Below are positions 1 to 64,000 of a stretch of DNA of 64,000 nt, piece after piece; position 1 is the stretch's first letter; each line of letters starts with the position of its first letter. A model generated the notes under the pieces. That model ran no database searches. It was not told where the DNA came from and saw nothing but the letters and a program-made list of their open reading frames with translations. Origin of the DNA: Micromonospora parathelypteridis (GTDB taxonomy: Bacteria > Actinomycetota > Actinomycetes > Mycobacteriales > Micromonosporaceae); contig NZ_JACHDP010000001.1 of the NCBI RefSeq assembly GCF_014201145.1, forward strand, positions 3,844,001-3,908,000, given 5' to 3'. Made by a program: the position numbers and the translations under genes.

Positions 1-113
1 GCCGGCCCGACGGCGAGCGCCGCGAGCAGGCCGAGCGCGAGCGCGGTCGCCAGCAGGGGCGTGGAACGCCGCACCTGGGCCCGGTCACCGGGTGATGCCT
101 TCACGCGGGCCAT
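1..113 (-). CDS. Partial membrane-anchored or exported protein (N-terminus only)
   Basis: Reading leftwards from ATG at 113, the first 37 codons are open to the window edge. The protein starts with a basic stretch (MARVKAS, then RRS near residues 15-17) followed by a hydrophobic Leu/Ala segment at about residues 19-37, so it is a signal peptide or a first membrane span. A GGAGG ribosome site lies 4-8 nt before the start, which supports it. Nothing in this fragment identifies the family. It is divergent from the nuoA-like gene, with 129 bp between the starts. Confidence 0.6.
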   Translation of the reverse strand, partial: MARVKASPGDRAQVRRSTPLLATALALGLLAALAVGP

Positions 114-242
114 CTGTCCTCCGGTGACATGGGTGGGTGTCCAATGTTCGGTAACAGTTGCCCCAGTGCACTAGTCCCGCCCGGAAACAAATCCGTAACG
201 TGTTTGGGACGGCCCTTCCGGACGGACGGTAAGCTCCCGGCT

Positions 243-620
243 GTGACCGGATACCTGGGCTCGTACGCGACGCTTGGGCTCCTGCTGCTCGCCAGCGTTC
301 TGTTCTTCGTTACGGCGTTCTCGGCCAATCGGGTGTTACGCCCGGCGCGTCCGGCCGATCCGCCCGGCAAACGGGCCAGCTACGAGTGTGGGCTCGACCC
401 GGTCGGCGCGGACTGGGCACAGATGCAGATCCGCTACTACGTCTACGCGTACCTGTATGTGCTGTTCGCGGTCGAGGCGGTGTTCCTCTTCCCCTGGGCG
501 GTGGTCTTCGACCGGCCGGGCTTCGGCCTGGTGACGGTGGTGGAGATGGCGGTGTTCGTGGCGGTGCTCGCGCTCGGCATCCTCTATGCCTGGCGTAGGA
601 ACATCCTCCGCTGGACCTGA
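243..620 (+). CDS. nuoA: NADH-quinone oxidoreductase subunit A (orphan NuoA)
   Basis: This 125-residue protein has the three membrane spans of NuoA (about residues 10-31, 67-86 and 92-113) and the family signature YECGLDP in the loop after the first span, with the RYYVYAYLYVLF segment after it. NuoA is a small membrane subunit of respiratory complex I near the quinone channel. No other nuo gene is within reach, so this is a solitary copy, probably a paralogue of the subunit in a full nuo operon elsewhere. A longer open frame begins at 129, but TAAGCT at 230-235 lies 7 nt before GTG 243 and the family length fits that start, so a leaderless message is likely. Confidence 0.85.
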   Translation: MTGYLGSYATLGLLLLASVLFFVTAFSANRVLRPARPADPPGKRASYECGLDPVGADWAQMQIRYYVYAYLYVLFAVEAVFLFPWAVVFDRPGFGLVTVVEMAVFVAVLALGILYAWRRNILRWT

Positions 621-687
621 GCGTCGCGACCTCCGGCGATCGTGCCGGTCGATCCGGCCGTTCGCGGTCGGTTATGGCGACAACCGG

Positions 688-1557
688 TCAGGCCAGGCCC
701 CGGCGGGTCGCCGCGGGCGGCCGGTCACCTCGGATCGAGGCCACCATGTCCAGCACCCGGCGGGTCGGGCCGACCTGGTGGGCCCGGAACACCCGAGCGC
801 CCAGCCAGGCCGAGACCGCCGTCGCGGCGAGCGTCCCCTCCAGCCGTTCGGGCACCGGCAAATCCAGCGTCTCACCGATGAAGTCCTTGTTGGAGAGCGC
901 CACCAGCACCGGCCAGCCGGTTCCGGTCAGCTCGTCCAACCGGCGGGTGATCTCCAGGGAGTGTCGGGTGTTCTTGCCGAAGTCGTGGGCGGGGTCGATG
1001 AGGATGCCGTCGGGGCGTACCCCTGCCGCCACCGCTCGCTCGGCGAGCCCGGTCACCGTCGCGACCACGTCGGCCACCACGTCCTCGAAGGCCGCCCGGT
1101 GCGGCCTGGTCCGTGGGACGAGGCCGCCGGCGTGCGAGCAGACCAGGCCCGCGCCGGTCTGCGCGGCCACCCCGGCCAGGGTCGGGTCGGCGCCCGACCA
1201 GGTGTCGTTGAGGAGGTCGGCGCCGGCGGCCACGGCCTCCGTCGCCACCTCGGCACGCCAGGTGTCGATGGAGATCACCACCTCCGGGAACGCGGCCCGG
1301 ACGGCGGCGATGGTGTCCACCGTGCGGCGGATCTCCTCGGCGACGCCGACGTCCACCCCGGGGCCGGCCTTGACCCCGCCGATGTCGATGATCGCCGCGC
1401 CTTCGTCCACGGCCCGCTCCACCGCGCGCAGCGCGCTGTCGGCGGCGAAGGTGGCCCCTCGGTCGAAGAACGAGTCCGGTGTGCGGTTGATGATCGCCAT
1501 CACCACCAGCTCGCCGGGGGCGAACGTGCGCCCACCCAGCCGAAGCGCCCCGGCCAT
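688..1557 (-). CDS. folP2: FolP2, dihydropteroate synthase homologue with altered active site
   Basis: This 289-residue TIM-barrel protein belongs to the dihydropteroate synthase family and matches mycobacterial FolP2 (Rv1207) segment by segment: NRTPDSFFD at 24-32, DIGGVKAGPG at 58-67, SIDTW at 96-100, DPAHDFGKN at 188-196, LSNKDFIGE at 221-229. Functional enzymes carry DIGGESTRPGA in loop 2, an SRK lysine motif and RVHDV; here these are GGVKAGPG, LSNKD and RAHQV, so the loop Thr-Arg pair and the SRK signature are missing. The M. leprae FolP2 is reported not to be an active synthase, so ordinary sulfonamide-target activity is doubtful. AGGAGG lies 8 nt before the ATG. Confidence 0.88.
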   Translation of the reverse strand: MAGALRLGGRTFAPGELVVMAIINRTPDSFFDRGATFAADSALRAVERAVDEGAAIIDIGGVKAGPGVDVGVAEEIRRTVDTIAAVRAAFPEVVISIDTWRAEVATEAVAAGADLLNDTWSGADPTLAGVAAQTGAGLVCSHAGGLVPRTRPHRAAFEDVVADVVATVTGLAERAVAAGVRPDGILIDPAHDFGKNTRHSLEITRRLDELTGTGWPVLVALSNKDFIGETLDLPVPERLEGTLAATAVSAWLGARVFRAHQVGPTRRVLDMVASIRGDRPPAATRRGLA

Positions 1558-1713
1558 GCCCGCCTCCTGAGAATCCGCACCGTCGCCGCCGCGCCGGCCG
1601 ATCCCGACGCTAGTCCGTCGGCCGACCGCGACTCCGGGCGGGCGTCGGCACGGATCCTCATCGGGGCGGGTGGCGGGGTCGCTCCTGGCCCCCGGCCATG
1701 CCACGATCAGTAC

Positions 1714-2322
1714 ATGGGTCAGCTTCTGCTCCTTCTGGTCGTGGCGTTGACCGTCGCGGCGGTGATATTCGGTGTGACGGTGCTGGTCAGTGGCCGTGAT
1801 CCCGGCCTGGCGCCCGCCGAGCCGGATTCGCAGGCCGTGGCGTTGCCGACCACCCGGCCGTTGCGCGAATCCGATGTGGGTGGGGTCCGTTTCGACACCG
1901 GGTTGCGCGGGTACCGGATGGCCCAGGTCGATCAGGCGATGCGCCGCGCCGCCTACGACATCGGCTACAAGTCGGAGCTGATCGGCGTGCTGGAGGCGGA
2001 GGTCGTGGCGTTGCGTGAGGGCCGCACCGAGGACGCGGACGCGCTGCGTGAGGCCCGTGAGCAGTCGGCCAGCAAGGTGACGAACGTCGACGTGGCGGAG
2101 TCGGGCGCGGATGTGCCGCCGGCCGACGAGGCGGACGCCCCGGTCGGCTCGACCGGCACGGACCCGCTGCCCTCCGCCACCTCGTCCCCGGCGGATTCCG
2201 ACGGCGTGGCGCCGGCCGTCGTGCCCGCCACCGGCGAGTCGGCCGATCGTGACCAGACCGACGGCGCGCCCACCGAGGGCACCGGGCAGCACGGCGCGGC
2301 GGTTCGGTCGGAGTCGGCGTGA
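1714..2322 (+). CDS. Membrane-anchored DivIVA-domain protein
   Basis: The 202-residue product has one N-terminal membrane span (residues 3-23), then the short DivIVA-type motif (FDTGLRGYRMAQVDQAM, about 52-68) followed by a predicted helix to about residue 115, and a disordered acidic Ser/Pro/Asp-rich tail. Its position beside folP2 and close to tag matches Rv1209 of mycobacteria, a small protein of the same plan. It may be tethered at sites of cell-wall growth, but this is inference. CACGAT at 1702-1707 sits 6 nt before ATG, so a leaderless message is plausible. The stop overlaps the start of the next gene by 4 bases (GTGA), implying translational coupling. Confidence 0.75.
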   Translation: MGQLLLLLVVALTVAAVIFGVTVLVSGRDPGLAPAEPDSQAVALPTTRPLRESDVGGVRFDTGLRGYRMAQVDQAMRRAAYDIGYKSELIGVLEAEVVALREGRTEDADALREAREQSASKVTNVDVAESGADVPPADEADAPVGSTGTDPLPSATSSPADSDGVAPAVVPATGESADRDQTDGAPTEGTGQHGAAVRSESA

Positions 2323-2816
2323 CCGGTCCGGGGGGCGCCGACGATCTTCGTGAGGCCGCCCAACCCGGTGCCGGTGAGGTAACCGCGACGGTCATCGTCG
2401 ACGCCCCGGCGGAGCGGGTCTTCGCCGCGCTGCTCGCCTGGGAACGTCAGTCCGACTGGATCCCGTTCACCCGCGTCCGCGTGGTCGAGGGCGACGGGCG
2501 CGAGGGCAGCCGGATCGAGGCCGTGACCGCGCTCGGCCGGGCCACGCTGCGCGACGAGATGCAGGTGGTCCGGGTCGACGAGCCGTACGAGATCGGCGTG
2601 GTGCACTACGGCCAGTTGCTGCGCGGCCCGGGTGTGCTGCGCTGCACCCAGCTTGATCGAGCCCGCACCCAGGTCGTCTGGCACGAGTGGTTCCACCTGC
2701 CGGGCGGGCGAGCCGGTCGACTTGCCTGGCCGGTGCTCTGGCCCGGCTCCAAGCTCGGCCTCACCCAGGCGCTGAAGAGGTTCGCCCGTCTGGTCGAGCA
2801 GGGCCGGCTGCCCTGA
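2319..2816 (+). CDS. SRPBCC (START/Bet v1-like) family protein
   Basis: At 165 residues it has the helix-grip layout of the polyketide cyclase/dehydrase-like SRPBCC family: an opening strand TATVIVDAPAERVFAAL at about residues 23-39, a DW-x-P segment near residue 47, a run of antiparallel strands (SRIEAVTALGRATLRDE), and a C-terminal amphipathic helix ending LKRFARLVEQG. Such proteins bind a hydrophobic ligand; neither ligand nor reaction can be read from the sequence. GTG overlaps the previous stop. Its last 56 bp overlap the 3' end of the convergent sterol-desaturase gene. Confidence 0.75.
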   Translation: MTGPGGADDLREAAQPGAGEVTATVIVDAPAERVFAALLAWERQSDWIPFTRVRVVEGDGREGSRIEAVTALGRATLRDEMQVVRVDEPYEIGVVHYGQLLRGPGVLRCTQLDRARTQVVWHEWFHLPGGRAGRLAWPVLWPGSKLGLTQALKRFARLVEQGRLP

Positions 2817-3654
2817 CCACGCCCGGTGCCGGCTGCCAGCCCGGCGCGCGGAAGAGATGCCCGACGCGATGCCGCCAGGTTGTGGCGGCGCGGAGGTCCC
2901 GGGCGATCGAGGCGTACTCGTGGAAGGCCACCCGGACCGGGTTGTAGCTGCCGATGTTCTTGGTCAGGCCGTACACGCAACGCTCACGCTCCGGCGCGAA
3001 CGAGCCGAAGAGCCGATCCCAGACGATCAGGATGCCGCCGAAGTTGCGGTCCAGGTAGCCGCCCTGCGAGGCGTGGTGCACCCGGTGGTGCGACGGGGTG
3101 TTGAACACCGCCTCGTACCAGCGCGGCATCTTCTCGATCCTCTCGGTGTGGATCCAGAACTGGTAGAGCAGGTTGACCGAGCCGCAGAACGCGACCACCG
3201 CCGGGTGTACGCCGACCAGGATCAGTGGGATGTAGAAGACCCAACTGGTCAGGCCGGTCCACGGTTGGCGCAGCGCGGTGGAGAGGTTGAACCGTTGCGA
3301 CGAGTGGTGCACCACGTGCGAGGCCCAGAGGATGCGGATCACGTGGTGGCCGCGGTGTGACCAGTAGTAGAAGAAGTCCTGGGCGAGCAGGATCAGCGGC
3401 CACGTCCACCAGACCTCGGCCACCCGCAGCGGGGTGAGCGTGTAGAGCAGCGCGTACGCGGCGGCGACCGGCACCTTCCAGAGCAGGTCGGTGAAGACGC
3501 TGCCCAGCCCCATCGCCAGGCTGGTCGCGGTGTCCGCGCCGCCATAGCCGACCTCGTCGTCGTCGCGGTGCAGCAGGTAGGAGACCCGCTCCAGCACGAT
3601 GAGCAGCAGGAAGGCTGGGATTGACCAGGCGATGACGTCCGGGAACTCCTTCAT
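2761..3654 (-). CDS. Sterol desaturase / fatty acid hydroxylase superfamily membrane protein
   Basis: This 297-residue integral membrane protein has the histidine clusters of the di-iron hydroxylase/desaturase superfamily (PF04116): HRGHH at 100-104, HVVHH at 113-117, a lone His 169, and HHRVHH at 189-194. Members use O2 to hydroxylate or desaturate lipids, sterols or carotenoids; the substrate here is unknown. Hydrophobic segments lie at about 9-28, 62-75, 84-98 and 136-165. Start ATG 3654 is preferred because GGAGG lies about 8 nt upstream; GTG 3678 in frame would add 8 residues. A perfect TACCG-GT-CGGTA palindrome (3710-3721) upstream could be a TetR-type operator. Confidence 0.85.
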   Translation of the reverse strand: MKEFPDVIAWSIPAFLLLIVLERVSYLLHRDDDEVGYGGADTATSLAMGLGSVFTDLLWKVPVAAAYALLYTLTPLRVAEVWWTWPLILLAQDFFYYWSHRGHHVIRILWASHVVHHSSQRFNLSTALRQPWTGLTSWVFYIPLILVGVHPAVVAFCGSVNLLYQFWIHTERIEKMPRWYEAVFNTPSHHRVHHASQGGYLDRNFGGILIVWDRLFGSFAPERERCVYGLTKNIGSYNPVRVAFHEYASIARDLRAATTWRHRVGHLFRAPGWQPAPGVVRAAGPARPDGRTSSAPG

Positions 3655-3709
3655 CGCGCCGCCTCCGCTCGCCGTCACCGGCCGGGCCGCACCGCTGGTG
3701 ACCCATTCC

Positions 3710-3721
3710 TACCGGTCGGTA
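3710..3721. promoter_or_regulatory. Palindromic operator candidate between desaturase and tag genes
   Basis: A perfect inverted repeat, TACCG-GT-CGGTA, lies in the 136-bp divergent gap, 55 bp from the desaturase start and 69 bp from the glycosylase start. ACCGGT/ACCGAC-type palindromes are typical binding sites of TetR-family repressors in actinobacteria. No TetR gene is nearby, so the regulator would be encoded elsewhere. Confidence 0.4.
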
Positions 3722-3790
3722 ACAAGCACCATATGCAGCCGCGCCGCCGGTGGCAATGGGGTGTCGGTGCGATGCCCTAGCGTGTACGAG

Positions 3791-4360
3791 GTGACTGACC
3801 TGGTGATCGGTGCGGACGGGCTGGCTCGCTGCGCCTGGGGGTCGAGCACCCCCGACTACGCCATCTACCACGACACCGAGTGGGGGCGGCCGCTGCGCGG
3901 CGACGACGCGCTCTACGAGCGGATGACGCTGGAGGCGTTCCAGTCCGGGCTGTCCTGGCTGACCATCCTGCGCAAACGACCGGCGTTCTGGCTGGCCTTC
4001 GACGAGTTCCACATCCCGACCGTCGCCGGGTACGACGACGCCGACGTGACCCGGCTGCTCGCCGACGCCGGCATCGTCCGCAACCGGGCCAAGATCGAGG
4101 CGGCGATCGTCAACGCCCGCGCAGCGCTGGAGCTGCCGGAAGGATTGTCCGCGCTGCTCTGGTCCTTCGCACCGGAGCCTCGGCCGGCCCGCCTCGCCTC
4201 GTTCGCCGAGCTCGCGCCGATCACCCCTGAGTCGACGGCGATGGCCAAGGCGCTCAAGAAGCGCGGTTTCCGGTTCGTCGGCCCGACCACCGCCTACGCG
4301 CTGATGCAGGCCACCGGCATGGTCGACGATCACATCGTCGGATGTCATGTCACCCTCTGA
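3791..4360 (+). CDS. tag: DNA-3-methyladenine glycosylase I
   Basis: The 189-residue protein is a Tag-type helix-hairpin-helix glycosylase that removes 3-methyladenine from alkylated DNA in base excision repair. The structural zinc site is complete: Cys14 and His27 near the N-terminus (CAWG, YHDTEWG) and His181 with Cys185 in DDHIVGC at the C-terminus. Glu48 and Trp56 in LEAFQSGLSWLTIL match the base-recognition residues. The neighbourhood resembles mycobacterial tagA (Rv1210). TAGCGT at 3778-3783 lies 7 nt before GTG 3791, so a leaderless start is chosen over the in-frame GTG at 3782. Confidence 0.9.
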   Translation: MTDLVIGADGLARCAWGSSTPDYAIYHDTEWGRPLRGDDALYERMTLEAFQSGLSWLTILRKRPAFWLAFDEFHIPTVAGYDDADVTRLLADAGIVRNRAKIEAAIVNARAALELPEGLSALLWSFAPEPRPARLASFAELAPITPESTAMAKALKKRGFRFVGPTTAYALMQATGMVDDHIVGCHVTL

Positions 4361-4384
4361 ACGGCGACATGATGGGATGCAGGC

Positions 4385-5008
4385 ATGACGACCGAGACCG
4401 CGTACCGGGCCGGTGGGTCCGGCCGTGCCGACGGCGTGGGCACCTGGGCCGTGCTGCTGCCAGCCGAGCGGTACGAGGCCGAGCGGCTCGTGCACCACGA
4501 CACGCTGGAGCTGACCGGGCTGGCTGACGTCGCTCGACCGGGGCCCGGAGACCAGGTGGCGGTGCTGGTCGACGCGCCGCCGCGGCTGGTGGCGCTCGGC
4601 CGGGTCGACGCGCCGGGTCAGCGCCACCGCGAGGACCCCGACGACCCGCAGTCACCGGTCGAGCCGGGGACACTCGTCGTGGCGTACACCCGGCGGGCCT
4701 TCGACGAGCCGGTGCCGGCCGACCTGCTGACGCTCGACGGGCCGGTCACCGCGCTGGATCCCGCGGCCTTCCGGGCGCTGGCCGACCAGCTCGGCCCGCC
4801 CCCGGCGCGGCGCACCTGGCTGGTCAGCCTCGATCTGCCGATCGAGGCCGGCACACCGGCCGAGGCGGTCCGGCTGTTCTGGTCGTATGTGCAGGAGCTG
4901 GGTCCGCGTGAGTTGCCCGCCTTCGTCTCGCCGGCCGGCGACGAGCTGGCCATGCAGGCGTTCGTGCTGGGCGCGGAGGCCAACCAGGACCCGGAAGAGG
5001 ACGACTAG
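4385..5008 (+). CDS. Conserved hypothetical protein
   Basis: I do not recognise a named family. The 207-residue product is soluble and acidic, with no signal peptide or membrane span. Its first half (WAVLLPAERYEAERL, then PGDQVAVLVDAPPRLVALGRV at about 55-75) reads as a small beta-rich domain, somewhat like EVE/PUA-type folds, and the C-terminal half is helical with an acidic end (NQDPEEDD). ATG lies 25 nt after the tag stop; TGGGAT is 6 nt before it. It converges on the DUF1501 gene, sharing 4 bases at the stops. Confidence 0.6.
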   Translation: MTTETAYRAGGSGRADGVGTWAVLLPAERYEAERLVHHDTLELTGLADVARPGPGDQVAVLVDAPPRLVALGRVDAPGQRHREDPDDPQSPVEPGTLVVAYTRRAFDEPVPADLLTLDGPVTALDPAAFRALADQLGPPPARRTWLVSLDLPIEAGTPAEAVRLFWSYVQELGPRELPAFVSPAGDELAMQAFVLGAEANQDPEEDD

Positions 5009-6246
5009 AAAAGCCCGTCCAGGCGTCCCCGCCAGTCGGCGAGCACCGGGCCCGGGTCGGCGCCCAGGACCTGCTCCAGCAGCGTGGCGTAGACGTCCCG
5101 GAAGTCGGTGGTGTATTTCAGGTCGCCGTCGTCGAGGTCGGTGAGGCTCGGCGGTGCGCCGTGCCAACCGCCGCGTACGCCGGCGCCGAGCAGCAGCACG
5201 TCGGAGGCGGTGCCGTGGTCGGTGCCGTCCGAGGCGTTGGCCCGGACGCGGCGGCCGAACTCGGAGTAGACCGCCACCACCACCTTCCGGCCCGCCTCGG
5301 TGCGGCTCATCCGGTCGGCGAACCCGGTCAACGCCCGGTCCAGCTGACCCAGCAGGACGGCCTGCAACTGCTTCTCGTCGGCGTGGGTGTCGAAGCCGCC
5401 CAGCGACACCGAGAAGGCCCGGGTGGACACGCCCGCCTCGACGCACTGCGCGACCAGGTCCAACTGCGCGTCCAGCGGGGTGCGTGCCCCGCCGGTCGCC
5501 GTCGCGGGTGCCTGCTCGCCGTCCGGGTCCGCCGTGTCCGGGTCGGCGGAGTCGCGTACCTGGCGGATCATCTCGTCCACCGACCGCAGGTCGGCGAAGC
5601 AGGCGGCGGCCCGGCCCCGAGCCGCCGACTCACCCGCTTCGGCGGCCGCAAGCGCGGTCAGTGTCTCCGCGGGGAGTCCCTTGGCGGCCTTCCGGTCGGT
5701 CACCGGCACCGCGGCACCCGCGCTCCGCTCCCCGGCCAGCAGCGGCGGCAGCGCCGGCTCGAAGGAGACCGCCAGCCGGGGGTCGCCCCCCGCCCGGTCC
5801 AGCCACCGACCCAGCCAGCCGGTGTTGCCCGGCCGGTCCGGCTGCGCGGTGTGCCAGATGTCCATCGACCGGAAATGGCTGCGGTCCGGCTTCGGGTAGC
5901 CGACCCCGCGCACGATCGCCAGACCACCGGCGGACCAGCGCTGGTGCAGGCCGGCCAGTGCCGGGTTGAGGCCGAAGCCGTCGTCCAACCGCCGCACCTC
6001 CCCGTCCGGGTACGCCAGCTCGGGGCGGGCCGCCCGGTAGGCGGGGTCGCCGTACGGGATGACGGTGTTGAGCCCGTCGTTGCCGCCGTAGAGGGTCACC
6101 AGCACCAGCGTGCGTGCCTGCGGATCGCGGTCCCCGGCGGTGTCCAGCAGGTCCCGCAGGCTGTACGCGCCGGCGCCGGCGGCCAGCGCGCCCGCGCCGA
6201 CCACCCCGCTGGTCAGCAGGAACCTGCGTCGGGTCTGGGTGTCCAT
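5005..6246 (-). CDS. DUF1501 family exported protein (Tat substrate)
   Basis: The 413-residue protein begins with a twin-arginine signal (TRRRFLLTSG at residues 5-14 followed by an Ala/Gly-rich hydrophobic stretch), so it should leave the cell folded through the Tat system. The body has the DUF1501 landmarks, a sulfatase/alkaline-phosphatase-like fold: LVLVTLYGGNDGLNT at about 45-59, DRSHFRSMDIWHTA at about 115-128, GGFDTHADE near 300, and YSEFGRRV with DHGTASDVLLLG further on. It lies 14 bp downstream of a DUF1800 gene in one operon; the two families travel together in many bacteria. The reaction is unknown. Confidence 0.88.
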   Translation of the reverse strand: MDTQTRRRFLLTSGVVGAGALAAGAGAYSLRDLLDTAGDRDPQARTLVLVTLYGGNDGLNTVIPYGDPAYRAARPELAYPDGEVRRLDDGFGLNPALAGLHQRWSAGGLAIVRGVGYPKPDRSHFRSMDIWHTAQPDRPGNTGWLGRWLDRAGGDPRLAVSFEPALPPLLAGERSAGAAVPVTDRKAAKGLPAETLTALAAAEAGESAARGRAAACFADLRSVDEMIRQVRDSADPDTADPDGEQAPATATGGARTPLDAQLDLVAQCVEAGVSTRAFSVSLGGFDTHADEKQLQAVLLGQLDRALTGFADRMSRTEAGRKVVVAVYSEFGRRVRANASDGTDHGTASDVLLLGAGVRGGWHGAPPSLTDLDDGDLKYTTDFRDVYATLLEQVLGADPGPVLADWRGRLDGLF

Positions 6247-6260
6247 GTCGACTCCTCCGC

Positions 6261-7559
6261 TCAGCTGACTGTGTATTCGGGGCTGACCAGGCCGGCGGCC
6301 AGCAGCTTGCGAGGCTCGCCGGCCAGCGGGGTGAGTGCCGCGCGGGTGCGCGCGCTCCAGCCGTCGACCACCAGCAGCCGGGCCAGCGCGTCCGGTCGGC
6401 CGGCGGTGGGGGCGGCGGTCAGCCGGGCCAGCACCGTCGGTGCCGCGGCGGCGGCGAGCATTCCGGCCGTCCGCAGCCGAGCCTGCAGTGCCGAGGTGGT
6501 CAACCAGGCGACCCCGGCCGGCCAGCCGCCCACGCTGGGCGGTCGCAGCGGCACCTGGTCCAGCGCGTTCAGGCCGGCCAGCAGTTGTTTGTGTTGCTGC
6601 TCGGGCAGGGCGGAGGGTCGGATGCCGAGCTGCCGCAGCGCGCCGACCATCCACTCCACCGGCTGCTTGACCAGCGTGCCCCGGGTCTGCGCGAAGGCCG
6701 GCGACGAGAAGATCGCCCGCAGGGTCGCGATGGTGTCCGCGCCGGCCAGGCCCTGCGGCGCCGGGATGTCGGTGCCGGCGTAGCGGAACCAGAGCCGCCC
6801 GGCCGCGAATGTCGCCGCCGCGGGCTGGGCGGCCAGCAGGCCGGCGTACGCCTCGGTGTCGAACCGGCCGCTGTGCCCGAGGATGGTCTTCTCGCCAGGG
6901 TCGTGCCGGCGGGCCTCGAAGCGGGCGGCCCCGGTTCGCCGGTCGACGACCCAGCCGGTCAGGGCCCGCGCGCCGGCCTTCACGTCGGCCTCGGTGTAGT
7001 TGCCGATGCCGAGGGTGAACAACTCCATCAGCTCGCGGGCCAGGTTCTCGTTCGGCGCCTTGCGGGTGTTCTTCTGCCCGTCCAGCCAGATGATCAGGGC
7101 GGGGTCGCGCACCATCGCGGCGACCAGCGGGCTCAGCGGCCCACGTCCGTGACGGCGCAGCGTCTCCAGTTGGCCCTGCATCATCCGTGCCGACTTGACC
7201 TTCTGCGCGCTGGTCGCCCAGTGCCCGTGCCAGAAGAAGAGCAGCTTCTCGGTCAGCCCGTCCTCGGCGGCCACCATCCGGTCCAGCCACCATCCGGTGA
7301 CCTGCTGGATCTGCTTGCGCCGCTCCGCGTTGGCCTGCTGCCGCTGCTCACGGGTGGACTCGCCGGTCAGCTCGGCGTACGGGTCCGCAGCCAGCGCCGG
7401 CGGCGGTGTGGCCGCCGCACCACGGTCGGCTCGGGCCGGGGTGAGCAGCCTGTCCAGGGTGGCGGCCGGCCCGGCCCGCTCGGCGGCGTCCACCTCGTCT
7501 GCGGTCGGCCCGAAGGTGGCCCGGCGCAGCAGGTGCGCCACCGCTTCACGATCGCTCAT
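6261..7559 (-). CDS. DUF1800 family protein
   Basis: At 432 residues it shows the DUF1800 hallmarks: HLLRRATFGPT at 9-19, FWHGHWATS at about 108-116, the motif NENLARELMELFTLG at about 166-180, and a late VGGWPAG. The protein partners an exported DUF1501 protein encoded 14 bp downstream. It has no obvious signal peptide. TAGCGT on the minus strand (7568-7573) sits 8 nt before the ATG, so the operon probably begins as a leaderless message here. The biochemical role is unknown; the gene-pair context suggests a shared extracytoplasmic function. Confidence 0.88.
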   Translation of the reverse strand: MSDREAVAHLLRRATFGPTADEVDAAERAGPAATLDRLLTPARADRGAAATPPPALAADPYAELTGESTREQRQQANAERRKQIQQVTGWWLDRMVAAEDGLTEKLLFFWHGHWATSAQKVKSARMMQGQLETLRRHGRGPLSPLVAAMVRDPALIIWLDGQKNTRKAPNENLARELMELFTLGIGNYTEADVKAGARALTGWVVDRRTGAARFEARRHDPGEKTILGHSGRFDTEAYAGLLAAQPAAATFAAGRLWFRYAGTDIPAPQGLAGADTIATLRAIFSSPAFAQTRGTLVKQPVEWMVGALRQLGIRPSALPEQQHKQLLAGLNALDQVPLRPPSVGGWPAGVAWLTTSALQARLRTAGMLAAAAAPTVLARLTAAPTAGRPDALARLLVVDGWSARTRAALTPLAGEPRKLLAAGLVSPEYTVS

Positions 7560-7567
7560 ACGCGCCG

Positions 7568-7573
7568 ACGCTA
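7568..7573 (-). promoter_or_regulatory. Leaderless -10 element of the DUF1800-DUF1501 operon
   Basis: On the minus strand this hexamer reads TAGCGT and ends 8 nt before the ATG at 7559. The spacing places the transcription start at or next to the start codon, as in several other genes of this window. Confidence 0.45.
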
Positions 7574-7618
7574 GGCGGCCCCTGTTCGAGGACGGTAAGG
7601 GCGGCGTGCGAATCGCGT

Positions 7619-8410
7619 TCAGCGTCCCTCGAAGACCGGTTTCTGCTTGGCGACGAAGGCGAGCGTGGCCGCCCGGTGGTCAGCGGTGGCGCCGCAGATC
7701 GCCTGGGCCTGCGCCTCGGCCGCGAGGGCGTCGGCGAGGGTGCCGGCGTCGGCGATGGAAAGTTGCCGCTTGATCGCCCCGTACGCGACGGTCGGGCCGG
7801 CGGCGAGGCGGGCGGCCAACTCCTGGGCGGCCGGCAACACCTGCTCGTCGTCGTCCACCAACCGGTTGAGCAGGCCCAACCGGCAGGCCTCCTCGGCGCG
7901 GACCGGCTCCGCCAGCATCAGCAGCTCCACCGCCTTGGCGTGGCCGACCAGCCGGGGCAGCGTCCAGGAGGCGCCGGTGTCGGCGGCGAGGCCGACCTTG
8001 GCGAAGGCCATCAGGAAGCTGGTGGTGGGGCCGCCGATGCGGATGTCGGCGAGGAACGCCAGCGACGCGCCCGCCCCGGCGGCCATCCCACGGACCGCGG
8101 CGATCACCGGCTTGGGCAGGTTGGCGAGCCGGGCGGCGATCGGGTTGTAGTGCGCCCGCACGGTGCCCAGGGGGTCACTGGCGGAGTTTTCCAGGGTGGA
8201 CACGTGCTCGCGCAGGTCCTGACCGGCGCTGAACGACCCGCCGGCCCCGGCCAGCACGACCGCGCGGCAGGACCGGTCGGTCTCCAGCTCGGCCAGGGCG
8301 TCCCGCAGCGCCTCCTTGAGCGGCACGTCGAGCGCGTTCATCGCGTTCGCCCGGTTCAGCGTGAGGGTGACGACGGCGTCGGTCCGGTCGACCAGCAGCG
8401 GCTCGGTCAC
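7619..8410 (-). CDS. Enoyl-CoA hydratase/isomerase, PaaG-like
   Basis: This 263-residue crotonase-fold protein has the oxyanion-hole segments SAGQDLREH (about 60-68) and RGMAAGAGASLAFLADI (about 110-126). The region MAFAKVGLAADTGASWTLPR resembles PaaG, where an Asp at this place (here in AADTG) is the isomerase acid-base residue instead of the hydratase Glu. PaaG isomerises ring-1,2-epoxyphenylacetyl-CoA and dehydrates or isomerises linear intermediates in phenylacetate breakdown. The gene starts 4 bp after the stop of a paaX-like regulator, so the two are one operon. No other paa genes are present, so the substrate remains open. Confidence 0.85.
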   Translation of the reverse strand: MTEPLLVDRTDAVVTLTLNRANAMNALDVPLKEALRDALAELETDRSCRAVVLAGAGGSFSAGQDLREHVSTLENSASDPLGTVRAHYNPIAARLANLPKPVIAAVRGMAAGAGASLAFLADIRIGGPTTSFLMAFAKVGLAADTGASWTLPRLVGHAKAVELLMLAEPVRAEEACRLGLLNRLVDDDEQVLPAAQELAARLAAGPTVAYGAIKRQLSIADAGTLADALAAEAQAQAICGATADHRAATLAFVAKQKPVFEGR

Positions 8411-8414
8411 GTGT

Positions 8415-9233
8415 CTAACGACCCTTCTGTCGGACGATGCGGTTGCCGGCGTCGAGGCACTGTTCGACGTACCGGTCGGCGGCCGGACGCAGGCGGGCCG
8501 CGTGCCGGTCGAAGAAACTGGCCGCGGCGGTGCCAGGCCAGCGTTCGGGCAGCAGCGCCGGGGGCAGCTGCGGGTCCCGGAAGAGGAAGGTACGCCACGC
8601 GTGCACGAGCCGGAACCGGGTCGCGTACGCCTCCTCGTCGCTGCTGCGCACGGTGACGGCGGCGAGCAGCGGGCGCTGGTCGGCGACGAAGCGTTCGTAG
8701 GCGTGGCCGATCTCGCTCAGGTTCCAGGCCCGGCGGACCACGCCCATCGCCCCGGGTGTGCCGGAGAAGTGTGCGGCGGTGAACCGCTCGAATCGGATGC
8801 CGGACTCGGCGAGGAGCAGGTCGACGTCCTCGGCGGGGCGGGTGGCGACCCAGGTCTGCTCGTCGAGCGTTCCGTAGCCGAGGAAGGTCAGGTTGGCGGC
8901 GAGTCGCTGCCGGTCCCGTCGGGAGCCCGGAGCCTCCAACACCAGCAGATCGAACCGGCCGTCCCAGGTGACCCGGCCGGTTCGGTAGATCCGGGCCGCT
9001 GCCTCGTCGAGTCGCCGGGCAGCTTTCGGTGTGATCGAATATCCCGGTCCGGAGGCCAACCGGAGTGGTTCGAGCCAGCCCTGACGCACCATCCGGGACA
9101 CGGCGGTGCGAACGGCGGGCGGTGCGATTCCCAGCGGCGCCAGTAGCTTGACCAGGGCGGCAACCGGTGCGCGGCCACCCTTCGGACGGAGGTGGTCGCC
9201 GTACAGGTCGAAGAGTGCCGACCGTGCCTGCAT
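8415..9233 (-). CDS. PaaX family transcriptional repressor
   Basis: The 272-residue protein fits PaaX: an N-terminal winged helix-turn-helix (LKLLAPLGIAPPAVRTAVSRMVRQGWL-like region at about 27-55), then the middle and C-terminal PaaX domains, with WDGRFDLLVLEAPGSRRDRQ at about 88-107 and WRTFLFRDPQLPPALLPERWPG late in the protein. PaaX regulators sense phenylacetyl-CoA or related CoA thioesters. It heads an operon with a PaaG-like enoyl-CoA isomerase 4 bp downstream. CACAAT lies 8 nt before the ATG on the minus strand. TGTGACA (9244-9250) and TGTTACA (9276-9282) in the promoter form an imperfect inverted pair that could be the autoregulatory site. Confidence 0.85.
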   Translation of the reverse strand: MQARSALFDLYGDHLRPKGGRAPVAALVKLLAPLGIAPPAVRTAVSRMVRQGWLEPLRLASGPGYSITPKAARRLDEAAARIYRTGRVTWDGRFDLLVLEAPGSRRDRQRLAANLTFLGYGTLDEQTWVATRPAEDVDLLLAESGIRFERFTAAHFSGTPGAMGVVRRAWNLSEIGHAYERFVADQRPLLAAVTVRSSDEEAYATRFRLVHAWRTFLFRDPQLPPALLPERWPGTAAASFFDRHAARLRPAADRYVEQCLDAGNRIVRQKGR

Positions 9234-9243
9234 GACCGCACAT

Positions 9244-9282
9244 TGTGACAGGCCTTCTCAAGATAAGCTAGATGCTGTTACA
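9244..9282. promoter_or_regulatory. Inverted-pair operator candidate upstream of paaX
   Basis: TGTGACA and TGTTACA are an inverted repeat with one mismatch, separated by 25 bp in an unusually A/T-rich stretch immediately upstream of the paaX start. The left half overlaps the predicted -10 region, as expected for autorepression. No experimental PaaX consensus from this genus is known to me. Confidence 0.3.
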
Positions 9283-9423
9283 TCAATGCTGCTCCGGTTT
9301 GGGTCCGGCGGTGTTCATCAGGGAAAATCGTTGGTCGACACCCCCGCGACCGTTGCGGGTGGTCGTGACGAAGTGGCTGTGGGGCAACCCACCGACCCTG
9401 GTGTAGGTCTGAGGGGAGACAAC

Positions 9424-9591
9424 ATGGCGGCGATGAAGCCGCGGACGGGCGACGGTCCGCTGGAAGTCACCAAGGAGGGGCGGGGCATCGTCATGCGGGT
9501 CCCGCTGGAGGGCGGTGGCCGGCTCGTCGTCGAGATGACTCCCGACGAGGCCAACGCGCTCGGTGACGCGTTGAAGGCAGCGGCCGGCTGA
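9424..9591 (+). CDS. DUF3117 domain protein (55 residues)
   Basis: This tiny protein is the DUF3117 family almost end to end: MAAMKPRTGDGPLEVTKEG, then IVMRVPLEGGGRLVVEMT and a C-terminal helix EANALGDALKAAA. It is strongly conserved across actinobacteria and corresponds to Rv1211 of mycobacteria, again near tag and folP2. Function is unknown; the compact beta-beta-alpha layout suggests a small binding domain. GAGGGGAG lies 4-11 nt before the ATG. Two tandem hairpins follow the stop, so it is probably a single-gene transcript. Confidence 0.92.
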   Translation: MAAMKPRTGDGPLEVTKEGRGIVMRVPLEGGGRLVVEMTPDEANALGDALKAAAG

Positions 9592-9603
9592 GTAAGGAGT
9601 GCT

Positions 9604-9671
9604 CCGGGCGGCTCAGGCCGCCCGGAACGTTCTTCGGGCCCTGAGCCACCGGTATCGCCGGTGGCTCAGGG
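9604..9671 (+). terminator. Tandem hairpins after the DUF3117 gene
   Basis: Two perfect stem-loops follow each other: a 9-bp stem CCGGGCGGC (9604-9612 with 9617-9625, loop TCAG) and a 14-bp stem CCCTGAGCCACCGG (9639-9652 with 9658-9671). The second is followed by TCTTCATC, not a true T-run, which is common in high-GC actinobacterial terminators. Confidence 0.7.
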
Positions 9672-9738
9672 TCTTCATCGGCGCGGGCAGGCGGGCTGGC
9701 TTCCGCTCCGCGACACTTTCCTGGAGGTACGGTTCCGC

Positions 9739-11214
9739 GTGCTCGCCATCCGTCTGATCGCCGAGCCCGACCGGCTCGACGTCCTCGTCCTGCCTGTCCG
9801 CCCCGCCGATTCGGCAGCGGCAGGCGACACCTCGGCCGAGCCCGTTTCGACCGCCGTGGCACCCCCGGCCGGCACGGCAGACGAGGCCGCCGCGTTGGTG
9901 CCGGCGGCCCGAATGACCGGGCGTGCCGGCGAGGTTCACACCCAACTGCGCCCCGGGGCTACTCCCGGCCGGCTCCTGCTGCTCGGCATCGGCGATGGCG
10001 GCGAGGCGGCCTGGCGGACGGCCGGCGCGGCTCTGGCCCGCTCCGCAGCCAGTGAGACGCATATCACCATTGCCCTGCCGGCCGAGGTGACCCCGGCCGC
10101 GGTTCGCGGGTTGGCCGAAGGGCTGCTGCTCGCCCCGTACCGGTTCCGGATGACCACAGCGGGCGACTCTCCGGCGCTCAGCGACGTCGATCTGCTGGTG
10201 GCAGACCCGACGGCGTTCGAGGCCACCGTCGCCACCGCCCGGACCACCGCGGCGATGACCAATCTCGCCCGTGACCTGACCAACACCCCCTCCTCGTTGA
10301 AGACCCCGCAGTGGTTCGCCGACCAGGTGGAGTCCGCAGCGGCCGACCTGCCCGACCTGCGACTGCGGGTCCGTGGCCCGGCTGAGCTGGCCGCCGAGGG
10401 CTTCGGCGGGATCCTCGCCGTGGGCGGCGGCTCGGCCAGCGGCCCTCGGCTCGTCGAGCTGGACTGGCATCCAGCCGACGCGCGTACGCACGTGGTGCTG
10501 ATCGGCAAGGGCATCACCTTCGACACCGGCGGCATCTCGATCAAGCCGGTGCCGGCGATGAAGCTGATGCGCAAGGACATGGCCGGCGCGGCCGCGGTCG
10601 TCGCCGCCACCCTCGGCGCCGCCGCGCTGCGGCTGCCGGTCCGGGTCACCACGCTGGCCCCGCTCGCCGAGAACATGGTCAGCGGCTCGGCGTTCCGCCC
10701 CGGCGACATCGTCCGGCACTACGGCGGCATGACCAGCGAGACGACCAACTCCGACGCCGAGGGCCGACTGGTCCTCGCCGACGCGCTGGCGTACGCGGTG
10801 CAGCAGCTCGAACCGGACCTGCTGCTCGACCTGGCCACCCTCACCGGCGCCAACGCGGTGGCGCTGGGCAAGCGCACCGCCGCCCTGTACAGCGAGAACG
10901 ACCAACTGGCCGCTGACGTGCTGGCCGCGGCCGAGGCGGCCGGCGAGTTGGCGTGGCGGATGCCCCTGCACGGTGACTACGTCGAGTACCTGGGCAGCGA
11001 GATCGCGGACCTCTACAGCGCACCGGCACAGGGTGCCGGCTCGGTGTTGGCCGCGCTCTACCTCCGCGAGTTCACCGGCGACCTACGGGACCGCTGGCTG
11101 CACCTGGACATGTCGGCCCCGTCCTGGGCGGACGGCGACCACGCCGAGGTCAGCCGCGGCGCCACCGGCTGGGGCGTGCGGTGGCTGTTGCGGTGGCTGG
11201 CCAGCGTCGACTGA
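9739..11214 (+). CDS. Leucyl aminopeptidase (M17, PepA-like)
   Basis: The 491-residue protein is a family M17 di-metal aminopeptidase, cytosolic and usually hexameric, which trims N-terminal residues from peptides. The C-terminal catalytic half has the metal-binding segments: IGKGITFDTGGISIKP at about 254-269, MRKDMAGAAAV just after it, and NSDAEGRLVLADAL (the NTDAEGR signature, with Ser in place of Thr) at about 336-349. The N-terminal half is the divergent regulatory domain. GTG 9739 is chosen with GGAGG 12-16 nt upstream; an upstream in-frame extension reaches into the preceding terminator and is unlikely. It converges on the O-methyltransferase gene, 5 bp apart. Confidence 0.92.
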   Translation: MLAIRLIAEPDRLDVLVLPVRPADSAAAGDTSAEPVSTAVAPPAGTADEAAALVPAARMTGRAGEVHTQLRPGATPGRLLLLGIGDGGEAAWRTAGAALARSAASETHITIALPAEVTPAAVRGLAEGLLLAPYRFRMTTAGDSPALSDVDLLVADPTAFEATVATARTTAAMTNLARDLTNTPSSLKTPQWFADQVESAAADLPDLRLRVRGPAELAAEGFGGILAVGGGSASGPRLVELDWHPADARTHVVLIGKGITFDTGGISIKPVPAMKLMRKDMAGAAAVVAATLGAAALRLPVRVTTLAPLAENMVSGSAFRPGDIVRHYGGMTSETTNSDAEGRLVLADALAYAVQQLEPDLLLDLATLTGANAVALGKRTAALYSENDQLAADVLAAAEAAGELAWRMPLHGDYVEYLGSEIADLYSAPAQGAGSVLAALYLREFTGDLRDRWLHLDMSAPSWADGDHAEVSRGATGWGVRWLLRWLASVD

Positions 11215-11219
11215 CCAGG

Positions 11220-11915
11220 TCAGCACTTCACCGCGGCGAGCACCCCGTGCCCCACCGGCAGCAGCGCGGGGATCCAGTGTTCCGACTCCCGCACCGCCTT
11301 GATCGTCTCGCGGACCGTCACCGTCTCCGCGTCCCGGGCGGCCGGGTCACCGATCCGGCCGCCCGCCAGCACGCCGTTGAGCGCGAGCACGCCCCCCGGG
11401 CGCAGCAACCGCAGCGCCGCTTCCACGCAGGCGTGGAACCCGGTCGCCTCCGCGTCCACGAAGACCAGGTCGTACGCGCCGTCGGCGAGCCGGGGCAGCA
11501 CGTCGAGCGCACGACCGGTGATGATCCGAGTGCGACCGGCTGCGAAGCCCGCCTCGGCGAAGATCCGCCGGGCGATCCGCTGGTGCTCCACCTCCAGGTC
11601 GATGGTGGTGAGCACACCGTCGGCGCGCATGCCGCGCAGCAACCAGACCCCGCTCACCCCGGTGCCGGTGCCGATCTCCACCACCGCGCGGGCGTTGCCG
11701 GCAGCGGCCAGCAGCCTCAGCGCGGCCCCCGCGCCGGGGGTGACCGCTTCGAGGCCCACCTCCCGGGCCAGGCTGCGGGCGGTGCGGAGCACGAGATCCT
11801 CGGTGACGTAAGACTCGGCGAACTGCTGAGCCTGGGCCGTCGAACTGCCGGAACCGGCGACCGTGGCGATGGGGCACCTCCGGGGGCGGTGCGTGGTGCG
11901 GGGGCGGGTTGGCAC
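11220..11915 (-). CDS. Class I SAM-dependent O-methyltransferase
   Basis: This 231-residue protein has the catechol-O-methyltransferase-like Rossmann fold. The SAM motif VVEIGTGTGVSGVWLL lies at about 79-94, the acidic ribose-binding end LTTIDLE at about 101-107, and YDLVFVDA with the metal-binding Asp at about 146-153, then LLRPGGVLALNGVL. It corresponds in place and type to Rv1220c of mycobacteria, which precedes sigE and htrA there. Here the sigE gene is absent between this gene and htrA. The start is uncertain: GTG 11915 is the only clear candidate and lacks a ribosome site. Confidence 0.85.
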   Translation of the reverse strand: MPTRPRTTHRPRRCPIATVAGSGSSTAQAQQFAESYVTEDLVLRTARSLAREVGLEAVTPGAGAALRLLAAAGNARAVVEIGTGTGVSGVWLLRGMRADGVLTTIDLEVEHQRIARRIFAEAGFAAGRTRIITGRALDVLPRLADGAYDLVFVDAEATGFHACVEAALRLLRPGGVLALNGVLAGGRIGDPAARDAETVTVRETIKAVRESEHWIPALLPVGHGVLAAVKC

Positions 11916-12103
11916 TGTGAGCGTAGAGGCGACCGTCGTGAGGCGCAGCCGCGCCTCCGCCTGTTGCGATCACCGGGGCAACCGCTGACTCCACCGCGTG
12001 CATCCGTGCAATCCTGGAGGCGGTATCCCGTCAGCCGCGACCGAACCGGCCCGTGGCCGGGCGACGCGGCGCGGGATCCGGGGACGGACTGGGAGGCACC
12101 GAC

Positions 12104-13693
12104 GTGACCGACGGCTGGGAGTGGCGGCGGGGCGGTGAGACTCCGGCTCCGGCGGGACCGCCCGGGGCAGGGGCCCCGCCGGGATCGCCGACCACACCAG
12201 GGGCCGGCAGCACACCCGCTGTGCCGCCCGACAACCCGCCTGGCGCCCCGGCCGGCAGCACACCCACTGTGCCGCCAGGCCCTGCGCCCGCTGTGCCGCC
12301 GCCAAGCAACCCGCCTGCTGTGCTGCCTGGCGGCAACGCGCCCGCTGTGCCGCCCGGAAGTACGCCTGTGGCGCCGCCTGGCGGCCCGTCGACGTTCGGT
12401 CACCCGCCGGTGCCGCCCGTGGCGGGTGTGCCGCCCCACGGGCCGTCGCCGAGCTGGCCGGCACCGGCCGCGGGCGGGCCGGGCGCGACCGGCGCTTCGC
12501 CCTGGTGGTCGGACGCGCTCGCCGATCCATGGCGGGACCCGGCGGCGCCGACCGCGGTGGTGGTGCCCGGTGTGGTGGCGGCCGGCACCGAGCCCGAGCC
12601 GGTCACCGATCCGGACGCGCCGGGCCGGCCTACGCTGCGCCACCTGTTGCTCATCCCCGTGATCACCGCGCTGCTGGCCGGCACCCTCGGTGGCGCGCTG
12701 GGTTACGCGTTCGCCGTGCACGGGGGCGCCGGTGGGGTGGTGCTCGGCGGTGCGCCGGCCGAAGCTCCGGCGCTGGCCCAACGCAAGCCGGAGTCGTTGG
12801 CCGGTGTCGCCGAACGTGTCCTGCCCAGCGTGGTCACCGTCCGGGTGAGCAGCCTCGGCGGGACCAGTGAGGGCTCCGGCTTCATCGCCACCGCCGACGG
12901 CCACGTGATCACCAACGACCACGTGGTGGCCGGTGGCAGTGGCAAGGCCTCGGTGGTCTTCAACGACGGCACCACCGCGTCGGCGACCATCGTCGGACGG
13001 GACCCGGAGTCGGACATCGCGGTGATCAAGGTGAGTCGTCCCGGGCTGCGGCCGGTGGAGTTCGGTGACTCCGACGGGCTGGCGGTCGGTGACCCGGTGC
13101 TCGCCATCGGTTCGCCACTGTCGCTGGCCAACACGGTCACCGCCGGCATCGTGAGTGCCCTGGACCGGACGATGCAGGCCGGCGAACCGGGTGGCCCGAT
13201 GCGCTACTACGCGGCCATCCAGACCGACGCCGCGGTCAACCACGGCAACTCGGGCGGCCCGTTGGTCGACGGCGCCGGGCGGGTGGTCGGGGTGAACTCC
13301 ACCATCAAGTCACTGGTCGCCGAGGGGCAGGAGGCGGGCAACATCGGGCTCGCCTTCGCCATCCCGATCAACCAGGCCAAGAGGGTGACCCAGGACATCA
13401 TCGGCACCGGCAAGGCCCGGCGTACGGTGATCGGCGCCCGGGCGGAGGGCCCGACCGGGGCGGCTGGGGGTGGTCTGCGGCTGGCGGAGGTGGAGCCCTC
13501 CGGTCCGGCGGACAGCGCCGGGTTGAAGGCCGGCGACGTGATCCTCAAGATCAATGGGCGGCCGATGACCGAGCCGACGGACCTGACCGCGTTGGTCCGC
13601 AAGTTCGCGCCGGGTTCGGTGGTGACTGTCGAGTTTCGGCGGGGTTCCGCCCGGCAGAACACGTCGGTAACTCTCGCTGCGGACGCGAAGTGA
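12104..13693 (+). CDS. HtrA/DegP-like membrane-anchored serine protease with PDZ domain
   Basis: The 529-residue protein has a cytoplasmic Pro/Ala-rich disordered region (about residues 1-180), one membrane span (about 188-208), a trypsin-like protease domain and a C-terminal PDZ domain. The catalytic triad is visible: His in TNDHVV, Asp in ESDIAVIK and Ser in GNSGGP. GLRLAEVEPSGPADSAGLKAGDVI opens the substrate-binding PDZ part. Such proteases degrade or process misfolded envelope proteins. GTG 12104 has GGGAGG 7-12 nt upstream. In mycobacteria the same place is held by htrA (Rv1223) behind sigE and rseA; here neither is present. tatB follows 76 bp downstream. Confidence 0.92.
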   Translation: MTDGWEWRRGGETPAPAGPPGAGAPPGSPTTPGAGSTPAVPPDNPPGAPAGSTPTVPPGPAPAVPPPSNPPAVLPGGNAPAVPPGSTPVAPPGGPSTFGHPPVPPVAGVPPHGPSPSWPAPAAGGPGATGASPWWSDALADPWRDPAAPTAVVVPGVVAAGTEPEPVTDPDAPGRPTLRHLLLIPVITALLAGTLGGALGYAFAVHGGAGGVVLGGAPAEAPALAQRKPESLAGVAERVLPSVVTVRVSSLGGTSEGSGFIATADGHVITNDHVVAGGSGKASVVFNDGTTASATIVGRDPESDIAVIKVSRPGLRPVEFGDSDGLAVGDPVLAIGSPLSLANTVTAGIVSALDRTMQAGEPGGPMRYYAAIQTDAAVNHGNSGGPLVDGAGRVVGVNSTIKSLVAEGQEAGNIGLAFAIPINQAKRVTQDIIGTGKARRTVIGARAEGPTGAAGGGLRLAEVEPSGPADSAGLKAGDVILKINGRPMTEPTDLTALVRKFAPGSVVTVEFRRGSARQNTSVTLAADAK

Positions 13694-13769
13694 ACAGCGG
13701 CTCACCCCTTGCCCGAACGCCGTCCGGCGTGCGTAGTCTTGCTGCTGACGCCGAGAGGAGGCCAGCGGG

Positions 13770-14192
13770 ATGTTCGACAACCTGAACTGGTGGGAGATCG
13801 GGGCGCTGCTGCTCCTGGCGCTGCTGATCTTCGGTGACCGGCTGCCCGGAGTCATCACCGACGGGCTGCGGTTGGTGCGCAATCTGCGCAACATGGCCCG
13901 GAACGCCACCGGCGACCTGAGTCGTGAGCTGGGCACCGACATCCAGCTGGAGGACCTGCACCCGAAGGCGTTCATCCGCAAGCACCTCCTCAGCGAGGAG
14001 GACGAGGCGGCGATCCGCAAGCCGTTGCAGGGGGTCTACGACAACCTGCGTGCGGACGTCAGCGGCGTGCACGAGGACCTGAAGGACGTGGCGAGTGCCG
14101 CGGACCTTCGGTCGAACGGGACCCGGTCCGGCACGGCCACCAGCAACCCCTCGGCGCCGGTGCCCCGCGTCAGCTACGACGACGCCACCTGA
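13770..14192 (+). CDS. tatB: Sec-independent translocase protein TatB
   Basis: At 140 residues this is a TatB: a short N-terminal periplasmic start (MFDNLNWWEIG), one membrane span at about 9-24, the amphipathic helix beginning LPGVITDGLRLVRNLRNMA, and a long charged C-terminal region. TatB forms the signal-peptide receptor with TatC for twin-arginine substrates such as the DUF1501 protein of this window. GAGAGGAGG precedes the ATG. The gene follows htrA in the same direction as in mycobacteria (Rv1224) and ends in a strong hairpin shared with the convergent mrp gene. Confidence 0.9.
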   Translation: MFDNLNWWEIGALLLLALLIFGDRLPGVITDGLRLVRNLRNMARNATGDLSRELGTDIQLEDLHPKAFIRKHLLSEEDEAAIRKPLQGVYDNLRADVSGVHEDLKDVASAADLRSNGTRSGTATSNPSAPVPRVSYDDAT

Positions 14193-14207
14193 CCGAGCCG
14201 TAATGTG

Positions 14208-14241
14208 ATCAGCCCGCCGGCCAAGTGGCCAGCGGGCTGAT
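14208..14241. terminator. Bidirectional terminator between tatB and mrp
   Basis: An inverted repeat pairs ATCAGCCCGC (14208-14217) with GCGGGCTGAT (14232-14241), with an inner GGCCA/TGGCC pair near the tip. It lies between two convergent genes, 15 bp after each stop, so it can serve both directions. Confidence 0.75.
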
Positions 14242-14255
14242 GGCGTTTCAGGCGG

Positions 14256-15404
14256 TCAGCGCCCGGCGGGCTTGAGGCCGAGCGGCTTGCCGAGCAGCGA
14301 CTCGCGGCGCAGCGCGAGCCGGTCGGCGATCGTGCCGAGCGCCTGCGCGGCCGGGGACGCCGGCTCGGCCAGCACGATCGGGTTGCCCGCGTCGCCGGCC
14401 TCGCGGACCCGGGTGTCCAGCGGGATCTGCCCGAGCAGCGGCACCTGAGCGCCGATGGTCCGGCTCAGCGACTCGGCGACGGCGGTACCGCCCCCGGCAC
14501 CGAAGATCTCCATCCGGGAGCCGTCCGGGAGCTCCAGCCAGGACATGTTCTCGATGACGCCGACCACCCGCTGGTGGGTCTGCAGGGCGATCGCACCGGC
14601 CCGCTCGGCCACCTCGGCGGCGGCGGTCTGCGGGGTGGTGACGATCAGGATCTCCGAGTTGGGCAGCAACTGGGCCAGCGAGATGGCCACGTCGCCCGTG
14701 CCCGGGGGCAGGTCGAGCAGGAGCACGTCCAGATCGCCCCAGTAGACGTCGGCCAGGAACTGCTGCAACGCCCGGTGCAGCATCGGGCCGCGCCACACCA
14801 CGGCGGCGTTGCCGGAGGTGAACATGCCGATGGAGATCACCTTCACGCCGTGCGACTGCGGCGGCATGATCATGTCCTCGACGCGGGTGGGCCGTGCCTC
14901 CGTGCCGAGCATCCGGGGCACCGAGTGGCCGTAGATGTCCGCGTCGACCACGCCGACGGAGAGCCCGCGAGCCGCGAGCGCCGCAGCCAGGTTGACCGTC
15001 ACGCTGGACTTGCCGACGCCACCCTTGCCGCTGGCCACCGCGTACACCCGGGTGCGTGAGCCCGGCTGGGCGAACGGGATGACCGGCTCCTCGGTGGCGC
15101 CCCCGCCGCGCAGCTGCGACTGCAACGACTGCCGCTGCTCGGGGGTCATCACCCCAAAGTCGATCTCCACGCCGGTCACGCCGGGCACCGCGGCGACCGC
15201 GACGGTGATGTCGGTACGCAGCTTGTCCTTGAGCGGGCAGCCGGCGACGGTGAGCAGCAGCTCGACCCGGACGACGCCGCTGGCAGCGATCGTGGCGGAG
15301 CGGACCATGCCCAGCTCGGTGATGGGCCGGCGGATCTCCGGGTCGTTGACGGTGGCCAGGGCTGCCTGGATCGCGTCCTCGACGGTGCTCACGGGTGCTG
15401 ACAT
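14256..15404 (-). CDS. mrp: Mrp/NBP35-type iron-sulfur cluster carrier ATPase
   Basis: The 382-residue protein has an N-terminal MIP18/DUF59 domain (about 5-90, with VNDPEIRRPITELGM) fused to a deviant Walker P-loop ATPase: SGKGGVGKSSVT at about 124-135, VDADIYG at about 152-158 and LLLDLPPGTGD at about 223-233. The Mrp/ApbC group transfers Fe-S clusters to apoproteins; the usual CxxC cluster ligands of the C-terminal part are not evident here, as in other actinobacterial members. It corresponds to Rv1229c. TAGCAT (15412-15417, minus strand) lies 7 nt before ATG, giving a leaderless start. Confidence 0.9.
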   Translation of the reverse strand: MSAPVSTVEDAIQAALATVNDPEIRRPITELGMVRSATIAASGVVRVELLLTVAGCPLKDKLRTDITVAVAAVPGVTGVEIDFGVMTPEQRQSLQSQLRGGGATEEPVIPFAQPGSRTRVYAVASGKGGVGKSSVTVNLAAALAARGLSVGVVDADIYGHSVPRMLGTEARPTRVEDMIMPPQSHGVKVISIGMFTSGNAAVVWRGPMLHRALQQFLADVYWGDLDVLLLDLPPGTGDVAISLAQLLPNSEILIVTTPQTAAAEVAERAGAIALQTHQRVVGVIENMSWLELPDGSRMEIFGAGGGTAVAESLSRTIGAQVPLLGQIPLDTRVREAGDAGNPIVLAEPASPAAQALGTIADRLALRRESLLGKPLGLKPAGR

Positions 15405-15411
15405 GCCCGCA

Positions 15412-15417
15412 ATGCTA
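15412..15417 (-). promoter_or_regulatory. Leaderless -10 element of mrp
   Basis: The minus strand reads TAGCAT, 7 nt before the ATG at 15404. This matches the -10-to-start spacing seen at many genes here and supports the chosen start. Confidence 0.45.
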
Positions 15418-15490
15418 CGTCGCGGGGCATCCGCTGCCGCCGTTGCCCGGGGCGGTGTGAGCCAATCGATGACCCGCCCTGAGGAGCTGG

Positions 15491-16141
15491 TCAGCCGTCC
15501 GAGCGGCGCGGCCCGGTGCCGTCCGGCCGGGCGTCCCGCACGAAGTCGCCGTCCAGGTCGTCGCGTGGCTCGTCCAGGCCGACACCATCGGTCGGCCGCT
15601 GGCTGCGCTTCTCCTGGCGGCTGTCCTTCTCCTGCTGGCGGCGCTCCAGCCGCTGCCGGCGCTGCCCCGCCTCGTCCAGCTCCTCGGCCAGCCGGGCCAG
15701 CTCGGAGCGGAGAAAGTCCCGGGTGGCCACCTCACCCAACGCGATCCGCAGTGCCGCGATCTCCCGGGCAAGGTATTCGGTGTCCGCCTTCTGGGCCGTG
15801 GCTCGCCGCCGGTCCTCCTCCAGGGCCACCCGGTCCCGGTCGGCCTGCCGGTTCTGTGCCAGCAGGATCAGCGGCGCCGCGTAGCTGGCCTGCAACGACA
15901 GCACCAGGGTCAGGAACGTGAAGGTGTACGGGTCGAAGCGCAGGTCCGCCGGTGCCAACGTGTTCCAGACGAACCAGATCGTGATCACCACCGTCATGAC
16001 GACGATGAAGTTCGCGGTCCCCATGCCCCGGGCGATGCCCTCCGACCAGCGGCCGAACGCCTCCGCGTCGAAGCGGGGGAGTTTGATGCCCCGGGGCTCG
16101 CGGGGCTGGTCGAGCCGTTCCGCTCGCCGCTGGTCAGCCAT
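15491..16141 (-). CDS. DUF1003 membrane protein
   Basis: This 216-residue protein has the DUF1003 core: a soluble N-terminal part, two membrane spans (about 43-63 and 74-95) with the segment FDPYTFTFLTLVLSLQASYAAP-like spanning the second, then a long charged helix (about 97-180) predicted to be coiled coil, and a disordered end. The role is unknown. The start overlaps the end of the upstream MgtE-like gene by 8 bases, and mrp follows, the order seen at Rv1229c-Rv1232c. The coupling suggests it works with the CBS protein. Confidence 0.85.
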   Translation of the reverse strand: MADQRRAERLDQPREPRGIKLPRFDAEAFGRWSEGIARGMGTANFIVVMTVVITIWFVWNTLAPADLRFDPYTFTFLTLVLSLQASYAAPLILLAQNRQADRDRVALEEDRRRATAQKADTEYLAREIAALRIALGEVATRDFLRSELARLAEELDEAGQRRQRLERRQQEKDSRQEKRSQRPTDGVGLDEPRDDLDGDFVRDARPDGTGPRRSDG

Positions 16142-17420
16142 CTGCGCCGTCCAGCGCCGCGTCGGTGGCGCCCGGGGCGGTCAGGGCGTCGCGGTCCCGC
16201 CAGTCCCGAGGAAGCGAGTGGTCCAGGACGTCGTCCACCGTCACGGCACCGACCAGCCGGCTGTTGCGGTCGATCACCGGCATGGCGACCAGGTCGTACG
16301 TGGCCATGCGGCGGGTGATCTCCGGCAGCGGGGTGGTCGGGCGTAGCGGGTCGATGTCGTTGACGACCACCTTGCCCAGCAGGTCCGCCGGCGGTTCACG
16401 CAGCAGCGCCTGGAAGTGCACCATGCCCAGGTAGCGGCCGGTCGGGGTGTTCTGCGGTGCCCGGGTCACGAAGACCTGCGCGGCGACGGCGGGGGAGAGC
16501 TGTGGCTCCCGGATCCGGGCCAGCGCCTCGGCGACGGTGGCGTCCGGCGGCAGGATCACCGGCTCGGAGGTCATCACGCTGCCCGCTGTTCCGGGCGTGT
16601 ACTTCAGGAGCTGACGCACCGGGTCGGCCTCGTCCGGCTCCATCAGGTCCAGCAGCACGTCCTGCTCCGGTGGGGGGAGCTCGTTGAGCAGGTCCGCCGC
16701 GTCGTCCGGGTCCATCTCCTCCAGCACGTCCGCGGCCCGCTCCCGGTCCAGCGCGGCGAGAATCTCCACCTGGTCGTGCTCCGGCAGCTCGCTGAGCACG
16801 TCGGCGAGCCGCTCGTCGTCCAGCGCGGCCGCGACCTCGTTGCGCCGCGCGTCGGGCAGGTCCTGCAGAGCGTTGGCGAGGTCGGCCGGGCGCATGTCCT
16901 CCAGGACGGCGAGCAGGTTCGCCGTACCCCGGTTGTCGGCGATGCCGCTGAGCCCGCGCACCCGGTCCCATTCGACCTGGTGCAGGTGGCCGCGGCGGGT
17001 GAGCCGCCCGGTCTGCTCGCGTACGGCGACACGGGTCAGCGACCACTCACCACCTCGGGCGCACTCCATGGCGACGTCCACGACCGCGCCGGGCTGGCCG
17101 CCCGGGTCGAGCTGCACCCGCCGGTCCAGCAGTTCCTGGAGCACCAGCAGCTCGTTCGGGCGCTTCTCGAACCGGCGCAGGTTGAGGGTGCCGGAGCCGA
17201 GCACGACGGCGTCCGCGTCGATGGAGGTGATCCGGTTGATGGACAGGAAGATGCGCCGACGCATCGGCATCTCGGCGACGAGGCCCACCACCTCGGGCGG
17301 TCGCTTGGTCGCCCGTAGTCGTGCCACGGCGTCACGGACCCGGCCCACCTGATCGCCGTTCGGGTCGAAGACGGCGACTCCGGCGAGACGGGCGATGTAG
17401 ACCCGGGTCGGCGTGCTCAC
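16134..17420 (-). CDS. PRC-barrel/MgtE-N/CBS protein lacking the transport channel
   Basis: The 428-residue protein has an N-terminal PRC-barrel-like part (GVAVFDPNGDQVGRV near 15-30), the helical MgtE N domain with repeated ADxL/ELP units (LANALQDLPD, LADVLSELPE, AADLLNELPP, about 185-275), and two CBS domains (about 280-415). The C-terminal membrane channel that makes MgtE a Mg2+ transporter is missing, so it is more likely an Mg- or nucleotide-sensing protein. It matches Rv1232c in plan. GTG 17420 is chosen because TAGGCT (17428-17433, minus) lies 7 nt before it; GTG 17426 would add two residues. Confidence 0.85.
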   Translation of the reverse strand: MSTPTRVYIARLAGVAVFDPNGDQVGRVRDAVARLRATKRPPEVVGLVAEMPMRRRIFLSINRITSIDADAVVLGSGTLNLRRFEKRPNELLVLQELLDRRVQLDPGGQPGAVVDVAMECARGGEWSLTRVAVREQTGRLTRRGHLHQVEWDRVRGLSGIADNRGTANLLAVLEDMRPADLANALQDLPDARRNEVAAALDDERLADVLSELPEHDQVEILAALDRERAADVLEEMDPDDAADLLNELPPPEQDVLLDLMEPDEADPVRQLLKYTPGTAGSVMTSEPVILPPDATVAEALARIREPQLSPAVAAQVFVTRAPQNTPTGRYLGMVHFQALLREPPADLLGKVVVNDIDPLRPTTPLPEITRRMATYDLVAMPVIDRNSRLVGAVTVDDVLDHSLPRDWRDRDALTAPGATDAALDGADG

Positions 17421-17427
17421 GGGCACC

Positions 17428-17445
17428 AGCCTAAGCGCCTAGTGT
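17428..17445. promoter_or_regulatory. Back-to-back -10 elements of the CBS protein and phzF genes
   Basis: On the minus strand TAGGCT (17433-17428) lies 7 nt before GTG 17420, and on the plus strand TAGTGT (17440-17445) lies 8 nt before ATG 17454. The two starts are only 33 bp apart, so both genes seem to have leaderless messages from overlapping divergent promoters. Confidence 0.5.
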
Positions 17446-17453
17446 TTATCAAC

Positions 17454-18323
17454 ATGTCGACCTTGGCCTACGAGATCGTGGACGTCTTCACCGACCGCCC
17501 CTTCGCCGGCAACCCGCTGGCCGTGGTGTTCGGCGCGGAGGCGCTGGCCACCGAGCAGATGCAGGCACTCGCGCTGGAGTTCAACCTCTCCGAGACGGTG
17601 TTCGTGCTGCCACCGACGCAGGTCGGTGCCACCTACCGGGCCAGGATCTTCACCCCGGTCGAGGAGTTGCCGTTCGCCGGGCACCCGAGTGTCGGCGCGG
17701 CGGTCACCGCGAGCCGGCGGGGAATGTTCGGTGTGGGGCAGGTCACCCAGGAGTGTGCGGCCGGGGTGCTGCCGATCGAGGTGACCGCAACCGGGGCGAC
17801 GCTGACCGGTGGCACCCCGACCCTCGGGCCCGAGCTGGACCCGGAGCCGTTGCTGGAGATCGCCGGCCTGGTCGCGGACGACCACATCGGGCCTGCACCC
17901 CGCGTCGCCGGCTGTGGGCTGGAGTTCCCGTACCTGCCGGTACGGCCGGAGTCGTTGGCCCGCGCCCAGGTGAATGCGGCGGCGGCGCAGCGGTACGGGG
18001 TGTCGCACGTCAGCGTTTTCTCCTGGGACGCGGTAGCGCAAACCGCGCACGCCCGGGTCTTCGTGCCGGGGATGGGCGTCCCGGAGGACCCGGCGACCGG
18101 CTCGGCGGCGCTCGGCCTCGGTGTCTGGCTGGTGGCGACCGGTCTGTTGCCGGGCGAGGGGCTGTCCCGCTACGCGGTCCGCCAGGGGGTGGAGATGAAC
18201 CGGCCGTCCGCGCTGGCATGCACGGTCACCGCGGCGAACGGTGTGGCGGTCGGCGCGACGGTCGCCGGTCAGGTGGTGCCGGTGGCCCGGGGTGAGATCG
18301 CCATCCCGCCATTCGTGGGCTGA
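17454..18323 (+). CDS. PhzF family isomerase/epimerase-like protein
   Basis: At 289 residues the protein has the diaminopimelate-epimerase-like PhzF fold made of two similar lobes. The first lobe shows FTDRPFAGNPLAVVF and the catalytic Glu in LSETVFVLP (about 42-50), and EELPFAGHPSVGAA at about 62-75; the second carries PEDPATGSAALGLG. PhzF enzymes isomerise trans-2,3-dihydro-3-hydroxyanthranilate in phenazine synthesis, but most family members, including isolated ones like this, have no known substrate, and no phenazine genes are near. A leaderless start at ATG 17454 is preferred over GTG 17442. Confidence 0.85.
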   Translation: MSTLAYEIVDVFTDRPFAGNPLAVVFGAEALATEQMQALALEFNLSETVFVLPPTQVGATYRARIFTPVEELPFAGHPSVGAAVTASRRGMFGVGQVTQECAAGVLPIEVTATGATLTGGTPTLGPELDPEPLLEIAGLVADDHIGPAPRVAGCGLEFPYLPVRPESLARAQVNAAAAQRYGVSHVSVFSWDAVAQTAHARVFVPGMGVPEDPATGSAALGLGVWLVATGLLPGEGLSRYAVRQGVEMNRPSALACTVTAANGVAVGATVAGQVVPVARGEIAIPPFVG

Positions 18324-18393
18324 CGCCACCGCTGGCGGAGGAAAGCAGCAGACGACCTACGCGTTGCCGGTCGCGGTGCGGCAGGATGCGAGG

Positions 18394-18903
18394 GTGACTG
18401 ACGACGCGCTCGGCTCGACGCCGCTGGTCGACGAGGCGATGAAGAAGGCTGCCGTGGCCTGGGTGAGCGTTTCCGGTGGGCCGGCGCTCGCGCTCTGGTG
18501 CGCCCCGCTCGAGGGCGCGCTGCTGGTGGTCACCGGGCCGGGCGAGCAGGCCGCGCCGGGCCTTGCCGACGCAACCGAGGCGCAGGTGACCCTGCGCGGC
18601 GACCATGGTGGCCGGATCGTCACCTGGCCGGCCCGGGTGAGCCGGGTGCAGCCGGGCACCGAGGCGTGGGACACCACCGCGCCGCTGGTGGCGGCGAAGC
18701 GCCTCAACGCGTCCGGCCCGACCGCCGACCTGGTGGCCCGCTGGGCCGCGGACGGTTGTGCGGTGAACCGGCTCACCCCGGCCGGTACGCCGCTGGCCGG
18801 CGCGGACCTGTCAGCCGACGCGCAGGCCGAGCCACCGCGTGCCACTCCGGCGGTCCGGGCTACCCGCAAGCCGTTCCGCCTGCACCGGGTTCGTCGCCGC
18901 TGA
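18394..18903 (+). CDS. Conserved hypothetical protein
   Basis: I do not recognise a characterised family. The 169-residue product is soluble, with an alpha-beta pattern: WVSVSGGPALALWCAPLEGALLVVTG at about 23-48 gives strands, and QVTLRGDHGGRIVTWPARVSRVQPG another sheet. The tail is very basic (RKPFRLHRVRRR), which could bind nucleic acid or membranes. CAGGAT at 18382-18387 lies 6 nt before GTG 18394, fixing a leaderless start; a longer in-frame extension runs back into phzF and is rejected. Its 3' end converges with a HAD hydrolase gene. Confidence 0.6.
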   Translation: MTDDALGSTPLVDEAMKKAAVAWVSVSGGPALALWCAPLEGALLVVTGPGEQAAPGLADATEAQVTLRGDHGGRIVTWPARVSRVQPGTEAWDTTAPLVAAKRLNASGPTADLVARWAADGCAVNRLTPAGTPLAGADLSADAQAEPPRATPAVRATRKPFRLHRVRRR

Positions 18904-18920
18904 TCGGGTCCGCCCGCTCG

Positions 18921-19640
18921 TCAGCCTGGCCCAATGCGGACGCCCACGACCTCGGCGTAGGTGTCGACGAGGGCGAGCACCTCGCCCAGTGTGCCGAGCG
19001 TGGGGCCGCGCCAGTCCAGGTCGGCGTTGAAGACCATGTGCGTGGCCAGGTCCGGCGCGGCGAGCCGGACGGCGGTCATCCCGGCCCGCTCGGCGCCGGT
19101 CAACTCCTGGCTGCCGCCGTCACCGACGTACAGGCAGTCTCCCGGCGCGAGCCCGAGCCGCTGGCAGGCGGTCAGGTAGAGCGCCGGATCGGGCTTGCAT
19201 CGGCCGACCTGCACCGAGAAGACCCGCACGTCGAGCAGCGGGGCGACCGCGAGTTGGGGAAGGAAGGCCGGCAGCTCGTGCGTGCAGTCGCTGATCACGC
19301 CGGTGTGCAGGCCGCGTTGCCGCAGAGCCGCCAGCACCGGCACCGCGTCGGCCCGCAGCCAGGTGTCCGCGCGGACCGCCCGGTGCCGGGACGCCACCGC
19401 CGCCCGAACCGCGTGGTCGCTGGGGTGTACGCCGGCCTGGGCGCACACCCAGCGAAGGGTCGCCTCCGCGTTGCCGAGCCGGCCGGTGGCCCGTTCGTAG
19501 TAGGTGCGGTCCAGCACCTCGGTCAGCGTGTCGGTGGGGCACCCGAGCAACTCGGCGGTGCCGAGGTGCGCGGCACCACGCTGCACCGAACGGGTCAGGG
19601 TGCCGAAGAAGTCGAACAGAACCGCCTGGTAGCCGGGCAT
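18921..19640 (-). CDS. HAD family hydrolase
   Basis: The 239-residue protein carries the haloacid-dehalogenase motifs: nucleophile motif I VLFDFFGTLT at 7-16 (Asp10, with Gly where the usual second Asp of phosphatases stands), motif II VISDCTHE at about 116-123, Lys in GRCKPDP at about 147-153, and motif IV YVGDGGSQEL at about 170-179. Replacement of the second Asp of motif I by Gly is seen in dehalogenases and phosphonatases as well as in some inactive members, so phosphatase activity is not certain. GGAGG precedes the ATG. It faces the EamA gene divergently. Confidence 0.8.
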   Translation of the reverse strand: MPGYQAVLFDFFGTLTRSVQRGAAHLGTAELLGCPTDTLTEVLDRTYYERATGRLGNAEATLRWVCAQAGVHPSDHAVRAAVASRHRAVRADTWLRADAVPVLAALRQRGLHTGVISDCTHELPAFLPQLAVAPLLDVRVFSVQVGRCKPDPALYLTACQRLGLAPGDCLYVGDGGSQELTGAERAGMTAVRLAAPDLATHMVFNADLDWRGPTLGTLGEVLALVDTYAEVVGVRIGPG

Positions 19641-19746
19641 GGTGAAGCGCCTCCGGGCGGTCGAGGTTCACCGGCGCGAACCCGCGTGATCGTAACGGAG
19701 TGCTGACTGTCCGTGCTGTCCGTCATACGTGTGAGGATTACGTCCC

Positions 19747-20703
19747 GTGCCCCCACCTTCACACCGCCCGTCCCCGGACCTGCTGACCACCGGCGCGGTC
19801 GGCCTCGCCGTGGTCGCCGTGTCGTCGTCCGCGCCGTTGATCGCGTACGCCGCCGCTCCCGCGCTGGCCATCGCGTTCTGGCGCAACCTGCTCGCGGTGG
19901 CCGTGCTGACCCCCGTCTCGCTGGCCCGGCGCCGCGCCGAGTTCCGCAGGCTGACCGTGGGTGTGGGCCGGCGTGAGGGGCTGTTCTGCGTCCTCTCCGG
20001 AGTCGCGCTGGCCGGGCACTTCGCCACCTGGGTGCCGAGCGCCCAACTCACCTCGGTCGCCACCTCCACCGCCCTGGTCGCCACCCAGCCGGTCTGGCAG
20101 GGGCTGATCGCCCGCGCCCAGGGGCGGCGACTCCCTCCGGTGGTGTGGATCGGCATCGCGGTCGCGGTCGGCGGCGCGGCGATCGCCACCGGGACGGACG
20201 TGGGTGTCTCCGGCAAGGCCGTCCTCGGCGACGTACTGGCGCTGACCGGCGGCCTGTTCGCCGCCGTCTACACCGCACTCGGTGAGCGGGCCCGCGCCAG
20301 CATCAGCACCACCACCTACACCACCATCTGCTACGGGATCTGCGCGCTGATCCTGCTGGTCGTCTGCCTGATCGGCGGCGTACGGCTGACCGGGTTCGAC
20401 GGGCGGACCTGGCTTGCCATCCTGGCCCTGGTGGCCGGCGCCCAACTACTCGGGCACTCGATGTTCAACTACGCCCTGCGGAAGATCTCGGCGACCACGG
20501 TGAGCGTGCTGATCCTGCTGGAGGCGCCCGGCGCGGCCCTGCTCGGCTGGGCCTGGCTGGGGCAGCTGCCCCGCCCGTACGCGCTGCTCGGGATGGCGTT
20601 GCTGCTGGTCGGGGTGGCGGTGGTGGTGCTCGGCGGTGGCCGGGCCGCTCGCCGGGCCGCACCCACCGCGCTGCCGGCCGACCCGACTCCGCTGCACGAC
20701 TGA
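19747..20703 (+). CDS. EamA/DMT superfamily transporter
   Basis: This 318-residue protein has ten predicted membrane helices in two EamA repeats, the plan of drug/metabolite exporters. Landmarks are AFWRNLLAVAVL in repeat one and ISATTVSVLILLEAPGAALLGW in repeat two. The solute is unknown. GAGGAT at 19733-19738 lies 8 nt before GTG. A partial, deletion-ridden copy of the 3' half of this gene sits 2 kb downstream at 22678-22816, beyond a sigma factor pair, which marks an old duplication. Within the gene a 14-bp direct repeat (20346-20359 and 20508-20521) matches the breakpoint of one deletion in that copy. Confidence 0.88.
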   Translation: MPPPSHRPSPDLLTTGAVGLAVVAVSSSAPLIAYAAAPALAIAFWRNLLAVAVLTPVSLARRRAEFRRLTVGVGRREGLFCVLSGVALAGHFATWVPSAQLTSVATSTALVATQPVWQGLIARAQGRRLPPVVWIGIAVAVGGAAIATGTDVGVSGKAVLGDVLALTGGLFAAVYTALGERARASISTTTYTTICYGICALILLVVCLIGGVRLTGFDGRTWLAILALVAGAQLLGHSMFNYALRKISATTVSVLILLEAPGAALLGWAWLGQLPRPYALLGMALLLVGVAVVVLGGGRAARRAAPTALPADPTPLHD

Positions 20704-20799
20704 TCGCACAGCGACGGAGAAGCGACGTGAGGAATGTGGACGCTGGTTCCCTCCGCGGCGGGTCCGCACGGCGTCTGTCCGGGTGAGGAGGGCGATCCG

Positions 20800-21324
20800 T
20801 TGACGACTGAGGACCGCACCCGGGACGGCTTCGCCGACTTCGTCCGGGCCGAAACCGCCGGGCTGACCCGGTTCGCATACCTGCTGACCGGCGACCGGCA
20901 CCACGCCGAGGACCTGGTTCAGGTGGCGCTGGCTCGGGTCGCGGTGCGCTGGGAGCGGGTGGACGACCCACCCGCCTACCTGCGTCGGGTGCTCTGCACC
21001 CAGGCGGCCAGTTGGTGGCGGTGGCGGCGGGCCCGCCCACCGGAGCGGCTGGGCGGGGTGCTGCCGGAGCGGGCCGGCCCGGGTGACGATCCCGACCTGC
21101 GGCTGGTGCTGTCAGCGGCGTTGGCCCGGCTGACCGTGCGGCAGCGCGCGGTCCTCGTCCTGCGCTACTACGAGGACCGCACCGAGACCGAGACGGCGGC
21201 GCTGCTCGGCTGCCGGGTCGGCACCGTGAAGAGTCAGACCCGGCACGCTCTCGGCCGGCTGCGCGTCCTCGCGCCCGAGCTGGCCGAGCTGGTCGGCCGT
21301 GCCCCGCAGGAGGTGACCCGATGA
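20800..21324 (+). CDS. SigE-family ECF RNA polymerase sigma factor
   Basis: At 174 residues it is a two-domain ECF sigma factor of the actinobacterial SigE family: sigma-2 region LTRFAYLLTGDRHHAEDLVQ at about 21-40, then a sigma-4 helix-turn-helix with the typical LRYYEDRTETETAALLGCRVGTVKSQ at about 122-147. TTG 20800 is chosen because GAGGAGGG ends 7 nt before it; a longer in-frame start at ATG 20734 gives an N-terminus unlike the family. The next gene, a membrane protein, overlaps it by 4 bases and is the likely anti-sigma partner. The pair lies between the EamA gene and its broken copy. Confidence 0.85.
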   Translation: MTTEDRTRDGFADFVRAETAGLTRFAYLLTGDRHHAEDLVQVALARVAVRWERVDDPPAYLRRVLCTQAASWWRWRRARPPERLGGVLPERAGPGDDPDLRLVLSAALARLTVRQRAVLVLRYYEDRTETETAALLGCRVGTVKSQTRHALGRLRVLAPELAELVGRAPQEVTR

Positions 21325-22721
21325 CCGCCCGGCTCTCCGAAGCGCTGCGCGGCCTCGCCGACGACGTGCCGCCGGCACGCGTACCGGACGGGCTCTTCGA
21401 CGCGGCGCGGACCCGGCACCGCCGTCGCCGGGCCGCCGTCGCCGGCGTGCTCGCCGTCCTGGTCCTGCTCCTCGGCACCGGGTACGCGCTGCACCCGGTG
21501 GCCCTGCCGATGCCCGCCAGCCCGCGGCACGACACCCCGGGCCTGCCCACTCGGCTCGTCGACCCGCCGCTGCGGACCGCCTCGGTACGGGACTCGGCTC
21601 CCGGCGCGGCGGCGATGCTCTTCGGTGGCCCGGCCGTGCGCACCGACTGGTTCGAGACCCGGATGGGTGTGGTGGCCGCCGACGGGGACCGCTACCGGGT
21701 GCTGGACGTTGGTTCGGTCGTCGCGGGCTTCGAGGCGTTGCTCTCCCCGGACGGCCGGTACGTCTCGGCCGGCCCGTCCCTGCTCGACCTGAAGACCGGG
21801 AGGTTCACCCCGGGTCCCGCGGACGGCTACCCGCTCGCCTTCGCGCCGGACGGGAAGCGTCTCGTCTACGCCGACGACGAAACCTGGTTCACCCCGCCGA
21901 ACACCTACAGCACTCCGTACGTCGGGGTCTACGACCGCGAACGTGGGACGGACGTGCTGCGGGTGCGTGTCGGCACCGCCTGGATCCCGGCGGGACGCAC
22001 GGCCGCGCTGTCGCCGGACGGCGGTGACCTGGCCCTTCAGGTCCGCGACGAGGTCTGGTTGACCCGGGTGGCCGACGCGGGCGCCGATCGTGTCGCCGAG
22101 CCGTACCGCAGGCTGCCGTTGGCCGGCGGCCGGCTCGCCGGCGCGGGGTCCTGGCTGCCGGACGGGCGGTCGGTCGCCGTCCTGAACCGGTCCACCTGCA
22201 CCGACTGCCCGGTGCCGTCCTACCGGCGCACCTGGACGCTGGCGCTGCGGTCCACTGTCGACGGCACGCCGTTGGTCGGCGCGGCCTTCCCGTCGTTGCC
22301 CTCCCGCAGCTTCGTGCAACTGCTCGGTTGGCGCTCGGCGGACGAGGCGGTCGCGCTGGTCGGCGTGCCGAGCCCGGAGGCGGTCGACCAGCCGGAGAGC
22401 CACGACATCGCCTGGGGCCCCTATCACGAGCCTGCCACGGAGGCGGTGGAGCTCGTGGTGCTGCGGCGGGGCGCACCCACGCCGGAGGTGCTCTTCCGCA
22501 CCCCGCAGGGCATCACCGACCTGTCGGTCGCCGCCGACCTCGCGATCGCCGGCGCGGTACGCGAGTCCGGCCGTCCCGACTACGGGCCGCTGCCGTTCTG
22601 GGCGCTCGCGGTGGGGTTCGTCCTGGCGGTCCTGGTCGCCCTGCCCGTGCTGTCGCTGCTGCGACGCTGGCGTGCGAGCCGGCCCGGGCCAGCATCATCT
22701 GCTACGGGATCTGCACGCTGA
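21321..22721 (+). CDS. Membrane protein with beta-propeller-like domain, putative anti-sigma partner
   Basis: The 466-residue protein has a short cytoplasmic N-terminus (SEALRGLADDVPPARVP), a basic RHRRRR stop-transfer run, a membrane span at about 36-56, a long outer domain with WD40/TolB-like repeats (LSPDGRYV, FAPDGKRLVY, LSPDGGDLAL, LPDGRSVAVL), and a second span at about 426-447. Coupled by an ATGA overlap to a SigE-family sigma factor, it is probably its membrane regulator; no zinc-binding anti-sigma motif is seen. The last 15 or so residues are read from the remnant of a duplicated EamA gene in another frame, so the original C-terminus may have been replaced. Confidence 0.7.
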   Translation: MTARLSEALRGLADDVPPARVPDGLFDAARTRHRRRRAAVAGVLAVLVLLLGTGYALHPVALPMPASPRHDTPGLPTRLVDPPLRTASVRDSAPGAAAMLFGGPAVRTDWFETRMGVVAADGDRYRVLDVGSVVAGFEALLSPDGRYVSAGPSLLDLKTGRFTPGPADGYPLAFAPDGKRLVYADDETWFTPPNTYSTPYVGVYDRERGTDVLRVRVGTAWIPAGRTAALSPDGGDLALQVRDEVWLTRVADAGADRVAEPYRRLPLAGGRLAGAGSWLPDGRSVAVLNRSTCTDCPVPSYRRTWTLALRSTVDGTPLVGAAFPSLPSRSFVQLLGWRSADEAVALVGVPSPEAVDQPESHDIAWGPYHEPATEAVELVVLRRGAPTPEVLFRTPQGITDLSVAADLAIAGAVRESGRPDYGPLPFWALAVGFVLAVLVALPVLSLLRRWRASRPGPASSATGSAR

Positions 22722-22816
22722 TCCTGCTGGAGGCGCCCGGCGGAGGCCGGGCCGCTCGCCGGGGCGCACCCACCGCCCTGCCGACCGACCCGACTCCGCT
22801 GCACGACTGATCGCAG
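22678..22816 (+). pseudogene. Remnant of a duplicated EamA transporter 3' end
   Basis: About 139 bp align to the 3' part of the EamA gene (from about 20288 to 20713) at roughly 95% identity in the joined blocks, with three internal deletions of 21, 162 and 102 bp, all multiples of three. The 162-bp loss joins two copies of GCTGATCCTGCTGG (20346-20359 and 20508-20521), and the 102-bp loss joins two CGGCG copies, as expected from slippage between direct repeats. The similarity ends just after the shared stop (CACGACTGATCGCA). The first part overlaps the end of the membrane partner gene in a different frame. Confidence 0.8.
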
Positions 22817-22830
22817 GCCGCCCGGCCGGG

Positions 22831-25401
22831 CTACTCCGGGAGGCCCGCCACGTTACCGGGCCGGCCGCGCATGACGGCCCTGGCCGACAGCAGCGTCGTG
22901 GCCAGGGTCAGGCCGAGGGCGGCGGCGACCACGGTGAGAAGGATCCAACCGGAGCCGCCCGGTATCGCCGAGCCCAGCACGCTCACGCTCAACGGCACCA
23001 GGGTCAGCGCCGCGACCAGCCCGCCCAGGATGACGCCAGCCGACGAGACAAGTACCGCCTCCAGCGTCATCATCTGGATCACCTGTCGCCGGGTGGCCCC
23101 GATCAGCCGCTGGAGCATGAACTCCCGCCGTCGCTCGGTCGTCGCCAGCACCTGAGTGTTGATCAGGGCGATCGTCGCGTAGCAGACCACCACGCCAACC
23201 ACCAGGAACGCCATCCACGTCTGGGTGTCGTCCTGGTCTGCCTGCCCGGCGGTGAGGACTTCCCGGCGGGTCACCCGCAGGCCGGGGTGCTGCTCGGCCA
23301 GCGCGGACAGGGTGCTGGCCAGCCGGACGCGATCCGTTCCGACGTCGGCGCTCACCATGACCTGCGTGACCAGCCCGGCGTCCGTGTGCCCGACCAGGAG
23401 CGACGCCGGGACCAGCGTGGTCTCGTAACCACCCCGCCCACCGATCGTGGCCACCAGCTTCAGTGCGACCCGGCTGCCGTCGCCGAGCCGCATCGCAATC
23501 GTGTCGCCGATGCTCCGTCCGCCGGCGTACCTGGTCGGCAGGGCGACGGTCTGCCCGTGCAGCGCGTCGAGGCTGCCGGTGGCCGCGCGGAAGGCCGTCG
23601 TCCGGTTCAGTCCCTCGGGCGTGACGCCCTGCATCGACAGCTCCGCGGGCTGCGACGCGTCGGATCCTTCTTCCCCGCCGCCGGTCGATGCGAGCGGGGC
23701 CACCTCTGTCGGCTCCAGGTATCCGGTGCTGGAGATCGCAGCGGAGGCAGCCGCGACTCCGGGCTGGTTCCTGATCGCGTCCACCATGCCGAGCGGCAGA
23801 CCGCCTGCGTCGGAGGTGACCACCAGATCGGCTCGCAGGCCCTCGTCGAACGCCTTCTGCGCACCGTCGGACTGCGTGGTCTGCATGTAGATCAGACCGG
23901 TGGCCAGGCCGGTCGCGAGCATGACCGGCATTACCGCGGCGGCCAGCCGCGCCGTGCGTACCTCCGCGTTACGGGTGGCCAGATGCCCGGCGAGCCCGAA
24001 TACCAGGCGCACCGGCCGGCGCAGTCCAGCCGTGATGGCCCGGGACAGTACCGGGCCGAGCAGGCCGAAGCCGACAGTCCACACCAACGCCGCCGGAGTT
24101 GCCACACTTGCCGCGTCCGGGCCGTCCATCCGGGCGGTGGCCACGGCCAGGGCGGCGCCGCCGCCCAGGCACAGAAGACCGGCGATCAGTCGGACGCCGC
24201 TGAACCAGCGGCGTTGGAGGGAGGCTTCGGAGAGTGCCTCGGTCGGCCGGGTGCGTGCCGCCCCGTTCGCCGCTATGAACGCGGCGCCCACCGCGGTGAG
24301 CAGCGCGGTGCCCACACCGATGATCACCGGGACGGATCCGGCGCGGTACTCGATGGCGTCCGGCACGACGCCCGCGTCGGCAAAGGCACCGAGCAGCCAT
24401 CGGCCGAATCGAGCGCCGGGGTGGCAGGCCAGCGCGGTGGCGATCACGGCGAGGAACATCGTCTCGCCGAGGATCAGCCGGCGTAGCTGGCCCGGGGTGG
24501 TCCCGATCGCCCGGAGCAGGGCCATCTCCCGCTGCCGTTGCTGGATCGACAATCCGAGCGTGCCGGCCACCACGAATACGGTGACCATCAGCGACAGGCC
24601 GCCGAAGGCTGCGGCGAGGGGGATCAGATCGCCGCCTTCGGCGAGGACGTCGGGGTTCTCGGCCCGGCCGCGTTCGTCTCCGGTCATCACGGCGATGGGC
24701 TGCTCCTGCCCCGCGACTGCCTTCCGCACGCCCTCGGCGACCTGGCGGATATCAGCTTCGGGAGTGGTGAACACGCCGATCGAGTCGACAGTGCCGGGAC
24801 GTCCGGAGATCTGGTCGGCTTCCGGGTCGGAGAGGAAGATATCGCTCTGGTCGCGGGCGCTGGTGGCGAGGCCGGAGATCTCGTACCGCTTGGCGCTGCC
24901 GTGGACCAGGAGCTCGATCTGCCCGCCGGTACGCAGTCCGGCCTGCTTGGCCAGGTGCGTACCGAGGACGATCTGGCCGGGCCCGGAGGGTGGGGCGCCG
25001 TCGGCGATCCGGTACGGCGTGAGCTGGGCGGAGGACCAGCCGTGGCCGGTGACCTTCGCGCCGGCTGCCCGGCCGGTGCGTGGGGCCAGGGCGGCCGGGA
25101 ACGAGATGTCCTTCGCCGTGTCGGTGACACCGGGGACCGATGCGATCCGGTCGGCCAACGTCGCGTCCAGGTGGATGCGTTCGGGGTACACCAGGTCGCG
25201 CTGAGTATCGACATAGCGCTGGTCGCCGGTGACCACGATCGGTGCGGCGGCGAGGCGCAGGGGTGGAGCCGCGTTGTGTATGCCGGTTTCGAGCAGCCCG
25301 CCGCAGCCAATCACGATCATTGCACCGAAGGACAGGGCGATGAACGACGCGATGAAACCGCCTTTGTGGAAACGCAGGGTGCGTAGCGCGATCCCGATCA
25401 T
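22831..25401 (-). CDS. ABC transporter permease, FtsX/MacB-like
   Basis: The 856-residue protein has the actinobacterial long-permease plan: an N-terminal span (residues about 16-36), an extracytoplasmic MacB-type domain, three spans (about 265-385) ending in a first FtsX domain (LSIQQRQREMALLRAIGTTPGQ at about 284-305), further spans, a second outer domain, and a last FtsX domain (ERRREFMLQRLIGATRRQ at about 750-767) before the final spans. Such permeases move lipids or peptides or transmit force, not simple import. The start overlaps the ATPase stop by 4 bases (ATGA). Together with the divergent MMPL gene and the two-component system it forms one module. Confidence 0.9.
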   Translation of the reverse strand: MIGIALRTLRFHKGGFIASFIALSFGAMIVIGCGGLLETGIHNAAPPLRLAAAPIVVTGDQRYVDTQRDLVYPERIHLDATLADRIASVPGVTDTAKDISFPAALAPRTGRAAGAKVTGHGWSSAQLTPYRIADGAPPSGPGQIVLGTHLAKQAGLRTGGQIELLVHGSAKRYEISGLATSARDQSDIFLSDPEADQISGRPGTVDSIGVFTTPEADIRQVAEGVRKAVAGQEQPIAVMTGDERGRAENPDVLAEGGDLIPLAAAFGGLSLMVTVFVVAGTLGLSIQQRQREMALLRAIGTTPGQLRRLILGETMFLAVIATALACHPGARFGRWLLGAFADAGVVPDAIEYRAGSVPVIIGVGTALLTAVGAAFIAANGAARTRPTEALSEASLQRRWFSGVRLIAGLLCLGGGAALAVATARMDGPDAASVATPAALVWTVGFGLLGPVLSRAITAGLRRPVRLVFGLAGHLATRNAEVRTARLAAAVMPVMLATGLATGLIYMQTTQSDGAQKAFDEGLRADLVVTSDAGGLPLGMVDAIRNQPGVAAASAAISSTGYLEPTEVAPLASTGGGEEGSDASQPAELSMQGVTPEGLNRTTAFRAATGSLDALHGQTVALPTRYAGGRSIGDTIAMRLGDGSRVALKLVATIGGRGGYETTLVPASLLVGHTDAGLVTQVMVSADVGTDRVRLASTLSALAEQHPGLRVTRREVLTAGQADQDDTQTWMAFLVVGVVVCYATIALINTQVLATTERRREFMLQRLIGATRRQVIQMMTLEAVLVSSAGVILGGLVAALTLVPLSVSVLGSAIPGGSGWILLTVVAAALGLTLATTLLSARAVMRGRPGNVAGLPE

Positions 25402-26198
25402 CGGAGCACCTCGTGTCCTGCCTGCTGGGCAACGGTCCGGCTGCCCCAGGCGCCGAGGTGGGTCAGGCGCGCGGCGACCTGGTCGGCGGTGGGCCGATCC
25501 AGCGAGCCGACGATCCGGCCGTCGGCGAGGAACACGACGCGGTCGGCGTGGGCGGCCGCCACCGGGTCATGGGTGACCATCACGATCGTCTGGTCCGACT
25601 GCTCGACCGCCTCACGCAGCAGCGTCAGCACCTCGCTCGCGGTGTAGGTGTCCAGCGCGCCGGTGGGCTCGTCGCCGAAGATCACCGCGGGTCGGGTGAT
25701 CAGCGCTCGTGCGATGGCGACGCGCTGCTGCTGCCCGCCGGAGAGTTCACCCGGTCGACTGTTGCGCCGATCGCCCAAGCCGACCCGTTCGAGTACGTCG
25801 TCGACCGCGGCGAGCTTTGGCCGCTGCCCGGCCAGCCGCAGCGGCAGGGTGACGTTGTCCACCACGCTCAGCGCTGGGAGCAGGTTGAAAGCCTGGAAGA
25901 TGAAGCCGATCCGCTCGCGGCGGAGCTTGGTCAGCTCGCGTTCCCCGAGCGGTGCGAGATCCACGCCGTCGAGCAGGATGGATCCCGACGTCGGCCGGTC
26001 GAGCCCGGCCGCGCAGTGCAGGAAAGTGCTCTTGCCCGAACCAGAGGGGCCCATCACCGCGGTGAAGGTGCCTCGGTTCAGGCCAATGCTCACATCGTCG
26101 AGGGCGGTCACGGCGTTCATCGTGCCGCCGTAGACCTTGCGTACGGATTCAAGCCGTACGACTTCCTGGGCGTGCGGGTCCGGCGTCCTGTTGTTCAT
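25398..26198 (-). CDS. ABC transporter ATP-binding protein (LolD/MacB type)
   Basis: At 266 residues it is a single nucleotide-binding domain: Walker [10 protein letters not shown] at about 50-58, Q-loop [10 protein letters not shown] at about 97-106, signature [16 protein letters not shown] at about 154-169, Walker B VIFGDEP at about 175-181 and switch His in MVTHD. It powers the FtsX-like permease encoded downstream with a 4-base overlap. ATG 26198 has no ribosome site; CAGCAT lies 7 nt upstream, so the message may be leaderless. A longer frame reaches 26327, but it would run through the divergent regulatory region and is rejected. Confidence 0.92.
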
Positions 26199-26333
26199 GG
26201 GGTCAATGCTGGTCGTGGGCCTGCCGCCGCCGACAGCCTCGACTGATTGAACCTCGGGTCCACCAGTCGACGTACCCGAGGTTCCATCTCTCGATGCTGT
26301 TGGCGTAGGCAGGCCCGCGACCAGCATTCAGGC
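26199..26333. promoter_or_regulatory. Mirror-image divergent promoter with AACCTCGGGT operator
   Basis: The whole gap between the ABC operon and the MMPL gene is an imperfect inverted duplication. Reading outward from the centre, the left arm (26259 down to 26200) and the right arm (26274 to 26333) agree at 49 of 60 positions without gaps. The innermost 10 bp are a perfect repeat, AACCTCGGGT (26250-26259) with ACCCGAGGTT (26274-26283), 14 bp apart. Each arm then has a -35-like TTGGCG or TCGGCG and a CAGCAT -10-like hexamer 6-7 nt before the ATG. Dimer sites upstream of matched promoters suit activation by the NarL-type regulator encoded at 29738. A second short pair, TCGACTG/CAGTCGA (26239-26245, 26264-26270), overlaps the core. 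Confidence 0.75.
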
Positions 26334-28547
26334 ATGAGAGATCTCCCCGTACGGATGGCTCGATGGAGCGCTGGACACCCTTGGCGCGCGATTGTCGGCT
26401 GGCTCCTGTTCGTGCTGCTGTGCCTGGGCGCCGGGGTGGCCGTCGGCGGCAACCCGGCCACCACAGAGGACTTCCGCATCGGCGAGGCCGGCCAGGCCGA
26501 GGCGATGGCTGCCGAGGGCGGTCTGCAGCAGCGGCCGGTGGAGCGCGTCCTGATCACCGCGAAGCCCGGTACCGGTCGATTGGATGTCGTCGCGGCCGAC
26601 GCCGCCGCCCGCGACGCCGCCGCGCGGATGAGCAGGCTCCCCGAGGTCCGATCAGTGGCCGAGCCGGTCCGTGCGGCCGACGAATCGGCGGTGCGGGTTG
26701 ACGTCACGCTGAACGGCCCGGAACTCGACGGCAAGAAGCACGTCGACCCGCTGCTCGCGCAGACCGCCGAGGTGCAGCGGGCCAACCCGGGGCTGCGGGT
26801 GGAGGAGGTCGGCTCCCCATCAATCAGCAAGGGCGTGGACAAGCTCCGAGGAGATGATCTCTCTCGTACCGAAATGATCGCTCTGCCGGTCACGATGATC
26901 ACGCTGCTGTTGGTCTTCAGCTCCGTAGTGATGGCGCTGGTACCGCTGCTCCTCGCGCTCTCCTCCATCGCGGCGGCCATCGGTCTGGCGATGCTGGCCT
27001 CGCACGTCTTCCCGGACGCCGGCGTCGGCACCAACGTCATCCTGATGATCGGTCTGGCCGTCGGCGTCGACTACACCCTCTTCTACCTCAAGCGAGAGCG
27101 GGAGGAACGGGCCAGGAGCGGCGGCCGGCTCAGCCCGCGGGTGGTGGTGGAACTCGCCGCGGCCACCTCGGGACGGGCCGTCGTACTCTCCGGTTTCGCC
27201 GTCGCCATCTCCAGCGCGACGCTGTACCTGGCCGACGACGTCATCTTCTCCTCGATCGCCACCGGAGCGATCGTGGTCACCCTGGTCGCCGTGGTCAGCT
27301 CTCTGACCGTGCTGCCCGCCCTGCTTGCCAAACTCGGCGAGCGCGCCGAGCGCCGTGCGGTGCGCAGAGCGGCCAGGGCGGCCCGGCGCGGCGCGGCCGT
27401 ACGGGCCAAGAAGTCACCGAGGCCCGGCGCCGGTCGGCTCACCGCCGCCGTGCTGCGCCCCGTCGTCAACCACCCCGCCGCCACGCTGGCCGTCACGGTC
27501 CTCGCCATGCTGGCCCTGGCCACGCCATTACTGGGCTTGAAACTGACGGACATGGGCCGCGAGACGCACTCCCGTTCGATCGGCGCCATGCAGACGTACG
27601 ACCGCCTCAACGCGGCGTTCCCGGACCTGATGGCGATGCACCAGGTGGTCGTACGCGCCGACGCCAGCCGGGCCGACGAGGTGGCCGCGGCGCTGGGTGA
27701 ACTCGCCACGGAGGTGCGGGGCGACCCGCGGTTCAGCGGTACGGCCGAGCTGCGCACCTCGCCGGACCGACGGATCACCATGCTCCAACTGGCGGTGCCG
27801 CACTACGTGAGCAGCGACGAGGCCCAATCCTCACTCCGGCAGCTCCGCAAGGAGTACGTCCCCAACACCGTTGGCGGGGTGCCCGGCGCGCTGACCGCGG
27901 TCACCGGTGACGTCGCCCGCTACGCCGACTATCCCGAGCATCAGAAGCAGAAGCTGCCGCTGATCATCGCGGCCCTGCTGCTCGTCACGTTCGCGATGAC
28001 GGTGTGGGCGTTCCGTTCCCTGACACTCGGCGTGGTCGGCGTCCTGCTGAACCTGCTCTCGGCCGGTGCCTCGCTCGGCGTACTCGTGCTGGTCTTTCAG
28101 AACCGGTGGGCAGAGGGTCTGTTCGACTTCACCTCCACCGGGTCGATCGGCTCCCGGGTGCCGCTGTTCCTGTTCGTCATCCTCTTCGGCCTGTCGATGG
28201 ACTACCAGGTGTTCGTGATCAGCCGGATCAGAGAGGCCGCCATGAGCGGTATAACCACCCGCCAGGCCGTGATCGATGGCATCAGCAGTTCGGCCGGCGT
28301 GGTCACCAGCGCCGCCATCGTGATGGTGACGGTGTTCGCCAGCTTCGCCGCGCTGCACCTGATCGAGATGAAGCAGATCGGATTCAGTCTGACGGTGGCC
28401 GTACTGCTGGACGCCTTTGTCATCCGGATGCTGATCCTGCCGGCGCTGATGTTGCTGCTCGGCGAGGCCAACTGGTGGCCGGGGCGGGGGATACGCCGGG
28501 GACCGGGTTCGGGCCCGGTCGACCGACCGATGGCGAAAGTACGCTGA
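26334..28547 (+). CDS. MMPL family (RND) transporter
   Basis: The 737-residue protein has the twelve-helix MMPL plan: a first span at about 19-39, an extracytoplasmic porter loop, five spans (about 178-350), a cytoplasmic basic linker (ERRAVRRAARAARRG at about 366-380), a second span and loop, and a last bundle with LFGLSMDYQVFVISRIRE at about 617-634. The paired Asp-Tyr of the proton relay are in AVGVDYTLFYLKRE and GLSMDYQVF. MMPL proteins export lipids, lipopeptides or drugs with proton energy. It shares a symmetrical promoter with the ABC operon, and the two-component genes follow 4 bp and 1.2 kb downstream. Confidence 0.92.
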   Translation: MRDLPVRMARWSAGHPWRAIVGWLLFVLLCLGAGVAVGGNPATTEDFRIGEAGQAEAMAAEGGLQQRPVERVLITAKPGTGRLDVVAADAAARDAAARMSRLPEVRSVAEPVRAADESAVRVDVTLNGPELDGKKHVDPLLAQTAEVQRANPGLRVEEVGSPSISKGVDKLRGDDLSRTEMIALPVTMITLLLVFSSVVMALVPLLLALSSIAAAIGLAMLASHVFPDAGVGTNVILMIGLAVGVDYTLFYLKREREERARSGGRLSPRVVVELAAATSGRAVVLSGFAVAISSATLYLADDVIFSSIATGAIVVTLVAVVSSLTVLPALLAKLGERAERRAVRRAARAARRGAAVRAKKSPRPGAGRLTAAVLRPVVNHPAATLAVTVLAMLALATPLLGLKLTDMGRETHSRSIGAMQTYDRLNAAFPDLMAMHQVVVRADASRADEVAAALGELATEVRGDPRFSGTAELRTSPDRRITMLQLAVPHYVSSDEAQSSLRQLRKEYVPNTVGGVPGALTAVTGDVARYADYPEHQKQKLPLIIAALLLVTFAMTVWAFRSLTLGVVGVLLNLLSAGASLGVLVLVFQNRWAEGLFDFTSTGSIGSRVPLFLFVILFGLSMDYQVFVISRIREAAMSGITTRQAVIDGISSSAGVVTSAAIVMVTVFASFAALHLIEMKQIGFSLTVAVLLDAFVIRMLILPALMLLLGEANWWPGRGIRRGPGSGPVDRPMAKVR
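28540..28545 (+). promoter_or_regulatory. Leaderless -10 element inside the MMPL 3' end
   Basis: TACGCT lies 6 nt before ATG 28552 of the histidine kinase gene and within the last codons of the MMPL gene. The kinase and regulator may therefore be transcribed on their own as well as by read-through. Confidence 0.45.
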
Positions 28548-28551
28548 CCTC

Positions 28552-29736
28552 ATGGTTGCGCGGCAGGAGACTCACGGCTGGTCCGCCCCAGGCAGGTTCC
28601 GCCGCTGGAACGCTGTCTCCTGGGTGCTCCTGGGCCTGTCGCCGGCGGCCGTTGCCCTGGCGCACGAGCCCGAGGTGCGAGCCGATTGGGCGTTGTGGCT
28701 GCTGGCGCTGCTCGGGCTCTGCTACGGGGTTGTGCTGGCCCTGCCACGCAACCCCGTACTGGTCCATCGGACCTTTCTGGTCGTGCTGGTCCTCGGCCTC
28801 GGGGGGATGTCCTACGCGCTGGGTGGCGCCGCCTCGTTGTTCGTGTTGTCGCTGCCGCACTTCTGGATCTACACCCGCGGCCCGCGGTCCGCGATCGTGC
28901 TGAGCGGGCTCGCGGCGGTGGCCACGGTGTTCGCCGGGACACTGCGGCAGGGATGGAGCCCGCAGTTCCTCAACGGCAACGTCGTCTTCACCATTCTCGG
29001 TTACCTGGCGGGCGTGGCGATCGGACTGTGGGTGCACCACATCTCCGGGCAGAGCGACGAACGGGCCAAGCTGCTGGGCGCCGAGCTGGAGCGCGCCCAG
29101 CGGCGGCTGGTCGAGGCCCACCAGCGGCAGGGCGCCGCGGACGAACGCGAACGGCTCGCACGGGAGATCCACGACACCCTCGCCCAGGGATTCGCGTCCA
29201 TCATCGTGCTGGCGGAGGCGGCCCGTTCCGGCATCGGCACCGATCCGGCGAAGAGCGCCCAGCAGCTTCTCTCGATCGAGCAGACCGCACGCGAGAACTT
29301 CGCCGAGGCGCGGGTGCTGGTCGGCTCCGCCCCGCAGAGCGGCGTCGCCCCCGGCTCGGTCGCCCGGACCCTGCGCCGGACCCTGGACCGGTTCACCCAG
29401 GACACCGGGCTCACCGTCAGCGCCGAGCTGCCGGATATCGACTGCGACCAGACGGCCCGAATCGCGCTGTTGCGCTGCACCCAGGAGTCGCTGGCCAATG
29501 TGCGCAAGCACGCCGCCGCCTCCACTGTGGGTGTGGTCCTGGCGCAGTACCCGGACGGTGTGGAGCTGGAAATCACCGACGACGGCCGCGGCTTCGTGGT
29601 CGAGGACTCCCGAGGCTTCGGCCTCGACGGCATGCGCAAGCGCCTGGCCGAACTCGGCGGCGAACTCACCGTCACCAGCTCCGTCGGCGACGGCACCCGT
29701 GTCCTCGCCACCATCCCCAGCAATGCTCAGGAGTGA
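28552..29736 (+). CDS. Sensor histidine kinase, NarX/HisKA_3 type
   Basis: The 394-residue protein has five or six membrane spans in the first 160 residues with little outside the membrane, so it probably senses a membrane state or a lipophilic compound. A coiled linker leads to HisKA_3 with the phospho-accepting His in RLAREIHDTLAQGFASI (about 200-216), then the HATPase with N-box CTQESLANVRKHA (about 310-322) and G-box ITDDGRGF. The short ending GTRVLATIPS closes the fold. It is followed by its cognate response regulator 1 bp after the stop. Confidence 0.92.
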   Translation: MVARQETHGWSAPGRFRRWNAVSWVLLGLSPAAVALAHEPEVRADWALWLLALLGLCYGVVLALPRNPVLVHRTFLVVLVLGLGGMSYALGGAASLFVLSLPHFWIYTRGPRSAIVLSGLAAVATVFAGTLRQGWSPQFLNGNVVFTILGYLAGVAIGLWVHHISGQSDERAKLLGAELERAQRRLVEAHQRQGAADERERLAREIHDTLAQGFASIIVLAEAARSGIGTDPAKSAQQLLSIEQTARENFAEARVLVGSAPQSGVAPGSVARTLRRTLDRFTQDTGLTVSAELPDIDCDQTARIALLRCTQESLANVRKHAAASTVGVVLAQYPDGVELEITDDGRGFVVEDSRGFGLDGMRKRLAELGGELTVTSSVGDGTRVLATIPSNAQE

Positions 29737-29737
29737 C

Positions 29738-30403
29738 ATGACAGAGGACAGCATCCGCGTCATCGTGGTGGACGACCACGCGGTGATGCGCGCCGGAGTC
29801 GTCGCCCTACTGGCGCCGGAGCCCACCGTCGCCATCGTCGGCCAGGCGAGTAACGGCAGGGAAGCAGTCGAACTCGTCGAATCCCTCGCTCCCGACGTGG
29901 CGCTCATCGATCTGCGGATGCCCGTCCTCGACGGCGTGGCCGCCACCATGGAGATCGTCGCGAGCCGGGCCGCGACCCGGGTGCTGATCCTCACCACCTA
30001 CGACACCGACGTGGAGATCGAGCGCGCGGTCGAGGCCGGCGCGGTCGGCTACCTGCTCAAGGACACCACCCGCGAGCAGCTCGTCGACGCCATCCGGGCC
30101 GCGGCCCGCGGCGAGACCGTCCTGGCCCCACGGGTGGCCCAACGGCTGGTGGCACGGATGCGGCGGCCGACCCCGGTGGTACTGACCGCGCGGGAGCTGG
30201 ACGTACTGAACGCAGTGGCCGACGGTCTCTCCAACGCCGACATCGGCCGGCGGTTGGTCATCGCGGAGGCGACGGTGAAGACACACCTGCTGCGCGTCTT
30301 CGCCAAGCTCGACGTCAGCGACCGTACCCACGCGGTGGTCCTGGCCCTGGAACGGGGTCTGCTGGTACGTCCGGTTCGCGACGCGCTGTTCGGTGGCGAC
30401 TAG
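29738..30403 (+). CDS. NarL/LuxR-family response regulator
   Basis: At 221 residues it has a receiver domain (acidic pocket VVDDH at 10-14, phospho-acceptor Asp in DVALIDLRMP at about 52-61, Thr in LILTTYD, Lys in GYLLKD) and a C-terminal LuxR-type helix-turn-helix (LTARELDVLNAVADGLSNADIGRRL, then TVKTHLLRVFAKLDVSDR). ATG 29738 has CAGGAG 5 nt upstream. With the kinase it forms a two-component system that most likely controls the divergent ABC/MMPL promoter. It converges on the next gene, sharing 4 bases at the stops. Confidence 0.93.
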   Translation: MTEDSIRVIVVDDHAVMRAGVVALLAPEPTVAIVGQASNGREAVELVESLAPDVALIDLRMPVLDGVAATMEIVASRAATRVLILTTYDTDVEIERAVEAGAVGYLLKDTTREQLVDAIRAAARGETVLAPRVAQRLVARMRRPTPVVLTARELDVLNAVADGLSNADIGRRLVIAEATVKTHLLRVFAKLDVSDRTHAVVLALERGLLVRPVRDALFGGD

Positions 30404-30675
30404 AGCTCGTGGACCTCGATGACCCGGGTGGTCGGTGCGGATTCGCCGAGCGCGGAACGCAGGGCCGTCCGCTCCGGGTCGACGAGGAACGCCTCGTAGC
30501 CGGCCCGGGCGTCGAACCGGATCACGTGCACCTCGGTCTGCCCGCCGGTGCCGCGCAGCCGCCGTTCCAGGTGGCCGCCGTGCCGCCCGAGCAGGGCCAG
30601 CACGGCGTCCTCATAGCGTTGCCCGGCCGCCTCGGCTCCGACGGGAAACTCGACGATCGCGGCGAACGTCAGCAT
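30400..30675 (-). CDS. Small dimeric alpha/beta-barrel protein (DUF1330-like)
   Basis: This 91-residue protein has the ferredoxin-like pattern of the dimeric alpha-beta barrel group: strand MLTFAAIVEFPV, helix AAGQRYEDAVLALLGRHGG, strand HLERRLRGTGGQTEVHVIRF, helix AGYEAFLVDPERTALRSAL and a last strand TTRVIEVHEL. DUF1330 and relatives have unknown roles. GAGGAGTAG, which holds the stop of the upstream SDR gene, also serves as its ribosome site 9 nt before the ATG, so the two genes are translationally coupled. Confidence 0.7.
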   Translation of the reverse strand: MLTFAAIVEFPVGAEAAGQRYEDAVLALLGRHGGHLERRLRGTGGQTEVHVIRFDARAGYEAFLVDPERTALRSALGESAPTTRVIEVHEL

Positions 30676-30682
30676 GGCGGCG

Positions 30683-31528
30683 CTACTCCTCAATACCGAC
30701 GGCTTTGGCGCTGGCCGTCCAGAGCCGGGCGGCGAGCTGCGGATCGGCCGCCTTGCGGTACGGCCGACGCAGCCGACGGTCGGCGTAGTAGCCCCCGTCG
30801 ACCAGCCGCGAGCGATCCTGGTTGGCCAGCCACACCAGGGTCTCGGCACCCTTCTCCGGGCTGCGGAACGGCATGATCCGCATGCCGAACGCCACCAACT
30901 TGCTGTCGTTCGCGAACCGGGTGCGCACCACGCCCGGGTGGAAGCTGTACGCGGGAATGCCCGGCCAGCGCCGGGCCGCCTCGGCGGTGAACAGGACGTT
31001 CGCCTGCTTGCTGGTGCCGTACGCGCCCATCGGTCGGTAGCCGCGCAGCGGGGCGTTCAGGTCGTCCGGGTCGAGTGTGCCGAAGCGGTGTGCGCCGGAG
31101 GCCGTCACCACTATCCGGCCCACCCGGTCGGCGAGCAGGTTGGTCAGCAGGAACGGGGCCAGGTGGTTGGCCTGGATCGAGATCTCGAAGCCGTCGACGG
31201 TGGTGAGCGGTTGCAGCGCGATGGCCCCGGCGTTGTTGGCGAGCACGTCGATCCGGTCGTACGCGTCGCGTAGCCGCTCGGCGAGCCGGCGTACGTCGTC
31301 GAGGACCGCGAAGTCGGCCCGGAACAGCTCCGGACGCTCGCCCGAGTTCTCCCGTACCCGCTCGGCGGCGGCCTGTAGGCGTGCCGGGTCCCGCCCGACC
31401 AGCACCACCCGGTCACCCCGGCAGGCCAGGTGCACGGCCGCGGCCAACCCGATGCCGGAGCTGGCCCCGGTCACCACCACCAGTCGACGCTCAGTGAGAT
31501 CTTCCACAGGTCCATTCACCCCGGTCAT
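30683..31528 (-). CDS. SDR family oxidoreductase (retinol-dehydrogenase-like)
   Basis: The 281-residue protein is a classical short-chain dehydrogenase: NADP-type nucleotide motif VVVTGASSGIGLA at 17-29 followed by the basic VGRDP, NNAG at about 96-99, catalytic Ser in VTASGAH and the Tyr-Lys pair in YGTSK at about 168-172. The closest architecture is the retinol dehydrogenase/WW-domain oxidoreductase-like group, but the substrate is unknown. TAACCT (31535-31540, minus) lies 6 nt before ATG. A DUF1330-like gene overlaps its stop signal region. Confidence 0.85.
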   Translation of the reverse strand: MTGVNGPVEDLTERRLVVVTGASSGIGLAAAVHLACRGDRVVLVGRDPARLQAAAERVRENSGERPELFRADFAVLDDVRRLAERLRDAYDRIDVLANNAGAIALQPLTTVDGFEISIQANHLAPFLLTNLLADRVGRIVVTASGAHRFGTLDPDDLNAPLRGYRPMGAYGTSKQANVLFTAEAARRWPGIPAYSFHPGVVRTRFANDSKLVAFGMRIMPFRSPEKGAETLVWLANQDRSRLVDGGYYADRRLRRPYRKAADPQLAARLWTASAKAVGIEE

Positions 31529-31534
31529 GGCGCG

Positions 31535-31540
31535 AGGTTA
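31535..31540 (-). promoter_or_regulatory. Leaderless -10 element of the SDR gene
   Basis: The minus strand reads TAACCT and ends 6 nt before the ATG at 31528, so transcription likely begins at the start codon. Confidence 0.4.
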
Positions 31541-31635
31541 CCGTGGCGTCACAACGCCCTTTGGGATCGTTAAGGTCTCGGATCTGTCGTCAGGTGGCGT
31601 CGGCATGCCCGCCGGACGCTGGAAGGAGCGCACCC

Positions 31636-32592
31636 ATGGCCGCAGTCGGTCGCCCCCGCAGGTCCTGCCTCGCCGTGCCGGGTTCCAGCGTCAAGATGCT
31701 CGCCAAGGCGCAGGGGCTACCGGCCGACCAGGTCTTCCTCGACCTGGAGGACGCAGTCGCCCCACTGGCCAAGCCGGACGCGCGGAAGAACATCGTGGCC
31801 GCGCTGAACGAGGGTGACTGGGCCGGCAAGACCCGGGTGGTCCGGGTCAACGACCTGACCACCCCGTGGACCTACCGGGACGTCATCGAGGTCGTCGAGG
31901 GCGCCGGCGCGAACCTGGACTGCATCATGCTGCCGAAGGTGCAGAACGCCGCCCAGGTGCACTGGCTGGACCTGACGCTCACCCAGATCGAGAAGACGCT
32001 CGGCCTGGAGGTCGGCCGGATCGGCATCGAGGCGCAGATCGAGAACGCCGCCGGTCTGGTCAACGTGGACACGATCGCCGCCGCCTCGCCGCGCGTGGAG
32101 ACCATCATCTTCGGCCCGGCGGACTTCATGGCGTCGATCAACATGAAGTCGCTGGTGGTCGGCGCGTTGATCCCGGACTATCCGGGCGACCCGTACCACT
32201 ACATCCTGATGCGGATCCTGATGGCCGCCCGGATGCACGACAAGCAGGCCATCGACGGCCCCTTCCTGCAGATCCGCGACGTCGACGCGTTCCGCGAGGT
32301 GGCCAAGCGCTCGGCGGCGCTGGGCTTCGACGGCAAATGGGTGCTGCACCCGGGTCAGATCGACGCCGCCAACGAGGTCTACCAGCCGGCGCAGGCCGAC
32401 TACGACCACGCCGAGCTGATCCTCGACGCGTACGAGCACTACACCTCGGAGGCCGGCGGCCGGCTCGGCGCCGTGATGCTCGGCGACGAAATGATCGACG
32501 AGGCTTCCCGCAAGATGGCGCTGGTGGTCGCCGCCAAGGGCCGGGCCGCCGGGATGAGCCGTACCTCGACGTTCACCCCACCCGCAGAGTGA
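31636..32592 (+). CDS. HpcH/HpaI aldolase / CitE-like CoA-ester lyase (malyl-CoA lyase type)
   Basis: This 318-residue TIM-barrel protein belongs to the CitE/malyl-CoA lyase group: KMLAKAQGLPADQVFLDLEDAV at about 19-40 with the metal-site Asp/Glu, RVNDLTTPW, MLPKVQ, an acidic Glu in GIEAQIENAAGLVN and FGPADFMASI. The sequence resembles actinobacterial beta-methylmalyl-CoA/malyl-CoA lyases, which split methylmalyl-CoA to glyoxylate and propionyl-CoA in the ethylmalonyl-CoA pathway. An acyl-CoA dehydrogenase (34.9 kb) and a MaoC hydratase (43.3 kb) of matching type lie in this window. GGAAGGAG precedes the ATG. Confidence 0.85.
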   Translation: MAAVGRPRRSCLAVPGSSVKMLAKAQGLPADQVFLDLEDAVAPLAKPDARKNIVAALNEGDWAGKTRVVRVNDLTTPWTYRDVIEVVEGAGANLDCIMLPKVQNAAQVHWLDLTLTQIEKTLGLEVGRIGIEAQIENAAGLVNVDTIAAASPRVETIIFGPADFMASINMKSLVVGALIPDYPGDPYHYILMRILMAARMHDKQAIDGPFLQIRDVDAFREVAKRSAALGFDGKWVLHPGQIDAANEVYQPAQADYDHAELILDAYEHYTSEAGGRLGAVMLGDEMIDEASRKMALVVAAKGRAAGMSRTSTFTPPAE

Positions 32593-32595
32593 CCG

Positions 32596-32638
32596 GTCGG
32601 GCCGGGACGACCGCCGCCGGCTGTCGAACCGGCCCGAC
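32596..32638. terminator. Hairpin between lyase and DUF4190 genes
   Basis: GTCGGGCCGG (32596-32605) pairs perfectly with CCGGCCCGAC (32629-32638) around a 23-nt loop. It lies between convergent genes. No T-run follows. Confidence 0.5.
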
Positions 32639-32667
32639 AATCGGCGGTACGCCGATCAGCCCGCCGG

Positions 32668-33204
32668 TCAGTAGCTGCTGTCGTTGGTTGCGCCCGTCGT
32701 CACCGCGAAGATGATCGCGACGACGTAGAAGGCGATCAGCAGCGCGAGCAGCCCGGTGAGGATCCAGCCGATGATGATGGCGGCCTTCGCCATCCCCGCC
32801 CCGCCCTCGCCACTGAGCCGGATCTGCTTCTGAGCCACGTGCCCCAGGATCGCGCCGACCGGCGCGGTGATGCAGGACGCGATGCCGACCAGTGCGAGCA
32901 CCAGCGCCGCGATCGCCATTCCGTTGGTCTTCTGCGCCGGCGGGTAGCCATAGCCGGGGTACTGCGGCGCGTAGCCGGGCGGGGCGTATCCAGGCGCGGT
33001 GTAACCGGGTGCGGCGTAACCGGGCACCGGCTGGCCCGCTGGCTGCGCCCCGGCGTACGGGTCGGCCGGCGCGTACGGGTCGGCGGGGCCCGGTTGGGCG
33101 GGCACCGGCTGGCCGGCCACGAGGGTCGGGTCCGGTGCGGGGCTCGACGGCTGGGCCGACCACGTTGGATCGGTCCAGTTGCCGGGCGGTGGGGGATTGG
33201 TCAT
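32668..33204 (-). CDS. DUF4190 membrane protein with Pro/Tyr-rich N-terminus
   Basis: At 178 residues it has a disordered N-terminal half rich in Pro, Gly, Tyr and Ala with repeated PGYAxPGY units (about 62-90), then the DUF4190 domain: a first span at about 94-118, GHVAQKQIRLSG in between, and a second span at about 138-165, ending NDSSY. The function is unknown. A paralogue with the same plan and orientation lies 1.1 kb away at 34264-34749, with an SDR gene between. Confidence 0.85.
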   Translation of the reverse strand: MTNPPPPGNWTDPTWSAQPSSPAPDPTLVAGQPVPAQPGPADPYAPADPYAGAQPAGQPVPGYAAPGYTAPGYAPPGYAPQYPGYGYPPAQKTNGMAIAALVLALVGIASCITAPVGAILGHVAQKQIRLSGEGGAGMAKAAIIIGWILTGLLALLIAFYVVAIIFAVTTGATNDSSY

Positions 33205-33286
33205 ACGAACTCTCCGTCAGGTCGGGGTGCGCTGTCAGGGTAGCCAGCACCGCCCAAACCCGACGCCCCCACTACCGGGTGCCGCG

Positions 33287-33315
33287 TTGCTCGGGCCGGT
33301 CGTAACGGGCAGGAT
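33287..33315 (+). promoter_or_regulatory. Promoter with -35 and -10 of the SDR gene (leaderless)
   Basis: TTGCTC (33287-33292) and CAGGAT (33310-33315) are 17 bp apart, the ideal spacing for the main vegetative sigma factor, and CAGGAT lies 6 nt before ATG 33322. This favours the long form of the SDR protein with its 50-residue N-terminal extension. Confidence 0.55.
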
Positions 33316-33321
33316 CCTGGC

Positions 33322-34227
33322 ATGGCATTTGACGCGCGCGCCGCGGACCGCTCCGGCAGCCGACCCAGACGGGACGTCAGCCGCCCGGGCGGGGCCCGGC
33401 GTGCCCGCGCGGCCACGCCGGCGGGCAGCCCCGGCCCCGACGAGCCGGTCGCGCTGGCCGACCCGGTGACCATGCGGCTCGACGGGCGGGTCGCCCTGGT
33501 GACCGGGGCGGGCAGCCCGGACGGCATCGGGTACGCCACCGCTCGGCGGCTCGCCGACCTGGGCGCTCGAGTGGCCATCGTCTCCACCACGCGGCGCATC
33601 CACGAGCGGGCCGGCGAGCTGGGGGTGACCGGTTTCGTCGCTGACCTGACCGACGAGTCCGAGGTCGGCGCGCTGGCCGACGCGGTCGCCGAGCAGTTGG
33701 GCGACGTCGAGGTGCTGGTCAACAACGCCGGCCTGGCCAGCCGGGCCAGCCAGGGTGTGCTGCGGCCGGTCGCGCAACTGACCTACGACGAGTGGCGCGG
33801 CGAGATCGACCGCAACCTGTCCACCGCCTTCCTGTGCAGTCGGGCGTTCATCGGTGGGATGGCCGAGCGGGGCTGGGGTCGCATCGTCAACCTGGCGGCC
33901 ACGGCCGGCCCGGTCAACGCCCTGCCCACCGAGGCCGCGTACGCCGCGGCGAAGGCCGGGGTCGTCGGGCTGACCCGGGCGCTGGCGATGGAGATGATCG
34001 CCGATGGCGTGACCGTCAACGCGGTGGCGCCCGGCACCATCTATACCGCCGCGTCCACGATGGCCGAGATCAAGCAGGGGCTGGGCACCCCGGTGGGTCG
34101 ACCCGGCACTCCGGACGAGGTCGCCGCAGCGATCAGCTTCCTCTGCTCGCCGGCCGCCTCGTACATCACCGGTCAGATGCTGGTGGTGGATGGCGGCAAC
34201 AGCGTCCGTGAGGCCCGGTTCCGCTGA
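33322..34227 (+). CDS. SDR family oxidoreductase (FabG-like) with N-terminal extension
   Basis: The 301-residue protein has a disordered basic leader of about 50 residues and then a FabG-like short-chain dehydrogenase: [14 protein letters not shown] at about 57-70, NNAG at about 141-144, Ser/Ala region NLAATAG, the Tyr-Lys pair in YAAAK at about 212-216, and the C-terminal MLVVDGGNS. The expected catalytic Ser is replaced by Ala or Thr in LAATAG, so activity should not be assumed. The start follows a well-spaced promoter; ATG 33472 would give the usual 251-residue length and remains possible. Confidence 0.82.
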
Positions 34228-34263
34228 CCTGACGGTCCATGTCGGACCATCCCGGGTCGCTGG

Positions 34264-34749
34264 TCAGTAGCCCCCGCTGTCACCGGTGTTGCCGATGGCG
34301 AGGAGGGCCAGCCAGCCGCAGCAGGCCAGCACGGTGATCCCGGTGAAGACGTAGCCGAGGATCAGCCCCCAGGTGGCGAGCTGGTCGCCTTCCTCGCCGC
34401 TGGTGCGGATCTGCCGTTTGGCCACGTGGCCGAGGACGGCGCCGGCCGGCGGAAACACGAAGGCGAACACCAGCGACAGGATCGCCAGCACGTTGGTGCC
34501 CCGACCCGGCCCGGACGGCGGTGGGCCGTACTGGGCGTAGGGGCCCTGCGGGGGGTACGGCGGCTGCTGGCTCCAGTGCGCCGACTGCTGCGGCCCCTGC
34601 TGCGCGTACGGCGACGGTTCGCCCGTCGGTGGCGCGTACGGCGATGGTTCGCCCGTCGGTGGCCCGTACGGCGACTGGTCCCTGGGTGGCTCGTAGGGTG
34701 ACGGTGGTGGCTCGTCCGATGGCGGTCCCGACGGCGGTGGGTAGCTCAC
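34264..34749 (-). CDS. DUF4190 membrane protein, paralogue of 32668-33204
   Basis: The 161-residue protein has a Pro-rich N-terminus with repeated YGPPTGEPSP/YAPPTGEPSP units (about 28-50), then two spans (about 84-105 and 127-152) around GHVAKRQIRTSGEEG, ending GDSGGY. It is clearly related to the product of 32668-33204. The repeats in the protein come from 30-bp tandem DNA repeats. It may be a surface or divisome-associated membrane protein, but nothing here fixes a role. Confidence 0.85.
   Translation of the reverse strand: MSYPPPSGPPSDEPPPSPYEPPRDQSPYGPPTGEPSPYAPPTGEPSPYAQQGPQQSAHWSQQPPYPPQGPYAQYGPPPSGPGRGTNVLAILSLVFAFVFPPAGAVLGHVAKRQIRTSGEEGDQLATWGLILGYVFTGITVLACCGWLALLAIGNTGDSGGY
34604..34676. 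repeat. 30-bp tandem repeat inside the DUF4190 gene
   Basis: Two full copies of a 30-bp unit (34604-34633 and 34634-34663, differing at one base) and a partial third encode the repeated PTGEPSPYA segment. In-frame units like these change number readily, so the protein length may vary among strains. Confidence 0.75.
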
Positions 34750-34871
34750 AGCTGTCCTCCTCCTGCCGGTGCCGGAAAAGTCCCTCTTGCCGGACGCTAC
34801 CCGCAGCGGTGAACCTTTTCACAGCGGTTGTGTGGACTGGTCACCTTGGCCTCGTCGGCCCGGAGACCGAT

Positions 34872-34889
34872 ACTGACCAAGCGTTCAGT
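34872..34889. promoter_or_regulatory. Operator candidate before the acyl-CoA dehydrogenase gene
   Basis: ACTGA (34872-34876) and TCAGT (34885-34889) are an inverted pair around CCAAGCGT, 37 bp before the ATG. ACCAAGC-type palindromes upstream of acyl-CoA dehydrogenase genes are commonly TetR-family sites in actinobacteria. Confidence 0.35.
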
Positions 34890-34925
34890 TACCCACGAGT
34901 AGTGCGCGGATCCCCGGAGGCTGAG

Positions 34926-36122
34926 ATGGCCCGACTCGCCCAGACGCCCGGCCTGACCGATGTGCAACGGTCGATCCTGGAGACCGTTCGGGAGTTCGCC
35001 GACAAGGAGATCATTCCGCACGCCCAGCGGCTGGAGCACGCCGACGAGTACCCCACCGACATCCTCGACGGCATGCGCGAGATGGGGCTGTTCGGCCTCA
35101 CCATCGACGAGGAGCACGGCGGGCTCGGCGAGTCACTGCTCACCTACGCGCTCGTGGTCGAGCAGCTGTCCCGGGGCTGGATGTCGATCTCCGGCATCGT
35201 CAACACCCACTTCATCGTGGCGTACCTGATCTCCCAGCACGGCTCCGCCGAGCAGAAGGCCCGCCTGCTACCGAAGATGGCCACCGGCGAGGTGCGGGGC
35301 GCATTCTCCATGTCCGAGCCCGAGACCGGCTCCGACGTCGCTGCCATCAAGTCCCGGGCCGTCCGCGACGGCGACCGCTACGTGCTCAACGGGCAGAAGA
35401 TGTGGCTGACCAACGGGGCGTACTCCTCGGTGGTGGCCACCCTGGTCAAGACCGACACCGGCGCCGACTCGGTGTACGGCAACATGAGCACCTTCCTCCT
35501 AGAGAAGGAGCCGGGCTTCGGCGAGACCGCGCCCGGCCTCACCATCCCCGGCAAGATCGACAAGATGGGTTACAAGGGCGTCGAGACCACCGAGATGATC
35601 CTCGACGGCGTCACCGTGCCCGACTCGGCGATCCTCGGTGGTGCCGACAAACTGGGCCAGGGCTTCTACCAGATGATGGACGGTATCGAGGTGGGCCGGG
35701 TCAACGTTGCCGCCCGCGCCTGCGGCATCTCCATCCGCGCCTTCGAGTTGGCGGTCAGCTACGCCCAGCAGCGCAAGACGTTCGGCCAGCCGCTCGCCAA
35801 GCATCAGGCGATCGCCTTCAAGCTCGCCGAGATGGGCACGAAGATCGAGGCCGCGCACGCCCTCATGGTCAACGCCGCACGCCTCAAGGATGCCGGCCAG
35901 CGCAACGACGTCGAGGCCGGAATGGCCAAGCTGCTCGCCTCCGAGTACTGCGCCGAGGTCGTCCAGGAGGCGTTCCGCATCCACGGCGGCTACGGCTACT
36001 CCAAGGAGTACGAGATCGAGAGGCTGATGCGGGAGGCCCCGTTCCTGCTCATCGGCGAGGGCACCTCGGAGATCCAGAAGACCATCATCTCCCGCGGCCT
36101 GCTCAAGGAGTACAAGCTCTGA
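34926..36122 (+). CDS. Acyl-CoA dehydrogenase
   Basis: The 398-residue flavoprotein has the family segments in order: helical N-domain (EEHGGLGESLLTYALVVEQL at about 60-79), FAD/substrate motif GAFSMSEPETGSDVAA at about 121-136, WLTNG, the QQRKTFGQPLAKHQAI motif and IHGGYGYSKEYEIERLMREA with the ending IGEGTSEIQKTII. The Glu of GEGTSEIQ region is placed as in the catalytic base group. It resembles the actinobacterial dehydrogenase found beside crotonyl-CoA carboxylase/reductase genes, i.e. a methylsuccinyl-CoA dehydrogenase candidate, but a short- or branched-chain acyl-CoA substrate is equally possible. GGAGG precedes the ATG. Confidence 0.88.
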   Translation: MARLAQTPGLTDVQRSILETVREFADKEIIPHAQRLEHADEYPTDILDGMREMGLFGLTIDEEHGGLGESLLTYALVVEQLSRGWMSISGIVNTHFIVAYLISQHGSAEQKARLLPKMATGEVRGAFSMSEPETGSDVAAIKSRAVRDGDRYVLNGQKMWLTNGAYSSVVATLVKTDTGADSVYGNMSTFLLEKEPGFGETAPGLTIPGKIDKMGYKGVETTEMILDGVTVPDSAILGGADKLGQGFYQMMDGIEVGRVNVAARACGISIRAFELAVSYAQQRKTFGQPLAKHQAIAFKLAEMGTKIEAAHALMVNAARLKDAGQRNDVEAGMAKLLASEYCAEVVQEAFRIHGGYGYSKEYEIERLMREAPFLLIGEGTSEIQKTIISRGLLKEYKL

Positions 36123-36128
36123 CCCGCG

Positions 36129-36890
36129 TCAGTTGCTCGTCTCCCGGTGCTCGTTGTCCGACCGGGCCGGCCACGCCGGCTCCCTGGCCAGGTCCGCCGG
36201 ACGGTTCCGGTACTCCTCGATCGCGGCGATGAGCCGGTCCTCCGGCACCGACGTGTCCCGCCCGCCAACCACCGGGGCGGGCTGCAGCGACCGCCAGACC
36301 GCCGGCCGCAGCCGTACGCCGTTCACCCGGGCGTCGCGCCGGTGCGGAACGACCCGGTCGATGTTCGTCCAGTCCAGGACCTTGCGACCGTGCCGGATCG
36401 CACTGGGAGTCAACGCGAGCCGGCCGGTGAACCGCGACTCGTCGTAGGCCGCCCGACCGAGCCATGCCGCGACCCCGACGGCGAGCACCGGGCGGACGAT
36501 GTCGACCCATCGGCCCTGCTGGGGCAGGCTGGCCAGTAGAGCCGCCCCGATCACGGTCAGCATGAACAGCTCCGCCGCCAGGTCGACCCAGCCGGCGAGC
36601 GACCGGCGTGCCACCAGCCCGGGTTCGACCGTGTCCAGGCCGGCGACCCGCTCCCGCCAGTGGAGATTGCCGTCCCGCCGTGGCCACCATCGTCCGGTCA
36701 ACCAGCGAACGCCGATGGTCAGCCACACAGCCAGGCTCACCGTGAAGGAATCGACCTGAGGCACCCGGAGCAGACCCCCGGCAGTCACCCCTGCCACCAC
36801 CCCCGCGACCGCAAGCGCCAGGAACCGGCGGGGCCACAGCCCGTCACTCACCGAAGCCACGCGGCGCAGCCGCCCAAAAGACACCACCAA
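36129..36890 (-). CDS. Membrane protein with PH-like C-terminal domain
   Basis: I cannot name the family. The 253-residue protein has four predicted spans (about 24-42, 48-66, 104-125, 133-148) and then a soluble part with RLALTPSAIRHGRKVLDWTNIDRV, the pattern of bacterial PH-like (bPH) domains, and PVVGGRDTSVPEDRLIAAIEEYRNRP, as in proteins that bind a repeat unit or lipid. The GTG/ATG start is not fixed by a clear ribosome site. Upstream lies the palindromic element at 36915-36991. Confidence 0.6.
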   Translation of the reverse strand: MVVSFGRLRRVASVSDGLWPRRFLALAVAGVVAGVTAGGLLRVPQVDSFTVSLAVWLTIGVRWLTGRWWPRRDGNLHWRERVAGLDTVEPGLVARRSLAGWVDLAAELFMLTVIGAALLASLPQQGRWVDIVRPVLAVGVAAWLGRAAYDESRFTGRLALTPSAIRHGRKVLDWTNIDRVVPHRRDARVNGVRLRPAVWRSLQPAPVVGGRDTSVPEDRLIAAIEEYRNRPADLAREPAWPARSDNEHRETSN

Positions 36891-36914
36891 ACCGTACGGC
36901 CCCCGCCCCCATCA

Positions 36915-36991
36915 GGTCGATCATGGAGTTGTGGTGGTGGATAGATGCGGCAAGTATCCGCGAATCTGGCACCACAACTCCATGATCGACC
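36915..36991. repeat. REP-like long palindrome (22-bp perfect arms)
   Basis: Arm 36915-36936 (GGTCGATCATGGAGTTGTGGTG) is too long to be chance: its exact reverse complement is at 36970-36991. I give its length as 22 bp, with a 33-nt centre that itself holds GCGG/CCGC. It sits in the gap between two genes read leftwards, touching neither. A similar element type is at 62897-62976. It could be an extragenic repeat or small non-autonomous element. Confidence 0.8.
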
Positions 36992-37040
36992 CGACCCGAC
37001 CCCGACCCGACCCCGGCCCGGTGGGGCGGGGTCGGGCGGG

Positions 37041-37448
37041 TTAGGGGAGGCGGGTCAGGTTGGCGGCGGCGCGTTCGACGATCAGGCAGCGGTCTTCGAC
37101 GTAGTCCATGCCGGCCTCCTCGGCGATTTTCCGCGCCTCGGCCGAGACGATGCCCAACTGCAGCCAGACCGCCGGGGCCCCGATTGCTGCCGCGTCCCGG
37201 ACCACCTGCACGGCGTCGGCCGCCGGCCGGAACACGTCCACCAGGTCGACCGGGTGCGGGATGTCAGCGAGCGTCTTGTACGCCCGTTCCCCGAACAGTT
37301 CGTCGACCGTCGGGTTGACCGGGATGATGCGCCAGCCGTACTGCTGCATCTGCAGCGGGACGCCGTGCGCGGCCTTGAACGGGTCGCGGGACGCTCCCAC
37401 GACGGCGATCACGGCGGAGTCGGCGAGGATCTGCTGAGCGGTACGCAC
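37041..37448 (-). CDS. CoA-binding protein (YccU-like)
   Basis: The 135-residue protein is a single Rossmann-type CoA-binding domain (YccU family): AVIAVVGASRDPFKAAHGVP at about 12-31 is the nucleotide loop, YGWRIIPVNPTVDELFG the next strand, then VDLVDVFRP and APAVWLQLGIVSAEAR. It resembles the CoA-binding domain of succinyl-CoA synthetase. Its role is unknown. TACAGT (37455-37460, minus) lies 6 nt before GTG 37448. An inverted pair TCGCGT/ACGCGA at 37470-37489 upstream is a possible operator. Confidence 0.88.
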   Translation of the reverse strand: MRTAQQILADSAVIAVVGASRDPFKAAHGVPLQMQQYGWRIIPVNPTVDELFGERAYKTLADIPHPVDLVDVFRPAADAVQVVRDAAAIGAPAVWLQLGIVSAEARKIAEEAGMDYVEDRCLIVERAAANLTRLP

Positions 37449-37454
37449 CCGCCG

Positions 37455-37489
37455 ACTGTAGCGCTGACCTCGCGTCAGATGTCACGCGA
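37455..37489 (-). promoter_or_regulatory. Promoter and operator candidate of the CoA-binding protein gene
   Basis: On the minus strand TACAGT (37460-37455) is 6 nt from the GTG start. Just upstream TCGCGT (37470-37475) and ACGCGA (37484-37489) form a perfect 6-bp inverted pair with an 8-nt spacer, well placed for a repressor or activator. Confidence 0.4.
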
Positions 37490-37540
37490 AGATCCGGGTC
37501 GGCAATCCAAGACCGTTCGTCGGTTGCCGCGCGGGGATGG

Positions 37541-38485
37541 CTAGGGGTGGGCAGGTGCGGTGGCCTTCACGTCGCCCTTGGTGGTTTTGCCAGCGCCGCT
37601 CTTCGTGTAGCCGGCCGGCGGCGTGAGGTCGAAGTGGCTCAGGTTCTCGTCCGTGCGGGGCAGCCACTCGAAGGTGCTGACCTCTGCCTTGTCGGTCACC
37701 TGTCCGCTCTTGTCGGCGACAGCCTTGTAGGGCAGGAACGAGGCTGCGTCCACCCAGAGTTCCACGGTGTAGGTGGCCGTTGCCGCCTTCAACCGCAGGT
37801 GCACCGTGTCGTGTCCGCCCACCTGTTCATGGCCCACGATCTCCAGGTCTCCCTTGTCGAGCCAGGCCCTGATGCTCGCCGGGTCGTTCGGAACGATGAC
37901 TTCGCCTGTCGCGTCCTCCGGCGAACCGGTGTCTTCGAAGTACGTCCGGTCGAGGTGGTTGACCTGGATACTGCTCAGTTTTCCGTCGGCGACGGTCGTC
38001 ATCAGCGAGGAGTTCGGGCTGCCGTCGGCCTGATACATGTCGACCCGGTAACGCCCGGTCTGCTTGTCCGTCCAGGTGTCGTACGAGCCGCCCTCGTAGG
38101 CGTCGTGCACCTTCATGACGTACTTGTCCGCGTCGTCCAGTGCGGCCCGGGTTTGCGCGCTGACGTAGGCGACGTCGCGCATCTGCAACGGGCGAGACCT
38201 GTCAGTCGAGCTGGTGGAGGCCCCGAACGGTTGCCCGGTGCTGTAGTCAACCGTGCTCAGTGCGACACCACCGGCGGCGAGACCGGCCAGAGCGAAGGCG
38301 CTCGCGGTCGCGATCGCCGGGCGGCGCAGAAACCAGCGTTTCGCGGCCGGGCGCCGGTACATGGACCCGTTGCGGAGCGCGTGCCGGATCCGGTCGGTCG
38401 CGTCCGGCGGAGCGCCGGTCAGGTCCTCGCGGAAGGCGACCAGTAGTTCGACGCCTGCGTTGTCGGGTTCGGAACTGTTGTTCAT
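37541..38485 (-). CDS. Membrane-anchored outer-domain protein, putative anti-sigma partner
   Basis: The 314-residue protein starts with a short cytoplasmic region (ELLVAFREDLTGAPPDATDRIRHAL), a basic patch, one span at about 56-75, and a long outer domain resembling LolA/LppX-like or CU044_5270-type sheets (YRVDMYQADG, VGGHDTVHLRLKA, YTVELWVDAASFLPYKAVAD). It overlaps the sigma factor gene by 4 bases, so it is probably its membrane regulator or sensor. I found no catalytic motif. Family assignment is by resemblance only. Confidence 0.65.
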   Translation of the reverse strand: MNNSSEPDNAGVELLVAFREDLTGAPPDATDRIRHALRNGSMYRRPAAKRWFLRRPAIATASAFALAGLAAGGVALSTVDYSTGQPFGASTSSTDRSRPLQMRDVAYVSAQTRAALDDADKYVMKVHDAYEGGSYDTWTDKQTGRYRVDMYQADGSPNSSLMTTVADGKLSSIQVNHLDRTYFEDTGSPEDATGEVIVPNDPASIRAWLDKGDLEIVGHEQVGGHDTVHLRLKAATATYTVELWVDAASFLPYKAVADKSGQVTDKAEVSTFEWLPRTDENLSHFDLTPPAGYTKSGAGKTTKGDVKATAPAHP

Positions 38486-39072
38486 GCGTTTCCTTCATTC
38501 ACAGAGGTGGACGGTGCGTAGTGGGCGGGCAACGCGACCCGCAGGCGTGCCTTGGCCCGGTGGAGGCGGGACCGGACGGTTCCCGGTGCCAGGCCGAGCG
38601 CGGAGGCCAACTCCGGATAGTCCAGGCCGGCCCAGACATGCAGCAGGAGCAGATTGCGCTGGTCGTGCGGCATCGCGGCGAGCACACCGGCCAGTGCCTG
38701 CGTGGCGGCCTTGGCATCGAGCCGTTCGTTGGCCCGGTCAGCGAAGTTGTGCTGACCGGAACCACCGAGCGGGTCCGTACCTGACTTCTCCAATGCCCGC
38801 AGCCACCGCACCTCGGCACGGTGATGTTTGCGCAGCAGGTTGGTCAGGATGCCGAACAACCATGGGCGCGCGTTGACCACCGACGTGTCGTACCGGTCAC
38901 GTAGCGAGAACGCGACCAGGAACGTCTCGGCGACCAGATCCTCGGCGAGTTGCCGTCCGACCCGGCGGGCGCTGAAGTCGTACAGCCAACCGCCGTACCG
39001 CTCGAACAGCTCCCCGAACAGTTCAGGTGCGCCGGAAACCAGGAACGCGTCCGAGCGCTCGGTCACAGGCAT
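38482..39072 (-). CDS. ECF RNA polymerase sigma factor
   Basis: At 196 residues it shows sigma region 2 (LFGELFERYGGWLYDFSARRVGRQLAEDLV at about 18-47, RPWLFGILTNLLRKHHR) and region 4 (LLLHVWAGLDYPELASALGLAPGTVRSRLHRAKARLR at about 140-176). It belongs to a group different from the SigE-family pair in this window. Its membrane partner overlaps it by 4 bases downstream. GAGGAG lies about 10 nt before the ATG. Confidence 0.88.
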   Translation of the reverse strand: MPVTERSDAFLVSGAPELFGELFERYGGWLYDFSARRVGRQLAEDLVAETFLVAFSLRDRYDTSVVNARPWLFGILTNLLRKHHRAEVRWLRALEKSGTDPLGGSGQHNFADRANERLDAKAATQALAGVLAAMPHDQRNLLLLHVWAGLDYPELASALGLAPGTVRSRLHRAKARLRVALPAHYAPSTSVNEGNA

Positions 39073-39278
39073 GTCCCGATGGTCTCCTCGTTTGACGGTG
39101 TCTTCATGCCTCGTTCTTGTCTGCCACCGCCGTCCAGGTTCCCGTCCATGTTCAGCCCATCACCGCGGTCAGACGGTGATGGCCGCGCACCCGTTCACGT
39201 CCTGTCATCAGCCACGTGTGGTCAGGGAGTGAGACCGATCAATGCTCAGGCAGATCGGGGCTGCCTCCCAGGCATGGG

Positions 39279-40325
39279 CTAGAGCAGGGTCAGCTGCTCG
39301 GCTGCCGACGGTGGCGGCGGCTCGGGCAGGTTGCGGTTGTCGCCCCGCTCGCCGCGGTGCAGCCCGTGCCGGCGGGCCGCGATCCGCACCCGCGCGGTCA
39401 ACTCCCGCTGGTACGCCTGCGGTGCATAGGAGCCGGCCCGGTACAGCTCGCGGTAGCGGGGCACGAGGTGCGGATACTCCCGGGCGAGCCAGCGCGCGTA
39501 CCACTCCCGAGCGCCGGGACGCAGGTGCAGGGGCAGGGCGGTCACGCTGGTGGCGCCGGCGGCGGCGATCGCTGAAACGGTGGTGTCGATCGACTCGTCG
39601 CTGTCGCTGAGGCCGGGCAGGATCGGCGCCATCAGCACGCCGACCGAGAAGCCGGCGTCGGTGAGCGCCCGGACCGCGTCGAGCCGGCGGCGTGGGTGTG
39701 GCGTGCCCGGCTCGACGGAACGCCAGAGGTGCTCGTCGACGAACCCCACCGAGAAGGAGATGCCGACCGAGGTCACCGCGGCGGCCTCGCGCAGCAGCGG
39801 CAGGTCCCGCAGGATCAACGTGCCCTTGGTGAGAATCGAGAACGGGTTGGCGAAGTCCCGTAGCGCGCTGATGATCTGCGGCATCAGCCGGTAACGGCCC
39901 TCGGCCCGCTGATAACAGTCGACGTTGGTGCCCATCGCCACGTGTGCGCCCCGCCATCTCGGCGCGGCCAACTCCCGCCGGACCAGCTCACCGGCATTGA
40001 CCTTGACGATCACCTTTCGGTCGAAGTCCGCTCCGGCGTCGAGGTCGAGGTAGGTATGCGTATTTCTCGCGAAACAGTAAACGCATGCATGAGAACAGCC
40101 CCGGTACGGGTTGATGGTCCACTCGAACGGCACACGGGACTGCCCGGGCACCCGGTTGAGGATGGACTTGGCCTGGACCTCATAGAAGGTCATCCCGGCG
40201 AACTCGGGGGTGTCGAACGTGCGGGCGACGGCGCCGGGCAGCGCCAGCGGCAGGGGTGGTGTCGCTGGCGCTGCCCGCTCGGGGCCTCCCTCAACCGGGG
40301 GAGCGGTGAGGTTGTCCCAGCGCAT
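39279..40325 (-). CDS. Radical SAM protein, Rv2578c type
   Basis: This 348-residue protein has the cluster motif CSHACVYCF (CxxxCxxC, about 77-85) and the surrounding WTINPYRGCSHAC that typifies the Rv2578c family related to spore photoproduct lyase and SplB-like enzymes. NPFSILTKGTLILRD and SVGISFSVGF follow, then YRELYRAGSYAPQAYQ. The reaction is unknown. ATG 40325 (MRWDNL) is the natural start; an in-frame GTG 12 codons further out lacks support. It is divergent from the DCC-type gene. Confidence 0.88.
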   Translation of the reverse strand: MRWDNLTAPPVEGGPERAAPATPPLPLALPGAVARTFDTPEFAGMTFYEVQAKSILNRVPGQSRVPFEWTINPYRGCSHACVYCFARNTHTYLDLDAGADFDRKVIVKVNAGELVRRELAAPRWRGAHVAMGTNVDCYQRAEGRYRLMPQIISALRDFANPFSILTKGTLILRDLPLLREAAAVTSVGISFSVGFVDEHLWRSVEPGTPHPRRRLDAVRALTDAGFSVGVLMAPILPGLSDSDESIDTTVSAIAAAGATSVTALPLHLRPGAREWYARWLAREYPHLVPRYRELYRAGSYAPQAYQRELTARVRIAARRHGLHRGERGDNRNLPEPPPPSAAEQLTLL

Positions 40326-40418
40326 GGGCACTATTCGAACACGTGTACGAGCCGAGCGCAAGTGACCCGCCGTACACCGGTGGTCGTCCGGGTGGTCGGG
40401 GAGAGGAGGATGGACACC

Positions 40419-40838
40419 ATGGAGACGTCGACCTTCGTCTACGACGGGGACTGCGCGTTCTGCACGCGCTGCGCGGAGTTCATCGAGAGCCGCATCCCCA
40501 CCGCCGCACGGGTGGTGCCGTGGCAGTTCGCCGACCTGGACGCGCTCGGCCTCACGGCCGACGAGTGCGAGGAGGCCGTGCAGTGGGTCGGCGCGGACGG
40601 CTCACGCGCAGCGGGTCCGGACGCCATCGCGAAGCTGCTCGCCGCGAGTGGCCCGCTCTGGCGCGTCGCCGGTGCCGGCCTGCGGTTTCCGCCGGTACGC
40701 GCTGCGGCCTGGCCGGTGTACCGCTGGGTGGCGCGCAACCGGCACCGACTGCCGGGCGGCACGGCAGCCTGCTCTCTGCCGCAGGAGGCCCGGGAACGGC
40801 TCTACGGCCCGACCGGTCGTCCGAGCGCCGGGGCCTGA
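40419..40838 (+). CDS. DCC1-like thiol-disulfide oxidoreductase (DUF393)
   Basis: The 139-residue protein begins YDGDCAFCTRC at 8-18, the DxDCxxC signature of the DUF393/DCC family, a small thioredoxin-fold domain, with WQFADLDALGLT and a C-terminal segment RWVARNRHRLPGG. GAGAGGAGG ends 9 nt before ATG 40419, so this start is preferred to ATG 40410. Its last 37 bp overlap the 3' end of the HTTM gene on the other strand. DCC and HTTM domains are often neighbours or fused, so the two likely act together in membrane redox or carboxylation chemistry. Confidence 0.85.
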   Translation: METSTFVYDGDCAFCTRCAEFIESRIPTAARVVPWQFADLDALGLTADECEEAVQWVGADGSRAAGPDAIAKLLAASGPLWRVAGAGLRFPPVRAAAWPVYRWVARNRHRLPGGTAACSLPQEARERLYGPTGRPSAGA

Positions 40839-41761
40839 TCGCCGAGCGGCTCCGGTGCCGCACCGGCCCCGACCGGCTCTGGTGCCGCCCCGGCTCCCGC
40901 CGTGTCCTGGATCGTGCTGCCCGAGGTGTCGGGCGCGGGACGGCCGGCGAGCCGTCGGGCCCACACCAGCGGGCGGACCCGCTCCAGCGGCAGGAAGCTG
41001 GTCATCGCGGCCAGGTGCGGCGCGAACGAGATCGTGATGGTCGCGATGGTGACCGCGTGGAACGAGTAGAAGAAGCCGACCATGGCGAGCCGCCAGCGGG
41101 CGGGCAGTAGGAAGACCACGGGGCTGAGCAGCTCGAAGGCCACGATGCCGAACTGGGCGACGATCAGCAGGTACGGCACGTGGGCGATCAGGTCCGCCAG
41201 CTCGGTGCCGCGCCGGATGATCGCGCGGGCCAGGACCGAGCCGGTCAGCCAGTCCAGGCCGCCGAACCGCAGCTTGGCCCAGGCGGCCAGGAAGTACGTG
41301 CAGATCACCGCGATCTGGGTGACGCGCAGGGCCCAGCCGCCGGCTTCGGTGCGGGTGGTGTCGCCGTGGCGGGCTCGACCGGCGGTGGGCAGGACGGCCA
41401 GTGCGACGAGCAGCCCGAATCGGTCGTGGTCGACCTTCCCGTAGCTCATCGCGATGATCATCCACTCCAGGTACAGCGCGCAGACCGCCCAGCCGAGCAG
41501 TCGGGGCGCCCGTCCGGTCGCGGCGAGGAGCGCGAGCACCAGCAGCGACCAGAAGATCACCGCCACCAGCGCCGAGGTCGGCGTCGGCAGTGGGAGCAGG
41601 CGGCCGATCAACAGTGGTTGGTACAGGTCGCCGGGCACGCTGACCCGGGTGCGTACCCAGGGGGTGAAGATCACCAGGTCGGCGGCGACGAAGAGGTAGA
41701 TCAGGGTCCGGAACGCGGCCACTCGGCCCCGGGGCACGGCCTCGGTCAGCCAGCGGCTCAT
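40802..41761 (-). CDS. HTTM (vitamin K-dependent carboxylase-like) membrane protein
   Basis: At 319 residues with about eight spans, it matches the HTTM group, bacterial relatives of vitamin K-dependent gamma-carboxylase: RTLIYLFVAADLVIFTPW at about 18-35, MSYGKVDHDRFGLLVALAVLP, ICTYFLAAWAKLRFGGLDWL at about 152-171, FELLSPVVFLLP, and a final FYSFHAVTIATI. The disordered C-terminus repeats GAGAAPEP. No carboxylase activity is proven for such bacterial forms. The start overlaps the stop of the upstream gene by 4 bases; the DCC gene lies convergent. Confidence 0.82.
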   Translation of the reverse strand: MSRWLTEAVPRGRVAAFRTLIYLFVAADLVIFTPWVRTRVSVPGDLYQPLLIGRLLPLPTPTSALVAVIFWSLLVLALLAATGRAPRLLGWAVCALYLEWMIIAMSYGKVDHDRFGLLVALAVLPTAGRARHGDTTRTEAGGWALRVTQIAVICTYFLAAWAKLRFGGLDWLTGSVLARAIIRRGTELADLIAHVPYLLIVAQFGIVAFELLSPVVFLLPARWRLAMVGFFYSFHAVTIATITISFAPHLAAMTSFLPLERVRPLVWARRLAGRPAPDTSGSTIQDTAGAGAAPEPVGAGAAPEPLGDQAPALGRPVGP

Positions 41762-42198
41762 CGTGGGGCCTGCCAGCGAACGACCGTCTGATCGGTGTGT
41801 TGGCCGGTCGGCCGGCCGGCGCGGATGCCGTGCCAGCGGATGACGATGCGAACCTCGACCAGTGCGGCGGCATCGGGGTGGCGTTCGGCGTACGCGTCGG
41901 CGACCTCGGTGAGCAGCGTCGGGTCGGCGGCGTAGCGGGCCTGCTGACCCTCGATCTCGGCCCGGCGGATGCCGGTCGCGTCCTGGTTGAGGTCGATCAC
42001 GTCCCCGGTGCTGTTCACTCCCTCGACGCGGGTGTCGGGGGCGGGGTCGTTCGGCGGATTGGAGGTGGCGTACATCCGGAACGGCCCGAACGGGAAGTCG
42101 TCGTCGCTGCCCCAGAAGGTGCCGGCCAGCAGCAGGACGAGACCGACTGCGGTCGCGCCCAGCCGGGTCACGCGCCCGAGGGTGGTCAGGTTCTCCAT
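41758..42198 (-). CDS. Membrane-anchored hypothetical protein of the HTTM operon
   Basis: The 146-residue product has one N-terminal span (about 14-30, TAVGLVLLLAGTFWG) followed by FPFGPFRMYATSN and a soluble outer domain with beta strands (VIDLNQDATGIRRAEIEGQQ, LVEVRIVIRWHG). It overlaps the HTTM gene by 4 bases and is read first. I do not recognise the family; small proteins with FPxRMY motifs recur next to HTTM genes, so it may be an assembly or substrate partner. Confidence 0.65.
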   Translation of the reverse strand: MENLTTLGRVTRLGATAVGLVLLLAGTFWGSDDDFPFGPFRMYATSNPPNDPAPDTRVEGVNSTGDVIDLNQDATGIRRAEIEGQQARYAADPTLLTEVADAYAERHPDAAALVEVRIVIRWHGIRAGRPTGQHTDQTVVRWQAPR

Positions 42199-42300
42199 CA
42201 GGTCGTGACGATACGGGATGTACCGACTGCGTCGGGTCCCTCCGATGGTCAGTTCCGGCTGCCCGGGCAGGTGATCATGCGAGCGTCCCCGGGGACGACG

Positions 42301-42330
42301 AAGGCCGGGCCCGCATCGGGGCCCGGCCTT
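42301..42330 (-). terminator. Terminator after thioredoxin
   Basis: AAGGCCGGGCCC (42301-42312) and GGGCCCGGCCTT (42319-42330) form a perfect 12-bp stem with a 6-nt loop, 22 bp beyond the thioredoxin stop. Its left neighbour is the HTTM operon promoter. Confidence 0.75.
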
Positions 42331-42352
42331 CGAATGCCGTCGTGGAGACGAC

Positions 42353-42715
42353 TCAGTGGTTGTGCTCGGCCAGCTGCTTGCGGACGTCGTCCATGTCCAG
42401 CGCCTCGACCTGCTCGATCAGGTTCTCCAGCGCGGACTCGGGAAGGGCGCCCGGCTGGGCGAAGACGATGACGCCGTCGCGGATCGCCATGATCGTCGGG
42501 ATCGACCGGATGTCGAACTTGGCGCCCAGCTCCTGCTGGGCCTCGGTGTCGACCTTGCCGAAGACGATGTTCTGGTGCTTCTCCGAGGAGCGCTCGTAGA
42601 CCGGGGCGAACCGCTTGCACGGACCACACCAGTCGGCCCAGAAGTCGACCAGGACGATGCCGTCGTTGCCGGTCACCTCGTCGAAGTTCGTCGAGGTCAG
42701 CTCAACGGTTGCCAT
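42353..42715 (-). CDS. Thioredoxin
   Basis: This 120-residue protein has the classical thioredoxin motif WADWCGPCKRF (active-site CGPC at 30-33), the cis-Pro in RSIPTIMAI at about 70-78 and a C-terminal helix. It reduces disulfides in the cytoplasm. It is not next to a thioredoxin reductase gene; many actinobacteria have several thioredoxins. The ATG has GAGAG upstream. A perfect hairpin follows the stop. Confidence 0.92.
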   Translation of the reverse strand: MATVELTSTNFDEVTGNDGIVLVDFWADWCGPCKRFAPVYERSSEKHQNIVFGKVDTEAQQELGAKFDIRSIPTIMAIRDGVIVFAQPGALPESALENLIEQVEALDMDDVRKQLAEHNH

Positions 42716-43263
42716 TGCACTCTCCGATCACCGCGGTTTATCTACGTCCCGTAGAACCAGGGCTGACCGTATCGAATTCCCGGGCGGTGGGGCACGAAAC
42801 GTGCTTGGGGCTGCTCGGGGGTGCCGAGGGTCATCGACCTACGTCTGTTCATACCGACGTGCGGAACGCAAATGCACGTCGCACTTGCGTGACCTGCCGT
42901 GATGGGAGCGTTTCCAAAGAGATCCACCCGATCGAGCGCTACGAATCGGTAACTTGGGGCTTGACAAGGAGGTATCCGGCCTGCGGAGATCGCTGATCAA
43001 CCTTCCCTCCATCACGGAGAGTAGTGTTACAAAATGATAAATGTGACCTCGATCTCTGTTGAACCTACGCTGCCGTAGGGCAGAATTCTCGGCATCAGAG
43101 CGTGGGCGGCGGGTGCCGGGGAGGGCCCCGCCGCTCATTGCGTCTCCCCCCGGGAGAGTGACCGGTGTGACATTTCCGCCGCCGTCGCTCCCCGTCGGTC
43201 TCCTTAACCACCGGTAAGGCATGCTGTGCCGAACTCCATCGCCGTCCGTCGAAGGGGACCAGG
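42716..43263. promoter_or_regulatory. Long gene-free regulatory interval (548 bp)
   Basis: No gene with actinobacterial codon bias is visible and the G+C content is clearly lower than in the neighbours, especially at 43020-43060. It contains an inverted repeat ACGCAAATGC/GCACTTGCGT (42866-42875 with 42881-42890, one mismatch), a LacI-like near-palindrome TGGGAGCGTTTCCA (42903-42916), a small CCTACG-CTGC-CGTAGG stem, and a promoter for the MaoC gene with TTGAAC (43059-43064) 16 bp from CAGAAT (43081-43086), giving a leader of about 170 nt. Confidence 0.55.
42866..42890. promoter_or_regulatory. Inverted repeat operator candidate
   Basis: ACGCAAATGC and GCACTTGCGT pair at 9 of 10 positions around ACGTC. 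It lies 150 bp upstream of thioredoxin and 370 bp upstream of the MaoC gene in a low-G+C stretch, so which gene it controls is open. Confidence 0.4.
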
Positions 43264-43779
43264 ATGCAGTTCGGCCGCTACTACGAGGAGTTCGAGGTCG
43301 GCGCGGTCTACCGGCACTGGCCGGGCAAGACCGTCACCGAGTACGACGACCACCTCTTCTGCCTGCTCACCATGAACCACCACCCGCTGCACATGGACGC
43401 GCACTACGCCGCGACCGCCAGTCAGTTCAAGCGCAACGTCGTGGTCGGCAACTACATCTACTCCCTGCTGCTCGGCATGTCGGTGCCCGACGTGAGTGGG
43501 AAGGCGATCGCCAACCTGGAGGTCGAGTCGCTGCGGCACGTCGCGCCAACCTTCCACGGCGACACCATCTACGGCGAGACCACCGTGCTGGACAAGCGTG
43601 AGTCCGGCTCGAAGCCGGACCGGGGCGTGGTGTCGGTGGAGACCCGCGGCTACAACCAGGACGGCACGATGGTCTGCGTCTTCCGGCGCAAGGTCATGGT
43701 CCCCAAGCGGGAGTACGCGGCCAGCGCCGTACCGGACGGGGTGGATCCGGAGCGGCCCAGCTTTCCCGAGCCGCGCTGA
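43264..43779 (+). CDS. MaoC-family hydratase (mesaconyl-CoA hydratase type)
   Basis: At 171 residues it is a hot-dog-fold hydratase: FEVGAVYRHWPGKTVTEYDDHLFCLLTMNHHPLHMD at about 11-46 (given here as landmarks, with the catalytic Asp and His in the DxxxxH region), VVGNYIYSLLLGMSVPD and LRHVAPTFHGDTIYGET. The sequence matches the actinobacterial MaoC found with citE, acyl-CoA dehydrogenase and crotonyl-CoA carboxylase/reductase genes, so mesaconyl-C1-CoA hydratase is likely. It follows the 548-bp regulatory interval; AGGGGACC precedes the ATG. Confidence 0.85.
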   Translation: MQFGRYYEEFEVGAVYRHWPGKTVTEYDDHLFCLLTMNHHPLHMDAHYAATASQFKRNVVVGNYIYSLLLGMSVPDVSGKAIANLEVESLRHVAPTFHGDTIYGETTVLDKRESGSKPDRGVVSVETRGYNQDGTMVCVFRRKVMVPKREYAASAVPDGVDPERPSFPEPR

Positions 43780-43810
43780 GCATCGCGGCGGGTCGACCGC
43801 CGCCGGACTC

Positions 43811-43851
43811 AGGGCCTCTTCCCGCAGCGAGTTCTGTTGGGAAGGGGCCCT
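43811..43851. repeat. GGGCCnCTTCCC palindrome downstream of maoC
   Basis: AGGGCCTCTTCCC (43811-43823) and GGGAAGGGGCCCT (43839-43851) pair at 12 of 13 positions. From memory, AGGGCCCCTTCCC-type palindromes are a widespread intergenic repeat of Micromonospora and Salinispora. It may double as a terminator. Confidence 0.6.
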
Positions 43852-43891
43852 GTTCCCGTTTTCGGCGCATATGCTGGCGCCGGAGGTTCCG

Positions 43892-44407
43892 ATGAGCCAC
43901 TCCGTCGCCGGAGAGCCACCCTCTGCCGGCCGCCGAGCCGCACCCTTGACCACCGCTGTCTATTCCGCCGCCGAGTGGGACCTGCTCATCAGCCTGCCCG
44001 GTCGGGTCCTCGTGGCCGCTGCGGCTTCCGGCCCGGGCCGCCCGGAACGCGGGGTCCTGGCGAGTCTGGCCGGCCTGGACGCCGTGGCCGCCGGCCGAGC
44101 CTTCGACAGCGATCTGGTCCGCGCGGTGGTCACCGCGATCTACGCCCGCCACGACGGCACCCCGCAGCCCTCCGAACGGCTCACCGATCTGGTGGACCTG
44201 CTGGCCGCCTGCCGGGCGGCGAGTCGGGTCCTGGGGCGACGCGCCGATCCCGCGGACTCGGCCGCGTACCGCCAGTGGGTGCAGTCGGTCGCGGCCCGGG
44301 TCTGTCGCGCGGTGCCCGGCCCCGGTGGACGCCGGGTTGACCAGCCGGCCACCCCGGCGGACCGGCGCTTCCTGGACCGACTCGGTGCCGCGCTCGGGCT
44401 GGTCTGA
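43892..44407 (+). CDS. Hypothetical protein
   Basis: I do not recognise this family. The 171-residue product is soluble and mostly helical with a disordered N-terminus (SVAGEPPSAGRR), then YSAAEWDLLISLPGRVLVAAAASGPG at about 24-49, which suggests a small helical bundle; VLASLAGLDAVAAGRA and LVDLLAACRAASRVLG continue it. No catalytic motif is visible. GGAGG lies 5 nt before ATG 43892. A SpoU gene follows 46 bp downstream. Confidence 0.55.
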   Translation: MSHSVAGEPPSAGRRAAPLTTAVYSAAEWDLLISLPGRVLVAAAASGPGRPERGVLASLAGLDAVAAGRAFDSDLVRAVVTAIYARHDGTPQPSERLTDLVDLLAACRAASRVLGRRADPADSAAYRQWVQSVAARVCRAVPGPGGRRVDQPATPADRRFLDRLGAALGLV

Positions 44408-44453
44408 ACCGGCAGGCCGTGGCGATGCGCGCCGGCACGGTCCGTACCCTCTG

Positions 44454-45083
44454 ATGACCGTGACCGACGACCAGCTTGAGGTGGGCGTGGGCCCCTGGCC
44501 GGGGGACCCACCGGACGACCCTCGTTACGACCCGCAGTTGCTGGCAGAGGGGGACCGGCGCAACGTCGTCGACCGCTACCGCTACTGGCGGCACGAGGCG
44601 ATCGTCGCCGACCTGGACCGGCACCGGCACGGCTTCCACGTCGCGATCGAGAACTGGCAGCACGACTTCAACATCGGCACGGTGGTCCGCAACGCCAACG
44701 CGTTCAACGCCGCCGAGGTGCACATCGTCGGACGACGCCGGTGGAACCGGCGCGGCGCCATGGTGACCGATCGCTACCAGCACGTGCGGCACCACGAGAC
44801 GATCGAGGAGTTCGTCGCCTGGGCGGCGGAGCAGCGGCTGCCGGTGTTCGGCATCGACAACCTGCCCGGGTCGCGTCCGCTGGAGACCGGCGCTCTGCCC
44901 CGGGACTGCGTGCTGCTGTTCGGCCAGGAGGGGCCTGGACTCTCCGCGCCGGCCCGCGCCGCGTGCGACCAGCTCTACTCCATCGCGCAGTACGGCTCCA
45001 CGAGGTCGATCAACGCGGGCGTGGCCAGCGGCATCGCGATGCACGCCTGGATTCGTACCCACGCCGGCGCGCCGCCGGACTGA
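44454..45083 (+). CDS. TrmH/SpoU-family RNA methyltransferase
   Basis: The 209-residue protein is a SPOUT (trefoil-knot) 2'-O-methyltransferase with the three SpoU motifs: NIGTVVRNANAFNA at about 76-89, LLFGQEGPGLS at about 156-166 and GSTRSINAGVASGIAMHAW at about 181-199. It transfers a methyl group from SAM to ribose of tRNA or rRNA; the target is not fixed by sequence. TACCCT at 44445-44450 is close; a leaderless start at GTG 44460 is an alternative two codons further in. Confidence 0.85.
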   Translation: MTVTDDQLEVGVGPWPGDPPDDPRYDPQLLAEGDRRNVVDRYRYWRHEAIVADLDRHRHGFHVAIENWQHDFNIGTVVRNANAFNAAEVHIVGRRRWNRRGAMVTDRYQHVRHHETIEEFVAWAAEQRLPVFGIDNLPGSRPLETGALPRDCVLLFGQEGPGLSAPARAACDQLYSIAQYGSTRSINAGVASGIAMHAWIRTHAGAPPD

Positions 45084-45150
45084 ACCACGCCCGAGGCCGA
45101 ATCGGACGTTCCGGCTTGACGTACCGGCGGTTCGGGGTGACGGTGGGGAT

Positions 45151-45840
45151 GTGAGTGTCGCGGTGAGTTGTCCGAGATGCGGGGGCCCGGTACGGGCGCC
45201 GGATCTGATGCACACCGACTCGAGGTGTCTGCGCTGTGGCCCGGTGCCGCCCCTGCACGTACCGGAGCACATCGGAGCGGAAATCGTGGCGAGCGTGGTG
45301 GAGCGGATCACCGCGACCGGGGATCCGCCGGTGACCCCGTTGTGGTGCCCGTGGCCGCTGCCGCCCGGCTGGACCCTCACCGGCGTGGCGTACGCCGGGG
45401 ACGAGCGGACCGGTGTGCGGGCGACCGCGGTGGCCTGCGCGGGCCCGGCGCCCCTGGGTGGCGGTCCGGCCGATCTGGTCTTCGTGGCCGAGGAGCCGGG
45501 CGTCGGTCTGGGCACCCGGCTCGCCGGGCTGGCCGGCCCGGATCCGGGGCCGGAGTTGGCCGATGCGCTGACCGACCCGGGGCCGGGCCACCCCGACCAC
45601 GTTGGGCAGGCCAGGATCAGGGTCGCCGGCCGCCCCACTCCACTGTGGTTGGTGAATTCTCCGACGGATCGAAGCGCGTACGCCGGCGAAGCTCGGGGAA
45701 TGTGGCTCCATGCGATAGCCTGGCCGGCGAGTGCGGGTCACCTGCTCGCGGAAGAAGTCGTGTTACACGACCTGACCGAGTGGACTCCCCCCGAGCTCGT
45801 GTACGGCGCACCGTCCCCGTACCTGTCCGGGAGAGCGTGA
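45151..45840 (+). CDS. Zinc-ribbon conserved hypothetical protein (DUF6758-like)
   Basis: At 229 residues it opens with a four-Cys zinc ribbon (CPRCGGPV at 7-14 and CLRCGPV at 26-32). The remainder, with PLWCPWPLPPGWTLTGVAYAGDE at about 64-86 and HAIAWPASAGHLLAEEVVLHDL near the end, is conserved among actinobacteria as a protein of unknown function; I believe it is DUF6758 but cannot verify the number. The small membrane gene 45957-46115 and the PH-domain gene follow in the same direction. Confidence 0.65.
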   Translation: MSVAVSCPRCGGPVRAPDLMHTDSRCLRCGPVPPLHVPEHIGAEIVASVVERITATGDPPVTPLWCPWPLPPGWTLTGVAYAGDERTGVRATAVACAGPAPLGGGPADLVFVAEEPGVGLGTRLAGLAGPDPGPELADALTDPGPGHPDHVGQARIRVAGRPTPLWLVNSPTDRSAYAGEARGMWLHAIAWPASAGHLLAEEVVLHDLTEWTPPELVYGAPSPYLSGRA

Positions 45841-45956
45841 CGACTCTCCTGGATTGACGGAAGGCGGACGCAGATATTCACTGTACGACACCAAACTGAT
45901 ACTCTGGGTGCCGCTGCGGTAATGGGACCCGGCGCCGCGCGAGAGGATGGCCCGCC

Positions 45957-46115
45957 ATGGTCAAGAAGGTCCTCACCTGGGCCGGAATCGCATTCTTGAT
46001 CTTCTTCGTCGCCTACCGGCCAAACTCTGCGGCGGATGTGTTCAAGTCTCTTGGCGGCGGGGTCATGGACATCGCCCAAGGGTTCGGCGACTTCTTCACC
46101 AGCCTCGTCGCTTAG
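45957..46115 (+). CDS. Conserved 52-residue membrane microprotein
   Basis: ATG 45957 opens a 52-residue frame: MVKKVLTWAGIAFLIFFVAY gives one membrane span at about residues 5-20, followed by RPNSAADVFKSLGGGVMDIAQG and an amphipathic end FGDFFTSLVA. GAGAGGATG lies just upstream. Very similar small proteins are found in other actinobacteria directly before PH-domain genes, as here with 6 bp between. The function is unknown; a membrane partner of the PH protein is an inference. Confidence 0.75.
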   Translation: MVKKVLTWAGIAFLIFFVAYRPNSAADVFKSLGGGVMDIAQGFGDFFTSLVA

Positions 46116-46121
46116 CCGCCG

Positions 46122-46997
46122 ATGGGCAGCCCCTCCGGTCCACCCTTCGACCCGGACGACCCCGACCGGGAACGTCGCGAGCGTGACACCGAGCCGATCC
46201 CGCGGATCGGGCCTGATGACGGCCCGGGCTACGGGGCCGGTCCCGGCCTGTCCGACGGTCCGTCCCTTTCGGACGACGTCGGCTACGGCGACGGGCCCGG
46301 CTACGCCGGCCAGGGGCGTTCGGGGCGGGCCTGGATCCGTGATCCAGAAGCCGGCTACCAGCAGCCGCAGATCTCCGAGGACGAGCTGGCCGGGTTGCGT
46401 GCTGACGCGACCGGTGCGACTCCTCGGCGGGTGCTGCCGCTGGAGGACGAGCCCAGCTCGCTGGTCGCCCGCTATCTCTTCCCCACCGAGCGCTACCGGG
46501 GCGAGTGGAAGCGGCACTGGATCCACCTCACCAACCCGCTGCTCATCGGCGTCGCGGCGACCTTCGTGCTCGGCTACCTCTCCGGCTTCCTCGCCGGACA
46601 GGCCGTGGGCGCGTTGACCACCATCGCCGTGCTGCTCTGGTTCGCGGTGATGGGCTGGGTGGCATGGAAGGTCGCCGACTGGTGGTATGACCGTTTCATC
46701 CTGACCAACAAGCGGGTCATGGTGGTCAACGGCATCGTCACCCGCAAGGTGGCGATGATGCCGCTGGTCCGGGTCACCGACATGAAGTACGAGCAGACGC
46801 CGACCGGCCGAGCGCTCAACTACGGCACGTTCGTGCTGGAGTCCGCCGGCCAGGAGCAGGCGCTCCGCGAGATCAAGAATCTGCCCAACCCGAACGAGCT
46901 CTACCTGCGTGTGGTCGAAGAGATGTACGAGCCGCAGGCGGTCGAGGCGCGGCTCGGCAAGGAGGCCGACGAGGCCAAGGCCGACGACGGGGCGTGA
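46122..46997 (+). CDS. PH-domain (bPH/DUF304) membrane protein
   Basis: The 291-residue protein has a long disordered N-terminus with DDGPGYGAGPGLSDG-like repeats (about 1-95), two spans at about 140-160 and 165-185, and a C-terminal bPH2 domain: WWYDRFILTNKRVMVVNGIVTRKV at about 187-210, MMPLVRVTDMKYEQTPTGRALNYGTF. Such membrane PH domains may act in envelope or lipid homeostasis. The gene overlaps neither neighbour but lies 6 bp after the microprotein gene, so they are cotranscribed. Confidence 0.85.
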   Translation: MGSPSGPPFDPDDPDRERRERDTEPIPRIGPDDGPGYGAGPGLSDGPSLSDDVGYGDGPGYAGQGRSGRAWIRDPEAGYQQPQISEDELAGLRADATGATPRRVLPLEDEPSSLVARYLFPTERYRGEWKRHWIHLTNPLLIGVAATFVLGYLSGFLAGQAVGALTTIAVLLWFAVMGWVAWKVADWWYDRFILTNKRVMVVNGIVTRKVAMMPLVRVTDMKYEQTPTGRALNYGTFVLESAGQEQALREIKNLPNPNELYLRVVEEMYEPQAVEARLGKEADEAKADDGA

Positions 46998-47100
46998 AGG
47001 TTTTCGACCGAACATCGGAGCAAGTGCGCACCTTTCGTCATGGACCGGAACGCCTCTGACGTGGCACTCTGCCAGGACGACTGGGGCGCGGAGGTGGGCG

Positions 47101-47886
47101 GTGGCGAACAAGGACACGTTGGAGGAGCAGTTCCGCGAGTTCGTCGCGGCCCGCTCCGCCGCGCTCCTACGCACCGCTTATCTGCTCACCGGGGACTGGG
47201 CCACGGCCGAGGATCTGCTCCAGACGGCGCTGACCAAGACCTACCTCGCGTGGAAGCGGCTCGGCGGGATCGAGGCCGTCGAGCCGTACGCCCGGCGTGT
47301 GATGGTCAACACGTCGACGAGTTGGTGGCGGCGACGCTGGCACGGTGAACGCCCCACCGAGGTGCTGCCCGAGCGGGCCGGTGTCGACGAGATCGAGCAG
47401 CAACTTGACCGTGACCTGCTCTGGCGGCACCTCAGGGAGTTGCCGCACCGGCAGCGGGCGGTGTTGGTGCTGCGCTACTACGAGGACATGTCCGAGGCGC
47501 AGACCGCCGCGATGCTGGACATTTCACCGGGCACGGTGAAGAGCCAGGCGTCCCGAGCGCTGGCCACGCTGCGCCGGAGGATGGGCGCCGACGCGCCGGA
47601 CCTGGCCACCGCGGCCGGCGCTGCCGATCGGTCGGTCGCTGCCGGCGCTGCCGGCCAATCGGTCGGAGCCGGCGCTGCCCGACCTGGCGGCTCGGGCGCC
47701 CCGGCCGGACCGGCCCCGGCCACCGGTGGTGCCGCGACACTCAGACCACGGCAGGCGGCTGGCCGGCCCGTGCCCCGCTCGGGCACTCCCCGTCCGGCCG
47801 CGCCGCGGCCGATCGGCCCGCAGGTCGTGCTGCCCACCGCCCCGGCGGCCGTGCCCGTCGGCACGGGCTCCGGTGAGCAACAGTGA
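47101..47886 (+). CDS. SigE-family ECF sigma factor with Ala/Pro-rich tail
   Basis: At 261 residues, the first 165 form a SigE-family ECF sigma factor: LLRTAYLLTGDWATAEDLLQTALTK at about 22-46, YARRVMVNTSTSWWRRRWHGERP, and LRYYEDMSEAQTAAMLDISPGTVKSQASRAL at about 122-152. The remaining 95 residues are a low-complexity Ala/Gly/Pro tail with repeated AAGAA units, unusual for the family. GGAGG lies 5-9 nt before GTG 47101. The downstream membrane partner overlaps by 4 bases. Confidence 0.88.
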   Translation: MANKDTLEEQFREFVAARSAALLRTAYLLTGDWATAEDLLQTALTKTYLAWKRLGGIEAVEPYARRVMVNTSTSWWRRRWHGERPTEVLPERAGVDEIEQQLDRDLLWRHLRELPHRQRAVLVLRYYEDMSEAQTAAMLDISPGTVKSQASRALATLRRRMGADAPDLATAAGAADRSVAAGAAGQSVGAGAARPGGSGAPAGPAPATGGAATLRPRQAAGRPVPRSGTPRPAAPRPIGPQVVLPTAPAAVPVGTGSGEQQ

Positions 47887-49145
47887 GCGGATTCCCAGGC
47901 CAGCCCGACAACCTGACGGACGGCCCTCGGCGTTCATATCAGGTGCGGCCTGACGAGCTCGAAGGTGCGGTGCGGGAGACCCTCTCGCGCCAGGTCGCCG
48001 TTGCCCGTCCGCTGGGCGTCGACCCGGCGGGCCAGGCCATTCGCCGGGCGAACCGGATCCGGCGTCGGCGCACCGCGGCCGGCCTCGCCCTCGCGGGGGT
48101 CGTCACCGTGCTGCTCAGCGCCGGCATGGCCCAGCTCGGTGCGGAGACCGGGCGGGACGGGGCACCCATCGTGGTGATCGGTGACCCGGACCCGTCCATC
48201 CGGCCGATCCCGACGGCCAGCGTCCCTGGCATCGAACCCTCGCCTGGAACGCCCGCGGCCCAGCTCACGAGCGAAACGTTGGTCAGCGCCGACGGACGGC
48301 GGCTGGTGCTGTCCGACGTCGGGCCGGCCGAACGCGCCCAACTCCTGCCCGACGGCGACGGTTGGCTGGTGGTCAGCACACCTTCCACCGCCGGTCGCTC
48401 CCTCTGGGTCGTGCAGAACGACGGCCTGGTGCAGGTGCTGCTGGCCGGGGCGGGCCCGATCGTCCTGGCACCAGACAGCCGCCAGGTCGCCTGGCGCGAC
48501 GGCAGCGATCTGCTGGTGGCAGGGGTGGTCGGCACCCAGCTCATCGGGGCGGCCCGCACCCCGGCGCCCGCAGACGCGGAACCCGTCCGCTTCGTCGGTG
48601 ACAGCGTGTTGGTCCGACCCGACCCGGCCACCGCCGGTCACACGCTCTGGCAGCCCGCTGCCGGGCAGGCGATGACCAAGGCCGTCGACCGGCAGAGCCT
48701 TAACGTCTACGGGAGGCTGCCCGACGGCCGGCTCGTCGGCCAGATCGCCACGACCGGCCCGGACAAGACCTGCCTGGCCGTGCTCGACCCGACCCACCTG
48801 AGTCCGACACAGACCGGCTGCGGCCCGGACCTCAGCCAGGACGGAGTCGGCGGGATCTCGGCCGACGGCCGGTGGCTGCTGGTGAACGGGCGGTTGGGCA
48901 AGGCCAACCGGGCACTGCTGGTCGACCTGTGGCTGCTCGGGCCGAGTACGACCGCCGTTTCGGCCGGGCCGCCGATGACTGGCTCGGTCGTCTGGAGCGA
49001 CGAGTCCCACGCCTCCTACCTCGACGGCGCCGCCAACCTGGTCCGCGTCGACGTCGGCCGGGTGCGGGCGGGAAAGCCCGCCAGCCCCGCTCCGGTGCCC
49101 GGTGTGCCAGCCGGCGACCGGCCAGTCCTGGTGACCGGCTTCTGA
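47883..49145 (+). CDS. Membrane protein with beta-propeller-like outer domain, anti-sigma-like partner
   Basis: The 420-residue protein has a cytoplasmic N-terminus (about 1-65), a basic RRANRIRRRR run, one span at about 66-84, and an outer domain of repeated blade-like segments (LLPDGDGWLVVS, LAPDSRQVAWRDGSDLLVAG, ISADGRWLLVNG, VVWSDESHASYLDGAANLV). Overlapping a SigE-family sigma gene by 4 bases, it is the likely membrane sensor or regulator, of the same general plan as 21321-22721 though the two are not close in sequence. Confidence 0.7.
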   Translation: MSGFPGQPDNLTDGPRRSYQVRPDELEGAVRETLSRQVAVARPLGVDPAGQAIRRANRIRRRRTAAGLALAGVVTVLLSAGMAQLGAETGRDGAPIVVIGDPDPSIRPIPTASVPGIEPSPGTPAAQLTSETLVSADGRRLVLSDVGPAERAQLLPDGDGWLVVSTPSTAGRSLWVVQNDGLVQVLLAGAGPIVLAPDSRQVAWRDGSDLLVAGVVGTQLIGAARTPAPADAEPVRFVGDSVLVRPDPATAGHTLWQPAAGQAMTKAVDRQSLNVYGRLPDGRLVGQIATTGPDKTCLAVLDPTHLSPTQTGCGPDLSQDGVGGISADGRWLLVNGRLGKANRALLVDLWLLGPSTTAVSAGPPMTGSVVWSDESHASYLDGAANLVRVDVGRVRAGKPASPAPVPGVPAGDRPVLVTGF

Positions 49146-49194
49146 CCCACGAGGTCAAACTGACCTCCGTGAGCCGGGCTCGGATGTCGCTCGG

Positions 49195-49200
49195 TAGCGT
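49195..49200 (+). promoter_or_regulatory. Leaderless -10 element of the PHP gene
   Basis: TAGCGT lies 6 nt before GTG 49207. No ribosome site is present there, so the message is probably leaderless. Confidence 0.5.
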
Positions 49201-49206
49201 CGGGCG

Positions 49207-50079
49207 GTGACCTCGCGTACCGGCTCCGCCCCGCGGATCGACCTGCACACCCACTCGACGGCCAGCGACGGCACGCTGAGCCCCACCGAGTTGGTTCGCG
49301 CTGCCTCCAAGGCTGGGTTGGACGTGCTCGCGATCACCGACCACGACACCACCGCCGGCTGGGGGCCGGCCGTGGACGCGCTGCCGCCGGGGCTACGCCT
49401 GATCCGGGGCGCCGAATTGTCCTGTCGCTGGTCCGGAACGCAGCCGGCGGTGCCGCTGCACCTGCTGGCGTACCTGTTCGACCCGGACCACCCGGACCTG
49501 GTTGCCGAGCTGGCACGGGTGCGGGCCGCCCGCGAAGAACGCGGCGAACGGATCGTCGCGTTGCTGCGCGCCGACGGCATCGACGTGAGCTGGCCGGACA
49601 TCCTGGCTGGTGCCGGCGGCGGCACCGTGGGCCGCCCGCACATCGCGCAGGCGCTGATCCGGGTCGGCCTGGTCGGCAGCACCCGGGAGGCGTTCGGCCC
49701 GGACTGGCTGGGCGAGCGGTACCGGCTGCCCAAGGACGACATCGACGTGTTCCGGGCGATCCGACTGGTCCGGGCGGCCGGCGGCGTGCCGGTCTTCGCC
49801 CATCCCCGGGCCACCCGGCGCGGCCGGGTGGTGCCCGACGAGCTGATCGCCGAGCTTGCCGCCGCCGGACTGGCCGGGCTGGAGGCCGACCACGAGGACC
49901 ACAGCCCGGCTGAGCGGGAGCACGTACGGGGGCTCGCCGCCGAGTGGGGCCTGTTCGTCACCGGCTCCTCGGACTTCCACGGCACCCACAAGACCGTCCA
50001 GCTCGGAGATTTCAGCACCAGCGTCGAGGCGTACGAGCGGATCGTCGCCGAAGGGGTGACCGAGGTCGCTTCCGGCTGA
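49207..50079 (+). CDS. PHP-domain phosphoesterase (YciV/RNase AM type)
   Basis: The 290-residue protein has the metal-binding PHP motifs: DLHTHSTASDG at 12-22, ITDHDT at about 43-48, GAELSC with its Glu at about 68-73, GRPHIAQAL, FAHPRA at about 197-202 and the C-terminal GSSDFHG at about 256-262. PHP proteins of this type (YciV, RNase AM) hydrolyse short oligonucleotides or 3',5'-bisphosphates. The next gene, marC, has its own leaderless start 40 bp downstream. Confidence 0.88.
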   Translation: MTSRTGSAPRIDLHTHSTASDGTLSPTELVRAASKAGLDVLAITDHDTTAGWGPAVDALPPGLRLIRGAELSCRWSGTQPAVPLHLLAYLFDPDHPDLVAELARVRAAREERGERIVALLRADGIDVSWPDILAGAGGGTVGRPHIAQALIRVGLVGSTREAFGPDWLGERYRLPKDDIDVFRAIRLVRAAGGVPVFAHPRATRRGRVVPDELIAELAAAGLAGLEADHEDHSPAEREHVRGLAAEWGLFVTGSSDFHGTHKTVQLGDFSTSVEAYERIVAEGVTEVASG

Positions 50080-50107
50080 TCTCAGTTTCGCCTGATGGCG
50101 GCGCGGA

Positions 50108-50113
50108 TAGGTT
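50108..50113 (+). promoter_or_regulatory. Leaderless -10 element of the marC gene
   Basis: TAGGTT lies 6 nt before GTG 50120 without a ribosome site, which supports both the start and a leaderless message. Confidence 0.45.
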
Positions 50114-50119
50114 GATCAC

Positions 50120-50734
50120 GTGGATCTGAAGCTGTTCGGCGAGGTTTTCGTGACCCTGCTGGTGATCACTGACCCGCCGGGCATGGTGCCGATCTTCCTG
50201 GCGTTGACCGGCCCGCTGCCCGCCCGCGACCGCAATCGCGCGGCCTGGCAGGCCGTCGCGCTGGCGTTGGGCGTGATCGTGGTCTTCGCGGTGGCGGGGC
50301 AGACCCTGCTGGACTACCTGCACGTGGACCTGCCGGCGTTGCAGGCGGCCGGTGGGCTGCTGCTCGTCCTCGTCGCCCTGGAGCTGCTCACCGGCAAGAC
50401 CGACGGCCCGAGCCCGGACGCCACCTCGAACATCGCGCTGGTGCCGCTGGGCACGCCGCTGCTGGCCGGACCGGGCGCCATCGTGGCGACCATGCTCTTC
50501 GTTCAGCAGGCCGACGGGTTGGGCGACTACACCGCCATCGCCGTGGCGATCCTCGCCGTGATGCTCGCGGTCTGGATCGTCCTCCGCTTCTCCGGCGGCA
50601 TCGTGAAGATCCTGCGCCCCGGCGGGATCGAGGTGCTCACCCGGATCGCCGGCCTGCTGCTGGCCGCGATCGCCGTGCAGCTCATCGCCGACGCGGTGTT
50701 CGCCTTCGTCACGCAGTACGTGAACATGACCTGA
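50120..50734 (+). CDS. MarC family integral membrane protein (UPF0056)
   Basis: At 204 residues with six predicted spans, it fits the MarC family: FVTLLVITDPPGMVPIFLALTGPL at about 10-33 is the first-span signature, PLLAGPGAIVATMLF at about 113-127 the repeat-two counterpart (PxxxGPG). Despite its name, the family is no longer thought to cause multiple antibiotic resistance; its substrate is unknown. It lies between the PHP and RecB-like genes in one direction. Confidence 0.88.
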   Translation: MDLKLFGEVFVTLLVITDPPGMVPIFLALTGPLPARDRNRAAWQAVALALGVIVVFAVAGQTLLDYLHVDLPALQAAGGLLLVLVALELLTGKTDGPSPDATSNIALVPLGTPLLAGPGAIVATMLFVQQADGLGDYTAIAVAILAVMLAVWIVLRFSGGIVKILRPGGIEVLTRIAGLLLAAIAVQLIADAVFAFVTQYVNMT

Positions 50735-50778
50735 CCGGCGCACCGACGATGTCGGGGGCGGATGGCAGGATCGCAGGC

Positions 50779-51699
50779 GTGCGACGATCCTCCTCAGCGG
50801 GACGGCCGGCGGCCGGTGGCCGGGCCCCCCAACAGCGCGCCGGCGACGCCGAGCAGCTCGGCTTCGAGGGCATGCCGGAGCGCCTGTTCGTTTGCACACC
50901 GAGCAAGCTCGGCGCGTTTGCGGACTGCCCACGCCGCTACCGCTACTCCTACGTCGACCGGCCCACCCCGCCAAAGGGCCCGCCGTGGGCGCACAACTCG
51001 CTCGGTGCCAGCGTGCACACCGCCCTGAAAAACTGGTACGCGTTGCCCGCCGACCGGCGCCGCCCCGAGGCGTTGGCCACCTTGCTCAAGGCCACCTGGG
51101 TCCGCGAGGGTTACCGCGACGGCGAGCAGGAGCGGGCCGCCTACCGGAGAGCGTTGGGCTGGCTGGAGGCGTACGTCGAGACGCTGGAGCCGGACGCCGA
51201 CCCGCTCGGAGTGGAGCGGGTGGTGGCGGTCAAGACCGCCGTGCTGGCGTTCAACGGCCGAGCCGACCGGATCGATTCCCGGCCCGGGCCGGAAGGGCCG
51301 GAGCTGGTCATCGTCGACTACAAGACCGGCCGCACCGGGCTGGACACGGACGACGCCCGAGGTTCGCAGGCGTTGGCGCTCTACGCGTATGCGGCCGAGC
51401 GGGTGTTCCGCCGACCGTGCCGTCGGGTGGAGCTGCACCACCTGCCGACCGGCACGGTCGCCGGTCACGACCACACCGTCGAGTCGCTGGCCCGGCAGTT
51501 GACCCGCGCGGAGGAGACGGCCCGCGACATCATGGCCGCCGAACGGGCGGTCGCGGACGGCGCCGACGCGGACGAGGCGTTTCCGGTGACACCCGGCCCG
51601 CGCTGCGGCTGGTGCGACTTCCGGCGGCACTGCCCGACCGGCGCGCAGGTGCCGGGCAAGGAGCCGTGGGCGGCCATGGACCGGCCAGCCGACGGTTGA
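50779..51699 (+). CDS. RecB/Cas4-like PD-(D/E)XK nuclease with Fe-S cysteines
   Basis: The 306-residue protein is a RecB-family nuclease domain: the N-terminal Cys in FADCPRRYRYSYV at about 49-61, GRADRID at about 155-161, LVIVDYKTGR at about 171-180 (the D-x-K core), QALALYAY, and a C-terminal C-x2-C-x5-C (CGWCDFRRHC at about 276-285). The four cysteines probably hold a 4Fe-4S cluster, as in AddB and Cas4. No CRISPR or helicase genes adjoin. CAGGAT (50766-50771) lies 7 nt before GTG 50779. Confidence 0.85.
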   Translation: MRRSSSAGRPAAGGRAPQQRAGDAEQLGFEGMPERLFVCTPSKLGAFADCPRRYRYSYVDRPTPPKGPPWAHNSLGASVHTALKNWYALPADRRRPEALATLLKATWVREGYRDGEQERAAYRRALGWLEAYVETLEPDADPLGVERVVAVKTAVLAFNGRADRIDSRPGPEGPELVIVDYKTGRTGLDTDDARGSQALALYAYAAERVFRRPCRRVELHHLPTGTVAGHDHTVESLARQLTRAEETARDIMAAERAVADGADADEAFPVTPGPRCGWCDFRRHCPTGAQVPGKEPWAAMDRPADG

Positions 51700-51719
51700 C
51701 ACTGGGCGGATGGGGCAGG

Positions 51720-52583
51720 TCAGCCGGCCAGCGGGGCAGCGGTGCGGCGGGCGGCCCGTTCCTTGGCAGCCTGCATCAGCGGCCCCTCCAGGTAGCGACG
51801 GGGGACGGCAGCGAACGCGAGCCGCAGTGCGCGCACGGTCAGATCCGCCGACAGGGCGGTGCTGGGTAGGCCGAGCCCGCCGTACATGCGGCGCGCCCAG
51901 GCCGGCAGCAGTGCGAGCGCGGTGCCGGCGATCCCCAGGTAAGCCCAGCGCGGCGGGCCGAGCGTGAGCCCCAACCGGACCGGCAGGCTGAGCTTCCACG
52001 GCAGCGGCGGGGCAGTGAGGAAGAACGCCGTCTCGGCGGCCTCCCGGGTCATCCGCAACTGTGGTCGTACGTCGCGGTAGTACTCCGCGACCTCGGCCGC
52101 GCTGCCCGGGACGGTGGACGGGTCCAGGCCGACCAGAGCGGCGGAACGCCGCTGCTCGGTGTAGTAGCCGTCCACCTCGTCGTCGGTGAGCGGCAGCCCA
52201 GCACGGCGAGCCGTGCTGAGGAACGACTCGACCTCGGTGACGTGCACCCACCGCAGCAGGTCCGGATCGTCGATCCGGAACTCGACGCCGGTCGCGGGAT
52301 CGGTGGCCCGCAGTCGGGCGTGCAACCGGCGCAGCCGGGACCCGGCGGCCTCCGCCTCGGCGGTGGTCCCGTAGACGGTGGTCGCGACGTAGGTGGCGGT
52401 GCGGACCAGGCGACCCCAGGCGTCGGTGCGGTAGTTGCTGTTCTGCGCGACCCCGGCCATCGCCAGGGGGTGCAACGCCTGGAGGTAGAGCGAGCGCAGG
52501 CCCGCGACGATCAGGATCGGCTCCTCGTGCACCTTCCACGTGACCGAACCCGGACCGAAGAGGCCGAGGTCATCGGAGTCCAC
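51720..52583 (-). CDS. MpaB/DUF2236-like oxygenase
   Basis: This 287-residue protein belongs to the DUF2236/MpaB group of b-type haem oxygenases (latex-clearing protein and mycophenolate MpaB relatives): VHEEPILIVAGLRSLYLQALHPLAMAGVAQNSNY at about 18-50 gives the domain start, with LRWVHVTEVESFL at about 107-119 and DEVDGYYTEQRR. The histidine in LHPLAMAGV is a candidate haem ligand. The substrate is unknown. CACTCT lies 6 nt before GTG 52583. It converges on the RecB-like gene. Confidence 0.85.
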   Translation of the reverse strand: MDSDDLGLFGPGSVTWKVHEEPILIVAGLRSLYLQALHPLAMAGVAQNSNYRTDAWGRLVRTATYVATTVYGTTAEAEAAGSRLRRLHARLRATDPATGVEFRIDDPDLLRWVHVTEVESFLSTARRAGLPLTDDEVDGYYTEQRRSAALVGLDPSTVPGSAAEVAEYYRDVRPQLRMTREAAETAFFLTAPPLPWKLSLPVRLGLTLGPPRWAYLGIAGTALALLPAWARRMYGGLGLPSTALSADLTVRALRLAFAAVPRRYLEGPLMQAAKERAARRTAAPLAG

Positions 52584-52642
52584 TGCCCAAGAGTGCCACG
52601 CGGGGGCCGGCCTCGTCGGACACGTGCCGCCTGTGCCGCCGG

Positions 52643-53071
52643 TCAGACGTCGGCGAGGCGGCGGGCCCGGCAGCCTGGGCAGAGGCCCCAGAAGGTCACT
52701 TCCGCCTCGTCCACCTCGAACCCGTGCGCGACGTTCGGCTCAAGGCACGGCGCGTTGCCCACCGCGCAGTCGATGTCGGCGATCTCGCCGCAGCCCCGGC
52801 AGACCACGTGGTGGTGGTTGTCGCCCACGCGCGCCTCGTAGCGGGCGGGACCGCCGGCCGGCTCGATCCGGCGGGACAGCCCGGCCCGGGACAGCGCACC
52901 GAGCACGTCGTAGACCGCCTGGGTGGAGACCGAGTCGAGGCGTTCGCGGACCCGCCGGGTGATCTCGTCGACCTCCAGGTGGCCGCCGCCGGCCAGCACG
53001 TCGAGCACCGCGAGGCGTGGCCGCGTGACACGCAGGCCCTTCGATCGCAGCAGCTCCTCGGCAGCGGACAT
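52643..53071 (-). CDS. Fur family transcriptional regulator
   Basis: The 142-residue protein has an N-terminal winged helix (LRVTRPRLAVLDVLAGGGHLEVDEI at about 13-37, VSTQAVYDVLGALSRAGL) and a C-terminal metal domain with HHHVVCRGCGEIADID (CxxC) and a second CPGCRARR, the two structural zinc pairs. It resembles FurA/CatR types that sense iron or peroxide; FurA usually precedes katG, absent here. The MpaB-like oxygenase gene is 59 bp downstream in the same direction. Confidence 0.9.
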   Translation of the reverse strand: MSAAEELLRSKGLRVTRPRLAVLDVLAGGGHLEVDEITRRVRERLDSVSTQAVYDVLGALSRAGLSRRIEPAGGPARYEARVGDNHHHVVCRGCGEIADIDCAVGNAPCLEPNVAHGFEVDEAEVTFWGLCPGCRARRLADV

Positions 53072-53273
53072 TCGCCAATGACAGCACGCGCGACCAGCAT
53101 CGACAACCGTCGCCCGGTCCGGGTGGCCACCGACACAGCCGGAAGGATCCGAGGCGCGGCCCGCGATGGTGAACCTGATCGAGGCGGCGCGCGTGTCTCC
53201 GGTCGAGAGCCTGGGGACGGTCGGAGGACCGTACGCTGACCATCCCCTGACCATGATCGACCTGGAGGGTTCG

Positions 53274-53756
53274 ATGTTCGAGGAGATCCTGGGTCTACCG
53301 GTACACGTCCTGGTGGTCCACGCGGTTGTCGTGTTCGTGCCGCTGTTGGCGGTGCTGGCCATCGCGTACGTGGGGCTGCCGCGGTGGCGGCACCGGCTGG
53401 ACTGGGCCCTGGGCCTCCTCGCCGTGGCCGCGCCGGTGACCGCCTTCGTGGCCGTCAAGTCGGGTGAGGCGTTCACCGACGCGCTGGTCGCCCGGGGCTT
53501 CCAGGGGCAGATCCTCGACCAGATCTTCGAGCACTCCCGCTACGGCGACATCCTGTTCCGCATCGTGGTGCCGCTCGGGATCGTGGCCATCCTGCTGTTG
53601 GTGATCACCAGTGGTCACCCCCGGGTGCCGCGGCTGCCGGCGCTGGTCACTCCCGTGCTGGCGGTGGCGGCCGTGGCGCTGTCCATCGCCGCCCTGGTCT
53701 ACGTCTACTTGACCGGCCACACCGGCGCCGAGGCCGTCTGGGGCACCACGCTCTGA
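53274..53756 (+). CDS. DUF2231 membrane protein
   Basis: The 160-residue protein has four spans and the opening GLPVHVLVVHAVVVFVPLLAVLAIAY at about 7-32, characteristic of DUF2231. The paired His and HSRYGDILFRIVVP later are typical of its core. Function is unknown; some homologues resemble cytochrome b561-like folds. ATG 53274 with GGAGG 6-11 nt before it is preferred over ATG 53253. Confidence 0.85.
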   Translation: MFEEILGLPVHVLVVHAVVVFVPLLAVLAIAYVGLPRWRHRLDWALGLLAVAAPVTAFVAVKSGEAFTDALVARGFQGQILDQIFEHSRYGDILFRIVVPLGIVAILLLVITSGHPRVPRLPALVTPVLAVAAVALSIAALVYVYLTGHTGAEAVWGTTL

Positions 53757-53775
53757 CCTGCGGGCCCGTCGAGGG

Positions 53776-54108
53776 TCAGAAGATGATCCGCGAGCAGAGC
53801 AGGCAGACCACGACCACCAGCACCACGCCGGCCGCCGCGCCGAAGCCGTAGGTGACACGCTGCGAGCGCTGCTCAGCCACGTCCAGGTCGGCCATGTCCT
53901 GCGGCGGCAGCCGTCGCGGCGGTGCCGGCTGCAGGTGTACGGGTGGACGCCAACCGGTCGGCGGCGGCACGCTCGGCGGCGGACCGGCGTACCCGCTCGT
54001 GGGGGTGTTCGTGGGCGCGGCGGGGGGAAGGTCTGCCCCCGTGTCGTCACCGGTGCCGGGCCGTCGCCAGTAGTCGTCCGGGGTGCTGCCACCGCTGGGG
54101 GTCGTCAC
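53776..54108 (-). CDS. Tail-anchored hypothetical protein
   Basis: The 110-residue product has a Pro-rich disordered N-terminus (TPSGGSTPDDYWRRPGTG, later PPPSVPPPTGWRPPVHLQP) and one membrane span at the C-terminus (about 91-108, GAAAGVVLVVVVCLLCS) ending RIIF. I do not recognise the family. GTG 54108 is selected: TAGCGT lies 8 nt before it on the minus strand. An upstream GTG at 54165 would lengthen it by 19 residues. Confidence 0.6.
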   Translation of the reverse strand: MTTPSGGSTPDDYWRRPGTGDDTGADLPPAAPTNTPTSGYAGPPPSVPPPTGWRPPVHLQPAPPRRLPPQDMADLDVAEQRSQRVTYGFGAAAGVVLVVVVCLLCSRIIF

Positions 54109-54198
54109 GCCGTCCGACGCTACCAACGCGGTGGGCGGCCCGTTCGTTTCTGGCCGGCGTGCCACCGTCGGCGACCGGTCTGCTGCCGTCGGCTGCGC

Positions 54199-54204
54199 TA
54201 GTCT
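54199..54204 (+). promoter_or_regulatory. Leaderless -10 element before the 60-residue gene
   Basis: TAGTCT lies 8 nt before GTG 54213. The same hexamer stands 6 nt before galU at 58763-58768. Confidence 0.45.
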
Positions 54205-54212
54205 TGCCGCTC

Positions 54213-54395
54213 GTGAGCACCATGGACCCCGGTACGCAGGGCGCGCGCGGCGACGACGACCGCTCCGTCGACCTGAGCGAAGATTTCGTGGTGCTGCCCG
54301 AGCAGACCTCCGACGACACCGACCGTGGCTGGGGCGAGCGGACGGGTGGCAACGACGACTGGCTGCTCGCCGAACGCCCCCCGCACTGGGACTGA
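54213..54395 (+). CDS. Conserved 60-residue acidic protein
   Basis: GTG 54213 opens a 60-residue, strongly acidic frame: STMDPGTQGARGDDDRSVDL, FVVLPEQTSDDT, and a conserved ending DDWLLAERPPHWD. No membrane span or enzyme motif is present. The conserved tail with WLLAERPPHWD recurs in small hypothetical proteins of actinobacteria, which suggests a peptide that binds a partner. It is divergent from the tail-anchored gene, with 104 bp between the starts. Confidence 0.7.
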   Translation: MSTMDPGTQGARGDDDRSVDLSEDFVVLPEQTSDDTDRGWGERTGGNDDWLLAERPPHWD

Positions 54396-54453
54396 CGCCG
54401 ACGCTCCGGCCAGTTCGCCGCCGGGTGGTGCACCCGATGCTGAGGGCTCGCGT

Positions 54454-55017
54454 TCAGCCTCGGACGACGATGGCGAACCGGGTGCCTTCCGGAAGCCCGA
54501 CGGCGCGTTGCGCCTGGTCGGGGCGGAGCGCCAGATAGAGCGCCGAGGACCCGTCGGTCGCGCCGGCGCCCAGCACGTCCAACACCAGCGCCGCGGGAGC
54601 GAGCAACGTCGCCTCGGTGCCCGCCCCGTCCGGCGCGGCCGAGAGCAGGTCGACCCGGGCGCCGGGGCGGACCACCGCCAGCGTGGCCGGCTCGGCGAGC
54701 CGGACCGGCAACCCGACAGCGCCGCTCGGCAACGGCAGCGGATCCCTCGCGCCGCTGTCGGCGGTCGTGCCAGTTCCGGCGGTCGTGTCGCCGGTTGGCG
54801 AGGGCCCGGCTCCGTCGACCCGCCTGGTCGTGCCGCCCGCTCCGGCCGGCGCGTCGGAGGGAGCGGTGCTCGGCGGGCAGGCGGTCGGAGTGTGCAGAAC
54901 GGCAGCGGCCAGGCCGAGCAGCGTGGCGACCAAGCCGGCCCGGAGCAGGGTGCGCCCGCCGGGCAGGGTGAGTCGGCGCAACGGACGCAACGCCCGCGCC
55001 GAGTCTGGATCGCCCAT
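54454..55017 (-). CDS. SAF/RcpC-domain membrane protein
   Basis: At 187 residues it has an N-terminal span (about 23-41, LLRAGLVATLLGLAAAVLH), a Pro/Thr linker, and a C-terminal SAF-like domain with VGLPVRLAEPATLAVVRPGARVDLLSA at about 105-131, like CpaB/RcpC of Flp pili, which use SAF domains at the cell surface. No pilus genes are nearby, so a pilus link is unproven. GGAGG lies upstream of ATG 55017. The frame can extend to 55122 but loses the span context. Confidence 0.7.
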   Translation of the reverse strand: MGDPDSARALRPLRRLTLPGGRTLLRAGLVATLLGLAAAVLHTPTACPPSTAPSDAPAGAGGTTRRVDGAGPSPTGDTTAGTGTTADSGARDPLPLPSGAVGLPVRLAEPATLAVVRPGARVDLLSAAPDGAGTEATLLAPAALVLDVLGAGATDGSSALYLALRPDQAQRAVGLPEGTRFAIVVRG

Positions 55018-55206
55018 CGTCTCCGCCGCCTCCCGTCCACGGGTGTCGCAGCGACACCCGTGGCGGCAGGTTAGGCCGTTTTCGCCGGAGGCAGGCGGCC
55101 CTCGGACGGTGCCTGTGGACAACCGACTGGCCTGTGGATAACGCCCGCCGGTCGGCTCAACCTGCTACGGCACGTCGGTGACATCCGTGAACCCGGGTGG
55201 ATCGAG

Positions 55207-55228
55207 GCCCGACCCGAGGGGGTCGGGC
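55207..55228 (-). terminator. Terminator after the FmdB gene
   Basis: GCCCGACCC (55207-55215) and GGGTCGGGC (55220-55228) are a perfect 9-bp stem with loop GAGG, 6 bp beyond the stop of the FmdB-type gene. Confidence 0.65.
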
Positions 55229-55234
55229 GGCGGG

Positions 55235-55633
55235 TCAGGACGCGGAGCTGGCTGCCGGAGCCTTGCCGCCGCTCGACCCACCCGACGAGGAGGAGCCCGA
55301 CGAGGACGACGAGCCTGAGGACGACGACCCCGACGACGACGAGGATGAGGACGACGAGGACGAACCGGACGACGATGACCCCGAGCCCTCACCAGAGGAC
55401 GACTCGGACTTCGCCGGCTTGCTGGTCGTGCCGCCAGCCGTCGCCTCCGAGCCGGACGCCCGCGAGTCGGTGCGGTAGAAGCCCGAGCCCTTGAAGACGA
55501 TGCCGACCGAGTTGAAGACCTTGCGCAGCCGCCCCTGACACGCCGGGCACTCGGTCAGCGGCTCGTCAGAGAAGGACTGCACCGCCTCGAGCTGGTGACC
55601 GCACGTGGTGCAGGCGTACTGGTACGTGGGCAC
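55235..55633 (-). CDS. FmdB family zinc-ribbon protein with Ser/Gly-rich tail
   Basis: The 132-residue protein has a zinc ribbon (PTYQYACTTCGH, CPACQGRLRKVF) and the signature GIVFKGSGFYRTDSR at about 45-59, then a tail of about 60 residues made almost only of Ser and Gly. FmdB proteins were named after formamidase operons; most are of unknown role. GTG 55633 has GGAGGAG 3-9 nt upstream, so the longer frame to 55699 is rejected. It matches Rv0991c in position beside a cyclo-ligase. Confidence 0.88.
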   Translation of the reverse strand: MPTYQYACTTCGHQLEAVQSFSDEPLTECPACQGRLRKVFNSVGIVFKGSGFYRTDSRASGSEATAGGTTSKPAKSESSSGEGSGSSSSGSSSSSSSSSSSGSSSSGSSSSSGSSSSGGSSGGKAPAASSAS

Positions 55634-55695
55634 GTTCTCCTCCGGATCTGGGCTCAGCCAGTTGGCACTCGACGTATTCGAGTGCCAATGGTGCG

Positions 55696-56373
55696 TCATT
55701 CGCCCCGGGTTCGTCCAGCGGACGTGTGGGGCGCGACACCGTGCGCCGCACCCGGGCCGGCGTCAAGCGTACGCACCCCGTCGGCGGGGGTGACGACCGC
55801 GCGGACAAGACGGTCGTGCGGCTCCGCCGGCAGCGCCTCGACCAGCTCGCCGTCGTGCAGCGGCACCACCGTCAGTGTCGCCTCGGGCACCCGGGCGAGT
55901 GCCCGGTCGTACGAGCCGCCGCCGCGCCCGAGCCGTCGACCGAGGCGGTCGACCGCGACAGCCGGTACGACCACCAGCTCCGCGTCCGCCACGGCGGCCA
56001 CCCCGAGACGGGCACCGGCCGGCTCTCGGATACCCCGACCCGCGGCGATCAAGGCCCCCGGCCCGGTATACGCCGCCCAGTCCAGATCCAGGTCGGCGAG
56101 GAGCACCGGCAGCAGCAACTCGGCGTCGGCCGGTAATGCCGCCCGCAGCACCTCCGGCAGGTCAGCACCGCCCGGTTCGGAGCCGACCGGCACGTACGCC
56201 GTCATCCGGCGCGGGCGCAGCCGGCGTACCAGCGCGACCAGCTCGGCCTGCACGCGCCCGGCGGCTTCGGCCCGGGCGGGGCCGCTCAGCGACCGACGGC
56301 GGGCGAGCAGCTCGGCGCGGGCATTCCGCTTCGCCGCACGGGTCACTTCCGCTTCATCAGAAAATTCCGCCAC
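55696..56373 (-). CDS. 5-formyltetrahydrofolate cyclo-ligase
   Basis: At 225 residues it is the enzyme that converts 5-formyl-THF to 5,10-methenyl-THF with ATP. Landmarks are KRNARAELLARRRSLSG at about 13-29, the folate-site YVPVGSEPG and the signature RLGRGGGSYDRALA (GxGGGYYD-type) at about 145-158. GTG 56373 has CAGGAG upstream, and an earlier start is rejected. The enzyme and FmdB follow the order Rv0992c-Rv0991c; galU is 2.4 kb away, beyond an inserted cyclase gene. Confidence 0.88.
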   Translation of the reverse strand: MAEFSDEAEVTRAAKRNARAELLARRRSLSGPARAEAAGRVQAELVALVRRLRPRRMTAYVPVGSEPGGADLPEVLRAALPADAELLLPVLLADLDLDWAAYTGPGALIAAGRGIREPAGARLGVAAVADAELVVVPAVAVDRLGRRLGRGGGSYDRALARVPEATLTVVPLHDGELVEALPAEPHDRLVRAVVTPADGVRTLDAGPGAAHGVAPHTSAGRTRGE

Positions 56374-56458
56374 GCAACACTCCTGACGCAACGCCTCTCC
56401 CACGGTTGCACTGTGTCAGCATCGCAAGCAACGGAGGCGGAACTTCCGGGGGGACCGA

Positions 56459-58765
56459 GTGACGCTACGCGGGCGGTTGACGGCAGCCTTCCTCGTAGTG
56501 GTGCTCGGGCCGGTCCTGCTCGGCGCGCTGTTCGTCGCCTCAACCGTCGCCGCCGTCGACCGCAGCCGCTCCACCGAGCGCCTGTCGGTGGCGGCGTCCA
56601 CCGTGCGTACCTCGGTCGACGCGCTCTGCCAGCAGCTGCGCGCCACCGCCGACGCGGTGGCTCTCACCACCGATCCGGCCGTCGCCGCCGCTCAACTGGT
56701 CGGCCGAGGCCTGGCCGCCGCAGTGCTGATCACCGACGTGAGCGGCCAGGTCACCTACGTCTCGCCCGCCGCGCCGTCGACGCCCTGGCGGGCCTGCTCG
56801 GGCTCGACCACCGATTCGGCCAGCCCGATCCGCGCGCTGGCCGCCCAGGTCGACCTGCGCGACCGCGCTGGCACCCTGCGGGGCACGGTGACCGCCGCGC
56901 AGCTGGTCGACCCGGCCTTCGTGGCCCGGCTGGCGGCGGTGACCGGGGTGGCGGTCACCCTGCTCGACAACGGAGACACCCCCGCGCGGGTCACCCACAC
57001 GACCGAGTCCCGAGAGGTACGCGACGCGGTGCTGGCCGCCGCCAGCACCGTGGATGGCGAGCGGGTCACCGAGACGAACGAGGGCCGGTACGTGCGGAGG
57101 ATCGGGCCGTCCGACGCGCAGCCGCTGCCACTGGTGCTCTCCGTACCCAGCGAGCGGCCACCGGGGCTGCACGCCACGCTGGTCGGGGTGGTCGTGGTGG
57201 CCGGGTTGCTCGCCGTGCTGACCGCCTGGCGGCTGGCCCGGGTGACCACCCGACCGCTGGCGGAGTTGGCCGGCGCGGTCGACCGGGTGGCCCACGGCGA
57301 CCTGACCGCCCGTGTGCCGGTGCGCAGCCGTGACGAGCTGGGCCGGTTGGCCGCCGCGTTCAACCGGATGACCCGGGAGACCGGGTCCTACGTCGCGGCG
57401 CTCACCAGCAACCGGGACCAGCTCCGCGGCCACCTCGCGGTGCTCGGCGACACCCTGGCCAGCACGCACGACCTGCAACGCATCCTGCGGGTGATCCTGC
57501 ACAGCGCCATCGGAGCCACCGGCGCGCGGGCCGGCGCCGTGCTGCTGGTCGAGACCGGCGGGGTGCTCGTCGCACAGTGCACCGAGGGGTTGGACGGGCG
57601 CTGGCCGGACGGGGACGCGGACGGGTCGCAGACGCTTCGGGTGCCGGTGGGCGTCGGCGTGGTCGGCGCCGTCGCCGCCACCGGGGAACCGCAGCGGGGG
57701 AGGGCGGAGCCGACCGTGGCCCCGTCGGTTGAGCCGCGCTGCAGCACGTACGTGGCGGTCCCGTTCGCCGCCCCGGCCGCCCTCGCCGGATCCTCCGGGC
57801 TGCCCGACGAGGCCGGCGCGGCGGCGGCGCTCGGCGTGCTGGCCCTCTACGACCGGTTGGGCGCCGACGAGTTCGACGACGACGACCTGGTCACCCTGCG
57901 CACCTTCGCCGGCCATGCGGCGGTGGCGGTCGACAACGTCCGGGTGCACGAGGAGGCGCAACGGCTCTCCCTCACCGACCCGCTCACCGGGCTGTGGAAC
58001 TACCGCTACCTGCGCGAGTCGATCCGGCGGGAGGTGGAACGGGCCAGCCGCTTCGGGCGGATGCTCAGCGTCCTCGCCCTGGACCTCGACCGGTTCAAGG
58101 ACGTCAACGACACGTACGGGCACGCTGCGGGGGACACCGTGCTGGCCGAGTTCGCCCGGCGGGTGCGGGGGGAGATCCGTGAGGTCGACCTGGCCTTCCG
58201 GCAGGGCGGGGAGGAGTTCGTGCTGTTGCTGCCGGAGACCGACGCGCGGGGAGCGGCGATCGTGGCCGAGCGACTGGGCGCGGCGGTCCGCGACACACCT
58301 ATCGCCGTCGAGGCGTACGCCGGGCCGGTCGTGGTGACCGTGTCGGTGGGCATCGCCGTCTACCCGTACCACGGCAGCACCGGACGGGAGGTGCTGGAAG
58401 CCGCCGACGACGCGCTCTACGCGGCCAAGGCGGCCGGCCGCGACACGTACCGGGTCGCCGAGGCACGCCCGGACGTGGTGACCCGGGAGATACCGGTGCT
58501 CGCGGGCGCCGTGAGCCCACCCGACGGGCTGCCGCGCGCCGGCCAGCCCGTGCAGGCCATCCGGGAGCCGGGCGGGCCCGCCCGGTCGGAGCCGGCTGTC
58601 GGCGTACCGGAAGGGTCGCCTGCGCACGCACGGCCCGACCCGGCCGACGAACCGGCGGACATCGACGTGGAGGCGGCCCGAGCCGGCCCAGACGCCGCGC
58701 GGCCGGGGTCGGGTGGCGGCGCGTCTTCTGGGCCACACCCGCCGCGGCAGAGCCGTGGCCGATAG
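56459..58765 (+). CDS. Membrane diguanylate cyclase with HAMP, GAF and GGDEF domains
   Basis: The 768-residue protein has two spans (about 8-30 and 242-262) flanking an outer sensor domain, a HAMP linker (RPLAELAGAVDRVAHGDLTARVPV at about 265-288), a GAF domain (about 340-500), and a GGDEF domain (DPLTGLWNYRYLRESI at about 507-522; active-site RQGGEEFVLLLPE at about 580-592). The inhibitory I-site RxxD (REVD) stands five residues before the GGEEF, so an active, product-inhibited cyclic-di-GMP synthase is expected. A disordered tail follows. GGGGGGACC precedes GTG. Confidence 0.92.
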   Translation: MTLRGRLTAAFLVVVLGPVLLGALFVASTVAAVDRSRSTERLSVAASTVRTSVDALCQQLRATADAVALTTDPAVAAAQLVGRGLAAAVLITDVSGQVTYVSPAAPSTPWRACSGSTTDSASPIRALAAQVDLRDRAGTLRGTVTAAQLVDPAFVARLAAVTGVAVTLLDNGDTPARVTHTTESREVRDAVLAAASTVDGERVTETNEGRYVRRIGPSDAQPLPLVLSVPSERPPGLHATLVGVVVVAGLLAVLTAWRLARVTTRPLAELAGAVDRVAHGDLTARVPVRSRDELGRLAAAFNRMTRETGSYVAALTSNRDQLRGHLAVLGDTLASTHDLQRILRVILHSAIGATGARAGAVLLVETGGVLVAQCTEGLDGRWPDGDADGSQTLRVPVGVGVVGAVAATGEPQRGRAEPTVAPSVEPRCSTYVAVPFAAPAALAGSSGLPDEAGAAAALGVLALYDRLGADEFDDDDLVTLRTFAGHAAVAVDNVRVHEEAQRLSLTDPLTGLWNYRYLRESIRREVERASRFGRMLSVLALDLDRFKDVNDTYGHAAGDTVLAEFARRVRGEIREVDLAFRQGGEEFVLLLPETDARGAAIVAERLGAAVRDTPIAVEAYAGPVVVTVSVGIAVYPYHGSTGREVLEAADDALYAAKAAGRDTYRVAEARPDVVTREIPVLAGAVSPPDGLPRAGQPVQAIREPGGPARSEPAVGVPEGSPAHARPDPADEPADIDVEAARAGPDAARPGSGGGASSGPHPPRQSRGR

Positions 58766-58768
58766 TCT
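58763..58768 (+). promoter_or_regulatory. Leaderless -10 element of galU
   Basis: TAGTCT lies 6 nt before ATG 58775 inside the 3' end of the cyclase gene, with no ribosome site. Confidence 0.5.
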
Positions 58769-58774
58769 CGCGGC

Positions 58775-59737
58775 ATGTCGGAGCACTCAGCGAACCCCTC
58801 ATCGACGGTCGCCGCAACTGGCCGTCCCCTGGCGGTCAAGGCCGTCATCCCGGCCGCCGGACTAGCCACCCGGTTCCTGCCGGCCACCAAGGCGGTGCCC
58901 AAGGAGTTGCTGCCGGTGGTGGACCGGCCGGTGCTGCAGTACATCGTCGAGGAGGCCACCCAGGCCGGCATCGGCGACGTGTTGCTGATCACCGGTCGGG
59001 GTAAGACCTCGATGGTGGACCACTTCGACCGCCGCCCCGACCTGGAGACCAGGCTGGAGGAGAAGGGCGACACCGAGCGGCTGGCCGCGGTGCGTCGGCC
59101 CAGCGAGCTTGCCGAGATCTACACCGTGCGGCAGCCCGAGCAGCTCGGGCTCGGCCACGCGGTCGGGTACGCCGAGTCACACGTCGGCGACCAGCCCTTC
59201 GCGGTGCTGCTCGGCGACGAGTTCGTCAAGCCATCGGAGCCGCTGCTGCCGGCGATGCTGGAGCTGCAGGCCCGCACCGGCGGTGTGGTGCTCGCCTTCT
59301 TCGAGGTCGACCCGGCCGAGACCAAGCGGTACGGCATCGCCTCGGTCGAGCCGGCCGAGTCGGAGCTGACCGACATCGGTGAGGTCGTCAGGGTGACCGG
59401 GATGGTGGAGAAGCCGCAGCCGGAGGACGCTCCGAGCAACCTCGCGGTGCTCGGCCGCTACGTGCTGCCGGGCAAGATCTTCGACGCGATCCGGCGGACC
59501 AAGCCGGGCAGCGGCGGCGAGATCCAGCTGACCGACGCGATGGAGTTGCTGCGCACCGAGGGCACTCCGGTGCACGCGATCGTCTACCGCGGCACCCGTT
59601 ACGACACCGGCATGCCGCTGGGCTACCTGCAGACGGTGGTGCAGATCGCCGCCGAGCGCGAGGACCTGGGCACCGAGTTCCGGTCCTGGCTGGCCGACTT
59701 CGTCAAGGCCGACGCGGCAGGCGGATCTGGTACATGA
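58775..59737 (+). CDS. galU: UTP-glucose-1-phosphate uridylyltransferase
   Basis: The 320-residue protein makes UDP-glucose. The nucleotidyl-transferase loop VIPAAGLATRFLPATKAVPKELLPVVD lies at about 20-46; further landmarks are GRGKTSMVDHFD at about 72-83, LGHAVGYAESHVGDQPFAVLLGDEF and the DTGMPLGYLQTVV near 280. It heads a gene group galU-moeA-rimJ-glpR with a 4-base overlap into moeA, the order of Rv0993-Rv0996. The start is leaderless, TAGTCT 6 nt upstream. Confidence 0.93.
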   Translation: MSEHSANPSSTVAATGRPLAVKAVIPAAGLATRFLPATKAVPKELLPVVDRPVLQYIVEEATQAGIGDVLLITGRGKTSMVDHFDRRPDLETRLEEKGDTERLAAVRRPSELAEIYTVRQPEQLGLGHAVGYAESHVGDQPFAVLLGDEFVKPSEPLLPAMLELQARTGGVVLAFFEVDPAETKRYGIASVEPAESELTDIGEVVRVTGMVEKPQPEDAPSNLAVLGRYVLPGKIFDAIRRTKPGSGGEIQLTDAMELLRTEGTPVHAIVYRGTRYDTGMPLGYLQTVVQIAAEREDLGTEFRSWLADFVKADAAGGSGT

Positions 59738-61047
59738 CCGCGACGGCCGACGCCGAGGCGGCCGCGAACGAGTTGACGCCGCTCGCCGACTACCTGGGCA
59801 GCGTGCTGCGCAGGTTGCGCGCGCTGCCGCCACTCGACCTCGATCTCACCCAGGCGCACGGCAACGTCCTCGCCGAGGACGTCGTCGCGCCGCACGCCTT
59901 CCCGGCCTTCGACCAGGCGGCCGTAGACGGCTACGCCGCCCGCTGGGAGGACATTTCGGGAGGGGGCCGGGGCCCGAGCTACATCCCGGCCCCCTCTGGC
60001 ACGCCCGGCGGCCGGACCATCCGGCTCAACGTGGTCGGCGATCTGGGCGCCGCGAGCTGGCGGCCGGTCCGGCTCACCCCCGGTTCGTGCTTCTCGGTGG
60101 CCGCCGGGGCGCCGCTGCCGGTCGCCGCGGACGTGGTGGTCCCGGTGGAGTGGACCGACCAGGGCATGGCCGCGGTGGAGATCTTCCGCACCCCGAAACG
60201 GGGGTACGGGGTACGCCGCGCCGGTGAGGAACTGCCCGCCGGCACTCTGCTCGCCCGGGCCGGCACGTACGTCTCCCCGGCCCTGGTCGCGGTCTTCGCC
60301 GCCACCGGGATCGGGCACGTGGTGGTCCGGCCCAGTCCACGGGTGGTCATCGTGGCCACCGGCGACGAGCTGGTCGACGTGGGTCGGGGCAGCCAGCCGG
60401 GGCAGGTGGTGGACGCGAACTCGCACGCGCTGACCGCCGCCGCCGCCGAGGTGGGCGCACTGGCGTACCGGGTGGGGATCTGCGACGACGACCCGGAGGG
60501 GCTGCGCGGGTTGTTGGAGGACCAGACCCTGCGCGCCGATCTGATCATCACCACCGGGGGCACCGGCACCGGCCCCGGAGACATGGTGCGCCGGATCCTG
60601 TCCCGCCGCGAGGGTGGCCGCGCCGGGCCGGTCACGTTCACCGACGTGGCGCTCTATCCCGGCACCGCGCTCGGGTTCGGCACGGTCGGCGCCGAGGAGG
60701 TGCCGGTGGTCTGCCTGCCCGGTGACCCGGGCGCGGCGTTGATCGGCTTCGAGGTGCTGGCCCGCCCCGCCATCCAACTGCTCGCCGGCGCCGAGCCGGT
60801 GTTCCGACCCAGTGTGCGGGCGCACCTGCTGGAGACCGTGTCGTCCCCGGCGGGGCTGCGCGAGTTTCGACCCGCGCACGTCGCCGAGCGGCGCGGCGGT
60901 GGGTACACGGTGCAGCCACTCAGCGGTGGGCCGTTCACCCTCTCCGGGCTGGCCGAGGCCAATGGGCTGCTGGTGCTCGGCGAGCGGGTCACCACCGCCG
61001 CCGCCGGCTCCACCGTGGACGTCCTGCTGATGGACCGCCGTCGGTGA
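59734..61047 (+). CDS. MoeA-family protein, candidate Glp (gephyrin-like division protein)
   Basis: At 437 residues it has the MoeA/gephyrin E-domain plan: domain I (LDLDLTQAHGNVLAEDVVAPHAFPAFDQAAVDGYAA region, about 35-70), domain II, the MoCF domain (VVIVATGDELVDV at about 203-215; ITTGGTGTGPGDMVR at about 270-284) and domain IV. Its GGTGTGPGD replaces the usual GGVSxGxxD but keeps the Asp. In corynebacteria the MoeA-like gene after galU encodes Glp, a division-site protein partnered by a membrane receptor encoded close by; rimJ and a candidate receptor follow here. Whether it also makes molybdenum cofactor cannot be told. Confidence 0.85.
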   Translation: MTATADAEAAANELTPLADYLGSVLRRLRALPPLDLDLTQAHGNVLAEDVVAPHAFPAFDQAAVDGYAARWEDISGGGRGPSYIPAPSGTPGGRTIRLNVVGDLGAASWRPVRLTPGSCFSVAAGAPLPVAADVVVPVEWTDQGMAAVEIFRTPKRGYGVRRAGEELPAGTLLARAGTYVSPALVAVFAATGIGHVVVRPSPRVVIVATGDELVDVGRGSQPGQVVDANSHALTAAAAEVGALAYRVGICDDDPEGLRGLLEDQTLRADLIITTGGTGTGPGDMVRRILSRREGGRAGPVTFTDVALYPGTALGFGTVGAEEVPVVCLPGDPGAALIGFEVLARPAIQLLAGAEPVFRPSVRAHLLETVSSPAGLREFRPAHVAERRGGGYTVQPLSGGPFTLSGLAEANGLLVLGERVTTAAAGSTVDVLLMDRRR

Positions 61048-61149
61048 CGGTGATCCGGGCGGCCCGCTCGCGGTCTGCGGCAGGTGGTCGTCGGTGAACG
61101 CGGTGGGTCCACTTGCGCGCCACACGGTCCCGCGCGGGAGACTGTGCGG

Positions 61150-61800
61150 GTGAGCCTCTTCGGACCCCCGCGGGCACCGGGCTGGCCGGTGGAGCTGTCG
61201 GACGGCCCGGTGCTGCTGCGGCCCTACCGGCGCTCCGACGCCACGGCGTGGTCGGAGGTGCGGCGGGCCAACCGGGCGTGGCTGGCACCCTGGGAGTCGT
61301 CGCTGCCCGGCGGTTGGGACGAGCTGAACTCGCCGGCCGCGTTCCGCTGGGTGCATCGTGACCAGCGCCGCTCGGCCCGTGAGGGTGAGGGCATGCCGTT
61401 CGCGGTCTGCCTGCGCGAGGCCAACCGGGATCGGCTGGTCGGGCACATCAATGTGGGCAGCATCGTGCGGCGGGCGCTCTGCTCCGGCTACGTCGGCTAC
61501 TGGGTGGACGCCCGGGTCGCCGGCCAGGGTGTGATCCCGACGGCGCTCGCCCTCGCCGTGGACCACGCGTTCGGCCCCGCCGGGCTGCACCGGGTGGAGG
61601 TCAACATCCGTCCGGAGAACCGGCCGTCGCGGCGGGTGGTGGAGAAGTTGGGCTTCCGCGAGGAGTCGTACCACGTGCGCTACATGCACATCGACGGTGC
61701 GTGGCGGGACCACATCGGATACGCGATGACGAGCGAGGAGATCGCTGCCGAGGGTGGCCTGCTGGCCCGCTGGCATCGGGTACGCGCCACCGCCCGGTGA
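61150..61800 (+). CDS. GNAT acetyltransferase, RimJ/RimL type
   Basis: The 216-residue protein is a GNAT N-acetyltransferase of the RimJ group, which acetylates N-terminal residues of ribosomal proteins in enterobacteria. The acetyl-CoA loop is VGYWVDARVAGQGVIPTALALA at about 114-135 (QxxG version RVAGQG), then HRVEVNIRPENRPSRRVVEKLGF at about 147-169. GTG 61150 is chosen, with GGGAG about 11 nt upstream; GTG 61144 is possible. It follows moeA as in Rv0995. Confidence 0.85.
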   Translation: MSLFGPPRAPGWPVELSDGPVLLRPYRRSDATAWSEVRRANRAWLAPWESSLPGGWDELNSPAAFRWVHRDQRRSAREGEGMPFAVCLREANRDRLVGHINVGSIVRRALCSGYVGYWVDARVAGQGVIPTALALAVDHAFGPAGLHRVEVNIRPENRPSRRVVEKLGFREESYHVRYMHIDGAWRDHIGYAMTSEEIAAEGGLLARWHRVRATAR

Positions 61801-61983
61801 GCCGTCCCACGGACGGGATCGGCGCGGCGCGGTGGTATCCCGGTCGGCGCGCCGTAACCTCAAGTAACTGCAAGCTACGGCAAGCGCTCGCCGGCCGGAC
61901 GATCCACGCGCCCAGGCACGATCGGTGGAAGATCCTGCGGTCGGGTGGCGGTTGCTTCGAATTCGGTGACGGGAGGGGTGAGG

Positions 61984-62760
61984 GTGCCGACCTCGGTGCT
62001 CCTCGCCGTCCTCGCCGCCGCCGGCCTGCTCGCCCTGGCCCCGGCGCTGGTTCGCCGGTACGACGCCACCGAGCGGCTGGTGGCGGAGCGGGCGCAGTCG
62101 ACGGCGCGGGTGCTCCAGCGCCGCCGGCGGCTCCGCACTGTGCCGGGACGGCGACCCGTCCACCCTCCGCGCGCACTGATCGTCACCCTCAGTGAGGACG
62201 CGACTACTGGAACGTTGACCGCTCCGGTCTCCGCGCCCCCGGCCGGCCGCCGCTCCGGTCGGCTACGCGCCGTGCCGCCCGCACCCAAGCGGTCCCGCCG
62301 CCGCCCGCCGCCCCACCGACAGCACACCCCCGCCGTGTACCGGCGTCGCCGGGTGCTCGCCGCTCTGCTGCTGCTCAACGTCGTCGAGCTGATCGGCGTG
62401 CTGTTCGTCAGCCCCGGCTTCTGGATCGGCTTCTCGGTCACCTTCCTGCTCCTGGCCGTGTACGTCGTCCACCTACGCGGTCGGGCGCTCGCTGGGCGTC
62501 GACGCCGCCTCGCGCGGGCCCGGGAGGCGGCCTGGCTGGCAGCGCGGCAGGCCGAGGTGCGCCGGGAGCAGGCCCGCCGTGCCGCGGCCCGCCGAGAAGC
62601 GCAACGCCGCCTGGCCGCCCAACGTGAAGGGGTACGCCGAGCCGCGATGGGCCTGGACCGACCTGGCGACCTGCCGGCGGCGGTAAACGGCGGGTCGGTG
62701 TCGTACCGACGGTCGGGCGGGCTGCGCGGGCGCCCCTACGAGGCCGGCCGAGGCGCCTGA
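61984..62760 (+). CDS. Membrane protein of the GlpR/SepX type (Rv0996-like)
   Basis: The 258-residue protein has an N-terminal span (about 4-20, VLLAVLAAAGLLALAPALVRR), a basic cytoplasmic segment (RVLQRRRRLRTVPGRRP, later RLRAVPPAPKRSRRRPP), two tightly spaced spans (about 115-132 and 136-155) and a basic helical C-terminus. This layout, and the place after galU-moeA-rimJ, match Rv0996/GlpR of mycobacteria and corynebacteria and SepX of Streptomyces, membrane proteins involved in division and polar growth. GGGAGGGG precedes GTG 61984. Confidence 0.72.
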   Translation: MPTSVLLAVLAAAGLLALAPALVRRYDATERLVAERAQSTARVLQRRRRLRTVPGRRPVHPPRALIVTLSEDATTGTLTAPVSAPPAGRRSGRLRAVPPAPKRSRRRPPPHRQHTPAVYRRRRVLAALLLLNVVELIGVLFVSPGFWIGFSVTFLLLAVYVVHLRGRALAGRRRRLARAREAAWLAARQAEVRREQARRAAARREAQRRLAAQREGVRRAAMGLDRPGDLPAAVNGGSVSYRRSGGLRGRPYEAGRGA

Positions 62761-62770
62761 CCCGATGAGG

Positions 62771-62798
62771 CGGCAGCACGCCGACCGGCGTGCTGCCG
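62771..62798 (+). terminator. Terminator after the GlpR-like gene
   Basis: CGGCAGCACGCC (62771-62782) and GGCGTGCTGCCG (62787-62798) form a perfect 12-bp stem with loop GACC, 10 bp after the stop. Confidence 0.75.
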
Positions 62799-62896
62799 TG
62801 CGCGGGCCGGCCGCGGGGTCGGCGTGCTCTCGCGGGCGGCGTGCGCTGGTGCACGGCGGCTTGTCGTGCGCGGCCGGCCTGCTCTCGTGCACGCGG

Positions 62897-62976
62897 GTTG
62901 ATCCACTCCAGGTCGCCGACATGGCGGTATCCCGGGCGTTGGATGCCGCCACTTCGGCGAAGTGGAGTCGATCAAC
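62897..62976. repeat. REP-like imperfect palindrome (about 80 bp)
   Basis: The outer arms GTTGATCCACTCCA (62897-62910) and TGGAGTCGATCAAC (62963-62976) pair at 13 of 14 positions, and the inner stretch around GCCGACATGGCGGTATCC pairs with GGATGCCGCCACTTCGGC at 15 of 18. The GATC and TGGAGT core is shared in part with the palindrome at 36915-36991, suggesting a family of extragenic repeats. Confidence 0.7.
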
Positions 62977-63195
62977 GCCAGGCGCGGCGATGGGCGGGTT
63001 GATCAGCTCGGGCTGGTGGGAGGGCGACGGTCGGGGTGTCCGGGATGCCCCGAATTTTGGGATGCCGAGTGGATCTTTGGGTGGGCTCTAGTGGCGCGCC
63101 GGGGGCGGATTCGCGGTGGGGGCCAGCGACCTGTTAGCCTTGCTGCCGGCCCGCCCGGTGTAAGCCGGGTGGGACCGAAGCCGGTTCGCCGGCGG

Positions 63196-63269
63196 GGGGC
63201 TGTGGCGCAGACTGGTAGCGCACCTCGTTCGCATCGAGGGGGTCAGGGGTTCAAATCCCCTCAGCTCCA
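63196..63269 (+). tRNA. tRNA-Ala (CGC)
   Basis: The 74-nt cloverleaf is complete: acceptor GGGGCTG (63196-63202) with CAGCTCC (63262-63268, one G-U pair), D-stem GCGC, anticodon stem CCTCG/CGAGG with loop TTCGCAT, and T-arm with GTTCAAATC. The anticodon is CGC, reading the alanine codon GCG. CCA is not encoded. A Rho-independent terminator follows 11 nt later. Confidence 0.92.
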
Positions 63270-63279
63270 CCCCAGGAAC

Positions 63280-63314
63280 AAAGGCCGTCTCCGCTAGTCG
63301 GAGACGGCCTTTTT
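63280..63314 (+). terminator. Rho-independent terminator after tRNA-Ala
   Basis: AAAGGCCGTCTCCG (63280-63293) pairs with CGGAGACGGCCTTT (63299-63312) across a 5-nt loop and is followed by more T, the only classical T-tailed terminator in the window. Confidence 0.92.
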
Positions 63315-63667
63315 CGATCTTGCGCGGCAAGGGATCCGGCTTCGAGGCCGGCAAAGAACCCCAACCGTCTCTCCCGTTCCTCGCCGCTCCCCGCCACCTG
63401 CCGATTTCGGTGACAACGGGGGGTGCCGGACCGGCCGGCGGTCTGTGCCGATCAGGTCCGAACGGGCCCGAACAGCCATTCGGTCCGCGGCGACGATCAT
63501 CGATGCTCTACTCGGTCTCGCGGCAGGCCGCACTGTCCCGACAGGACGGACGGGACACCCTCACACGTCCCTGGCCAAGAGCGACCGCCGCAGCTGACGC
63601 GGACACGCTGCGTCCCAACGCGTCCGCGGAGCTTCCCATGTCTCGAGGATCGTCAAGGGGGAGATGA
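63315..63667. other. Gene-free interval before the secreted protein gene (353 bp)
   Basis: No gene is supported. The stretch is G+C-rich with scattered dyads; CAAGGGGGAG at its right edge is the ribosome site of the next gene. No clear -35/-10 pair was found. Confidence 0.5.
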
Positions 63668-64000
63668 ATGCTCAAGTTCCTACCGAAGGTGGGTGGCCGA
63701 CGACGGGCCACCGGAGTCGCGCTGGGCGTCCTGCTGGCGTCGACATCCGGTGTGGTGGTCGCACCGGCGCACGCCGCGCCGCCGCAGAAGGCTGCGCAGC
63801 CCACCCAGGCACCACCGGCCCAGCCCGCGTCACCCGGCTCGCCGGACAAGCGTGTGCTGGGGCCGTCGAACGCTCCGGTCAGCCAGCTCGCCGGACCGAT
63901 CTCCGTGCCGCTCGGCACCGGGCCGGTCCGCAACGGAACGTTCAGCACGTTCCAACTGACCGACCGGTTGACCGCCCAGGTCAACACCGGCTCGGGAAAC
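63668..64000 (+). CDS. Secreted protein, N-terminus; possibly an RHS/YD-repeat protein (partial)
   Basis: ATG 63668 opens 111 codons up to the window edge. The protein begins with a Sec-type signal: basic MLKFLPKVGGRRRATG, a hydrophobic stretch VALGVLLASTSGVVVA (about 17-32), and APAHAA as a likely cleavage site. A Pro/Ala/Gln linker follows, then RVLGPSNAP and a segment ending LTDRLTAQVNTGSGN, which resembles the start of DUF6531-type domains of RHS polymorphic proteins. That link is by resemblance; the informative part lies outside. AGGGGGAG lies 7 nt before the ATG. Confidence 0.6.
   Translation, partial: MLKFLPKVGGRRRATGVALGVLLASTSGVVVAPAHAAPPQKAAQPTQAPPAQPASPGSPDKRVLGPSNAPVSQLAGPISVPLGTGPVRNGTFSTFQLTDRLTAQVNTGSGN

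Follow-up and report, generated by a model that had tools for sequence, protein, structure and literature searches.

The window, by which we mean the whole 64,000-nucleotide stretch of Micromonospora parathelypteridis DNA analysed here, contains two sets of export genes that are transcribed outward from one control region (Table 1). On the reverse strand, the genes of the ATPase and the FtsX-type permease overlap by 4 bp (25398–25401), from which we infer that they form one operon. On the forward strand, an exporter, a HisKA_3 kinase and a LuxR-type response regulator follow one another in one row, all in the same orientation. The regulator scores below the NCBIfam cut-offs of NarL (158.5 bits against 250), MadR (156.9 bits against 300) and MctR (141 bits against 300). 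The start codons of the two outward-facing genes, the ABC ATG at 26198 (reverse strand) and the MMPL ATG at 26334 (forward strand), are separated by a gap of 135 bp (26199–26333). Both frames are open through the gap, the ABC frame from an ATG at 26327 and the MMPL frame from a TTG at 26247, and the starts adopted follow those of relatives: in 76 of the 80 MMPL loci compared the match opens at the first residue of the protein, and the four nearest ABC relatives are 265–272 residues long. The closest ABC relatives (P0002–P0007, 84–92% identical) are encoded on metagenome contigs. Elsewhere in the window (20734–22721), a gene for a sigma-70-family (ECF-like) factor overlaps a downstream gene with a weak match to the PD40 β-propeller.

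Table 1. Coordinates in the window of the genes and promoter features on either side of the mirror centre.
Feature	Position	Strand	Basis
FtsX-type ABC permease, 856 aa	22831–25401	-	PF02687, two stretches
ABC transporter ATPase, LolD/MacB-like, 266 aa	25398–26198	-	PF00005; best NCBIfam models under cut-offs
Left mirror arm (ABC-facing)	26205–26259	-	Repeat search and 49/60 arm comparison
-10-like CAGCAT, ABC promoter, 7 nt ahead of ATG	26206–26211	-	Alignment columns 65–70
Second conserved box, ABC-facing arm, AGGTTCAATCAGTCGAGGCT	26235–26254	-	Columns 22–41 of element alignment
Putative shared palindromic operator, mirror centre	26258–26275		Aligns with GTCCACC-N4-GGTGGAC of MMPL homologues
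Right mirror arm (MMPL-facing)	26274–26328	+	Repeat search and 49/60 arm comparison
Second conserved box, MMPL-facing arm, AGGTTCCATCTCTCGATGCT	26279–26298	+	Element alignment
-10-like CAGCAT, MMPL promoter, 6 nt ahead of ATG	26322–26327	+	Element alignment and model match
MMPL family transporter, 737 aa, leads MMPL-HK-RR operon	26334–28547	+	PF03176
Histidine kinase with HisKA_3 domain	28552–29736	+	Domain search
NarL/LuxR-type response regulator, candidate operator binder	29738–30403	+	Response_reg and GerE; HTH segment EATVKTHLLR

The original prediction described this gap as a mirror image with 82% identity over 60 bp without gaps, and the symmetry is confirmed: when the two halves are read outward, 49 of 60 positions are the same in an ungapped comparison, and a repeat search returns two arms of 55 nt each that are 85% complementary and are separated by a spacer of 14 nt. 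With a score of +1 for a match and -1 for a mismatch, the best inverted repeat of the gap reaches 39, compared with a maximum of 13 among 1000 dinucleotide-preserving shuffles (none of which reaches 39) and with a next best score of 23 among 639 tiles of the window (135 bp, step 100). The perfect 10-bp repeat that had been singled out, AACCTCGGGT/ACCCGAGGTT, is indeed present in the two arms (26250–26259 and 26274–26283). However, the mirror centre at 26266.5 is also the centre of an 18-bp dyad (26258–26275), the one dyad that the gap holds between both promoters, and it is this dyad, rather than the 10-mer repeat, that is the core to be considered.

With a length of about 125 bp, inverted repeats that are long but imperfect and little sequence at its centre, the structure has the build of a MITE or of a pair of insertion-sequence ends, and the mirror could in principle be the remnant of such a mobile element. 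No dispersed copies were found, however: in the 7.01-Mb genome (one contig), the gap has no match at E ≤ 0.001 besides its own mirror (40 of 51 candidates scored). As described below, the arms match a gene-linked promoter unit of other genera and families, and a mobile-element origin is therefore considered to be extremely improbable.

A promoter unit shared with MMPL homologues

For comparison, 255 loci that encode a relative of the MMPL protein were found, and the best 80 of them were kept, from Streptomyces, Actinomadura, Frankia, Nocardia and others. In 78 of the 80, one unit lies upstream of the MMPL gene, consisting of a dyad, a second box with the consensus AGGTTCAACCGGTCGAGGCT and a -10-like CAGCAT shortly ahead of the ATG. 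The dyad is 18 bp long and reads GTCCACC-N4-GGTGGAC, the outer heptamers being exact mirror images in 73 of the 78 loci, and the distance from its start to the ATG is 77 nt in 69 loci and 76 nt in nine (for this count, the start codons of L021, L033 and L069 were shifted to the ATG at the family distance). In an alignment of 44 of the 78 loci, 12 of the dyad's 14 half-site positions are invariant, as are A66 and T70 of the -10-like hexamer, which correspond to the two positions that are strongest in bacterial -10 hexamers, and T41 is the sole invariant column of the -35 region. Of the promoter elements named in the original prediction, the -10-like elements are thus well supported by comparison, whereas the -35-like elements are weak. 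A weak -35 region would fit an activator-dependent promoter, and because the ATG lies 6–7 nt from the -10-like hexamer and no ribosome site is visible, a leaderless messenger would be the simplest reading of the unit. In five Streptomyces loci (L037, L040, L041, L044 and L053), another conserved stretch resembling GGAGA(C/G)TAGCTGTA lies about 100–170 bp upstream of the MMPL ATG; it is perhaps a second promoter, and in L037 it is near a divergent ATPase-like frame.

The dyad of the window takes the same place ahead of its row of genes, with one degenerate half. Toward the MMPL gene it reads GTCCACC-AGTC-GACGTAC, so that the half beside the ABC promoter is intact and the MMPL-side half carries three changes from GGTGGAC in its seven positions. 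From the edges of the dyad, the ATG is 76 nt away on the MMPL side and 77 nt away on the ABC side, which is the family spacing in both directions. The proposal of a shared operator at the mirror centre is supported by this comparison with the homologues, 78 of 80 of which have the dyad upstream.

A search of the genome for further members with the palindrome alone proved to be uninformative, with 265 places at up to two mismatches compared with 263 for the reversed control pattern, and it was therefore replaced by a model of the whole unit (R1; 80 columns, built from sequence only). In the window, this model gives two strong matches of 56.9 and 40.4 bits, both in the gap, and the next match has 11.3 bits; in the whole of the same genome, the two best matches (E of 1.7e-14 and 2.5e-9) are again both in the gap, and the next has an E of 0.05. 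A paralogous MMPL gene in this genome (G000:C1:4606055–4608235; L007), has 51% identity, and at E ≤ 0.01 the unit model finds nothing at its locus.

The two matches are unequal. The ABC-facing arm is nearer to the consensus (57 bits versus 40 bits for the MMPL-facing arm), it matches the consensus of the MMPL units at 74% of columns compared with 67% for the MMPL-facing arm, and among the 78 MMPL units 53 are closer to the ABC-facing arm, 11 are closer to the MMPL-facing arm and 14 are ties. Since the MMPL-facing arm is less near to the consensus and its operator half is changed at three of seven positions, output is predicted to be unequal, with the ABC side stronger than the MMPL side. The suggestion that the two export systems are driven in equal measure does not agree with these differences.

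Origin of the mirrored arms

The unit model was also run on 73 genomes behind the 80 MMPL loci (24 + 49), with L016, L074, L078, L083 and L085 left out along with L052 and L061, which share their assemblies with L042 and L043. In eight of the 73 genomes (L175, L178, L179, L211, L212, L214, L215 and L216), a second unit was found on a different contig from the MMPL unit, ahead of an orthologue of the ABC-FtsX operon that is 68–81% identical to the window in the ABC protein and 57–71% identical in the FtsX protein; as most of the assemblies are drafts, the separate contigs give no distance between the two units. In seven of the eight, the ATG is 77 nt from the start of the dyad, and L215 has ACG at this position. 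In the other 65 of the 73 genomes, no unit ahead of the ABC-FtsX operon was seen, and the ABC operon is consequently not a general member of the regulon. There are probably ABC orthologues that lack the unit, P0062 and P0070, which seem to belong to the genomes of L014 and L013, where no such unit was seen. In five Streptomyces loci (L037, L040, L041, L053 and L057), an ABC ATPase with 57–61% identity lies 1.1–1.4 kb upstream of the MMPL gene and is transcribed away from it, with no unit at its start. Other matches in this set were not counted as ABC-FtsX: L213 is a second MMPL-HK copy with a short MMPL match, L217 has the unit immediately ahead of a regulator gene, L220, L222 and L225 are near kinase or regulator genes, and L227 is an ABC2 operon. 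The matches at L218, L219, L221, L223, L224, L226 and L228 have no query gene nearby and were regarded as due to chance, like L180.

Focusing on the columns of the unit that vary among homologues, the arms of the window are more alike than other units are to either of them. Of the 26 variable columns, 25 can be compared, and the arms have the same letter at 76% of them; the best agreement among the other 86 units (78 MMPL and eight ABC) is 73% with the ABC-facing arm and 60% with the MMPL-facing arm, and the eight pairs of MMPL and ABC units from the same genome agree at 38–58%. In the strictest column class (17 columns), one of the 78 units is as close to the ABC-facing arm as the MMPL-facing arm is. 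Over all columns outside the dyad, the agreement between the arms is 0.81 (47/58, with optimal gap placement), and among the other units the highest values are 0.80 with the ABC-facing arm and 0.79 with the MMPL-facing arm. Because the arms are alike at columns that vary elsewhere, although by a small margin, they probably shared sequence more recently than common membership in one regulon requires, and copying or conversion between the arms is a likely cause.

Alternatively, two unrelated promoters could have become alike through selection by the same regulator and sigma factor. The arms do agree best at conserved columns (16/18), and the small margin above other units over all columns is compatible with such convergence. 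However, they also agree at 12 of the 17 least conserved columns, compared with mean agreements of 0.38 and 0.32 with homologues, which makes convergence very unlikely.

It is instead rather probable that both operons are members of one regulon with a shared operator. Two histories could have produced this arrangement, and they differ in history only, the shared operator being functionally the same in both. In the first, two pre-existing units were fused through the palindrome, with later conversion between the arms; in the second, the ABC operon arrived without a regulated promoter and the MMPL promoter was copied in place over the palindrome, for example by template switching. The in-place duplication would account for the agreement at variable columns above that of all 86 other units and of the same-genome pairs, and the palindrome, a natural template-switch point, would offer a suitable site. 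In contrast, the ABC-FtsX orthologues of eight of the 73 genomes have a unit of their own, seven of the eight at 77 nt, it would take chance for a freshly made copy to break off no more than 7 nt from the ABC start codon, and it is the ABC-facing arm, not the MMPL-facing arm, that is nearer to the MMPL units of other genomes (53 versus 11, with 14 ties). In-place duplication is accordingly regarded as unlikely, though still to be reckoned with. We lean towards the fusion of two units, since the ABC operon of some lineages comes with a unit of its own, equally spaced from the ATG, and so had no need of the MMPL promoter, and since a fresh copy would require the chance stop just mentioned. No close relative with adjacent ABC and MMPL operons and no intermediate was found in the sets examined, and fusion is for this reason only one of two histories that fit. 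Of the inverted duplication proposed earlier, copying or conversion between the arms is thus suggested by the comparison, and a plain duplication is not established in view of the separate ABC units.

Within the sets examined, the mirrored arrangement itself appears only in the window. Its mirror score is 0.85 over 52 columns, and among the 78 other MMPL units, scored over up to 59 columns, there is no case in which the symmetry extends past the dyad region (highest arm identity 0.46, average 0.31). Searches at the levels of genus, family and class returned no other genome with two strong, opposed and overlapping matches, a result that a much weaker partner arm could escape. The class loci have mirror scores of at most 0.44 (27 loci; L243 and L250 were left out as the operator was not found in place), the family loci L115, L116, L127 and L130 have no valid mirror score, and for seven family matches, two of them from the genus, the sole criterion was that no opposed match overlapped them. 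Weak matches on the opposite strand at L036, L043, L063, L073 and L089 were considered as second promoters and were rejected, being taken as the other strand of the operator with a weak extension. The original prediction had looked to related genomes for the symmetry: the symmetry of the promoters is absent from them and that of the operator is present, and since relatives keep the operator symmetry, the shared-operator model survives. In L114, a perfect palindrome of 50 bp (L114:1485–1534, at about L118:8203–8252) spans the dyad and, to either side of it, part of the second box; one promoter and gene (an ABC-2 ATPase) is seen here, the other side being the end of an α/β-hydrolase gene, and the mirror score of 0.62 results from the operator and part of the second box being palindromic.

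The NarL-type regulator clade and its putative targets

Among the 80 MMPL loci, a homologue of the regulator is present in 75 and a homologue of the kinase in 76. The only two loci in which neither a kinase nor a regulator was found (L079 and L084) are also the only two without the unit; they belong to Planotetraspora and Microtetraspora and are perhaps not two independent events. At L042, L043 and L047, the unit is present and a regulator was not found at the locus. In the genome of L047, an 80%-identical regulator lies on a different contig from the MMPL-HK genes, with the unit immediately ahead of it (L217, about position 3395, reverse strand).

With the genome of the window included, matches to the unit model occur in five of 160 genomes of the genus, 37 of 354 of the family and 28 of 394 of a class sample; these sets overlap, and the strict filters applied to many genomes lose weak matches. 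Grouped by the first gene beside the match, the 31 genus and family loci comprise five with MMPL, 19 with an ABC-2-type ATPase, three with a regulator nearby and four with none of these, and the 27 class loci, some from the same genomes as in the family set, comprise seven with MMPL, 17 with ABC-2, two with kinase and regulator and one with none. In L117 and L118, from the same genus as the window, the unit lies ahead of ABC-2 exporter operons, each of which has a kinase of its own and a 59%-identical regulator; of the four other matches in this genus, L115 and L116 have no related gene nearby and look like chance. In L148 (7440–9057), a kinase (65% identical) and a regulator (80% identical) lie beside a convergent LPG_synthase_TM gene that bears the unit, and in L149 (7362–9002) an 80%-identical regulator lies beside an LPG_synthase_TM gene with the unit ahead of that gene; in neither locus was an MMPL match found within the stretch read. 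As the unit is found at MMPL, ABC-2 and LPG_synthase_TM targets, it follows the regulator clade and not a single transporter.

The helix–turn–helix segment of the window's regulator is the same in all 11 related regulators compared. Changes in both halves of the dyad that preserve its symmetry occur in L140, L222, L248 and L255 (L140 and L222 being weak matches), and such symmetric double changes suggest that one protein reads both halves; one-sided changes are also found, in the five of the 78 MMPL loci without exact mirror heptamers and in L249. The NarL-type regulator, which the original prediction had named as the natural binder, is favoured by this comparison, in which the unit tracks the regulator clade across transporter classes. 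A different protein, such as an unlinked repressor, could instead bind the dyad, with the NarL-type regulator acting elsewhere, given that the link between dyad and regulator is one of co-occurrence and that no regulator was found at L042, L043 and L047. However, L079 and L084 lack unit and kinase/regulator alike, and the unit keeps company with the regulator clade at three kinds of target; we regard another binder as improbable.

In the mechanism that we propose, two copies of one control unit would share a single operator, on which they stand head to head. This operator, the 18-bp dyad, would be bound by a dimer of the NarL-type regulator (29738–30403) and be followed outward by the second box and then by a weak activator-dependent promoter. 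The kinase (28552–29736) would sense a signal, which is probably envelope stress or a toxic compound, to judge from the exporters and from the LPG-synthase-like target that relatives have. Once phosphorylated, the regulator would bind the dyad, reach either second box and turn both operons on, and activation of the MMPL–kinase–regulator operon would amount to positive feedback. With CAGCAT ending 6–7 nt ahead of the ATG, each messenger would probably start at or next to its start codon. The two units would most likely have been joined by a rearrangement with the palindromic operator as the seam, joining in opposite orientation being possible because the dyad is nearly the same on both strands, and the arms would have been made more alike by copying or conversion during or after joining. 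The ABC-facing arm would have kept the consensus, and drift of the MMPL-facing arm and its operator half would give the unequal output that is predicted.

Divergent operons on one operator are familiar from the tetA/tetR and araBAD/araC types, which resemble the window in having one regulator-binding region between outward-pointing promoters. In contrast to these, the window has two copies of one unit as its promoters, the mirror is centred on the operator dyad, and neither of the target operons consists of the regulator gene by itself. Among described systems, the nearest working model found is LnrJK–LnrLMN of Bacillus subtilis, in which, according to the accessible part of the report, the two-component system is likewise co-operonic with the exporter that it activates, and lnrLMN is strongly induced by amphotericin B in a LnrJK-dependent manner (PMC7472640). 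Compared by description, the exporter of the window is instead an MMPL protein plus a divergent ABC-FtsX operon, and two targets are proposed for its regulator whereas one is reported for LnrK in that part of the source, which mentions neither the 7-4-7 dyad nor the leaderless spacing of the window (PMC7472640). In the portion of another report that is accessible, AgrR of Cupriavidus is a response regulator that binds a 6-4-6 inverted-repeat box at regulated and at divergent promoters; AgrR belongs to the OmpR family, whereas the regulator of the window is of NarL/LuxR type with a putative 7-4-7 box (PMC7380067).

In the open-access literature, no paper on an actinobacterial MMPL–kinase–regulator system or on the unit was found, and a description in subscription journals may exist. 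The wider find is a conserved promoter unit that links one regulator clade to several exporters, for which no describing paper was found. Tentatively, and with rather less than even confidence, these observations may be taken to indicate an undescribed actinobacterial regulon, in which one NarL-type clade would control exchangeable exporters (MMPL, ABC-2 and ABC-FtsX) and an LPG-synthase-like protein through one leaderless unit, and in which the palindromic operator would act as a recombination seam that fuses members head to head, caught once here. If this is true, a two-component system of many actinobacteria would gain a concrete 7-4-7 operator, a promoter layout and a list of targets, and membership of the regulon would be predictable from sequence, antibiotic producers included. 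The fused site would also be a natural experiment in which a bidirectional control region was made from two one-way promoters, and it would bear on whether a single operator dimer is able to serve two leaderless promoters at unequal strength.

Near position 1501 of both L248 and L255, an operator variant, GTCCTCC-N4-GGAGGAC, lies ahead of ABC-2 exporters; it is possible that this variant marks a branch of the regulator with changed specificity.
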